Part shown: one piece after another, positions 1-37,295 of the stretch
Position numbering within the stretch: the first letter of the stretch is position 1
Layout: the number at the start of each line of letters is the position of its first letter
From: Elainella sp. Prado103
Lineage (GTDB): Bacteria; Cyanobacteriota; Cyanobacteriia; Elainellales; Elainellaceae
Reading direction: 5' to 3'
DNA: 37,295 bases
NCBI GenBank assembly: GCA_025454395.1
Contig: JALOOM010000084.1
Location: 1 to 37,295, forward strand
Position numbers and translations under genes: made by a program
The notes under the pieces: model-generated
What the model was told of the DNA's origin: nothing
What the model saw: the letters and a program-made list of their open reading frames with translations, nothing else
Databases searched by the model: none

Positions 1-262
1 GAATAGAACAGAGAAGGGTTTCAAGCGCATCGGTCAGTTCCAAAATTCAGTGTTTCACTGGTACTGACCAAGCTCCAAACAAAGCAATGTGGGGACTACA
101 GAGGATCAAGATAAAGTTTTCGAAAGGCATAACGAGTACCACCGCTTGCCATCTTGGATCCGGGAACGGGTCAACTCGTCTCCTGGATTGAGATGTTGCA
201 GGAGCTTCGATCAGGCTTGGTATCTCTAGCTTAGTTTGGTAGCAAACAATGTCACTCACACA
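1..262 (-). pseudogene. Degraded copy of the HTH gene pair at 21,955-22,637
   Basis: Bases 1-26 match 22,393-22,418, and 124-165 match 22,419-22,460. Bases 168-260 match the upstream part of the intact copy (about 22,548-22,640). Relative to that copy it carries a 97-bp insertion (27-123) and has lost about 75 bp in the middle of the first reading frame. The surviving minus-strand frame still begins MSDIVCYQT, compared with MRDIVCRQT in the intact gene, but then runs into unrelated sequence. The inserted stretch contains an 11-bp inverted repeat (32-42 and 59-69, one mismatch). It reads as a dead paralogue in the same orientation as the intact copy, so the two copies bracket the gene block between them. 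Confidence 0.8.
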
Positions 263-281
263 CTGCGAAACTTATCAATTA

Positions 282-356
282 TTTTCCTCCACCTAATTTC
301 GCTGGTCATTACCTCTTTTTAGAGAAGGAAGACAAAAAATTTCCTTCACCTAATTT
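282..356. repeat. Imperfect 18-bp direct repeat upstream of the response-regulator operon
   Basis: TTTTCCTCCACCTAATTT at 282-299 and ATTTCCTTCACCTAATTT at 339-356 match at 16 of 18 positions, with starts 57 bp apart. They sit just upstream of the CTTAT array at 361. Their function is unknown; a regulator site or a duplication scar are both possible. Confidence 0.6.
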
Positions 357-360
357 AGAT

Positions 361-415
361 ATTTTATAGGTTTCTTATTGGTTCTTATATTTCGCTTATT
401 TCCTTAGCCTATACT
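361..415 (+). promoter_or_regulatory. CTTAT array A and -10 of the response-regulator/kinase operon
   Basis: Half-sites start at 363 (TTTAT), 374 (CTTAT), 384 (CTTAT) and 395 (CTTAT), with spacings of 11, 10 and 11 bp. TATACT at 410-415 is a good -10, beginning 15 nt after the C at 395, and there is no -35-like hexamer at the usual distance. Direct repeats at helical-turn spacing are the usual target type of OmpR/PhoB regulators. The gene downstream encodes such a regulator, so autoregulation is the simplest inference. The start codon is about 150 nt downstream of the -10. Confidence 0.75.
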
Positions 416-550
416 TTAGCTTTAGGCGGGTTTGTATGGATTATCTGTGGTTTTAGGTAAGGTTCGATTGATGATGCAATGTTTTAACGCAGCCCAAAAA
501 ACTAGTTGCATTTCTGCCTTACTTATCATTTCTGCCTTACTTATTGAGAT

Positions 551-565
551 GAAGGGTAGCCCTTC
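551..565 (+). promoter_or_regulatory. Perfect inverted repeat abutting the start codon of the response regulator
   Basis: GAAGGG-TAG-CCCTTC lies at 551-565 and the ATG starts at 566. The left arm contains the only Shine-Dalgarno-like purine run (GAAGGG), so if it folds in RNA the hairpin could hide the ribosome-binding site. A three-base loop and six pairs make a small but GC-containing stem. A regulatory effect is inference. Confidence 0.45.
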
Positions 566-2644
566 ATGAAAATTCTGTTAGTTGAAGATGACGCTGCTAC
601 TGCTCAATTTCTCTCAGCCACTTTAACAGCTGACCAATATGCAGTGGATGTAGCCACAGATGGTCAAACGGGTCTGGAGCTAGCGAAGCAATGGGAATAT
701 GATTTGATCGTGCTAGACGTGATGATTCCCAAATTGGATGGAATTAGTGTTTGTCGGCAATTGCGGGGCCAAGAGAGCCAAACTCCGATCCTGTTATTAA
801 CCGCAAAAGGCTCCAATCAAGATATTGTAACAGGGCTAGATGCTGGGGCAGACGACTATCTCACGAAACCCTTTGATCTATCACAACTGCTTGCCAGAAT
901 TCGGGCGTTGCTGCGTCGTAGAGGGGCTGCACCTTCTTCCCTGGTTTTAACTTGGGGGGAATTAACCTTAGATATGGTTTCGACCCAAGTCACTTATCAG
1001 CAGCAAGCGATCGATCTAAGGCCGAGAGAATATAAATTGCTGGAGTTGTTGCTCCGTCATCCTTTACGGGTTTTTAGCCGCAACGCCATCATTGACCAAA
1101 TTTGGACGAGCAATGATTTTCCAACCGAGGGAGCTGTTACTAATTTAATCAAAGATTTGCGCCAACGATTCAAGAGAGCAGGGGTCAGTGGCGAGTTGAT
1201 TGAAACAGTATATGGGTTGGGATATCGCCTCAAGGCCTCTCCTGAAAAGAAATCCATCGTCGAACCACCGACCTATGTGGAACCATTGCTTGAAAAAACA
1301 CAGCAAGGAATTGTAGCCCTTGCTCAAGCTCAGGAGTGGTTTCAGGCATCGTTAAAGCAACGTATCCATCAATTGGAGCAGGTTGAACAGGGATTACAGC
1401 AGGGCTTTTTGTCTGAACAACAACGGAACCAGGCAAAAGAAGAGCTTCATAAGTTGATCGGTGGATTAGGAACCTTTGGCTATGTAGAGGGGGTTGAGTT
1501 TGTTCGCCACATGGAAGCGCTACTCAGTGGAAATTCTGTGCTGGAAGCCAGACAAATTCAAGACTTTTCCCACCAGTTGGCTGAATTAAAACGAGTGATC
1601 GCCCAACCTCCAGCAGATTTAGGTTTCAGTCGCGGCCTGAAGGAACCAATTTCCCTGCCAGATTCCCTAAATATGAGTGCAGCAACAAAACAGTTAGCTG
1701 CAGGGATTGTCCCAGCTAGTTCCACCGAACCACCCGAAGTCACAGTGATTGTGATCGGAAATGAGGCGACATTGTCCCGATCGAGCATTGACCTGTTGCA
1801 ACCCTGGGGAATTCGAATCATTTATGTCAACTCTGTCGATCGGTTTTGGGAAGTGCTGACGACCATTACGCTTGAGTTGTTGCTGCTGGATGCAGAGATG
1901 GAAACCCTTGATAGTATTGAGTTCTGCCAAACCATCCGACGCGATTTGGTTCAGAGAGATTTGCCAATTATCATCCTGACAGATAGGGCAGACCTTGAAT
2001 TCATTCAACAAATTTTTGCCGTAGGAGTGAATGATTTTATTCGCAAACCAATCATTGGGACAGAATTTGTGAGCCGTGTTCTGCACTGTATCGAACGATC
2101 GCAAGCTCAACGGCAACACTTACAAACCGATCGTTCAGAAGAAAGCCAACGAACTCAGTTAGATCCTCTGACTCAGTTGTACAATCGTCGCTATTTCGAG
2201 CAATCTTTGCAGCAAGTTTGGATGCAGCAAACGGCCTTAGCCCTGGTTTTGTGCAATGTTGATCACTTTGCGCTGTATCACGATCGCTACGGTAATACGA
2301 CAGGGAATATCTGCTTACAACAAATTGCTAGAGTGCTGCAGCGAAGTGTTGATCCTGCTAAATCAGTTGTTGCCCGCTATGGGCCAGAAGAGTTTGCGAT
2401 TCTGCTCATGCGAACCAATTTGGATGAGGCGGTACGAGTGGCACAAACCATTCAGCAAGAAATGACGAAATTAAATTTAATGCATGATCGCTTAGCTCAC
2501 TTGCAAGTTACGGTCAGCATTGGCATTACAGGCACAACACCAGCATTGGGAAAAACAGTTGAGGCACTATTGGATACAGCCGATCAAGCAGTGCATGCAG
2601 CGAAATGGCGAGGCGGAAACACTTACTGTTTATATCCATTGTGA
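566..2644 (+). CDS. Multidomain response regulator: REC - OmpR/PhoB wHTH - HPt - REC - GGDEF
   Basis: The protein has 692 residues. An N-terminal receiver (1-120) has the acidic pocket D8/D9, phospho-acceptor D51 (in VLDVMIP), T79 and K101. A winged-helix DNA-binding domain of the OmpR/PhoB type follows (about 125-222; LRPREYKLLELLL and VYGLGYRL are typical). Residues 240-345 form an HPt helical bundle with the phospho-histidine motif HKLIGGLGTFG (H295). A second receiver (391-512) has D442, T472 and K494. The C-terminal GGDEF domain (532-692) carries RYGPEEF instead of GGDEF/GGEEF at 606-610, so the second glycine is lost and diguanylate cyclase activity is doubtful. One protein could therefore take part in a phosphorelay, bind DNA and contact c-di-GMP metabolism. 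It is first in an operon with the kinase at 2769 and the receiver at 5606, and has a CTTAT array in front. Family assignment is firm; targets and signal are inference. Confidence 0.93.
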   Translation: MKILLVEDDAATAQFLSATLTADQYAVDVATDGQTGLELAKQWEYDLIVLDVMIPKLDGISVCRQLRGQESQTPILLLTAKGSNQDIVTGLDAGADDYLTKPFDLSQLLARIRALLRRRGAAPSSLVLTWGELTLDMVSTQVTYQQQAIDLRPREYKLLELLLRHPLRVFSRNAIIDQIWTSNDFPTEGAVTNLIKDLRQRFKRAGVSGELIETVYGLGYRLKASPEKKSIVEPPTYVEPLLEKTQQGIVALAQAQEWFQASLKQRIHQLEQVEQGLQQGFLSEQQRNQAKEELHKLIGGLGTFGYVEGVEFVRHMEALLSGNSVLEARQIQDFSHQLAELKRVIAQPPADLGFSRGLKEPISLPDSLNMSAATKQLAAGIVPASSTEPPEVTVIVIGNEATLSRSSIDLLQPWGIRIIYVNSVDRFWEVLTTITLELLLLDAEMETLDSIEFCQTIRRDLVQRDLPIIILTDRADLEFIQQIFAVGVNDFIRKPIIGTEFVSRVLHCIERSQAQRQHLQTDRSEESQRTQLDPLTQLYNRRYFEQSLQQVWMQQTALALVLCNVDHFALYHDRYGNTTGNICLQQIARVLQRSVDPAKSVVARYGPEEFAILLMRTNLDEAVRVAQTIQQEMTKLNLMHDRLAHLQVTVSIGITGTTPALGKTVEALLDTADQAVHAAKWRGGNTYCLYPL

Positions 2645-2768
2645 AGTATTTAGTCTCTAGAAAATATTGCTAGAAACCTAATTTAAGTTTCACCCGTGGG
2701 ATTAAAACATATTATCTATATAGCCCTTGATCCTGCTAACAGAGGGAAAATCGTCATTTGTACTGATT

Positions 2769-5591
2769 ATGAAGGAGCTGAAACTATTTCTATTTCGACA
2801 GAACTGGCTAGCCAAAATTCCATTATGGATTTTGCTAACCATTCCCTTTATTTCGCAGTTGGTTGGATCGGTAGGATTGGTTGGATGGCTGTCCTATCAA
2901 AGCGGACAGCGATCGGTAGAAAATCTGACCAATCAGTTGATGCATCAAGTTTCCGTGCGAATTGATGAACGGCTGAATGCCTATTTGAAAACTCCACAAC
3001 AGGTGGTGGAATTAAATCGGATGGCTCTAGAAACAGAGGAGTTGAATCTGGACAACTTTGATGAACTAGAGACGCATTTTTTCCGGCAAATTCAGGTGTT
3101 TCAATCTCTGACTACCCTTGCCTTTGGCAATGTTCAAGGGGAAACCATCGGGGCGGGACGCGATCGATCGGGAATAGTGGCGGCTCCGGATTCACTTCTG
3201 AGTTGGGAAGCACGCGGCACTGCCCCCAATACTCGTTACTTTTATGCGGTGGATTCGCAAGGAAAGCGGCTGAAGGCTTTGCATGTCACACCCAATTTTG
3301 ATGCGCATCAGCGAGGCTGGTATAAGGCAGCAATGAACGCTGGAAAACAAACCTGGTCGCCTGTGTTTCCAATTCTGAATCTGCCGATCGCAGCGGTTTC
3401 TGCAGTGACTCCGATCTACCAGAACAATGAGTTAAAAGGAGTATTGACTTCGGAGGTGTTGCTTTCTGATATCAATTTATTCCTTTATTCCCTCAATTTT
3501 TCCCGCTCTGGACAGGCATTTATTATTGAGCGATCGGGAAATCTGGTTGCGACCTCTACAAAAGAGCAACCCTTTGTGCAAAACATTGCAGGTAAGCAAT
3601 TGATCCGACTCCAAGCCGTTAATAGTCAGGATGGCGTGACGCGGGCTGCCACAGAAGCCCTATTTGAGAAATGGCCAAACTTAACTCAGATCGGTTCTAG
3701 TCAATCTTTTCAATTTATCCTCAACCATCAACGTCAGTTTATTCAGGTAGCTCCTTACCGCAATCAAGAGGGGCTGGATTGGCTGATTGTTACTGCGGTT
3801 CCAGAATCCGACTTTATGCAGGAGATTTGGCACAATCAGCAACAAACCTGGCTACTTTGTGGATTAACGCTGTTGCTGGCAACGGCAGCAGGAATTATCA
3901 CAGCTCGATGGATTGCTGTTCCACTACGACGATTGCAACAGGCTGCAAATGCCTTGACTGAAGGAGAGTTAAGCTTCCCAGTGGAGATGGGCGGCGTTGG
4001 AGAAGTGGCGCAACTAGCAGATTCCTTTCAACAGATGGCGCGCCAGGTCGATGCTTCATTCCGATTGCTGCAAGCTAGTGAACAAAGGTTTTCTACGCTA
4101 CTGGATCAGATCCCGATCGGCATCAGTGTCTTTGATCCACTGGGACAACATATTTTGATGAACCGAGTCGGAGAAACGATCTTAGGTCAGGGAATTGTCC
4201 CTGATTTACCTTCAGAGCAGCTTTCAACCACTTATCGTGTCTATAAAGCAGGAACTGATAAATTCTATCCAGTGGAACAGCTCCCAGTAATCCGCGCACT
4301 GCGAGGTGAAACCATTTCGGTTGATGACCTTGAGGTTGAAGTGGAGGGCCGACGGATTCCGCTAGAGGTTCACACCATTCCTGTTTTTGGCCAAAGAGGA
4401 GAAATACTTTATGCAATCGCCGCTTTTACTGACATCACTGAACGCAAACAAACCCAACAGCTTTTAGCAGATTATAATCGCATCCTGGAAACTCAAGTGG
4501 CAGAGCGCACTGAAGCAGTGCAGCAGCAAAAAGAAATTTTAGAAACATTATTTGAACATATTCCGGTTATGCTGGCATTTCATCAAAATGGAACACTGTT
4601 ATTGGTGAATCAGGAATTTGAACGAGTATTGGGCTGGTTGTTTAATGAGTTGATTTCGATCGATCTGTTAGATGCAGCCTATCCTGACCCGGAAGAACGT
4701 CAGCAAGTCATTGAACATATTCAGGCTGCAACAGGTACATGGCAAGACTTTCACACGCGTCGAAAAGATGGTCAATATGTGGAGGTGAGTTGGGCTAATA
4801 TCCACTTGAGTGATGGCAGGCAGATCAGTATTGGGCGCGACGTTACCCATCGCAAACAGCTAGACCGGATTAAGGACGAATTTATTTCCGTGGTGAGTCA
4901 TGAACTGCGAACGCCGCTCACTGCAATTCGAGGAGCGCTGGGATTGCTTCAGTCCGGTTTTTATCAAGATAAACCAGAGACGGCTACTGAATTGCTCAGA
5001 GTGGCTCTGAACAACAGCGAGCGACTGGTGCGTCTAGTCAACGATATTCTTGACTTGGAACGATTGGAATCAGGTAAAACTAAATTGGTGAAGGAGCCTT
5101 GTAATGTTGCAGATCTGATGCAGCAAGCGATCGAATCTGTGCAAATGTTGGCCGAACAGAGCCATATTCAGATGGTATCCCATCCTCTTAGCATTCAGAT
5201 TGAAGCAGATTCAGATGCGATCGTCCAAACCCTAACCAATCTGCTTAGCAACGCTATCAAGTTTTCACCCATAGGCAGCAAAGTCTGGTTAAATGCCTCG
5301 TTGCCTCAAGCGAGAGAAGCAGATCGAGCGACAGAACAGGTAATCATTCCACCGTCCCACCTTCTCTTTTCCGTCAAAGATCAAGGATGCGGCATTCCAC
5401 CCGATAAATTAGATGCTGTTTTTGCACGGTTTCAACAGGTGAATGTGTCAGACTCGCGCAAAAAGGGAGGAACTGGATTGGGGCTGGCAATTTGCAAGAG
5501 CATTATTGAGCAACATGGTGGACAAATTTGGGTGGAAAGTGGATTAGGAGAAGGGAGCACATTTTATTTCACCTTACCGGTGTCAGATTAG
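2769..5591 (+). CDS. Membrane sensor histidine kinase: Cache-like sensor - HAMP - PAS - PAS - HisKA - HATPase
   Basis: About 940 residues from the ATG at 2769; a TTG 42 nt upstream is also open, and neither has a clear Shine-Dalgarno site. The N-terminus starts MKELKLFLFRQ and enters a membrane helix. A large external loop of about 300 residues follows; its FDAHQRGWY and TPIYQNNELKGVL stretches are typical of dCache sensors. A second membrane helix (WLLCGLTLLLATAAG), HAMP, two PAS-like domains and the kinase core come next. The phospho-acceptor His711 lies in SHELRTPLTAI, the N box is NLLSNAIKFSP, and the G boxes are DQGCGIPPDK and GGTGLGLAICKSI. It has no receiver of its own. Lying between two receiver genes, it probably phosphorylates them, perhaps relaying through the HPt domain of the upstream protein. 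The ligand is unknown. Confidence 0.92.
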   Translation: MKELKLFLFRQNWLAKIPLWILLTIPFISQLVGSVGLVGWLSYQSGQRSVENLTNQLMHQVSVRIDERLNAYLKTPQQVVELNRMALETEELNLDNFDELETHFFRQIQVFQSLTTLAFGNVQGETIGAGRDRSGIVAAPDSLLSWEARGTAPNTRYFYAVDSQGKRLKALHVTPNFDAHQRGWYKAAMNAGKQTWSPVFPILNLPIAAVSAVTPIYQNNELKGVLTSEVLLSDINLFLYSLNFSRSGQAFIIERSGNLVATSTKEQPFVQNIAGKQLIRLQAVNSQDGVTRAATEALFEKWPNLTQIGSSQSFQFILNHQRQFIQVAPYRNQEGLDWLIVTAVPESDFMQEIWHNQQQTWLLCGLTLLLATAAGIITARWIAVPLRRLQQAANALTEGELSFPVEMGGVGEVAQLADSFQQMARQVDASFRLLQASEQRFSTLLDQIPIGISVFDPLGQHILMNRVGETILGQGIVPDLPSEQLSTTYRVYKAGTDKFYPVEQLPVIRALRGETISVDDLEVEVEGRRIPLEVHTIPVFGQRGEILYAIAAFTDITERKQTQQLLADYNRILETQVAERTEAVQQQKEILETLFEHIPVMLAFHQNGTLLLVNQEFERVLGWLFNELISIDLLDAAYPDPEERQQVIEHIQAATGTWQDFHTRRKDGQYVEVSWANIHLSDGRQISIGRDVTHRKQLDRIKDEFISVVSHELRTPLTAIRGALGLLQSGFYQDKPETATELLRVALNNSERLVRLVNDILDLERLESGKTKLVKEPCNVADLMQQAIESVQMLAEQSHIQMVSHPLSIQIEADSDAIVQTLTNLLSNAIKFSPIGSKVWLNASLPQAREADRATEQVIIPPSHLLFSVKDQGCGIPPDKLDAVFARFQQVNVSDSRKKGGTGLGLAICKSIIEQHGGQIWVESGLGEGSTFYFTLPVSD

Positions 5592-5605
5592 TTCTGAGCA
5601 AAACG

Positions 5606-5983
5606 ATGACAAAACGAGTGTTGATTGTTGATGATGAGTTTGAAATTCTCTTTGTCTTACAGAGAGTGTTTGAAGATTTTGCTGGCTGGGAGACGGTAAC
5701 CGCAAGTTCCAGCCTGGAGGGTTTGCTCAAAACTAAGCCTAATCACCTAGATGCGATTATTCTGGATGTGTCGATGCCTGAAATGGATGGAATTGAGTTT
5801 GTGGAACGACTGCAATCCGATCCAACTATTGCCGATATTCCGGTTGTATTGCTCACAGCTAAGGTGACCCCTAGCGATCGGCAACGCTTCGCCACCCTGA
5901 AAATTGCGGGAATTGTGGCAAAACCATTTAATCCTATGACAGTTTGGCATCAGATTGCTGATATTTTGGGCTGGAGCATATAG
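5606..5983 (+). CDS. Single-domain response regulator (CheY-like)
   Basis: 125 residues, a bare receiver domain. The acidic pair is D9/D10 (in LIVDDEFE), the phospho-acceptor D54 (ILDVSMPEMDG), and T84 and K106 (AKPFNP) complete the active site. The ATG at 5606 is only 14 nt after the kinase stop codon, so it is cotranscribed with the kinase; an in-frame upstream start would overlap the kinase and looks less natural. There is no output domain, so it should act as a phosphate shuttle or by binding a partner. It closely resembles the receiver at 6284 (both have KPFNP and end near an IADxLxW motif), so the two are paralogues. Confidence 0.92.
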   Translation: MTKRVLIVDDEFEILFVLQRVFEDFAGWETVTASSSLEGLLKTKPNHLDAIILDVSMPEMDGIEFVERLQSDPTIADIPVVLLTAKVTPSDRQRFATLKIAGIVAKPFNPMTVWHQIADILGWSI

Positions 5984-5988
5984 ATCCT

Positions 5989-6020
5989 CTTACTCATTGC
6001 ATATTTCTAACCGCTAGGCT
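5989..6020 (+). promoter_or_regulatory. Weak CTTAT-type pair with candidate -10 before the second lone receiver gene
   Basis: CTTAC at 5989 and CATAT at 6000 are 11 bp apart, and TAGGCT at 6015-6020 begins 15 nt after the second C. This is the same geometry and the same -10 hexamer as array G at 19,860. Only two half-sites are visible and one is imperfect, and the distance to the start at 6284 is long. I treat it as a possible ninth member of the promoter family. Confidence 0.35.
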
Positions 6021-6108
6021 GAAAGGGTAAGCCACTCTCCGGTTTGTCTATGTCTATGAGCTGGCAAAAGTAGCTGGTTGTTTTGCATCGACGTTTGGAT
6101 CGGCAAGG

Positions 6109-6134
6109 TAGGTTCAGTAATTAGGTTCAGTAAT
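6109..6134 (+). repeat. Perfect 13-bp tandem duplication in the 5' leader of the receiver gene
   Basis: TAGGTTCAGTAAT occurs twice back to back (6109-6121 and 6122-6134). It lies in the 300-bp gap 5984-6283, where the only other thing I see is the weak promoter candidate. It looks like a recent slippage or repair duplication. Confidence 0.85.
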
Positions 6135-6283
6135 GTGGACGATGCTGACGGAGCTTTTCCATGTTTAAATTTAAGTTATCTTTATCCAATTCCCTGTTAA
6201 CTCTTCGCCTGTTGAATTTCCCTTCAAAGCGCTTCCGTGTATACACAGAAAGATAATCACGACAACCACAGCGTGATCTTAAA

Positions 6284-6685
6284 ATGGCTGCCAAACAAAT
6301 CCTACTAATTGACCAAGAAACTGAAGTGCGACAAATCTTGCATCTCTGCCTTCAACACCTGGGTGGATGGGATGTTACGTCTGTGTCGTCAACGCAAGAT
6401 GGTTGGACCAAGTTAGCGGCTAAACTACCGGATGCGATAGTCCTAGATATTCTGATTCCTACCACAGAACAAGGGTTACAGTTCATTCAAGACCTGAAAA
6501 ATCACCCATACTGGTGTTCCCTGCCGATCGTCTTAATCACGGCTAGGGCAAAATGGTTATCGCTTCAACAGATGCAACAGATGGGAGTGTGCGGGGTAAT
6601 TGCTAAGCCGTTTAACCCCATTATATTGCCAAAACAAATCGCCGATCTGCTCCAATGGTCAGCAGAGAAGTGTCATAACGCATAA
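6284..6685 (+). CDS. Single-domain response regulator with altered acidic pocket
   Basis: 133 residues, receiver fold only. The phospho-acceptor is D55 (AIVLDILIP), with T86 and K108 (AKPFNP). The acidic pair is D10-Q11 instead of Asp-Asp, which may weaken Mg2+ binding and change phosphorylation kinetics. The domain has an extended 16-residue C-terminal tail rich in charged residues and Cys/His. It is separated from the kinase operon by 300 bp and probably has its own promoter. It is a paralogue of the receiver at 5606. Its role in the phosphorelay is inferred from proximity. Confidence 0.88.
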   Translation: MAAKQILLIDQETEVRQILHLCLQHLGGWDVTSVSSTQDGWTKLAAKLPDAIVLDILIPTTEQGLQFIQDLKNHPYWCSLPIVLITARAKWLSLQQMQQMGVCGVIAKPFNPIILPKQIADLLQWSAEKCHNA

Positions 6686-6695
6686 GCTCCTACTC

Positions 6696-6749
6696 TTCTT
6701 ATTTTCTCTTATAGCGCCTTATTAGTTTCTTATTTAACCGTATTAATCT
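6696..6749 (+). promoter_or_regulatory. CTTAT array B and -10 of the 6837-10,930 operon
   Basis: CTTAT half-sites start at 6698, 6708, 6718 and 6729 (spacings 10, 10, 11), and a CGTAT follows at 6739. TAATCT at 6744-6749 begins 15 nt after the C at 6729. The start codon at 6837 is 87 nt downstream of the -10. With four unbroken CTTAT cores this is one of the two clearest arrays. Confidence 0.78.
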
Positions 6750-6836
6750 TCCAGCATGTGCAGTGCATGAAACAATGGTAATTTCACTGCATAGCTGCTG
6801 AGATGGGTCTACCGTATATCACTAAATATTTTCACT

Positions 6837-7925
6837 ATGAAATTTGCAAAAGTTATTTTAATCAGTTGGAGTATCACAATAGGCTGCATTGCTCCTGTGA
6901 AAGCTGAACCGATCGCTTCCCCTTCTGCTGGATTCTTTGGGGCTGATCAATTAGTGAGTGACCAATCAGCCAATGACCAATCAGTAAGTGATCAACGAGT
7001 GAGTCAGTCGGTCGATCAGTTAACTCGTCAAACAATTCATCTAGCCAATCGGCAGTCTGGCAATTCTCAAATCGGAGAATTTGCGATCCAATTTCCAGGA
7101 GAGCCTGAAACCCGAACCCGGACTCTGGCGATCGCTGGACGCTCTTACGATTGGACTATTCTTCGACTCAAAACTGAAGCAGGCTTTTATGCAGTTGCCT
7201 ATACAGATTTGTCACCTATTACGATCGAACTCGGCGCGAATGCAATTGTTAACAGTATTGAAAATACCTTAACAGATGAATTCAACTGGTCTGCTCTGAA
7301 TGGTCGCGGCAAGTCTATTGCAGTGAATGGATATCCTAGCCGTGAATTGATCGGAACCCAGAACAACCAACTCTCGGTTTTACGCCTTGTTTTAGCCGAT
7401 CAACGCCTCTACGTAGTGATGAGCACCTCTGAGGATTTGACAGAAATTGGTCAATTCATTGATTCTTTTGCAGTACGGCCCTGGCAACCTTATGTTTCTT
7501 CACAGGGAGGATTCAGGGTTGATTTGCCCTTGGAACCGACGAGTGAAATGGAAGCGATCGAACTAGGCGGCACAGAATTTGAATGGAATGTGATCGAAGG
7601 CCGCAATTTTATGGCTCCCGGTGATTCCTATTCAGTGGGTTATACCGATGTCTCGTCAGAGGATTTGCAGTCCGGTGCTGATGCCTTGCTGAACCGGATT
7701 GGCGCAAACCTGATTGAACGCTGGCAAGCTAAAAATTTAGTTGAAAGCGGCAGAGAAATTGGTCTGGATGGCAACCCAGGGCGATCGTTTGTTGGCACCA
7801 CAGCAGAGGGCCAAATTGTTGCGGTGCGGTTCTATTTAGTCGGGCAACGTATCTATGGGGTTGGTGCCCTTTCAAACAATATTGTCAATATCAGCCGGTT
7901 TCTAGATTCATTTGCAGTAGAGTAG
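6837..7925 (+). CDS. Exported protein with two repeated Mog1/PsbP-like domains
   Basis: 362 residues. A signal peptide ends near VKAEP (about 24). A Ser/Asp/Gln stretch of short SDQS repeats (about 40-62) leads into two homologous domains (about 80-215 and 225-362). Each starts with a phrase like GEFAIQFPGEPE or GGFRVDLPLEPT, has a central YTDLS/YTDVS motif followed by GANAI/GADAL, and ends with a segment like GQRIYGV...FLDSFAV. The pattern resembles the Mog1/PsbP/DcrB-type fold seen in many exported cyanobacterial proteins; I infer that from pattern only. It is the first gene behind array B, and a strong ribosome-binding site for the next gene follows about 80 bp later. Function unknown. Confidence 0.75.
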   Translation: MKFAKVILISWSITIGCIAPVKAEPIASPSAGFFGADQLVSDQSANDQSVSDQRVSQSVDQLTRQTIHLANRQSGNSQIGEFAIQFPGEPETRTRTLAIAGRSYDWTILRLKTEAGFYAVAYTDLSPITIELGANAIVNSIENTLTDEFNWSALNGRGKSIAVNGYPSRELIGTQNNQLSVLRLVLADQRLYVVMSTSEDLTEIGQFIDSFAVRPWQPYVSSQGGFRVDLPLEPTSEMEAIELGGTEFEWNVIEGRNFMAPGDSYSVGYTDVSSEDLQSGADALLNRIGANLIERWQAKNLVESGREIGLDGNPGRSFVGTTAEGQIVAVRFYLVGQRIYGVGALSNNIVNISRFLDSFAVE

Positions 7926-8019
7926 CCCGAAGTATTTTTCGATCGAGATGATCGCTTCAGGGTCGCTAATGATTTGATCCACGATTGACCAGGGTTTAGT
8001 ACTGGGTAAGGAGGATGAT

Positions 8020-8289
8020 ATGACTCGTTTTTTATTGCTTGGCATTATTGCAATCGCTCTTTTTGTGATTGTCCCACGGGTAGGAGCCACGCGATCGGTG
8101 AAGATTGCTCCCAATCAGGCTACCTCCGCTCCAAACTCTACGTCTTCTCCACTGCTAGCCAGGACTATCTTTGATATAGAAGATGTCGAAGGCGAAGATG
8201 TGATAGACCGTCGAGATGAATTACGAGAGGATGGCAAGCTGGAAGAACGCCGCGATGATGCGAGACGCTGGGCAGAAGAGAACGACTGA
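8020..8289 (+). CDS. Small exported protein with highly charged C-terminus
   Basis: 89 residues preceded by a near-perfect ribosome-binding site (AAGGAGG at 8008-8014, 5 nt before the ATG). A hydrophobic N-terminal segment (about 3-20, FLLLGIIAIALFVIVP) is a signal peptide or anchor. The mature part has a Ser/Pro-rich linker and then an acidic-basic tail (repeated RRDEL, RRDDARRWAEE) likely to form a helix. No family recognised. It sits 95 bp after the gene at 6837 and 50 bp before the one at 8340, in what looks like one operon. Confidence 0.75.
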   Translation: MTRFLLLGIIAIALFVIVPRVGATRSVKIAPNQATSAPNSTSSPLLARTIFDIEDVEGEDVIDRRDELREDGKLEERRDDARRWAEEND

Positions 8290-8339
8290 CCCAGACAACA
8301 ATTGACACAGAGCACGTCTAACACAAAGAGGAACTGAAA

Positions 8340-9008
8340 ATGGCTCGTTCTCCTTGGGGGACTCGGTTCAGCTTGGAGAGGCGCGATCGAATCCAGTACT
8401 TCCTGGAGCGGGGGTTGCCTGCGACAATTTTAATCATGGTGGCGCTTCTGCAACTCTATCTGACCCAGACTGTCAACCTGTCGCCCTGGAAAGGCGGCGG
8501 ATTTGGAATGTTTGGGGCGATCGATGCGCCCGATATGCGAGTGATTCAGGCGGAGGGGTTAGATCAAGATGGCAATCTGCTCCAGTTTGATGTGTATGGT
8601 GCGCTGGACGATCGCACCATTCGTCGCACCCGTACCCTGCCTCGTCAAAGTGATTTGGAGCAACTGGCTCCGCAATTGATCAAGCAGCCAATTGTCTCTA
8701 CCACCATTCAACGACAGGCGGTTTATCAAAAGTTTCAGGAGCACAATACCGATCTTGCAGTCGATCGTTCGACGATACTCAATTTGCCATCTGATACCGG
8801 AGTCAATGCTTGGCCAACCCTCTCTGGTCATCCCATTACTCAACCCCTGTACCGACTGAAAACAGTCTTCGATCCAGAAGTGCCCGAAGCTGTAAAAACC
8901 TTAAAGGCAATTCGGCTGCAATGGTGGCGGATTCGGTTTGACCAGATGAATCATCGGTTATGGTCTGAACCACTGAGTTCAGTCGTAGAAGCGGGAGTTT
9001 GGCCGTGA
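8340..9008 (+). CDS. Single-pass membrane protein with GGGFGMF motif
   Basis: 222 residues. A basic N-terminus leads to one membrane helix (about 27-46), then a soluble domain on the far side. Right after the helix is the motif SPWKGGGFGMFGAID. I believe this Gly-rich/MF pattern recurs in proteins encoded next to polytopic HTTM-like membrane proteins, but cannot verify it. A GAGG ribosome-binding site precedes the ATG. Its stop codon overlaps the GTG start of the next gene by 4 bp (GTGA), so the two are translationally coupled and probably form a complex. No enzymatic motif is evident. Confidence 0.75.
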   Translation: MARSPWGTRFSLERRDRIQYFLERGLPATILIMVALLQLYLTQTVNLSPWKGGGFGMFGAIDAPDMRVIQAEGLDQDGNLLQFDVYGALDDRTIRRTRTLPRQSDLEQLAPQLIKQPIVSTTIQRQAVYQKFQEHNTDLAVDRSTILNLPSDTGVNAWPTLSGHPITQPLYRLKTVFDPEVPEAVKTLKAIRLQWWRIRFDQMNHRLWSEPLSSVVEAGVWP

Positions 9009-9904
9009 CTCCGATTTCACCTTCCTCTCCTGAGCTAACAGTTCCTCTGCGGCTGCGATTTCTCACCGATCTGCTGGCCGAACCCCGGCATCTGCTAGTG
9101 TTGCGGTTTTCGGTACTGTTTCTGTTGCTCTATGGTTCCAGTACTGTATTTCTAGATATTCCTCTACAAATTCTCTGTGGATTGATGCTGCTCTCTCCCT
9201 CGTTGTTAACCAATCAGGTGATGTGGGTACTGATTTGCGGCATCGTCTGGTTTGTGAATGCAACCGATTGGCTATGGATTGACAATCACAAAATTTTGAT
9301 TACCTACTGGTGCCTGGTTTGTGCGCTGGCAGTTTCTGCGAAAGATACTGATGATGTTTTGGACTGGAATGGCAGGTTGTTGATTGGGCTGACATTTTTG
9401 TTTGCCACGACCTGGAAGATACTGGCGAGCGAATATTGGGATGGCACATTTCTGCACTACGTCTTTTTGGCTGATGGTCGAGTAGAAGCGCTAGGTACGT
9501 TGATCGGTGGACTGTCCCCTCACATGCTGCCGCAAAATCGCTTACTGGAAACTCTGCTGAAGCAGTTCCCCCAAGCCATTGGTTCAGTCTCCTTAACAAC
9601 TAGTACTCGTTTACAGATATTTACCTTGATCACTTCATACTGGACGCTGTTGATTGAAGGGAGTGTAGCACTTGCATTTTTGTTGAAACCACTGCGCTGG
9701 CTTTCTCGATTTCGCGATTGGTTACTGATTACGTTTATTGCCACGACTTACTTTATTCTGCCAGTACTGGGATTTGCCTATATTTTAATCATTATGGGAT
9801 TTGCTCAATGCCACCCTCAACACCGAGCCGTTCGCATTGCCTATATCAGTCTCTTTGCTTTCCTACAACTTTCGCGACTACCCTGGAGTTTTCTATTTTT
9901 CTAG
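9005..9904 (+). CDS. Polytopic inner-membrane protein, possibly HTTM-like
   Basis: 299 residues from the GTG at 9005, which overlaps the upstream stop (GTGA); a TTG at 8999 is a less likely start. About seven to eight hydrophobic segments can be read, including LLVLRFSVLFLLLYG, VMWVLICGIVWFV, ILITYWCLVCALAVS and FILPVLGFAYILIIMGF. NGRLLIGLTFLFATTWKI and a conserved-looking WDGTFLHY loop lie between. The layout and its single-pass partner suggest a distant relative of HTTM/vitamin-K-carboxylase-like membrane proteins, but no catalytic residue can be assigned, so this is tentative. It is followed after 6 bp by the exported HAD phosphatase. Confidence 0.72.
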   Translation: MTPISPSSPELTVPLRLRFLTDLLAEPRHLLVLRFSVLFLLLYGSSTVFLDIPLQILCGLMLLSPSLLTNQVMWVLICGIVWFVNATDWLWIDNHKILITYWCLVCALAVSAKDTDDVLDWNGRLLIGLTFLFATTWKILASEYWDGTFLHYVFLADGRVEALGTLIGGLSPHMLPQNRLLETLLKQFPQAIGSVSLTTSTRLQIFTLITSYWTLLIEGSVALAFLLKPLRWLSRFRDWLLITFIATTYFILPVLGFAYILIIMGFAQCHPQHRAVRIAYISLFAFLQLSRLPWSFLFF

Positions 9905-9910
9905 TCCCTC

Positions 9911-10930
9911 ATGATGAAAATTAGCCGATCGCATCTTCTCCGATTGATCACTGCGGCAGGTGCTTTTCCCCTACTTCACACCCTCTATCAATCCAGCACC
10001 GCTGCACCCGCACCCACTACAACGGAGCCACTGCCATCCTGGAATGCGGGTCAGGTGAAATCAGCCATTACCGATTTTGTCCGCCGCACTACCACACCCG
10101 GCAGTCCTGACTTTATTCCTGTCGAAGACCGGATTGCCACCTTTGACAACGATGGCACCCTCTGGGCCGAGCAACCCATCATTCAAATTTTGGCGATACA
10201 GGCCAGGTTAGAAACGCTGGCGACGGCTGATCCAGCACTGCGGCAAACCCAGCCATTTCAGGCAGCACTGGCAGGGGATGCAGCTTATTTTGCCACGGCA
10301 GGAGAAGCCGCCTTGATGCAGGTGATTGCCCTCGCCTCGGCCAATCAGACAGACGCAGAATTTGCTGCCCAGACCGCTGCTTTTTTTGAGACGGCCACCT
10401 ATCCCCGGTTTAATCAGCCAGTGACTGCAATGGTTTATCAACCGATGCAAGAACTGCTGACTTATCTGCGTGCCCATGCGTTCCAAACCTGGATTTGCTC
10501 TGGCGGCGGCATTGATTTTATCCGGGTCATTTCTCAGCCGCTCTATGGCATTCCGCCCCAGCAGGTGATTGGTAGTTCGCTTCAGAAGGAATATCGAGTG
10601 GTGAATGGAACGGGGCAGCTCTGGCGCTTAGCCGAAATTGGCCGCATCAACGATAAAGCTGGAAAACCCGTCGGTATTGATCTACACATTGGCAAACGTC
10701 CGGTGATTGCAGTCGGCAATGTGCGGTCGGGCGGCGATATCGCCATGCAGTCCTATTCACAGGGCAGCTCGGAAGTATCGCTACAACTGCTGGTCAATCA
10801 CGACGATGGCGACCGGGAATTTGCCTATCAGGAACCAGACCAAGCATCGCTGAATGCGGCAAATGCGAACGGTTGGCAAGTCGTCAGTATGAAGAATGAC
10901 TGGAAAACTATCTTTGCGTTTCAGCAGTAG
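9911..10930 (+). CDS. Exported HAD-superfamily phosphatase
   Basis: 339 residues. The N-terminus is a signal peptide (hydrophobic LLRLITAAGAFPLL, cleavage likely in the Ala-rich STAAPAP region near 33). HAD motif I is FDNDGTLW (nucleophile D79, acid D81), motif II is in the WICSGGGIDF strand, and motif IV is VGNVRSGGDIAM, two residues longer than VGNSDGDLAM in the cytoplasmic paralogue at 18,917. A helical cap lies between motifs I and II. It begins 6 bp after the polytopic membrane gene, so it is the last gene of the array-B operon. Substrate unknown; a phosphomonoester in the periplasm is the obvious inference. The motif IV insertion may alter metal binding. Confidence 0.88.
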   Translation: MMKISRSHLLRLITAAGAFPLLHTLYQSSTAAPAPTTTEPLPSWNAGQVKSAITDFVRRTTTPGSPDFIPVEDRIATFDNDGTLWAEQPIIQILAIQARLETLATADPALRQTQPFQAALAGDAAYFATAGEAALMQVIALASANQTDAEFAAQTAAFFETATYPRFNQPVTAMVYQPMQELLTYLRAHAFQTWICSGGGIDFIRVISQPLYGIPPQQVIGSSLQKEYRVVNGTGQLWRLAEIGRINDKAGKPVGIDLHIGKRPVIAVGNVRSGGDIAMQSYSQGSSEVSLQLLVNHDDGDREFAYQEPDQASLNAANANGWQVVSMKNDWKTIFAFQQ

Positions 10931-11043
10931 TGCCTGCCAGTCTTAGTCAGACTAGCCGAGAAATTAGGAGGGAATTAATTGATGAATTCAAAATTCACTT
11001 CAAACTATTAGACGATTGAAATTACGCTGATTGCCAATTCCAT

Positions 11044-11067
11044 TTTAGATACGGCTTTAGATACGGC
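11044..11067 (+). repeat. Perfect 12-bp tandem duplication in the 10,931-11,369 gap
   Basis: TTTAGATACGGC is present twice (11,044-11,055 and 11,056-11,067). The gap also holds an AGGAGG followed by a nine-codon ATG frame (about 10,967-11,010) that may be the head of a lost gene, a short inverted repeat AGTCT/AGACT near 10,940, and promoter array C. Confidence 0.8.
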
Positions 11068-11139
11068 AAAACTGTCATTTAATCAGCCCGAAACAGCAGT
11101 TCTGCAATCTTCGCGGACTCCCCCAATAGCTACCTCTTT

Positions 11140-11193
11140 TTCTTATAACGTCTTATAACGTCTTATGATTTTCAGATTAAAAGACTTTATCTT
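11140..11193 (+). promoter_or_regulatory. CTTAT array C and -10 of the outer-membrane barrel gene
   Basis: CTTAT sites start at 11,142, 11,152 and 11,162, including two identical TCTTATAACG units, with a weaker TTCAGAT site whose C is at 11,173 (spacings 10, 10, 11). TATCTT at 11,188-11,193 begins 15 nt after that last C. The 5' leader to the ATG at 11,370 would be about 170 nt. Confidence 0.7.
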
Positions 11194-11369
11194 GCAACGG
11201 AGTGGGGCGATACATTGCTCCATTGCTGTTTGTCGATGTCGTGCATCTGATTGACAGAACTGGCGGTTAAAGCCACGCTTGACAGCCGAAACTCGTTTTA
11301 GTGAGTGGCTGTAAAGTTGGCATGGTTTTGAACGATTGTGGTTGGTGAGTAGGAAGTGAGGAGAAGTCA

Positions 11370-12737
11370 ATGAAAGTAGATGTTTTATTCAATCAATGCA
11401 TGCAACATACAGGGGGAGTTGCCACGGCACTACTCAGTAGCATTATTCTTGCTGCGGGAGCTGTTGCGGCTGAAACCTGCGATGCTGATCATTGTGTTGA
11501 GTCTCAGGATGTTGAGACCAGCACTCCAGTCACTATTTTGAATCCGTCGATCGCTCTACCAGAACCTCAACTTGAGGCGGCCAGCTTTGCAGCTATCGAT
11601 TTACAGCCATCAAGCCACCCAGAGCAGATCAAATTCACGGCTTTTCCGATCGAGTCGGCTTCATCCAATTCATCAGCAATGTTATTCAGTGATCCAGAAC
11701 AATGGAATCTAGACCAAGTGAAAGTTACATCTGAGCCAGTGGTGCTTAATTCTGCGATTCCTGCCAATCCATTTAGCTATCCCCTGACAACACCAGAGAA
11801 TATCACCTTCGAGATTGCTGATACATCTGCCCCTCTCGACAATCGCTCAACTGCAAAAGCATTCTATCGTCCGATTGACACACCAGCAAATGCTGAACCA
11901 GTGGAGGAAAGCGAAACAGAAGTCGAAGAAGTTGAAACTGAACGTAATCCGTGGCGGGTTGAAATTCAGCCCTATTTCTTCATTCCCTTCGACCTTAGTG
12001 GAGATGTGATCATTGGCGAAGATCTGGAGTTTAACAACAGATTTGGCAATAATGGAGATGAAGATCGCTTTCCAGTAGACATTGATTTTAATCTGGGTTT
12101 GTCAGATTTTCTGGAACTGGATTTGACTCAACTCCTCTGGTTGGCCGGACGGGTGGAAGTCTGGAACGATGATGTGGGTCTGGGACTGATGGTTCAGGGG
12201 GCTTATTCCAAAATTGGTGTTGAACAGGAGTTTGACCGATTTGAGGTCGATCTCAGTACCGAAACTGTTTCAGTTGATGTTGCCCTGGGGTATAACTTTG
12301 GGGGGCCAGTTCCATTACGTTCGGTCGATCAGGACGAATTAGCTGAGGATACAGAAGTCTATCCTTCGCTGGGATTTGAACTGTTTGGCGGCGGACGCTA
12401 CGGTTCTATTACGCAGACAGTAGAGTTTGATCCAGGCCCAGAAATCGATTTTGGCCCTGAATGGTTTGAACCGCTGGTTGGCGGTCGAATCACCTTTAAC
12501 TTATCGGAAACTCTGTCCTTTGGAGTGCGTGCCGATACCTCGATCACCACCAGCGATACCTCTGATGAAAACTGGAACCTGTTTGTTGGTCTGGACTGGC
12601 AACTCTCACCCAATTTCTCATTGCGTCCTGCCTATCGCTTTTACAGCTTGACTGTACGGGAAGACGGTCCGCTGGGTGGGCGTAAAGTGTCGCTTAATGC
12701 TCAGGGGCTGTGGCTGGGTCTAGTCTTCCAATTTTAA
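11370..12737 (+). CDS. Outer-membrane beta-barrel protein with long Pro/Ser/Glu-rich N-terminal region
   Basis: 455 residues with a GAGGAG ribosome-binding site. The signal peptide (about 1-34) ends in ILAAGAVAA-ET. Residues 40-195 are low-complexity, rich in Ser, Pro, Glu and Thr, and end with an acidic run (EESETEVEEVETE). From about 197 the sequence alternates polar and hydrophobic residues in strand-length blocks (WRVEIQPYFFIPF, LGFELFGGGRY, WFEPLVGGRITFNL, FSLRPAYRFYS) and finishes LGLVFQF, the terminal-Phe signature of outer-membrane proteins. About ten to twelve strands are plausible. The family is uncharacterised. Its own array-C promoter places it with the sulfatase regulon; a role in uptake or envelope remodelling is inference. 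Confidence 0.82.
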   Translation: MKVDVLFNQCMQHTGGVATALLSSIILAAGAVAAETCDADHCVESQDVETSTPVTILNPSIALPEPQLEAASFAAIDLQPSSHPEQIKFTAFPIESASSNSSAMLFSDPEQWNLDQVKVTSEPVVLNSAIPANPFSYPLTTPENITFEIADTSAPLDNRSTAKAFYRPIDTPANAEPVEESETEVEEVETERNPWRVEIQPYFFIPFDLSGDVIIGEDLEFNNRFGNNGDEDRFPVDIDFNLGLSDFLELDLTQLLWLAGRVEVWNDDVGLGLMVQGAYSKIGVEQEFDRFEVDLSTETVSVDVALGYNFGGPVPLRSVDQDELAEDTEVYPSLGFELFGGGRYGSITQTVEFDPGPEIDFGPEWFEPLVGGRITFNLSETLSFGVRADTSITTSDTSDENWNLFVGLDWQLSPNFSLRPAYRFYSLTVREDGPLGGRKVSLNAQGLWLGLVFQF

Positions 12738-12929
12738 AGCAAGTTTATCAGTGTGCGAAGCTCTGCACTAACTCAAGACGGTGCAACCTACGAAGGTGAT
12801 TTTTCATGACATAGGCGCAGCTTTCAACCGCCAGTCCCAGATATTTTGTCAGTCAACTGCTAACAGTCGTTCGCGATTGCTGATCCGATATGTCGCTGAT
12901 TTGGCTTTTGATAGTACCAAATGTACATT

Positions 12930-12984
12930 ATCCTATTGATTTCTTATTTGTTTATATCAATCTCTTATTTCCGCACATTACTGT
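12930..12984 (+). promoter_or_regulatory. CTTAT array D and -10 of the sulfatase gene
   Basis: CCTAT at 12,932, CTTAT at 12,943, a degenerate TATAT at 12,953 and CTTAT at 12,964 give spacings of 11, 10 and 11. TACTGT at 12,979-12,984 begins 15 nt after the last C. The array lies in the 393-bp gap 12,738-13,130; I see nothing else distinct in that gap. Confidence 0.72.
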
Positions 12985-13130
12985 TTATCTGGTATCAATC
13001 CTGGTAGCTTTTGATTGAATCTACCAAGACTACAACGGTTGTACGACGATAGCCTAATTTTGAGTCAAAATATCCAGACTCAATCTATTTGGTTTCCCAG
13101 ACTCCAGATGAAACAAAAGGAGACTTTATC

Positions 13131-14633
13131 ATGCCAAACGGCAAACCCAATATTCTGATTCTGTGGGGTGACGATATCGGTCAAAGTAACCTGAGTTGTT
13201 ACACCGGTGGCTTAATGGGCTATAAAACCCCCAACATCGATCGCATTGCAAATGAAGGAATTCGATTTAATCACTACTATGCTGAGCAAAGCTGTACCGC
13301 TGGTCGGGCAGCATTTATCACCGGACAAAGCGTCTATCGCACGGGCTTAAGTAAAGTGGGTCTACCCGGAGCAGAACTGGGATTCCGAGCAGAAGATCCC
13401 ACCACTGCGGAATTGTTGAAGCCGTTGGGTTATCGCACTGGCCAGTTTGGGAAAAACCACTTTGGCGATCGCGATGAACACCTTCCTACCATGCACGGAT
13501 TCGATGAGTTCTTTGGCAACCTCTACCACCTAAACGCCGAAGAAGAGCCGGAACTGCGTGATTATCCTGATGCCGACGAATTTCCTAACTTCCGTCAAAG
13601 GTTTGGTCCTAGAGGTGTGCTGCACTGCTGGGCAGATGGGAAAGGGGGGCAGAAAATTGAAAACACAGGTCCGTTGACGAAGAAGCGGATGGAAACCTGT
13701 GACGAAGAATTTATGGCCGAGGCAAAGCGGTTTATTCGCGATGCTAAAAATTCTAACGAACCGTTCTTTGTCTGGTTCAACACCACCCACATGCACTTCC
13801 GTACCCATGCCAGACCGCAAGACATGGGACGAGCCGGTCGCTGGCAGTCAGAATACCACGATGTCATGCTCTACCATGATGAGTGTATTGGGGAGATGCT
13901 GAATCTGGTCGATGAACTGGGCATTGCTGAGGACACAATCGTCATGTATGGCACCGACAATGGGCCTCACATGAATAGCTGGCCTGATGCAGGCATGACC
14001 CCCTTCCGCAATGAAAAGAACTCTAACTGGGAGGGAGCCTATCGCGTTCCGGCAATGGTGCGCTGGCCCGGACAGATTGCGCCTGGTCAGGTTTGCAATG
14101 GCATTGTCAGCCACTTAGATTGGTTGCCCACGTTGCTGGCTGCCGCAGGTGAACCCGACATCAAGAACAAGTTGCTGAATGGTCATCAGGTCGGTAATAA
14201 GAACTTTAAGATCCACCTGGATGGTTACAACATGCTGGACTACTGGACGGAAAAAACCGACAAGAGTCCTCGCAAGGAGTTCTTCTACTTTTCGGATGAT
14301 GGCGACATGACGGGGTTGCGCTACGAAAACTTTAAAATTGTCTTTATGGAGCAACGGGCAACGGGGACGCTGCAAGTTTGGGCAGAACCTTTTGTTCCCC
14401 TGCGAGTTCCCAAGATTTTCAACCTGTTGACCGACCCCTATGAACGAGCAGACATCACCTCTAACACCTACTGGGATTGGATGCTCGATCACGCCTTTAT
14501 GCTGGTTCCGGCGCAGGCAATTGCTGGTGAGTTCTTAGCTACCTTTAAGGACTATCCTCCCCGTCAAAAAGCGGCTAGCTTTAGCCTGGAGCAGGTGATG
14601 GAGAAGCTGGAAGACACGATATCTAGCCACTAA
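13131..14633 (+). CDS. Type I (formylglycine-dependent) sulfatase, no signal peptide
   Basis: 500 residues from the ATG at 13,131, chosen for its ribosome-binding site AAAGGAG at 13,116-13,122; a TTG at 13,089 lacks one. It belongs to the alkaline-phosphatase/sulfatase superfamily and would hydrolyse sulfate esters. The metal-site aspartates D14/D15 are in LWGDDIGQSN. The modification motif is SCTAGR with C55 as the residue converted to formylglycine. The second metal pair is D276/N277 in YGTDNGPH, and NTTHMHF and MTPFRNEKNSNWEGAYRVP are further family landmarks. There is no signal peptide or membrane helix, so the enzyme should stay in the cytoplasm unless co-exported. The matching activator (FGE) is at 19,971 under the same type of promoter. 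A terminator follows. The natural substrate cannot be told from sequence. Confidence 0.94.
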   Translation: MPNGKPNILILWGDDIGQSNLSCYTGGLMGYKTPNIDRIANEGIRFNHYYAEQSCTAGRAAFITGQSVYRTGLSKVGLPGAELGFRAEDPTTAELLKPLGYRTGQFGKNHFGDRDEHLPTMHGFDEFFGNLYHLNAEEEPELRDYPDADEFPNFRQRFGPRGVLHCWADGKGGQKIENTGPLTKKRMETCDEEFMAEAKRFIRDAKNSNEPFFVWFNTTHMHFRTHARPQDMGRAGRWQSEYHDVMLYHDECIGEMLNLVDELGIAEDTIVMYGTDNGPHMNSWPDAGMTPFRNEKNSNWEGAYRVPAMVRWPGQIAPGQVCNGIVSHLDWLPTLLAAAGEPDIKNKLLNGHQVGNKNFKIHLDGYNMLDYWTEKTDKSPRKEFFYFSDDGDMTGLRYENFKIVFMEQRATGTLQVWAEPFVPLRVPKIFNLLTDPYERADITSNTYWDWMLDHAFMLVPAQAIAGEFLATFKDYPPRQKAASFSLEQVMEKLEDTISSH

Positions 14634-14657
14634 ACTTCTCCTGAGTCTCAACGATCT

Positions 14658-14692
14658 GAAAGGTGGGCACTGCCTACCTTTCTCCTTTTATT
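14658..14692 (+). terminator. Rho-independent terminator after the sulfatase
   Basis: GAAAGGTGGG (14,658-14,667) pairs with CCTACCTTTC (14,673-14,682) around a 5-nt CACTG loop, with one G-U pair, followed by TCCTTTTATT. It lies 25 bp after the sulfatase stop and should make that transcript monocistronic. Confidence 0.8.
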
Positions 14693-14694
14693 GG

Positions 14695-14917
14695 CAACGA
14701 CCCTGCAAAATCTGCAAAACCGCAATTGCAAGCATGATTATCGGTTTAGGATCGGTACTGTCAGAAACATTGGCTGACAATGGTCAGCCCTTAGATTTCT
14801 GAGTCCGTTGTGCCACCATTGGCTGACAAATGCTAGCAGGGTTTATCTCTGGCTTCTTCAGGGGATGCAAAACACCAAAAGCTAATATTCCACCCCTAAA
14901 AACTTTCCTGTCTCGCT
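14695..14917 (+). pseudogene. Internally deleted copy of the membrane-protein gene at 17,228
   Basis: The start matches 17,217-17,247, but the ATG has become CTG. The alignment then jumps about 183 bp and continues at the segment matching 17,431 onward, up to about 17,627. Nucleotide identity is high with scattered substitutions, and a TGA now interrupts the frame after the GQPLDF-equivalent. It is a dead partial duplicate. The remaining 200 bp to 15,119 show only unconvincing short frames and no array or clear ribosome-binding site. Confidence 0.9.
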
Positions 14918-15119
14918 ACGGAAGCCTTCCAAGCTATCTTCTCTATGCCTTGTTTACCTAGTCCATCAACTGATCAAGACAACTCTATACCATTTGAATT
15001 CGATCGCACTCAACTCCCCCTGCCAGAGCCACTGTTTCACCGTAATGACCACAAGAGCAGAACATTACTGCTACGGAAAGCAAGCCTGAACAACCAAGTT
15101 TATTCGTATAGCAAGAAGC

Positions 15120-17093
15120 ATGACAGAGAATCCAGTTAACCCAGCAACTCCCATTCCAGTAACACCCGAAACCTTTATCCATGCAGAAACTGATCGCATG
15201 TTTCGGGATATGGTTAAGCAGGCAGGTGGTATTAACCGTCTGTATCATTTTCGCAATGTCACTCCGCTCGATAATCAGACAGTCATTCGGATGAATAAAG
15301 ACACGCTCTACTCAATGGGCGTAGTGGATACTTCCAAAGGCGCGACGATAACTTTCCCAGAAATTCCAGCGGGTCGCTACGCTTCGATATACCTGGCAGA
15401 CAATGACCATTATTGCCCCTTCGTCACCTACACTCCCGGTACTCACGAATTGCCTCGAGACACTCAATACCTGGGGATAGGTGTTCGGATTCAACTGTTT
15501 AATCCCAATGACCCGGACGAAATTGCTTTAGTTAATTGCTTGCAGGATCAGTTTGTGATCAACGCCAATAGTGCCGAGCCGTTACCTGAATTTCAATGGG
15601 ATAGTGAAACCCTGAATGCCTTGCGATCGCAGTACGAAAAAGATGCCGCCCAATACAGCAGTTGGAAGGGGATGCAGGGGCCAAGGGGCAAGGTGGATGA
15701 GAAGACCCGTCACATTGCCGCTGCCGCTGCCTGGGGACTGTTTCCAGAGTGGGATGCAACTTATCTAAACTACAACGGTGGGCATGACTACCGGGTGTGC
15801 CATCAGGCGACCTATCAAGTCCCAGAAAACAACGCCTTCTGGTCAATCACGGTCTACGGCAATGACGGCTTTATGAAGAGCGAGAACAACATCATTAATG
15901 CCTCCAATGTGAAGCTAAATCCAGATGGCACCTTTACCGTACATTTTGGCTCACAGGACGTTTGTGGGGATGTTCTAAATCGCCTGGATATAAGTGAGGG
16001 GTGGAACTTCCTCATGCGGATCTACCGTCCGGGGCCATCTGTACTGGATGGAAGCTACAAACTGCCCAATGCTGAACCCATCGGAAGTGGGGGCGAAAAA
16101 CCCTTTGAGTTCGCTTCACCAGCGGACTTTGGAGTTACCGATTACGCTTACAAAGTCTCGGAGACCGATTTTAATATCAAGCGGAGCCTTGCTAAGGCTG
16201 GCATCAACGAGTGGGCGCATCAGAGTGATGTCAGTAACGTCAAGACCCAGCAAGTCATCCGCGAGAATCAGGATGTCATTTATTCCAGCGCTGTCGTCGA
16301 TGTCCGGGACGGTGCAACTTTCTCCGTACCGGCAAGCAAAACCTATCACATCATCGAGGTCATCGATCAGCAGAACTACATTGTCGATATCGTATATCCC
16401 GGCAGCAGCCTCACCATTACGCCCGACAACCTGACTTACGGCAACTACGTCTACCTCAACATGCGGATCCGAATACTTCCGGATTCTGAAGGTGGAATCG
16501 AAGCCACCCGCAAACTTCAGCGGATGGCAACCATTGAGGCGAAGTCAGATGTTCCTTATACGACTCCCGATATTGTGCTCGATCAGACCAAAATGGAGGC
16601 GATCCGGATGGCGCTGATCAAGGACGTTCAGGCTGGCAAACTACCCGACACCAGTAGATCGATAGGTGGACCGTATCAGACCGACCCGCAGGCTCATCTC
16701 TATGCCACCGCCTACGGATGGGGTGGCCTCTCTGTCGAACATGCGGCCTACGCTCCGATCGAGAACCGTACGGAGATTAGGGAGGGCAAGGCTGTTCCAT
16801 CGAGCATCACCTTCACGCCGCCGGAAATCGATTACGACCGAGGCGGTTTTTGGTCGATCACCACCTACGACAGCGAAGGCTGGTTGGCTAGGGACAAGGC
16901 TGCCATATCCAATTCAGAGGCTATCCCGAACCCAGACGGATCCTACACGATTCGGTTCAATGCTCCGGGCAGTTCGAACAACATCGAGACACCCTCGCCA
17001 TTCACCGCGCTGCTGCGAATCTACGTTCCCAAGTCAAAGGATGGCGCAATCCGCTATCTAGAGAATGCGAGCAAGGATTTGGTAATCCAGTAA
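15120..17093 (+). CDS. Tandem DUF1254/DUF1214 protein (two full modules fused)
   Basis: 657 residues. Module 1 has a DUF1254-like part (about 20-140; NKDTLYSMGVVD and AGRYASIYLADND) and a DUF1214-like part (about 225-330; NNAFWSITVYGNDGF and DISEGWNFLMRIYRP). Module 2 repeats the order (DUF1254-like about 345-480, with NQDVIYSSAVVDVRDGA; DUF1214-like about 570-650, with GGFWSITTYDSEGW and TALLRIYVP). Family members are usually single-module and often have a signal peptide; this one has none visible. The DNA of module 2 (from about 16,180) looks richer in G+C than module 1, suggesting a fusion of genes with different histories. The families have no known biochemical activity. It follows the sulfatase but has no CTTAT array, and a terminator intervenes, so how it is transcribed is unclear. 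Confidence 0.85.
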   Translation: MTENPVNPATPIPVTPETFIHAETDRMFRDMVKQAGGINRLYHFRNVTPLDNQTVIRMNKDTLYSMGVVDTSKGATITFPEIPAGRYASIYLADNDHYCPFVTYTPGTHELPRDTQYLGIGVRIQLFNPNDPDEIALVNCLQDQFVINANSAEPLPEFQWDSETLNALRSQYEKDAAQYSSWKGMQGPRGKVDEKTRHIAAAAAWGLFPEWDATYLNYNGGHDYRVCHQATYQVPENNAFWSITVYGNDGFMKSENNIINASNVKLNPDGTFTVHFGSQDVCGDVLNRLDISEGWNFLMRIYRPGPSVLDGSYKLPNAEPIGSGGEKPFEFASPADFGVTDYAYKVSETDFNIKRSLAKAGINEWAHQSDVSNVKTQQVIRENQDVIYSSAVVDVRDGATFSVPASKTYHIIEVIDQQNYIVDIVYPGSSLTITPDNLTYGNYVYLNMRIRILPDSEGGIEATRKLQRMATIEAKSDVPYTTPDIVLDQTKMEAIRMALIKDVQAGKLPDTSRSIGGPYQTDPQAHLYATAYGWGGLSVEHAAYAPIENRTEIREGKAVPSSITFTPPEIDYDRGGFWSITTYDSEGWLARDKAAISNSEAIPNPDGSYTIRFNAPGSSNNIETPSPFTALLRIYVPKSKDGAIRYLENASKDLVIQ

Positions 17094-17182
17094 ACTTCCT
17101 CCCGATCTCGCGAATGATGCCGAACGGGCTGGATGTGAACGAGGGCTGGAATTTCCTGATACGGGTCTATCGCTCAGTCAAA
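17094..17182 (+). pseudogene. Remnant tail of a further DUF1214 gene
   Basis: Right after the previous stop codon the frame at 17,114 reads NGLDVNEGWNFLIRVYRS, clearly homologous to NRLDISEGWNFLMRIYRP in module 1 of the neighbour. It lacks everything else and runs without a stop into the leader of the membrane-protein gene. It is evidence that a second DUF1254/DUF1214 gene once stood here next to that membrane-protein gene. Confidence 0.75.
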
Positions 17183-17227
17183 GTCACGACTCTTTCTAGC
17201 TGTAGATGCCTATCTTCTGCAACGACC

Positions 17228-17809
17228 ATGCGAAATCTGCAAAACCATTTCGACTCAGCCGACAAGCTGTTAATGTTCCTAGGCACGATTGCTGGAGGCA
17301 CGATCACACTGGTCGCTATCGAGAATCTGTCACCAGAACAGGCAGCATTAGTCAGCGCTATTCTCATCGCTATCCTCTCCTCTGCTGCAACCAAACTCTC
17401 CGCTCCAAGATGGTGGTGGCTCTGTATTGGCGCAATTGCAGGCATGATTATCGGTTTAGGATCAGTGCTGTCAGAAACATTGGCTGACAATGGTCAACCG
17501 CTCGATTTTCCAGTCCGTTGTACCATCATTGGCTTGCAAATGCTAGCAGGGTTTGTTTCTGGCTTCCTCTGGGGACGCAAAACACCAAAAGCTAACATTC
17601 CACCCCTAAAAACTTTCCTGTCTCGCTTGAGTGCCATCACTGCCGGACTCTATGCGATCGTCGTCACCGTTGATTTTGTCTGGGAAGGTTTGGAGGAAGC
17701 CCGCACGTTATCTAGTCGCCTCAGTGCCACCACCACAATTTTGATCACTGCATTGATCATTCCTGCTGTAGTAGGTTATTTCATTGCTGAATCACGCAAA
17801 CGCAATTAA
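17228..17809 (+). CDS. Small polytopic membrane protein, unknown family
   Basis: 193 residues from the ATG at 17,228 (MRNLQNHF). The frame is open further upstream only because the DUF1214 remnant lies in phase, and the duplicated fragment at 14,695 begins at the same place, supporting this start. Five to six hydrophobic segments are visible (LLMFLGTIAGGTITLVA, ALVSAILIAILSSAA, WWLCIGAIAGMIIGLGSVL, CTIIGLQMLAGFVSGFLWG, AGLYAIVVTVDFVW, ILITALIIPAVVGYFIA). I do not recognise the family. A degraded copy lies before the DUF1254 gene, so DUF1254 and this gene probably formed a repeated pair. Its stop overlaps the tail of the antisense Uma2 remnant. Confidence 0.75.
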   Translation: MRNLQNHFDSADKLLMFLGTIAGGTITLVAIENLSPEQAALVSAILIAILSSAATKLSAPRWWWLCIGAIAGMIIGLGSVLSETLADNGQPLDFPVRCTIIGLQMLAGFVSGFLWGRKTPKANIPPLKTFLSRLSAITAGLYAIVVTVDFVWEGLEEARTLSSRLSATTTILITALIIPAVVGYFIAESRKRN

Positions 17810-18018
17810 CTCTTTGTATCTCGAATCCCTTGTCGAAATGTCTTGGCTGCTGCCAGTGGATTTAGGTTCTGTACACATTCACTCAATAGTTTAAAAAGAT
17901 CGGGAAACTCCTTGTCTGTACCAATACAGTAACTTTCATCCGGTTCTACCCCCACTTGTTGTTCCATCTTGCGAAATGTGGTAGAGCCAATCAGAAAATA
18001 TTTGGTATAACTTACTTT
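17806..18018 (-). pseudogene. Internally deleted Uma2-family (DUF820) gene remnant
   Basis: An open minus-strand frame with no start reads FLIGSTTFRKMEQQVGV, then EPDESYCIGTDKEFPDL, then directly FKLLSECVQNLNPLAAAK and TFRQGIRDTKS before a stop at 17,806-17,808. The first part matches the middle of Uma2 proteins (the EPDECYCxGTDKEFPDLAIEV region) and the last matches their C-terminal helix, so the catalytic core that normally lies between is missing. The head of the gene is missing as well. Recognition is from family memory. Confidence 0.6.
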
Positions 18019-18072
18019 TCATATCAGTTTCTTATTTGTTCGTATCAGGTGCTTATTTCTTGGCTTTATTTT
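18018..18072 (+). promoter_or_regulatory. CTTAT array E and -10 of the YqhA-like gene
   Basis: CATAT at 18,020, CTTAT at 18,031, CGTAT at 18,041 and CTTAT at 18,052 are spaced 11, 10 and 11 bp; the sites alternate between TTCnTATCAG and CTTATTT forms. TATTTT at 18,067-18,072 begins 15 nt after the last C. The start at 18,126 is 53 nt downstream of the -10. Confidence 0.75.
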
Positions 18073-18125
18073 TCCTGATAGGGAATTCAAAGCGCCCACC
18101 CTATTCTTCATGATGTTTTATAGAT

Positions 18126-18647
18126 ATGATGCAACGTCTCTTATTAAGCAGTCGCTATCTGATCAACATTGCTGTGATTACGGCGTTATTTGGCTCACTA
18201 GCCATTATTATTGATGGAGTTTTAACCGCTATTAATGTGATTGGGCAGATGTTTCTTAGCCAGGAATTTACGGTTGAGGCATCTAAGGAAGTGTCGATCG
18301 GGTTTATTGAAGTGATCGACCTGCTATTCTTGGGTATTGTGTTTTACATCTTTGCGCTAGGACTCTATCACCTGTTTATTGATAGCACAATGCGCCTGCC
18401 TCATTGGCTTAAAGTCGAGGATTTTGAGGAACTGAAGGTCATTCTGGTGAGTGTCGTGATTGTCATCCTGACGATCAATTTTGCGGGTTCAGTGGTGGAG
18501 TGGAACGGTGAATCTGACATTCTGGGGCTTGGGTTTGGCGTTGCGGGGGTGATTGCCTCGATCGGACTGATTCTCTATGTGCGAAAAGTCCCTCATCCGG
18601 TTGAGGAGAAACGCTTAGAGTCACCCCCCGAAGAAACGAGCCCTTGA
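18126..18647 (+). CDS. YqhA/UPF0114-like membrane protein
   Basis: 173 residues starting at the first of two adjacent ATGs. Four hydrophobic segments are visible (about 10-36, 58-84, 102-125 and 136-150). Family-like landmarks are IDLLFLGIVFYIFALGLYHLFI and the segment LKVILVSVVIVILTINF with GSVVEWNGESDIL, ending in a polar Pro/Glu tail. This matches the uncharacterised UPF0114 (YqhA) family in length and layout. It has its own array-E promoter with no visible partner, so it is probably a single-gene unit of the regulon. Function unknown. Confidence 0.8.
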   Translation: MMQRLLLSSRYLINIAVITALFGSLAIIIDGVLTAINVIGQMFLSQEFTVEASKEVSIGFIEVIDLLFLGIVFYIFALGLYHLFIDSTMRLPHWLKVEDFEELKVILVSVVIVILTINFAGSVVEWNGESDILGLGFGVAGVIASIGLILYVRKVPHPVEEKRLESPPEETSP

Positions 18648-18707
18648 TGGTTCTCAGGAACCCGCCCTTGATAATGCCATTACTTCCTCTGCTCCATTCT
18701 TTGCAAT

Positions 18708-18751
18708 TTCTTATTTTTTTATATATTCCTCTTAAGTTCAGGCAGTATCGT
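18708..18751 (+). promoter_or_regulatory. CTTAT array F1, distal promoter of the cytoplasmic HAD gene
   Basis: CTTAT at 18,710, TATAT at 18,720 and CTTAA at 18,731 (spacings 10, 11). TATCGT at 18,746-18,751 begins 15 nt after the last C. It is weaker than the others but has the same geometry, and lies 100 bp upstream of array F2. Confidence 0.5.
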
Positions 18752-18807
18752 CAAAACATCACCTTTCTGTCTTAACGGGTAAGGATACTTCAAATAGAAT
18801 AACCATT

Positions 18808-18862
18808 TTCATATCCTATGATTGGAAGTTCATATCCGTCTCCTATTTCTCTAATTTAGAGT
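18808..18862 (+). promoter_or_regulatory. CTTAT array F2 and -10 of the cytoplasmic HAD gene
   Basis: TTCATATC occurs twice, with C at 18,810 and 18,831 (21 bp, two helical turns), followed by CCTAT at 18,842 (11 bp). No half-site is seen at the intermediate position. TAGAGT at 18,857-18,862 begins 15 nt after the C at 18,842. The ATG is 54 nt downstream of the -10. Confidence 0.65.
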
Positions 18863-18916
18863 TTTGGGAACAGCAAAATGAATGATCGACCCTAATTAGT
18901 TACCTGCTAATCGCAT

Positions 18917-19837
18917 ATGTTAAATCCTTTACCTAGTTGGTATGATATCCCCACCAAGCAAGCGATTCTTGATTTTGTGACCGCAGTTACCACTGAGAGA
19001 CACCCTGACTTTGTGCCGCCTGCTGAACGCATTGCTACCTTTGACAACGATGGAACGCTATGGTGTGAACGCCCGCTCCTGATCCAAATCTTTTTCCTGA
19101 TTGATCGGATCAAAAGCATGGTTGCGGAAAATCCAACATTAGCAACGCAGCAACCCTTCAAGGCGATCGTTGAACAAGATTTAGAAACCCTCAAAACCTT
19201 TGGCAAAAAAGAGCTGCTCATCTTGATGTTTAGCTCGCATACTGCCATGACCCCAGAGGAATTTGCTCAAATTGCTCAAACCTGGTTTAAATCAGCAACC
19301 CATCCTCGGTTTCAACGGTTGTTTAAGCACTGTGTGTTTCAACCCATGGTGGAACTGTTGCAATATCTCCAATCGAGCGGTTTCAAAACCTTTATTGTTA
19401 CCGGTGGTGGAATTGAATTTGTCCGATCGATCGCTGAAGAAATCTATGGAATTCCGCCCGAACAGGTGATTGGCAGCAGCAGCAAGACCCGATTCGAGTG
19501 GCGAGATGGTCAGCCCAATTTAATCAAACTGCCTGAACTGAACAGCTTTGACGATCGGGAAGAGAAGGTCAAAAATATTCATTTACATATTGGTCGTCGT
19601 CCAATTCTGGCTGTTGGCAATTCCGATGGAGACTTGGCGATGATGCAGTATGCGGCGGCCGGATCAGGACGTCACCTGACATTGTTGCTGCACCACGACG
19701 ATGCAGAACGAGAAGATGCTTACGATCGCGATTTTCGCCTGAGTCCATTAACCATTGCTCTAGATGAAGTCCCCAAATTGGGCGGACGGGTGATCAGTAT
19801 GAAACAAGACTTTGCCCAAGTCTTTCCTCCTGTATAG
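18917..19837 (+). CDS. Cytoplasmic HAD-superfamily phosphatase
   Basis: 306 residues. Motif I is FDNDGTLW with nucleophile D43 and acid D45, motif II is in FIVTGGGIEF, motif III contributes a conserved Lys/Arg in the KTRFEW region, and motif IV is VGNSDGDLAMM. The helical cap inserted after motif I places it near the phosphoserine-phosphatase type. It is a clear paralogue of the exported enzyme at 9911: IATFDNDGTLW, YGIPPxQVIGSS, LHIGxRP and a C-terminal VxSMKxDxxxxF are shared. It has no signal peptide, so the two copies would act on opposite sides of the inner membrane. The start has no clear Shine-Dalgarno site. Substrate unknown. Confidence 0.9.
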   Translation: MLNPLPSWYDIPTKQAILDFVTAVTTERHPDFVPPAERIATFDNDGTLWCERPLLIQIFFLIDRIKSMVAENPTLATQQPFKAIVEQDLETLKTFGKKELLILMFSSHTAMTPEEFAQIAQTWFKSATHPRFQRLFKHCVFQPMVELLQYLQSSGFKTFIVTGGGIEFVRSIAEEIYGIPPEQVIGSSSKTRFEWRDGQPNLIKLPELNSFDDREEKVKNIHLHIGRRPILAVGNSDGDLAMMQYAAAGSGRHLTLLLHHDDAEREDAYDRDFRLSPLTIALDEVPKLGGRVISMKQDFAQVFPPV

Positions 19838-19857
19838 GAGATGGGGCTTCCAGGCTG

Positions 19858-19912
19858 TTCATATCTAGTTCATAGGAGCCCTTATTTTGTCCTTATTTCT
19901 TCGTTTTAGGCT
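19858..19912 (+). promoter_or_regulatory. CTTAT array G and -10 of the FGE gene
   Basis: CATAT at 19,860, CATAG at 19,871, CTTAT at 19,881 and CTTAT at 19,892 are spaced 11, 10 and 11 bp, with a CGTTT 10 bp further on. TAGGCT at 19,907-19,912 begins 15 nt after the C at 19,892. It starts 23 bp after the HAD stop codon. Confidence 0.75.
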
Positions 19913-19970
19913 TACGGCAGAGCTAGGTCGATTGGTTTAGCACGATTCAGGAAGATTAGAGGAGTTAGGC

Positions 19971-20960
19971 ATGAGCAGCATTTCGGTCTTGTCCCGATCT
20001 ACCCCAGAGAAATCAATCCCTCCAGGCCGTCCACCAGCAAAAGGCATGGTATGGATTCCTGGTGGCAAGTTTCAAATGGGATCTGACTACCATTATCCAG
20101 AAGAAGCGCCAGCTCATCAGGTAACGGTTAGCGGTTTTTGGATGGATAAATACACAGTGACCAATGAGCAATTTCAAAAATTTGTCAAAGCCACCAGATA
20201 CGTTACAGTTGCTGAGCGGGTGCCCAATGCCGCAGACTATCCTGGTGCGAAACCAGAGTTCCTTGTCCCTGCTTCACTCGTATTCCAGAAACCAACCCAG
20301 CGCGTCGATATGCGGGATATCTGCAACTGGTGGCAATATCTTCCAGGAGCAAACTGGCGGCATCCAGAAGGGCAGGGCAGTTCCATCAAAGGGCGAGAGA
20401 AGCATCCGGTGGTGCATGTGGCCTATGAAGATGTAGAAGCCTATGCTCAGTGGATTGATAAGACATTACCTACTGAAGCCGAATGGGAATTTGCTGCGCG
20501 TGGTGGTCTGGAAGATGCAGAGTATACTTGGGGAGATGAGCTTTCACCCCACGGCAGAATGATGGCGAATACATGGCAAGGTGAGTTTCCCATCCAAAAC
20601 ATGCTCACCGATGGATACGAGCGTACGGCTCCTGTTGGTTCTTATCCTGCCAATGGCTATGGCTTGTATGATATGGCTGGCAATGTATGGGAATGGACTA
20701 CAGATTGGTATCAAAATCAGCATGCCCCTAAAACTTGCTGTGGCAGCATCAATCCAAAGGGAGGCACGATGGAACAAAGTTATGACCTCAACTTGCCGGA
20801 TATTCGCATTCCTCGCAAAGTCCTCAAAGGAGGTTCCTATCTTTGTGCCCCAAATTACTGTATGCGCTATCGTCCGGCTGCCCGCATTGCTGAACCGATC
20901 GACACAAGTACTTGCCATGTGGGATTCCGCTTAATTGTCAGACTTGATTCTTCTCAGTAG
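19971..20960 (+). CDS. Formylglycine-generating enzyme (FGE/SUMF1)
   Basis: 329 residues with a ribosome-binding site AGAGGAG at 19,958-19,964. The enzyme oxidises the active-site cysteine of type I sulfatases to formylglycine. The SUMF1 fold runs from MVWIPGGKFQMGSD (about 26) to CHVGFRLIVR (near the end), with the WMDKYTVTNEQF and LPTEAEWEFAARGG landmarks. The two catalytic cysteines of the oxygen- and copper-dependent enzymes are both present, C292 and C297 in GGSYLCAPNYCMRYRPAAR, with the same five-residue separation as in human FGE; many other SUMF1-domain proteins lack them. There is no signal peptide, in keeping with the cytoplasmic-looking sulfatase at 13,131 (CTAGR). The pair forms an enzyme and activator module. 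It is followed after 60 bp by the MarC-like gene. Confidence 0.95.
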   Translation: MSSISVLSRSTPEKSIPPGRPPAKGMVWIPGGKFQMGSDYHYPEEAPAHQVTVSGFWMDKYTVTNEQFQKFVKATRYVTVAERVPNAADYPGAKPEFLVPASLVFQKPTQRVDMRDICNWWQYLPGANWRHPEGQGSSIKGREKHPVVHVAYEDVEAYAQWIDKTLPTEAEWEFAARGGLEDAEYTWGDELSPHGRMMANTWQGEFPIQNMLTDGYERTAPVGSYPANGYGLYDMAGNVWEWTTDWYQNQHAPKTCCGSINPKGGTMEQSYDLNLPDIRIPRKVLKGGSYLCAPNYCMRYRPAARIAEPIDTSTCHVGFRLIVRLDSSQ

Positions 20961-21020
20961 CAAGCAGACATTTATATTTTCATAAAATCATTGTTCTTTG
21001 ATCGACTTTGATTAATTGCT

Positions 21021-21917
21021 ATGACGTTAAATTTTGCTCAAAAGCGTTGGTGGATCAGTGCGATCGCCTCACTAATTTTGGTGTTGGGGTTGAACGTCTC
21101 TCAACCTAGAATTACGGACTCTCTCCCAATTTGTACAAAGGGATCAGAACAACTTGCTTGCCAGCAGAATTCGGCAAGTCGCTTACTCTTGGCACAAGCT
21201 CCTGCTCCACCTGCATCTGCAGAACCAGCCGTGCCCCCTAAACAACAAATTGCCGATCAGATTGCCAGAATGTCAATCAATTCACCGATCGGCATCTTTA
21301 ATCTATTCATCATTTTCTTTGTCACACTTGGTCCCTTGAAAACGATTCCGAGCTTCGTGCAATTGACTCAAAATGCAGATGCAAAACTTCGCCAACAGTT
21401 AGCATTTCGGAGTACGGCGATCGCCACGATTGTCATTTTATTGGTAACGATGGTCGGTCAAAATATGCTGCGAGTTTGGCAAGTTCATTTACCTGCACTG
21501 CTGATTGCTGGCGGCATTTTACTGTTTATGGTGGCCCTGAAAATAGTCCTGAGTGAATACAATCCTCCCGAAAAAACACCCCCACCTGATGAACCTTCCT
21601 TGAAGATGGCAGTGACTCCGCTGGCCTTTCCCACAATCGTACCTCCGTTTGGCATTGCGATCGCTCTGACGATTATGGCTATCTCCCAGGAAATTAACGT
21701 GAGTGCCACAATTGTTCTAGGACTACTAGTTTTGGTCATGCTCTTGAATCTACTTGGAATGCTAGCAGCTAGACCGATTTTAATGTTCCTCAAACCGGTG
21801 ACGCTAAGAATATTGGGATTTGCGCTAGGCGTATTGCAACTTGCAATGGGAGTTGAGTGGATAATCGCCGGTTTAGAGATTGAAGTTTTAGTTCTTCGTC
21901 GCCTATTGCAAAGTTGA
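21021..21917 (+). CDS. MarC-family integral membrane protein with signal-like N-terminal extension
   Basis: 298 residues. The first 85 form an extension: a hydrophobic segment (about 11-27), then a Cys-containing and Ala/Pro-rich linker. The MarC/UPF0056 core follows with about six membrane helices. The landmarks are FNLFIIFFVTLGPLKTIPSF, the Leu-rich helix LLIAGGILLFMVALKI and MAVTPLAFPTIVPPFGI (the MarC segment usually written as ALTFPLLAGPG). The extension is unusual for the family. Only a faint pair of half-sites (TTTAT and CATAA at 20,971/20,981) and no matching -10 are seen, so it may be read through from the FGE promoter. Transport substrate unknown. Confidence 0.82.
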   Translation: MTLNFAQKRWWISAIASLILVLGLNVSQPRITDSLPICTKGSEQLACQQNSASRLLLAQAPAPPASAEPAVPPKQQIADQIARMSINSPIGIFNLFIIFFVTLGPLKTIPSFVQLTQNADAKLRQQLAFRSTAIATIVILLVTMVGQNMLRVWQVHLPALLIAGGILLFMVALKIVLSEYNPPEKTPPPDEPSLKMAVTPLAFPTIVPPFGIAIALTIMAISQEINVSATIVLGLLVLVMLLNLLGMLAARPILMFLKPVTLRILGFALGVLQLAMGVEWIIAGLEIEVLVLRRLLQS

Positions 21918-21954
21918 TCCATCCGGAGCTGAATCTCTGCTTCTCTCAGCTGCA

Positions 21955-22425
21955 TCAGGCGGACTCACCGATCAGTTTGCGGCTCCGCTTCCAGGCGGCA
22001 ATCACTCTGCGACTACAGCCGGTGCCGGTATGCTTCTCGACATAGTCGATTAAAGCGGGATAGGTGGTGTAGCCGATCGAATAAGCTTCATCCAGCAAGG
22101 CAAACACCGTTTGGTTCCGATCCGCTGGCACAGTCTTCAGTCGGGGAATTGGTTCAGAACCAGCAGCCGGAGACTCTTCTCCCCAATCAGGTAAGCGATC
22201 AGTGACGGCTTCATTCACTGGCAGAACTTCGACTTCGTTGGGAGAGAGGTCAACCGTCCGAGGTGGGGCTGCTGCTGCCGCTGGTATGGGTGGCATCGGG
22301 GGGACGGGTACGAGTTGTTTGCGTTGCTGCACTCGCGGATGAACCGGGTAGAAAATGCTGTAAATGACGTTCCAGCCCAATTGGGCGATCGAGAATAGAA
22401 CAGAGAAGGGTTTCAAGCAAGGCAT
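21955..22425 (-). CDS. Unknown protein: membrane segment, Pro/Ala linker, HTH-like C-terminus
   Basis: 156 residues if started at the ATG at 22,425; a GTG 12 nt earlier is also possible. It opens with a hydrophobic segment (FSVLFSIAQLGWNVIYSIFYP), continues through a Pro/Ala-rich linker and an acidic stretch, and ends with a helical domain (VFALLDEAYSIGYTTYPALIDYVEK, then RRVIAAWKRSRKLI) that could bind nucleic acid. The start codon lies inside the end of the upstream HTH gene (13-bp overlap), so the two are translationally coupled. No family recognised. The 5' part of this gene is also present at bases 1-26. Confidence 0.6.
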   Translation of the reverse strand: MPCLKPFSVLFSIAQLGWNVIYSIFYPVHPRVQQRKQLVPVPPMPPIPAAAAAPPRTVDLSPNEVEVLPVNEAVTDRLPDWGEESPAAGSEPIPRLKTVPADRNQTVFALLDEAYSIGYTTYPALIDYVEKHTGTGCSRRVIAAWKRSRKLIGESA

Positions 22426-22637
22426 AACGAGTACCACCGCTTGCCATCTTGGATCCGGGAGCGAAGCTTCCCTTCTAAACAGAGGTTTCGGGTTTGACGA
22501 CGAACCTGCTCATAGGTCAAGCCTGCTCGCTGGGTCAGATGTTCTCGGTTCAACTCTTCTCCTGGATTGAGATGTTGCAGGAGTTTCGATCGAGTTTGGT
22601 GTCCTTGCCGGGTCTGGCGACAAACAATATCACGCAT
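22413..22637 (-). CDS. Small helix-turn-helix protein
   Basis: 74 residues, basic. The segment ELNREHLTQRAGLTYEQVRR is a good helix-turn-helix candidate, followed by a wing-like RSRIQDGKRWYSL. It is coupled to the gene at 21,955 by overlap. A degraded second copy stands at the left end of the window, about 22 kb away, in the same orientation. Because it lies at the border of the island it may be an old chromosomal gene interrupted or duplicated by the insertion, or part of the mobile unit. Confidence 0.6.
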   Translation of the reverse strand: MRDIVCRQTRQGHQTRSKLLQHLNPGEELNREHLTQRAGLTYEQVRRQTRNLCLEGKLRSRIQDGKRWYSLCLA

Positions 22638-22741
22638 GTGTCATGAAATTTGTCAAACATTTCTCAGCATTCCCTTGTGCATACTGTAGAAGTGCCGAAA
22701 TAGAGAAAAATCTATAGTTAGAACCAGAAAATGAGGAGAAA

Positions 22742-22828
22742 ATGCGGTTCTCTTATGAAGATTTGATAAGAAAGGATCGGTTTAATTTTGGTCACAATTC
22801 TGGTTACAGCCTAAAAATTTATCGCTAA
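22742..22828 (+). CDS. Possible 28-residue peptide
   Basis: MRFSYEDLIRKD to SLKIYR, preceded by GAGGAG at 22,733-22,738, only 3 nt before the ATG. It lies between the HTH gene and the tRNA-Cys fragment. It could be the truncated head of a lost gene. There is no homology I can name. Confidence 0.2.
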   Translation: MRFSYEDLIRKDRFNFGHNSGYSLKIYR

Positions 22829-22863
22829 AAATTGCTTATCAGCAAGGGTTTCAGATCGTAGAA

Positions 22864-22910
22864 GAGGTCTGCAAAACCTCCACTCCCCAGTTCGAATCTG
22901 GGTGCCGCCT
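22864..22910 (+). pseudogene. 3' half of tRNA-Cys(GCA), probable integration scar
   Basis: The segment contains a complete anticodon arm (AGGT-CTGCAAA-ACCT, anticodon GCA), the T arm (CCCAG-TTCGAAT-CTGGG) and the 3' acceptor strand TGCCGCC followed by T, the discriminator expected for tRNA-Cys. Nothing upstream can supply a 5' acceptor strand (GGCGGCA) or D arm. A lone 3' half is what a tRNA-targeting integrase leaves as an attachment-site duplicate. The 230 bp that follow (22,911-23,141) show nothing else I can identify. Confidence 0.85.
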
Positions 22911-23141
22911 TCTCCTGTACGTTTGCATGATAAATGGTTAATGTCGCAAAATTATCACAGCACATTTCTTTCTGCGGAACCCGAACAAAGTCTTTACAGG
23001 TTTATCCGGTAAGGCTTTCAAAAGTGAACTTGATCAAACTAAAGCTATCTACTTTACAAAATAAAATGCGCTCAAGCGGTAGATCTAAGCGCTGGGTAGC
23101 TATAAATTGTAATAGATCAAACTTAATCTGCCAGAAGGGAA

Positions 23142-23384
23142 CTAATGGACACTGACAAAAGGTGTCAGACATGTCTTATTTGTTGCTCCCTGTTCTACGT
23201 GTTGAGCTTCTGTCTTCTCTTCCTCTTGCATCGTATCCTCAAATTGCCTTCCCAACATCTTCTGTTGCACAATCACTTTGCTGGCTAGAAAGGTCTGCAT
23301 CGGAGTCTTGCCGTAGCAGAAACGCCCTGAGTGCGGTCGAGTGCAGTTGTAGGAGTCTATCCAATCATCGACATCCTGCTGCAT
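23142..23384 (-). mobile_element. Transposase C-terminal fragment (IS481/IS3-like) with IS end
   Basis: The minus frame reads DDWIDSYNCTRPHSGRFCYG, then KTPMQTFLAS, which is the C-terminal end of DDE integrase-type transposases that carry the RPHxGxxCxGKTPMQTF pattern. The catalytic DDE core is absent, because an in-frame stop lies just upstream of this fragment. After the stop codon a GACACTGACAAAAGGTGTCAG stretch with a TGTCAG motif looks like an element terminus. It is a dead remnant. Confidence 0.7.
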
Positions 23385-23561
23385 TGACTAAAAAAGACTA
23401 CCGATCGATCCCAACGATCGATTACGGTGGTAATCGAAAGCGATCGTTCTGTCTCGAAGCTGCACCTTAACTGGTGGTACAAATGCTAAAAATATGCAAA
23501 GCAATGCCAAGTGCTTTTTTAGGGTTGGCTCTACAACTCAGTCATAGAGCCTGGAACCCAA

Positions 23562-23635
23562 TCGGAGCGGCGGGATTTGAACCCACGACCCCTACTACCC
23601 CAAAGTAGTGCGCTACCAAGCTGCGCTACGCCCCG
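23562..23635 (-). tRNA. tRNA-Pro(GGG)
   Basis: 74 nt, full cloverleaf on the minus strand. The acceptor is CGGGGCG with CGCTCCG, the D arm contains GCGCAGCTTGGTAGCGC, the anticodon stem CTACT/AGTAG encloses TTGGGGT (anticodon GGG), and the T arm is GTGGG-TTCAAAT-CCCGC. CCA is not encoded; the discriminator is A. It appears intact. Confidence 0.95.
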
Positions 23636-23722
23636 ACGCACTATAAAATTAGTGCTTAACCAGAATAGCATATCCAATTAGCAAATGAGAAGCCCAAAAT
23701 TCAAAAACTTGCCGAGAAGGTT

Positions 23723-24088
23723 TCAGAATACTTTCAGCGTCTGGATCGCCTGAAGTAGAGCGGGAATCACAGCTTCTGGCCATTCGCCTTCTGCGCGTCT
23801 GCCACTCAGCAAGATCAGGCGTAATCGGTACGCTTGCGGGAAGCCCTCCACCTCCATCCAAAGCCGATCGCTTTCTGCTTCGCAACTCAGGCGCTCTTCG
23901 TCCATTAACTCCGTTTGCATCTGCTCCATGGTTTGGGAGAGTTGGAGGGCTAAGCGACAAAAATCCTCCAGTTCGGCAGCGGTGAGTTCGATCGCCCAGT
24001 CATCGGTTCCGACCAGCCCCTGAAATGGAATTGGCTCCGTGCTCCAGCCTAGTCGCCACCCTGCCCCACTCTTGATCTGTTTTGCCAT
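23723..24088 (-). CDS. DUF1818 family protein
   Basis: 121 residues from the ATG at 24,088, giving the usual family length; longer upstream extensions would overlap the neighbouring gene. The N-terminal GWRLGWSTEPIPFQGLVGTDDWAIELTAAE and the RLWMEVEGFPQAYRLRLILLSGRRAEG strands match this cyanobacteria-specific family from memory. An 11-bp duplication (AGTTATGGCAA twice) spans the start and supplies a second, out-of-frame ATG just upstream. It is the last gene of the rpoZ cluster, an arrangement I recall from other cyanobacteria. Function unknown. Confidence 0.78.
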   Translation of the reverse strand: MAKQIKSGAGWRLGWSTEPIPFQGLVGTDDWAIELTAAELEDFCRLALQLSQTMEQMQTELMDEERLSCEAESDRLWMEVEGFPQAYRLRLILLSGRRAEGEWPEAVIPALLQAIQTLKVF

Positions 24089-24134
24089 AACTTTGCCATA
24101 ACTTTCCCCTGAAACTTTCTCCTCAAACCAACCC

Positions 24135-24731
24135 TTAAGGCAACAGCAACTGGGCATCACCGGGTTGAGGTTGACGCGGAAAGCGTGAATTGGCAGGCGG
24201 AGACGAAGGTGACGGCGTGGGAGGAGCTGGAGGTTGACTGACAGGTGGGGATGCCTCAGGGGTGCTAGATGGCGTAAACAGTCGAACCAAGGCATTCACC
24301 AAGGCATCTCGTTGCGATCGGTTGAGGCTCCGAACGGCTGCAATATCTCCATCCATGGGATTGGTGGTGAGACTGGTGCCACTGGGATAGGTATTTGGCT
24401 CCATCCGCTCATTCACCCCCAAATAGTCTGCCAGGGTGAGCTTCCAATCCAACCGATAGGTGACTGGGCGACCCTTCGAATAAACGTGATAGCGAATCAT
24501 CCGGCTCACCAAAGTATTGTTGGGAGAGGGGTCGCCGGTTTCCTGATTCACATATTGATTTTCTCGAGGTAAATCCGGCAAATCTTGATAGACCTGTTGC
24601 CAGAGTTCTTCAATTCGAATGGGTTGAGCTACTGCTGCCGGATTGAGCTGCCACCCGACAGATGCCACCAGTAGCAGGATTGAAGCGAGCGATAGCAAAA
24701 AATAGCGCACAGCAATTGATCGGTTGCGCAT
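24135..24731 (-). CDS. Exported proline-rich protein in the rpoZ cluster
   Basis: 198 residues. The signal peptide (about 1-35) has the core YFLLSLASILLLVASVGW and ends near AAVAQP. A globular part of about 110 residues follows (ELWQQVYQDLPDLPRENQY, TLADYLGVNERMEPNTYPSG), then a long Pro/Ser-rich tail and a C-terminal QLLLP. It looks like a conserved cyanobacterial protein of unknown function. Gaps to rpoZ (36 bp) and DUF1818 (46 bp) indicate one transcript. Confidence 0.75.
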   Translation of the reverse strand: MRNRSIAVRYFLLSLASILLLVASVGWQLNPAAVAQPIRIEELWQQVYQDLPDLPRENQYVNQETGDPSPNNTLVSRMIRYHVYSKGRPVTYRLDWKLTLADYLGVNERMEPNTYPSGTSLTTNPMDGDIAAVRSLNRSQRDALVNALVRLFTPSSTPEASPPVSQPPAPPTPSPSSPPANSRFPRQPQPGDAQLLLP

Positions 24732-24767
24732 AGGAAAGGATTGAAATGGAATCAGGCTTGGAGTTCG

Positions 24768-24998
24768 CTACTCCACAATAATTTCAGGTTGGGTCATCTC
24801 ATCTGACATTTCAATGATCGCCCGAATCACGGGTTTCATCTTCGGATCATCCAGGTTATCAAAATCGGCTAGCCGACGATGATATTGAGCCCGAGTGGCC
24901 ACCAACACCGTGATGCGGTAGCGGTTAGATGCCGCACTAATCAGATCTTCTGCCCGTCGCATCAACTGGCTGGTGTCTAAATTCGAACGCTTTAGCAT
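24768..24998 (-). CDS. rpoZ: RNA polymerase omega subunit
   Basis: 76 residues. The conserved core [30 protein letters not shown] and the C-terminal [10 protein letters not shown] are diagnostic of the cyanobacterial omega subunit, which helps assemble RNA polymerase and affects sigma-factor choice. The length is normal. It is first in a minus-strand cluster with two genes of unknown function. No clear Shine-Dalgarno site. Four copies of a 16-bp repeat lie directly upstream. Confidence 0.95.
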
Positions 24999-25028
24999 AA
25001 GGATGACCGTCTGATCGTCTGATCGATA

Positions 25029-25092
25029 GTGGGTTGAACTGAAAGTGGGTTGAACTGAAAGTGGGTTGAACTGAAAGCGGGTTGAACTGAAG
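25029..25092. repeat. 16-bp tandem repeat, four copies, upstream of rpoZ
   Basis: The unit GTGGGTTGAACTGAAA starts at 25,029, 25,045, 25,061 and, with T to C, 25,077. The array ends 30 bp upstream of the rpoZ start and probably lies in its leader or promoter. The rest of the gap 24,999-25,303 holds the 17-bp array below. Confidence 0.92.
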
Positions 25093-25211
25093 TTGCCTTA
25101 ACAGGTTAACTGAACAAACTGACTCATTTCCCAATCGGGAATTTACAGCGAGTCTGCTCTAGTCTATCAAGAACCGTCCCATCGGCTAGCCCCAAGCAGT
25201 CGATTCTCTTT

Positions 25212-25320
25212 GGACAGGCTATTGATTGGGGCAGGCTATTGATTGGGGCAGGCTATTGATTGGGACAGGCTATCAATTGGGACAGGCTATCAATTGGGAC
25301 AGGCTATTTTTGGGGCAAGC
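25212..25320. repeat. 17-bp tandem repeat, six to seven copies
   Basis: CAGGCT anchors recur at 25,215, 25,232, 25,249, 25,266, 25,283 and 25,300, exactly 17 bp apart. The unit is CAGGCTATTGATTGGGG, with TATCAATTGGGA variants in the later copies. The rightmost copy supplies the TAG stop codon of the minus-strand gene at 25,304-25,543. Confidence 0.92.
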
Positions 25321-25543
25321 TACGCCATGCTTCAGCCACAATATCACTTAACCACCGACGAGCATTGCGATCGAGGAGGCTATCATCTGCTAAAACCTCC
25401 GCAGTCAGGTCATCTAAGGACTGCCCTTGCGATCGAGCTAAATGCACCACTCCAGCAATCACCGCAGCAATGACTTCTTCATTGATCGGCTGTTGGCGGA
25501 GGGCAACGATATCTTGGGAGCTAGCTGGAATGGGATAATGCAT
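25304..25543 (-). CDS. Conserved-looking small cyanobacterial protein, unknown function
   Basis: 79 residues, no signal peptide. The pattern VIAAVIAGVVHLARSQGQSL, then DDLTAEVLADDSLLD, then WLSDIVAEAW is helical and looks conserved, as in small cyanobacterial proteins I have seen without an assigned function. The stop codon falls in the 17-bp tandem array. The upstream gap 25,544-25,889 carries another tandem array. Confidence 0.6.
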   Translation of the reverse strand: MHYPIPASSQDIVALRQQPINEEVIAAVIAGVVHLARSQGQSLDDLTAEVLADDSLLDRNARRWLSDIVAEAWRSLPQK

Positions 25544-25604
25544 TGCGAGTTGGGAGGAAAGGCTTTATTAAACAGAAATTTCAGCGTGAAAATCAAAACT
25601 GTTT

Positions 25605-25668
25605 GAGACCAGAGCGACCTGAGACCAGAGTGACCTGAGATCAGAGCGACCTGAGACCAGAGCCATGT
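25605..25668. repeat. 16-bp tandem repeat, four copies
   Basis: GAGACCAGAGCGACCT units start at 25,605, 25,621, 25,637 and 25,653 with single-base variants. They lie in the 346-bp gap between the small minus-strand gene and the lycopene-cyclase-like gene; I see no other distinct element there. Confidence 0.9.
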
Positions 25669-25889
25669 GAAAATGAGAACCGTGTAAAGTTTTAAAGAGA
25701 ACAGGTATCCGGAAGTGTAGCGCACAATTTTCAATTGGGGATAGTGCTTTGGTCAAACTGAGGGTAGATTTTGGTCAGGCTTGACTCAGACTAGAATCAG
25801 CCCGGCTTTTTCAAGCGATTATTCTCACTTGTCAAAGCGGCATTTCTCTCATTGATACCCCTACTGATAAAGATCGATCAATTTTTGGA

Positions 25890-27998
25890 ATGAAAGAACT
25901 GCTTTATCTCGAAATCCCCACACCCGATACTCCCGCTGTTCAAAATTGGCTACAGCAATGGGCCCGATCCACTCAACTGAATTTAGCGAGGAATTATAGC
26001 ACTCCTACTGGATTTCGGCTGGTTTTTTCGGAAACTTCTCGATCGGCAGGAGCAGAAGCAGCCAGTTCTCATTCCGCCTTGCCACCTGAACTATCGGTCT
26101 TCGTCTGGTCTTTGCAACGCACCACCTATTTAAAGGTCTTTCGTTGGGCCATGCAGCCTGTACCCCAAGAGGCAAAAATCTTGGCTCAGTTAACCCAGGC
26201 ACTGCGATCCCAATTTCCCAACCGTTATCCAGAACCACCGGCGATCGATCCGCAGCAGTCCATTTTTACCGCTCTGGCTGAACATTATCCTGAAACGGTT
26301 CGGCATTTTCGTAAGATGCCCAACGGGGAGGCCCATCTGCAACGAGTGTATTGGTGGGAGCAGCGCTGGCGGGATGGGGTGCGCAATCCGCAACAGCCCA
26401 AGCAGGTGATTTTAGGAGCACCTAACTCAGAAGAGCCCGATCCTTCCGCGCCCACCTACGATCTGATCTACGTTGGCGGTGCCTTGGGGGTCATTCATGC
26501 CGCCGTTATGGCTCGCTTGGGCTACCGGGTGCTATTGCTGGAGCGGCTACCCTTTGGGCGGATGAATCGGGAGTGGAATATTTCCAGAGCGGAGTTTGCA
26601 GGCTTGATCGAACTGGGGCTCTTTACCCCAGCCGAGTTTGAAAGCTTGATTGCGCGTGAATACCGAGATGGCTTCCATAAGTTTTTTGATGGCAACAACC
26701 CACCCCAGTGCAAAGCGCCGATCCTGCATACCCCAACTGTACTGAATGTGGCGATCGATGCCGAAGCGCTGCTGAAGCTCTGTGGCGAAAAGTTGCGGGC
26801 AGCCGGGGGCGAAATTTGGGATGAAACCGAATTTTTGCAAGCCACGATCGATCGCAATTCGGTGACGGTGGCAGCGACCCATCTACCCAGCCAAGGGGCT
26901 CGATCGGCCAGAGGGCGACTGTTAATTGATGCCATGGGCACAGCTTCGCCGATCGCTTGGCAACTCAACGGTGGGCAGGCCTTTAATAGTGTCTGTCCAA
27001 CCGTAGGCGCAGTGATCGACGGTGGGTTTGAGCCAGGGGTTTGGGATGCCCAATATGGGGATGTGCTCAATAGTCATGGCGATCTTTCGCGAGGGCGGCA
27101 ATTGATTTGGGAATTGTTTCCCGGTCGCGATCACGAACTGACCTTTTACCTGTTTCACTATCACCAGATCCACCCAGAAAACCCCGGCTCTCTGCTGGAA
27201 ATGTATGAGGATTTTTTCACGATCCTGCCGGAATATCGCCGCTGTGACCCCGATCGACTGGTTTGGAAAAAGCCCACCTTCGGTTACATTCCCGGACACT
27301 TCAGCATCCAATCGACCGATCGAAAAGTGGCTTTTGATCGACTGATTGCGATCGGCGATGCGGCTTCCCTGCAATCACCCCTGGTGTTCACGGGCTTTGG
27401 CTCGCTGGTGCGTAACCTGCCCCGGTTGACTGATCTGCTCGATACGGCCCTACGGCATGATCTGCTGACCACCCAACACTTAAGCCAAATTCGCGCTTTC
27501 CAGAGCAATATCGCTGTAACCTGGCTATTTTCCAAAGGCATGATGGTGCCGACGCACCGATTTGTCGCTCCAGAGCGGGTGAATTCGATGCTAAACACCT
27601 TCTTTGGCATTTTGGCTAATGAATCTCCGAGCGTGGCCGATCGGTTTGTCAAGGATCGATCGGGTTGGCTCCCCTTTAATCGCATGGCGCTCAAGGCAGC
27701 CTGGCAAAATCCGGCGATGCTGCTGTGGATTTGGCAACTGGCTGGAGCCAAAGACTTGCTGCGCTGGGTGGGGAGCTATTTGAATTTCACCCTGAGTGCT
27801 TTGTGGAGCTGGCTATTTGGCTGGGTGCCGACCCTGGCTCGTCGCATTCAACCCTGGTTGGAACCTCGTTACCCAGCACTGTGGCTCTGGTTGTTGGCCC
27901 AAAGCTATGCCCTCACCCATGGCATGGGTCAACCCAAAGCCGGATTTACTCAACTGCCTCAACGTCCGGCCGCCTGGAAAACCCCAGTTGCGCCATAG
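25890..27998 (+). CDS. cruA: CruA/CruP-family lycopene cyclase-like flavoprotein
   Basis: 702 residues. An N-terminal region of about 185 residues (MKELLYLEIPTPD...) precedes an FAD-binding Rossmann segment, IYVGGALGVIHAAVMARLGY with LLLER (about 193-219). It is followed by the EWNISR motif (about 228-233), LLIDAMGTASPI, and the second flavin contact IGDAASLQSPLVFTGFGSLVR. The tail has hydrophobic WLW-rich segments that suggest membrane attachment. These are landmarks of the CruA/CruP family, in which CruA makes beta- or gamma-carotene ends from lycopene in cyanobacteria. Length and the N-terminal phrase favour CruA, but CruP cannot be excluded without alignment. It starts 221 bp after the 25,605 repeat array and is convergent with the FKBP gene. 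Confidence 0.75.
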   Translation: MKELLYLEIPTPDTPAVQNWLQQWARSTQLNLARNYSTPTGFRLVFSETSRSAGAEAASSHSALPPELSVFVWSLQRTTYLKVFRWAMQPVPQEAKILAQLTQALRSQFPNRYPEPPAIDPQQSIFTALAEHYPETVRHFRKMPNGEAHLQRVYWWEQRWRDGVRNPQQPKQVILGAPNSEEPDPSAPTYDLIYVGGALGVIHAAVMARLGYRVLLLERLPFGRMNREWNISRAEFAGLIELGLFTPAEFESLIAREYRDGFHKFFDGNNPPQCKAPILHTPTVLNVAIDAEALLKLCGEKLRAAGGEIWDETEFLQATIDRNSVTVAATHLPSQGARSARGRLLIDAMGTASPIAWQLNGGQAFNSVCPTVGAVIDGGFEPGVWDAQYGDVLNSHGDLSRGRQLIWELFPGRDHELTFYLFHYHQIHPENPGSLLEMYEDFFTILPEYRRCDPDRLVWKKPTFGYIPGHFSIQSTDRKVAFDRLIAIGDAASLQSPLVFTGFGSLVRNLPRLTDLLDTALRHDLLTTQHLSQIRAFQSNIAVTWLFSKGMMVPTHRFVAPERVNSMLNTFFGILANESPSVADRFVKDRSGWLPFNRMALKAAWQNPAMLLWIWQLAGAKDLLRWVGSYLNFTLSALWSWLFGWVPTLARRIQPWLEPRYPALWLWLLAQSYALTHGMGQPKAGFTQLPQRPAAWKTPVAP

Positions 27999-28066
27999 TA
28001 CCAGGCTGGGTGAAAGATAGGGAGTATTGGACAACCTCGTGCAACTCTGCCAGCGTTTGACCTCCA

Positions 28067-29110
28067 TCAAGGCGTATCGCGAATATCCAGAACTTCCACA
28101 TCGAAAATCAGGGGAGAGTTGGGCGGAATCCCAGGAGCCCCCTCGGCACCATAGGCTAACTCGGCCGGAATGACTAACTGCCGCCGTCCCCCAACTCGCA
28201 TGTCACTTAAGCCCTCCTCCCAGCCTGCAATTACCCTGCCCAGACCAATCTGAAATGAGAACGGACGATTTCGATCGCGCGAACTGTCGAATTTGGTGCC
28301 ATCTGGCAAAATGCCGGTATACTGCACCGTCACCGTCTGCCCCGTGCGAGGAGTCGCGCCCGACCCGGTTGTTAAGTCAACGTAGCGTAATCCAGATGGC
28401 TTCTGGACTAGCTGATCGGCTTTAAACGAATAATCGAGCTGATAGGAAAGTGCTTGTCCAGCGACAGCAGGGCTGATACGCACAAAATAGTTAGAACCTG
28501 CGATGCCCGTCAGGCGTTGGTTAATCGCTTCGGCTGCGCTACCTGGATTGGTAGAGGCAAACAGTAAGTTACGGTTGCCATCATAGATTTCTAACGTAGC
28601 ATCGCCTGTGAGATTGGTCACACTGACATTGAACTGTCCAGCCCAGAGCGTGCCAAAGAAGAGGAAATCATTGGGATCCTTGCCCCCTACTGATTCATCG
28701 ATCGTGCTACTGGCCGATCGCAACCGCGTAGCCGCTTCAAAGGTATCCCCGAACTGATCGCCCAGCTTCGCAGCCGATAGAGCCAGAGCATAACCTGTCT
28801 TGACCTTGGGTTGGCGCGATTTAACTCGCACATAATAGGTGCCTGCTTCTAGGGGGCCCGCCAGCGTAATAGGGTCACCCCGGCGGCTGGTGGCCAGCGC
28901 TCGTCCTCGTTCATTTAAGAGAGAGACTTCTAACTTCCCCTCTTTTTTAAGGCTTTTCAAGGACAAATTGAGCGTGCTTCTCGATCGATTATTCAGCCGC
29001 CATAGGTCAATGCGATCGGTTGAGCTGAGGCTATCTCTTAACGTACGAGAGGTTTCACGCAGGGGAAAGAGCTTCGCTGTTTGTAAGGTTCTGCCAGGAT
29101 CTTTTGCCAT
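28067..29110 (-). CDS. PPC-domain and FKBP-type peptidyl-prolyl isomerase fusion
   Basis: 347 residues. The C-terminal FKBP domain (about 237-345) shows VQYTGILPDGTKFDSS, FQIGLGRVIAGWEEGL, GGRRQLVIPAELAYG and IPPNSPLIFDVEVLDI, with the usual ligand-pocket aromatic and acidic residues. The first 230 residues look like two pre-peptidase-C-type beta-sandwich domains (about 25-110, with LEAGTYYVRVKS, and 118-230, with FFGTLWAGQFNVSVTN and SNYFVRISP). No signal peptide is visible although PPC domains are mostly found on secreted proteins. It is presumably a folding factor; the N-terminal part may bring it to a surface or substrate. The start codon lacks a strong ribosome-binding site. Confidence 0.85.
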   Translation of the reverse strand: MAKDPGRTLQTAKLFPLRETSRTLRDSLSSTDRIDLWRLNNRSRSTLNLSLKSLKKEGKLEVSLLNERGRALATSRRGDPITLAGPLEAGTYYVRVKSRQPKVKTGYALALSAAKLGDQFGDTFEAATRLRSASSTIDESVGGKDPNDFLFFGTLWAGQFNVSVTNLTGDATLEIYDGNRNLLFASTNPGSAAEAINQRLTGIAGSNYFVRISPAVAGQALSYQLDYSFKADQLVQKPSGLRYVDLTTGSGATPRTGQTVTVQYTGILPDGTKFDSSRDRNRPFSFQIGLGRVIAGWEEGLSDMRVGGRRQLVIPAELAYGAEGAPGIPPNSPLIFDVEVLDIRDTP

Positions 29111-29189
29111 TACTTAAGAATCCAACAAGGATACATTTCAGAATTCCTTGTCTAGTTTAGCGGCTGTTTTCAAACCGCAGATCGGTGTT

Positions 29190-29690
29190 TCAAACCAATG
29201 TTCCAACTTCCGATCGGGCTGAATAGCCAGGGTTGCGGAGCCGCTGAGCCAGGGCTTGCAAGGCGAAAAGCACCTGTTGAGAGGAAGCCTGGCAATAGGT
29301 TGGATCACTGGTTAAATCACTGGTTGGATCACTAGACGCACCACTCGCACAACGATCGGGGGCACTCAGTTGATCAGCAATTTGTTGCAATTGAGTTGGG
29401 GTTGGAGATGGACAACCGCGATATCCTTGAGCTCGCAGTTGCAGCAGCGTGGGAAGATAAACGCTTTGGTAATGGAGCAATAACTGTTTAGCGTAGTGGA
29501 TCTCTCGATCTGGGTAATGTGCCGCCAGTAAGCGATCGATCTGGTTTGGGGTCGATCGATTGAGGATTTCCCAGTCGCTGCGGCTATCCCGATCCGGATG
29601 GTTGGCCGTCTGACGAGGCGATCGTTCAAATTGGGCAGGTCGATAGCGCTGGGTGGAGGGGGGAGGAATAGGGGGCATATAATCTGACAT
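29190..29690 (-). CDS. Unknown hydrophilic protein with C-terminal helical region
   Basis: 166 residues. A Pro-rich disordered N-terminus (about 1-35) is followed by a helical middle (WEILNRSTPNQIDRLLAAHY, AKQLLLHYQSVYLPTLLQL). A short in-frame repeat with alternating SDPTSDLTSDPT corresponds to duplicated DNA near 29,305-29,335, and a Gln/Leu-rich helix ends the protein. No family recognised. It lies 30 bp downstream of the small gene at 29,721 on the same strand. Confidence 0.6.
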   Translation of the reverse strand: MSDYMPPIPPPSTQRYRPAQFERSPRQTANHPDRDSRSDWEILNRSTPNQIDRLLAAHYPDREIHYAKQLLLHYQSVYLPTLLQLRAQGYRGCPSPTPTQLQQIADQLSAPDRCASGASSDPTSDLTSDPTYCQASSQQVLFALQALAQRLRNPGYSARSEVGTLV

Positions 29691-29720
29691 CGTTCAGGTT
29701 CTCCTGGGAACAGCTTACGA

Positions 29721-29912
29721 TTAAACAGGATTGAATGGGGCAGACAGGATAGATGAAATGACAGAGTAGGTTGCATCGGTAACCTGGGGGAAAAGGCTAC
29801 CTAAGTCCCGTTGATGAGTCATTCTGAATCGATCGAGGAACGGCTCAATTGCAGTCAGAGCTGGGCTATCAGGGGTTAAGACTTCATCATTGATTGGTGG
29901 TTGATCATTCAC
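29721..29912 (-). CDS. Small 63-residue protein, unknown
   Basis: It starts at a GTG with a Shine-Dalgarno AAGGAT about 5 nt upstream, which supports translation. The sequence (MNDQPPINDEVLTPDSPALT ... QRDLGSLFPQVTDATYSVI) is not recognised. It forms a likely two-gene unit with the gene at 29,190. The INDEV phrase resembles INEEV in the small protein at 25,304, which may be chance. Confidence 0.5.
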   Translation of the reverse strand: MNDQPPINDEVLTPDSPALTAIEPFLDRFRMTHQRDLGSLFPQVTDATYSVISSILSAPFNPV

Positions 29913-29923
29913 GATTCATCCTT

Positions 29924-29970
29924 CTGCGCTGTCATTTTTAACTGCGCTGTCGTTTTCAACTGCGCCGTAA
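29924..29970. repeat. 18-bp tandem repeat, about 2.6 copies
   Basis: CTGCGCTGTC begins at 29,924 and 29,942, and CTGCGCCGTA at 29,960. It sits immediately upstream of the small gene at 29,721-29,912. Confidence 0.75.
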
Positions 29971-30067
29971 TTGTAAGGTAGCGGAAAGATGGAACATCTC
30001 ATAGCGAAATCTTCAGCATTCGCTTCATCTGCTTCTATGAGTTCGGCTGAATGAGTTCATCTTTTTC

Positions 30068-30140
30068 AGTGAGCTTTTTTAGTGAGCTTTTTTAGTGAGC
30101 TTTTTTAGTGAGCTTTTTCAGTGAGCTTTTTCAGTGAGCT
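30068..30140. repeat. 13-bp tandem repeat, six copies
   Basis: AGTGAGC anchors occur at 30,068, 30,081, 30,094, 30,107, 30,120 and 30,133. The unit is AGTGAGCTTTTTT or AGTGAGCTTTTTC. It lies in the 304-bp gap between the small gene and aspartoacylase. Confidence 0.93.
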
Positions 30141-30175
30141 GGGCAATTCAGCCCATCAGGGGGCAGCGTCGAGCG

Positions 30176-30227
30176 GTTTAGTCGATCAGTTTAGTCGATC
30201 AGTTTAGTCGATCAGTTTAGTCGATCG
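30176..30227. repeat. 13-bp tandem repeat, four copies, at the aspartoacylase 3' end
   Basis: GTCGATCAGTTTA units start at 30,181, 30,194, 30,207 and 30,220 (the last incomplete). The TAA stop codon of the minus-strand aspartoacylase (30,217-30,219) is inside the array, so the repeat grew from the end of the gene. Confidence 0.92.
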
Positions 30228-31116
30228 GAATCTGTTGTTTTTCGGTCAAAATCATGGCGATCCCTTTTTCGTAGTAAGCGGCTTCATTAATGAAAATGGG
30301 AAAAACGGTAGCGCTGCCGTTATAAGTGATCGTCTCGCCTGAAAATGTCAAAAACATGGGATCGCCCAGCCGAAGTGGTTGATAGTCTTGAAATTGCAGA
30401 TCAGGGTGGATCATTGCCTGTAATTCCCCAGTGGCATCACGAGGATAATCTACGGCGGTGATGGCTTGAAATAGGGTCAACTGCTCAGGAATGGTAGGGC
30501 GAGCATTTTGATTCCAAGCCTCCAGATAATCCAGGATGGTGTAGATCAATTGCTCCGTCTGCTGAAAGAGAGCGGCATCCAGCATTCCCTGAGCGATCGC
30601 CCCCACTTCAATGGCAAACCCTAAGGGAACGAGGGATCGCAGCGTAGGTGAAACCTCTCCCCACTGGATACCGCGACAAACCCGAACGGCTGGGTACATT
30701 TGGCTCAGGTAAGCAGATAATTTTAAGTTAAACGGATGTTCACCCGATACTAGAATCGATAACCCCATGTTGGCGGTAGTGCTATGCAGATCGATAATCA
30801 GATCGATCGGAGGAGATTGCTCAGACAGGAGCTGAGTTGAGATCGCCTTCGCCCGTTGATTTTCGTAGCCAGTTAGATCTGGATTTGTCAAATCTTCAGC
30901 GGCAAAGCAACGATTTAAATCGCGATCGATATAGCGCCGGTTCATCAAAATTGCCCGTGGATTCGCCAACAGAGGCAGACTGTTAACGGTCGATCGCTGA
31001 ATCAGATGGGGAAACTGTTCAAATTTTTTGACCAGATAAATTCCAGTCCATTCGTTTCCGTGAGTTCCTCCCACGATCGCTACCTGTTTCACTGAATCTG
31101 AAGGCAGTAACGGCAT
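30217..31116 (-). CDS. Aspartoacylase-like zinc amidohydrolase
   Basis: 299 residues from the ATG at 31,116, which has an AGGAGA ribosome-binding site; a TTG one codon earlier is less likely. The family deacylates N-acyl-aspartate. The zinc ligands are in GGTHGNEWTG (His, Glu) and DLHSTTANMG (His). RYIDRDLNRCF is the substrate carboxylate-binding segment, GFAIEVGAIAQG carries the catalytic Glu, and ETITYNGSATVFPIFINEAAYYEKGIAM is a typical C-terminal domain. The length is normal. It is divergent from the LysR-type regulator at 31,391, which may control it. Confidence 0.9.
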   Translation of the reverse strand: MPLLPSDSVKQVAIVGGTHGNEWTGIYLVKKFEQFPHLIQRSTVNSLPLLANPRAILMNRRYIDRDLNRCFAAEDLTNPDLTGYENQRAKAISTQLLSEQSPPIDLIIDLHSTTANMGLSILVSGEHPFNLKLSAYLSQMYPAVRVCRGIQWGEVSPTLRSLVPLGFAIEVGAIAQGMLDAALFQQTEQLIYTILDYLEAWNQNARPTIPEQLTLFQAITAVDYPRDATGELQAMIHPDLQFQDYQPLRLGDPMFLTFSGETITYNGSATVFPIFINEAAYYEKGIAMILTEKQQIPID

Positions 31117-31390
31117 CAACGGCTCTCCTGACTACTTCCTAAAACTTGAGCTACCTAAAAATCATATTTTGAAGATATGTGAAGATAATTGCCAGTATTT
31201 TAGATAAGCCCCGATCGATTGGGTGTTCTCTTCAACCGGCGTTTGCACTTGGGCAATCCGTCCCTGACAATTTCCCGGTGCTTTCAGAATAATGAGCTGC
31301 CAACTATATGTCTAATACTTTTTGGCTTGAGATAATATATCTGTAAAATATAATTCCTCTTTTGATCAGCTCGATCGCTCCCCCCTGGCT

Positions 31391-32293
31391 ATGGAACTTC
31401 GCCATCTCCGCTATTTCATTGCCGTTGCAGAGGAGCTTAGCTTCAGTCGCGCAGCCGAACAGTTGCGGATTGCTCAACCTCCTTTGAGCCAGCAAATTCA
31501 AGCCTTGGAAGCCGAATTAGGGGTGAAATTATTCGATCGCAAAAAACGCCCCCTGCAACTGACTCTGGCAGGACAAGCTTTCCTAGAAGAAGCCCGATCG
31601 ATCCTACTCCAGCTTGAGCAGTCCGTGCTTAAAACTCAGAGCATTCATTTGGGAGAGTCGGGCTACCTAACGATTGGATTTACTAGCTCCATTACCAATG
31701 GCGTGTTACCGAACATTCTACGGATGTTTCAGGAACATTATCCAGCCGTTAAACTGATTTTGCGAGAAGGCAACAATGCCAGTCAGATCCAAAAACTGCG
31801 CGATCGATTAGTGGATTTAATTTTTGTGTATCAATATCAGTCCGGGGAAACAGATGAGTTTGTGGTAGCACCGATCGCTCAGGAATTTCTCGTGGCGGTG
31901 TTGCCAGCGCCACATCCCCTAGCTGCTCAGCAACAAATTGCCTTGGTCGATCTAGCGGATCAAGCCTTTGTGATGCCACTTTATCAAGTTGTTCCGGGTC
32001 TCACTGAACAAATTTATCGGCTTTGTGCCCAACAGAATTTTGTGCCGCAGGTGGCCCAAGAAGCCATTTTTATGGTGACTATTTTAGGGTTAGTCGCCGG
32101 TGGGATCGGAGTCAGCTTGCTGCCTTCGAGTGCCCAAACGCTACGACGAGAAGGAGTTGTTTTTCGCCCGCTCCAGGATGCGACAGAGACGATCCAGCTT
32201 TCGGCAATCTGGCGGCGACAGGACGAGTCTCCGATTTTACAGCAATTCCTCACGGTAATCGGGATCGAGATCGATCGACGGGATGAGGCATAA
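31391..32293 (+). CDS. LysR-family transcriptional regulator
   Basis: 300 residues. The N-terminal winged helix (1-60) reads MELRHLRYFIAVAEELSFSR, with AAEQLRIAQPPLSQQI as the helix-turn-helix. A linker helix and the effector-binding domain follow (FTSSITNGVLPNILRMF, VAGGIGVSLLPSS). It is most like the CatR/BenM-type branch by its N-terminus. It is separated by 274 bp from the divergent aspartoacylase gene, the usual layout for a LysR regulator and its target. That gap (31,117-31,390) has an AT-rich stretch near 31,300-31,350 suited to promoters, but I cannot assign a definite binding site. Confidence 0.93.
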   Translation: MELRHLRYFIAVAEELSFSRAAEQLRIAQPPLSQQIQALEAELGVKLFDRKKRPLQLTLAGQAFLEEARSILLQLEQSVLKTQSIHLGESGYLTIGFTSSITNGVLPNILRMFQEHYPAVKLILREGNNASQIQKLRDRLVDLIFVYQYQSGETDEFVVAPIAQEFLVAVLPAPHPLAAQQQIALVDLADQAFVMPLYQVVPGLTEQIYRLCAQQNFVPQVAQEAIFMVTILGLVAGGIGVSLLPSSAQTLRREGVVFRPLQDATETIQLSAIWRRQDESPILQQFLTVIGIEIDRRDEA

Positions 32294-32494
32294 TCTGGGT
32301 TTGAATTTGCGGTAGTGCCGCCACGCTTCAGGTGAATTTGTTCGGGTTAATTTGTGCTGCTGCGTGCATAGGGCAAGTCCACCTACAAATATAACGAGTT
32401 GTAAAAATAAGGTTATCAGGACTCGATCGCGCTTGATAACCCTTTAGTTGAGTTAACTGGAGGTTGGGCGATGACTCAAGTTCTATTTTGGGGT

Positions 32495-32546
32495 TGCACA
32501 TTTTCGGAACACGCATTTTCGGGACACGCATCTTCGGGTTGTGCAT
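32495..32546. repeat. 15-bp tandem repeat, about three copies
   Basis: TGCACATTTTCGGAA (32,495), CACGCATTTTCGGGA (32,510) and CACGCATCTTCGGGT (32,525) are followed by TGTGCATT. It lies in the 686-bp gap 32,294-32,979, which otherwise shows only the weak small frames noted separately. Confidence 0.8.
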
Positions 32547-32776
32547 TAGATGCCATCGGTCTTAGCTTCACCAGTCTTGTCGGAAATGGTGAACAGCTTC
32601 CACCGCCTCCCGCCTGAAAGCCTAATCCAGAGCGCTTTGCCGGATCATGGTTCAGCTTTGGGTCTTGCATTGCAGAGCGACTGTGAAGATTATGTGAAGA
32701 CTAACTGATTGATCGTTTGGCAACCTTGTTTCGCTCGATAGACCCGCAGTGATGACATAGAAGAGGGGCTCTTAAG

Positions 32777-32863
32777 ATGAATCAATCTATAACACTGAGT
32801 ATGATGCCCAATCTCAGCCCGTTTGACGGAGAAGAACAGTTGCCGCCTACAAAGGGAATGTAA
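32777..32863 (+). CDS. Possible 28-residue peptide
   Basis: MNQSITLSMMPNLSPFDGEE followed by QLPPTKGM, with a purine-rich GAAGAGGGG stretch about 8-16 nt before the ATG. No homology known to me. It is listed because the surrounding gap is long and otherwise empty. Confidence 0.2.
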   Translation: MNQSITLSMMPNLSPFDGEEQLPPTKGM

Positions 32864-32979
32864 AAAGATCCTTTCCTAAGCTCTGGAGACATTCTGGGTG
32901 CAGGTTCCGGGGTGTTTCCAGACTTTTGAAACTGTTCGATCGTTGATACAATTCAAGGCCAATTCTAATGAGATTCATT

Positions 32980-35451
32980 TTACACTCGATCAGATGATTT
33001 GGTTGACGCTAAATTTAATAGTTCTTTGACTTTCTCGGCTTCAGCCGTCATACCTAGCTGCACAAAAATTTGAATTGCCTCGCTAGCATGTTGCTGCCTC
33101 GCTTTCAAGTTATTTTGGGCATCTGCCAGCTTCGCTAATGATTCTTGAATAAACGCCATCCGCAAATGATCTTGATTGGCTTTTGCTACCAGCAAACCCT
33201 GATCTAAAAGTTGCTTAGCCCGCTTAAAATCTTTTTGATGCATTGCTACTTCAGCCAATGAGTTCTCGATCACCCGCAGAACGCGATCCTGCCCGATCGC
33301 ACGCGCATATTCCCAAGCTGCTTCAAAGTAGGGCTGAGCCGCTGCAACATCGCCAGCATTAAAATAGGCAACCCCTTGGTAGTAGCGAATATGACTCAAG
33401 CATTCTTGGCGCTTATAGTCGTCTACATTAGCCTGCTGCAAAATGGTTTCGGATTGTTCCAGCCATTCCCTGGCTTTCACAAATTCATTCTGACGAATAT
33501 TCACATAACCAATCTGACGAGCTAGATTGGATTGATCTTTTAGATCGGGCTGATATTCGCGCAATTCCCAGGATCTGGACAGCAGTTCGCTGGCATCCTG
33601 CAAAGACTTTTCATCGCCGATCGTAGTCAGCCGCCAAGCTCGAAAACTCAGTAGTTCACCAGCCGTTTGCCAATCTGCTCGCTGCAAGGCAGTTTGAATT
33701 AACCACTCTGTCCAGGCTAAGCCTGTTTTCCAGTATTGCACCCGGTTGGTTTTGCGGCCGACGCTGTAGAAGCAAGATTTGAGATTTTGCCAGATCTTTA
33801 GCATCGGCTCATAACATGCTTCTGCCATACACCAGTTAGCAACAGCATGTAGATTTTCCCATTCAGCATCCAATTCACCAAATTCTCCCTGCCAGACCGA
33901 CGGGTCTTGATGATGGTAGTTGAAAGAAAAATCTACATACCAATTAATCCAACGCTCATAAACAACTCGCCTAAATTCAAATTGATTATTCAGCTCTGAT
34001 ATAATATACGCTCTCGTGGGTGCAATAATTTTGTAGCGACTGGAATGTTTCTCAGCATTATATTCTTGGCTGATCAACGATAATCTTTGTAGTTCTACGA
34101 TCGATTCCTCGGCTGTTTCCAGATCGACTTCTGGAATTGCAATCGCAATCAACGCTTGACGCAGAGCAGGCTCAGGAAACAGAGCCGTTGCTAACAGCAG
34201 CCAATAAGACGATCGATTGCGCAAAGTCTGAACTGAACTGGCAAAGCAAAATTGTGCTAGATTGCCAACGGGCTGCAGGAGCCGATGACGGATCACCTGC
34301 ATCGAATACCCTTGCGAGAGTTGACCGATCGCCAAATCGATCGCAATGGGTAATCCTCCTGTCAGTTGATAGAGGGCTTTACTCTCTTCCACACTAAGGC
34401 GAACCCCCATCTCGCCAGCCTGGTATTCCACAAGCTTGAGCCCTTCCGGTTCAGACATGGCAGTCAGGCGAATAATGCAATTGCCCATGATGCCTTCTCG
34501 TGTAGTAATCACCGATTTAACCGACGAGGGCAAATCACACAGAAAATCATCGATCGTTTGTCTATTTTCGATCACCTCCAGGTTATCCAGAATTAAGAGG
34601 GTGCGATAGTTAGCCAGCACTTTATAAATCAGCGTTGTCTGCTCTGCTAGGGTAAGAGCTAGATCCCCTTGGTCTAATAAATGGTTACTATCTAACATTT
34701 CGATGATTTGTCGGATCAGATCTTTTTGGTGCAGATCCAGCCGATTGTGTAACCCGTTATAAGTGAGGAACTGATGTTTGGCCGTAGTGAAAATAATCAG
34801 ATCGAAGGTGGCCTCGGCTGGGGTGGCATCCGGAGCACAGCTTCTATGCAAACAGCGCCAAGCACAGGTGGTGGCTAGAGAGGTTTTGCCAACTCCGCCT
34901 AATCCAGCAATACAGATTAATGAGGCGGCATGTTTGGGAGAAAGCAGTTTTAAGAGTCGATCAACTTCTTCTCGCCGACCAATAAACTTGCTGCAAGGCT
35001 GTTTAGGTAAATTATGAAAAACTCGCTTAGGCGTGTTATGAGATCCACTACTTGAGGTATTTCCAGCATGAGTATGATGTGATTCCTGGAATGCTGTTTG
35101 AACAGAGCTAGACCAGCGAGATTCAGCAAAACTACGCTCAGCTTCTTGGTTGTCTTCAGCCTGTTGAGCTAACAGGTTCGCCTGGTAAATCTCTTCTAAA
35201 AAAAGTCTGACGTTTTTGGATCTCACTTCTTTGCCGAGCCGCTGCCAGAGCTTAGGGGCAATTTGTCGTTCGATCGTACCGCGTCTTAAGTGACCGGCTT
35301 GGGCCGTTTTGAGCGGCTCGCCTGCTAAAATATGCTTCAAAATGGCTTCTTCATGCCAATCCAGGGGTTTATCCGCTTTAGACAGAAGCAACTGGTTGGC
35401 AACGGCAATGAGCTGGTCGATAGTAACGGTTGCAGTGGCTTCGGCTTTCAT
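32980..35451 (-). CDS. STAND NTPase: vMAP-like N-terminal helical domain, NB-ARC-like core, TPR-like tail
   Basis: 823 residues. Residues 10-95 (ending LDWHEEAILKHILAGEPLK to FLEEIYQANLL) resemble the N-terminal HTH domain found on cyanobacterial STAND proteins associated with vWA-MoxR systems. A Ser/His-rich linker leads to the NTPase: Walker A GLGGVGKTS (183-191), Walker B LLILDNLEV with D289, the SVITTREG sensor, and a GLPIA motif near 368. A winged-helix region follows, and from about 540 to the end repeated helical pairs are TPR-like (ARQIGYVNIRQNEFVKAREWL, YYQGVAYFNAGDVAAAQPYF). Such proteins are signal-activated switches, some in phage defence. It has no obvious effector domain, so it may work through a partner. 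It is divergent from the sigma-like gene at 35,957. Confidence 0.88.
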   Translation of the reverse strand: MKAEATATVTIDQLIAVANQLLLSKADKPLDWHEEAILKHILAGEPLKTAQAGHLRRGTIERQIAPKLWQRLGKEVRSKNVRLFLEEIYQANLLAQQAEDNQEAERSFAESRWSSSVQTAFQESHHTHAGNTSSSGSHNTPKRVFHNLPKQPCSKFIGRREEVDRLLKLLSPKHAASLICIAGLGGVGKTSLATTCAWRCLHRSCAPDATPAEATFDLIIFTTAKHQFLTYNGLHNRLDLHQKDLIRQIIEMLDSNHLLDQGDLALTLAEQTTLIYKVLANYRTLLILDNLEVIENRQTIDDFLCDLPSSVKSVITTREGIMGNCIIRLTAMSEPEGLKLVEYQAGEMGVRLSVEESKALYQLTGGLPIAIDLAIGQLSQGYSMQVIRHRLLQPVGNLAQFCFASSVQTLRNRSSYWLLLATALFPEPALRQALIAIAIPEVDLETAEESIVELQRLSLISQEYNAEKHSSRYKIIAPTRAYIISELNNQFEFRRVVYERWINWYVDFSFNYHHQDPSVWQGEFGELDAEWENLHAVANWCMAEACYEPMLKIWQNLKSCFYSVGRKTNRVQYWKTGLAWTEWLIQTALQRADWQTAGELLSFRAWRLTTIGDEKSLQDASELLSRSWELREYQPDLKDQSNLARQIGYVNIRQNEFVKAREWLEQSETILQQANVDDYKRQECLSHIRYYQGVAYFNAGDVAAAQPYFEAAWEYARAIGQDRVLRVIENSLAEVAMHQKDFKRAKQLLDQGLLVAKANQDHLRMAFIQESLAKLADAQNNLKARQQHASEAIQIFVQLGMTAEAEKVKELLNLASTKSSDRV

Positions 35452-35929
35452 CGATTAATTAGCAAAGAGGAAATAGGACTTGCAGCAGAAGTTTTAGATT
35501 GAGCATACTGCTTCTAGAGCAGATTTTCTATGGATTGCTCACAAGAAGCGCACGCTCAAGATAGACTCTGTTACCCAAGATACTGAAGCGATCGGGCGGT
35601 GGGGAGATGAAAATTCAACGATCGATTCAGGAAGTTCATATCAAAGCTCATAAAACTCATATTTTTCATTATTTTTGCTCAGTGAGTTGATTTGAGGCTG
35701 ATTTTTCCCAGGGCAATAGGTGTAATCTCATGTTCAGAAATGACAGTGAGTTGTAAGAACGATCGAGTAACGTTCGTCCGTTTGTTCGAGTTGGAAGGCG
35801 GATGGGTGACTGTGAGTGTAGCACTGTATACTTCGGTTGGACTGCTAGCTATCACTTAATAGAATCTGATAATCTATGCCTTATCAGAATCCTGAAGTCG
35901 GCTAAGTCGTTCTCGAACCACATTTCTTA
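35452..35929. other. Divergent intergenic region with TCAT repeats
   Basis: 478 bp between the start of the STAND gene and the sigma-like gene. It contains TTCATATCA, CTCATAAAA, CTCATATTT and TTCATTATT in succession (35,635-35,675; spacings 12, 9, 9), unlike the 10/11-bp arrays of the island. I see no gene, terminator or RNA here. Confidence 0.4.
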
Positions 35930-35956
35930 GTGTCCCCTATCCAAAAGTCAATCAAT

Positions 35957-36748
35957 ATGACTAAAGATTTTGATGACGATCTACCAGATTCTCTAGATGA
36001 TCAGCTCGATCAACTGATCGACAAGGCGATGCATTCTCCAGAGAATAGTTTGGAGCAAAAACGAATATTGCGTACTATTTTGAATAGTGTCGCATTACGG
36101 GGACGATTATTCGATCGGGTGATTGAAGAGCCCAATGGGGCCAAGCGCAGCAAGCAGAAGCAACGCTTTATCTGGGTGATGCAGCAGTCTGGCTCAATTT
36201 GGATGCCTAGGTGGATTTTTGACTGCTCATCAGTAGAAGATAGGGCAGATATAGAGTCTGAAGCATGGCTTTGGTTCTGTAAGAATTTTGAGAAATATGT
36301 TCCAGAAAAAGCGAGTCCAGTAATTTGGTTTAACCAACGACTGAGTGGCATCGCTAAGGATTGGTACAGAAAAAACCGTGGTTCTGAACTTCCTCCGGCA
36401 TCGCTTGATCAGCCTGTTAAGAGTGACGATAGTGAAAGCAAAACCTTAGGGGAATTACAACCTAGCCCCGATCCCGATCCTGAGTCCTTCGCGGAAAATG
36501 AGCTACTTCGGAGCCGGGTTCAAGCTTGTTTGGAAAAACCTACATTTATCCAGACCTATGTATCAGAAGATTGTAAAGATTTGCATTGTCGTTGGTTAAT
36601 CTCAGCCTTTTTACTCGATGAGATGGAGTGGGAGGAGATTTTTCGAGACTGCAAGGCCAGTCAAAATAAAAAGCGACAAAAGGCTATTCGGCGCTGTTAC
36701 CGCGAAAGATGCTTGCCTCGTTTGCGAGCTTGCTTAGATGCTGAATGA
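35957..36748 (+). CDS. Sigma-70-like regulatory protein of the type found before DUF1822 genes
   Basis: 263 residues from the ATG at 35,957; a GTG at 35,930 would add nine residues, and neither has a good ribosome-binding site. An acidic N-terminus (DFDDDLPDSLDDQLDQLID) precedes a segment with sigma region-2-like features (DIESEAWLWFCKNFEKYVPE, PVIWFNQRLSGIAKDWYRKN). A Ser/Asp-rich linker is followed by a C-terminal helical part where region 4 would be, but without a clear helix-turn-helix. I recall such proteins in cyanobacteria directly upstream of DUF1822 genes, as here. Whether it acts as a sigma factor is unproven. Confidence 0.65.
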   Translation: MTKDFDDDLPDSLDDQLDQLIDKAMHSPENSLEQKRILRTILNSVALRGRLFDRVIEEPNGAKRSKQKQRFIWVMQQSGSIWMPRWIFDCSSVEDRADIESEAWLWFCKNFEKYVPEKASPVIWFNQRLSGIAKDWYRKNRGSELPPASLDQPVKSDDSESKTLGELQPSPDPDPESFAENELLRSRVQACLEKPTFIQTYVSEDCKDLHCRWLISAFLLDEMEWEEIFRDCKASQNKKRQKAIRRCYRERCLPRLRACLDAE

Positions 36749-36827
36749 TGCTGAATAGTATTTTTTCAAATCTATCCCAGTCAAACTGCGTCAACATGAC
36801 AACTTAGTAACCAGGAAACCATCAGTT

Positions 36828-37295
36828 ATGACTTCTACAATGATTACGATCGCTGTTCCTCTCACTAGAGCCGATCGACAACAAGCACAATCCTTTAAGG
36901 ATCAGCAGCTAATTGCTGAGAAAGCTGATCAGATCTATGAGAACACGTTAGCTGTGCTCGCAACCCATCATTACTTGGACATGATTGATGTGCCAACTGA
37001 TTTAGATCGTAGCTACAGTCAAGACCCAAGTACCTTTCTTGCTTCTAACATTGCCGATCTCTATGTTCCAGGAGCGAGGGGGCGGCTTGAGTGCCGGGTG
37101 GTTCATGAGGGTGAGAATGCTTGTTTTATTCCTACCGAAGTTTGGAGCAATCGCGGTCAGCGCGATCGGATTGGGTATGTAGTAGTGCGATTGAATGAAA
37201 CCAACACAGAGGCGACGGTTTTGGGCTTTGTCTCTGAAGTTTCTGTAGAGCATCTGCCGTTAAGCTATTTGCGATCTTTGGATGATTTGATCGAT
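36828..37295 (+). CDS. DUF1822 family protein (5' part, runs off the window)
   Basis: 156 codons are open from the ATG at 36,828 to the last base; the 3' end is outside. The N-terminus (TIAVPLTRADRQQAQSFKDQ, AEKADQIYENTLAVLATHHYL) and the later phrase IGYVVVRLNETNTEATVLGF with HLPLSYLRSLDDL match the cyanobacterial DUF1822 family from memory. It lies 79 bp after the sigma-like gene on the same strand, a pairing I recall elsewhere. Function unknown. Confidence 0.8.
   Translation, partial: MTSTMITIAVPLTRADRQQAQSFKDQQLIAEKADQIYENTLAVLATHHYLDMIDVPTDLDRSYSQDPSTFLASNIADLYVPGARGRLECRVVHEGENACFIPTEVWSNRGQRDRIGYVVVRLNETNTEATVLGFVSEVSVEHLPLSYLRSLDDLID

Follow-up and report, generated by a model that had tools for sequence, protein, structure and literature searches.

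What left the 3′ half of a tRNA-Cys gene, separated from any 5′ half, on a contig of the cyanobacterium Elainella sp. Prado103? The source genome (G000) is a draft of 5.84 Mb in 157 contigs, and the whole of contig C78, 37,295 nucleotides long, was analysed and is referred to here as the window. An earlier note, made from the sequence alone, had placed the half at 22864-22910 and read it as a probable integrase attachment scar beside an intact HTH gene and a dead transposase.

An isolated tRNA-Cys half and its intact counterpart

BLAST comparison with the intact tRNA-Cys(GCA) of the same genome (C29:397-468, minus strand; stretch L003) corrected the position of the half by no more than 1 nt at either end. 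Nucleotides 25-72 of the intact gene are identical to window positions 22863-22910 on the plus strand (48/48), followed by one more matching T, and the half therefore comprises a perfect anticodon arm, T arm and 3′ acceptor strand, just as had been described. Upstream of nucleotide 25, agreement with the intact gene falls to 4 of 24 positions, and a search of the window that tolerated up to 3 mismatches gave no tRNA-Cys 5′ half. When G000 was searched with window positions 22840-22930, two places matched, namely the half and the C29 gene, and the E-values of the C29 match (2e-21 to 5e-24), which extends beyond the tRNA, exclude chance. The earlier note had looked for a complete tRNA-Cys elsewhere in the genome, which the C29 gene provides. 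Against its own reading it had set a split or permuted tRNA, for which the window holds no 5′ half, or the absence of another tRNA-Cys gene, which the intact C29 gene contradicts. The half itself gave no tRNA or Rfam call, as ARAGORN and Rfam (gathering score) reported only the tRNA-Pro in the window, and the fold of positions 22840-22915 was not better than that of shuffled sequences (z -0.72; 48 of 200 shuffles as good).

The neighbours of the half were also as the note had them. The HTH-like ORF lies at ∼225 bp (∼230 bp had been given) and was matched by no library, and the dead transposase corresponds to an ORF with weak PHROG matches. An ∼80-bp repeat, 89% identical between window 23385-23460 and L003 9562-9641, adjoins this transposase remnant. 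Absent from the earlier note was a 21-mer resembling a transposon end, which starts at 22916, 5 bases beyond the half. The features are collected in the table.

Table. Features of the window that bear on the origin of the tRNA-Cys half
Feature	Position	Strand	Basis
Second, degenerate copy of the HTH-TM junction	1..284	-	Direct repeat of ~22393-22662
First nine codons of the putative module's AAA ATPase gene; element ends here	21928..21955	-	Full gene in L124
TM gene, putative membrane protein, 160 aa, second gene of putative end module	21955..22437	-	84% identical in Elainella saxicola E1
HTH-like gene, 74 aa, first gene of putative end module	22413..22637	-	ORF, aligned with relatives
Possible integrase arm, AGCAAGGGTT	22841..22862	+	In common with arm of G029 half; weak
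Isolated 3′ part of tRNA-Cys(GCA), probable attR-type site	22863..22911	+	BLAST against intact tRNA-Cys; 5′ half absent
Transposon-end-like stub, TGTACGTTTGCATGATAAATG, 5 bases beyond half	22916..22936	+	21 nt identical to G007 end
Transposase remnant	23142..23384	-	Weak PHROG transposase matches, E 2e-4
tRNA-Pro(GGG), start of chromosomal block common to relatives (tRNA-Pro, DUF1818)	23561..23636	-	ARAGORN, Rfam, relatives

A gene pair beside displaced tRNA halves

The half is adjoined by the HTH-like gene and a gene for a putative membrane protein (TM). Pfam, PHROG and NCBIfam gave no match to either gene, the query for HTH being its first 68 codons. In Elainella saxicola E1, a member of the same genus (L124, same coordinates as G001:C239), HTH and TM are followed by an AAA ATPase (PF13401), a YdjM-like protein (PF04307) and more genes. 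The window keeps this gene order only as far as the ninth codon of the ATPase gene. L124 yielded no tRNA-Cys half.

Relatives of TM occurred in 20 of 291 genomes, G000 included. We searched 24 HTH-TM stretches, the window among them (333,587 bp; two overlap, and three gave no TM match in the detector script), for paired anticodon and T arms that lack a pairing 5′ acceptor strand. tRNA halves were detected in four of these stretches, which were the window (Cys), L166 (Thr, TGT), L168 (Pro, GGG) and L181 (Pro, TGG). The geometry was identical in all four, with the half upstream of TM on the opposite strand and its 5′ side facing the module. Three of the four, namely the window, L166 and L168, have an HTH-like ORF between the half and TM, and none was seen there in L181. 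As a control, 21 other stretches (404,706 bp) yielded two 'isolated' hits, which by eye resembled ordinary tRNAs with weak acceptor pairing. The detector found no half in the other 20 of the 24 HTH-TM stretches, which may mean that the association holds in some cases only, that the criteria of the detector are strict or that the stretches are too short. A T arm near the TM gene in G181 (L152) and another, in the other orientation, in L155 failed the strict detector. From this arrangement, the HTH-TM pair (21955-22637) is predicted to be the end module of a family of ICE-like elements.

An element with both ends was found on contig C11 of G264, where a half at ∼89.6 kb and an intact tRNA-Pro(GGG) at ∼47.3 kb lie 42 kb apart in the same orientation. 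ARAGORN reported this half as a tRNA-Pro of 71 nt, but the match fails in the 5′ part. Over 65 nt the half shares 94% identity with the intact tRNA-Pro, and the two show no difference between the anticodon arm and the 3′ end. A tyrosine integrase frame opens ∼120 bp behind the intact tRNA-Pro (PF00589 E 1.6e-17; PHROG 1 E 5.4e-42) and is followed by an excisionase-like gene (PHROG 66 E 1.3e-6), and a second PF00589 gene lies within the element (L185:8621-9226). The other end is made up of a lipoprotein-like gene, a coupling-protein-like ATPase (type IV secretion coupling-protein match, PF10412, E 2.1e-7), a YdjM-like gene (by eye), an AAA ATPase, TM, HTH and the half. This ATPase was the sole conjugation-type component seen, in G264 and in G228. 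Judged by its genes, the G264 element appears to be an ICE-like integrative element, and the half, HTH and TM of the window correspond to its attR end. In both, the HTH-TM module adjoins the displaced tRNA half with the same geometry, whereas the G264 element uses tRNA-Pro(GGG), spans ∼42 kb and carries an integrase and the PF10412 ATPase, and the window retains ∼1 kb.

This organisation is consistent with the Islander concept of tRNA-targeted genomic islands with tyrosine integrases, in the part of that account drawn on here (PMC4383910). A regenerated tRNA and a displaced fragment mark the ends of such islands, as seen together with an integrase in G264; in contrast, the window retains the displaced end only, with no linked integrase or other end. 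For tRNA-Cys itself, an excerpted description of Synechococcus elongatus PCC 7942 gives an island with a phage integrase-like gene 'flanked by two tRNA-Cys' (PMC3025956). Likened by that description, the two cases share tRNA-Cys as a cyanobacterial integration site; they differ in that eight genes follow the integrase-like gene in PCC 7942, whereas the window has two genes and no integrase.

The degenerate second copy of the HTH-TM junction stands in direct orientation to the first, so that recombination between module copies is possible. The two copies bracket a 22-kb block that holds two-component, sulfatase, FGE and MarC genes, and this block may be an insertion between them.

tRNA-Cys halves and integrases in cyanobacterial genomes

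A survey with window positions 22640-23560 as the query matched 104 of 117 genomes, the match being to tRNA-Cys in many and to the transposase remnant in some. Up to four candidates per genome were scored, second copies were followed up and genomes with a single match were partly inspected. The resulting count of isolated tRNA-Cys halves is a lower bound: at least nine, in at least eight of the 117 genomes with G000 included (G000, G012, G018, G029, G048, G055, G091 with two, and G112). A further 29-nt match was seen in G098. Identity with the genome's own tRNA-Cys starts at nucleotides 23-28 in seven of the nine halves and at nucleotide 17 in G012, while for the G018 half the start is nucleotide 45 by the script rule and about nucleotide 24 by direct alignment with the window. 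In eight of the nine, identity ends 1-2 nt beyond the gene; the G012 half shares ∼49 bp more. A core bounded by the anticodon arm and the 3′ end fits a tyrosine recombinase whose crossover lies in that arm. The possible integrase arm next to the window's half is weak, being a 10-mer common to two of nine arms that 79 of 2000 shuffles equalled.

The half in G029 (L045) adjoins an integrase (PHROG 1 E 1.8e-17; PF00589 E 1.2e-4, below the cut-off), and a possible excisionase-like ORF, recognised by eye, is also near. In G091 (L052), an open frame from 83 bp behind the half resembles the L045 integrase by eye and has no Pfam match. In G012 it is the intact tRNA-Cys that an integrase adjoins (PHROG 1 E 2e-14, without a Pfam match). 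A different contig carries the half, near ORFs that by eye resemble phage structural genes; two of these ORFs were tested against Pfam and gave no match. Pattern scanning of IMG/VR returned one contig, with an intact tRNA-Cys inside a tRNA cluster. Relatives of the L045 integrase were absent from IMG/VR by short patterns, and phage records gave no relatives of the L039 integrase. Decayed tRNA-Cys halves with base changes were observed at L046 13172 (G048) and L052 1866 (G091), which is evidence that such scars persist and erode.

In the source genome, a motif scan for tyrosine-integrase boxes, an insensitive method, found none in the window or the C29 piece. The same scan also missed the integrases that PHROG recognises in L039 and L045, and its silence in G000 therefore means little. 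The sole relative of the L045 integrase found in G000 is on another contig, C134 (L110 9743-11110); it adjoins a ferrochelatase-like gene (by eye) and is not near tRNA-Cys. Contig C29 breaks off 396 bp beyond the tRNA-Cys and has no join to the window in the draft assembly. It stops (C29:1-92, L003) inside the transposon end behind tRNA-Cys, in a gene tail resembling IS630 transposases; this 29-aa tail resembles plasmid-borne genes, some annotated as IS630 transposase, and had no PDB match.

Neighbouring genes gave no information on an empty site. By eye, ∼120 nt behind tRNA-Pro are common with G001, and no gene order behind tRNA-Pro is common to the window and G001. MarC relatives in nine genomes are merely 23-30% identical, and nagA is next to tRNA-Pro in G001 and on a separate contig in G000. 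No tRNA-Cys was found around tRNA-Pro/DUF1818 in the stretches of 12 relatives, and the right flank of the half is thus not demonstrably an old tRNA-Cys flank. Were it such a flank, at least one relative might be expected to show this neighbourhood; a rearrangement would explain why none does, as would an attP-type origin of the half. The reading of the half as an integrase attachment site, proposed in the earlier note, is well supported, mainly through relatives, by the halves in other cyanobacteria and by the G264 element with both ends.

A transposon-like end behind tRNA-Cys and a proposed order of insertions

The 21-mer behind the half is identical over its length to the end behind tRNA-Cys in G007, after which the sequences diverge. 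On C29, TGTACGTTCGCATGATTGATG begins two bases beyond the intact tRNA-Cys, and exact TGTACGTTYGCATGATNNATG occurs at two places in G000 only, each 2-5 bases behind a tRNA-Cys 3′ end. With one pattern, repeated sites numbered four at the C29 end, three each in G005 and G007, two in G021 and none in G026, and the same pattern found no inner repeated sites at the window end.

In relatives, cas12k was found near tRNA-Cys or its half (G001, G012, G014, G021 and G026); these loci were met while reading neighbourhoods, and the whole-genome search for cas12k covered G000-G004 only. Five of six cas12k stretches of relatives carry an anchor guide to tRNA-Cys. Each of the five guides consists of GGTAGGTTGAAAG and then 17 nt that match tRNA-Cys nucleotides 21-37 with 0 or 1 mismatch, and in tRNA-Cys this target is preceded by GGTA. 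The sixth stretch, G001:C54 (internal stop), had no such guide within the flank examined. As reported in the portions of the literature cited here, type V-K CASTs usually have an anchor spacer of 17 nt and a GTN PAM (PMC9938897, PMC11406308), their end lies 46-82 nt from the PAM with one exception (PMC9938897), they are known at diverse tRNA genes, and tRNA genes are common integration sites of phages, Tn7-like elements and ICEs (PMC11406308). The relatives agree with type V-K CASTs in cas12k, in the truncated repeat with a 17-nt anchor spacer, in the tRNA target with its GTN-type PAM, and in the ends with repeated sites behind tRNA-Cys. Counted from the sequences, the PAM-to-end distance of 54 nt on C29 and its 57-nt equivalent in the window fall within the 46-82 nt given in that literature. 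A full-text search of open journals for 'Cas12k' together with 'tRNA-Cys', in those spellings, returned no paper.

The source genome differs from these relatives. There was no match to cas12k in G000 (a draft, in which C29 breaks off within the region), the window retains no more than a 21-nt stub, and its half lacks the PAM and the guide-proximal bases. No anchor spacer matching tRNA-Cys was found in the window or C29:1-20000, and the Pfam models Mu-transpos_C and TniQ gave no match in G000, nor in the control genomes. With no cas12k found in G000, the CAST identity of the window and C29 ends is an inference; the stub is probably a remnant of a V-K CAST-type transposon. Compared with the 17-nt guide, the window's half has 3 mismatches and no GTN before it. 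Insertion guided to the present half is therefore unlikely, and the transposon probably arrived when the tRNA was still intact.

Other arrangements of halves and ends were seen among the relatives. On G012:C38 (L038 9886-10100), the tRNA-Cys half retains the PAM GGTA and the full 17-nt guide target, and CAST-like sequence with cas12k starts ∼49 bp behind the half, where the flank common with the intact locus ends; this is possibly a CAST homing to a phage-borne att site. In L060 (13100-13180) and L055 (9970-10040), nested TGTAC ends are stacked behind tRNA-Cys, as if older short stubs had been left between the tRNA and newer ends.

We consider it highly probable that the half is the attR-type site of a mostly lost ICE-like element and that the TGTACG stub is a likely V-K CAST-type remnant. 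The tyrosine recombinase of the element would cross over in the anticodon arm of tRNA-Cys, with the element bringing its own copy of the 3′ half of the gene. Integration would rebuild a whole tRNA at attL and leave the displaced half at attR beside the HTH-TM module, and nearly all of the element would since have been lost from the window, leaving the half, HTH, TM and the first nine codons of the gene that follows. In the simplest order that we infer, a CAST would have inserted behind the whole tRNA-Cys first, integration would then have placed the half and the CAST end at attR and rebuilt the tRNA, and a second insertion behind the rebuilt tRNA-Cys would have come last. If the rebuilt tRNA was targeted again, a better preserved end is expected behind the C29 tRNA-Cys. 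The C29 end is indeed better preserved, which agrees with the window end being the older.

Alternatively, the half could be attP-like, with the transposon homing behind the rebuilt tRNA-Cys and so inside the integrated element, excision carrying off half and transposon end together, and a later arrival beside tRNA-Pro, for example by recombination through the duplicated HTH-TM regions. This course of events would fit the direct repeat of the HTH-TM junction (window 1-284 and 22393-22662), the lack of tRNA-Cys near tRNA-Pro in the 12 relatives' stretches, and the G012 half with its PAM, full guide target and CAST-like sequence behind the common flank; it requires an extra step, and we regard it as unlikely. 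Loss of the PAM from the half is expected of attR and attP alike and does not separate them. It is also conceivable, if quite improbable, that a second whole tRNA-Cys with a CAST behind it lost its 5′ half by deletion, with no integrase involved. The transposon-like end at a homing-like 57 nt from the would-be PAM, inside the 46-82 nt range quoted above (PMC9938897), is what such a history would leave. Against it, integrase-associated halves begin within the same few nucleotides as this one, and in L166, L168 and L181 HTH-TM also adjoins halves of other tRNAs, behind which such an end is absent. That the half belongs to a split or permuted tRNA, or gives rise to another functional RNA, is barely credible: its anticodon and T arms are intact and could pair, but the window has no 5′ half, an intact tRNA-Cys exists, and neither the tRNA and Rfam calls nor the folding favours it.

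With the attR-type reading, an odd fragment becomes an interpretable scar, and a family of ICE-like elements becomes recognisable by an end module beside displaced halves of various tRNAs. tRNA-Cys serves both integrases and, in relatives, RNA-guided V-K CASTs. More tentatively, and with some doubt on our part, tRNA-Cys may be a shared landing site at which tyrosine-integrase elements and V-K CASTs interact mechanically. If so, each integration would rebuild the tRNA and thereby restore the PAM and protospacer of the CAST at attL, a homing CAST would land inside the element, and earlier CASTs would be pushed to the attR side, attached to the half tRNA. A half tRNA with a CAST end would in that case document alternating events in readable form, and RNA-guided transposons would have a route onto and off other mobile elements. 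Which half retains the PAM of the guide may reveal the order of insertions, and with this it can be tested concretely in what way tRNA sites are shared between, or contested by, CASTs and integrative elements.

Elsewhere in the window, positions 32980-35451 encode an NB-ARC/TPR protein of 823 aa, a STAND-type signalling protein, and at ∼505-545 ATAAGTAAGGCAGAAATG occurs twice in tandem on the minus strand, directly upstream of a response-regulator gene.
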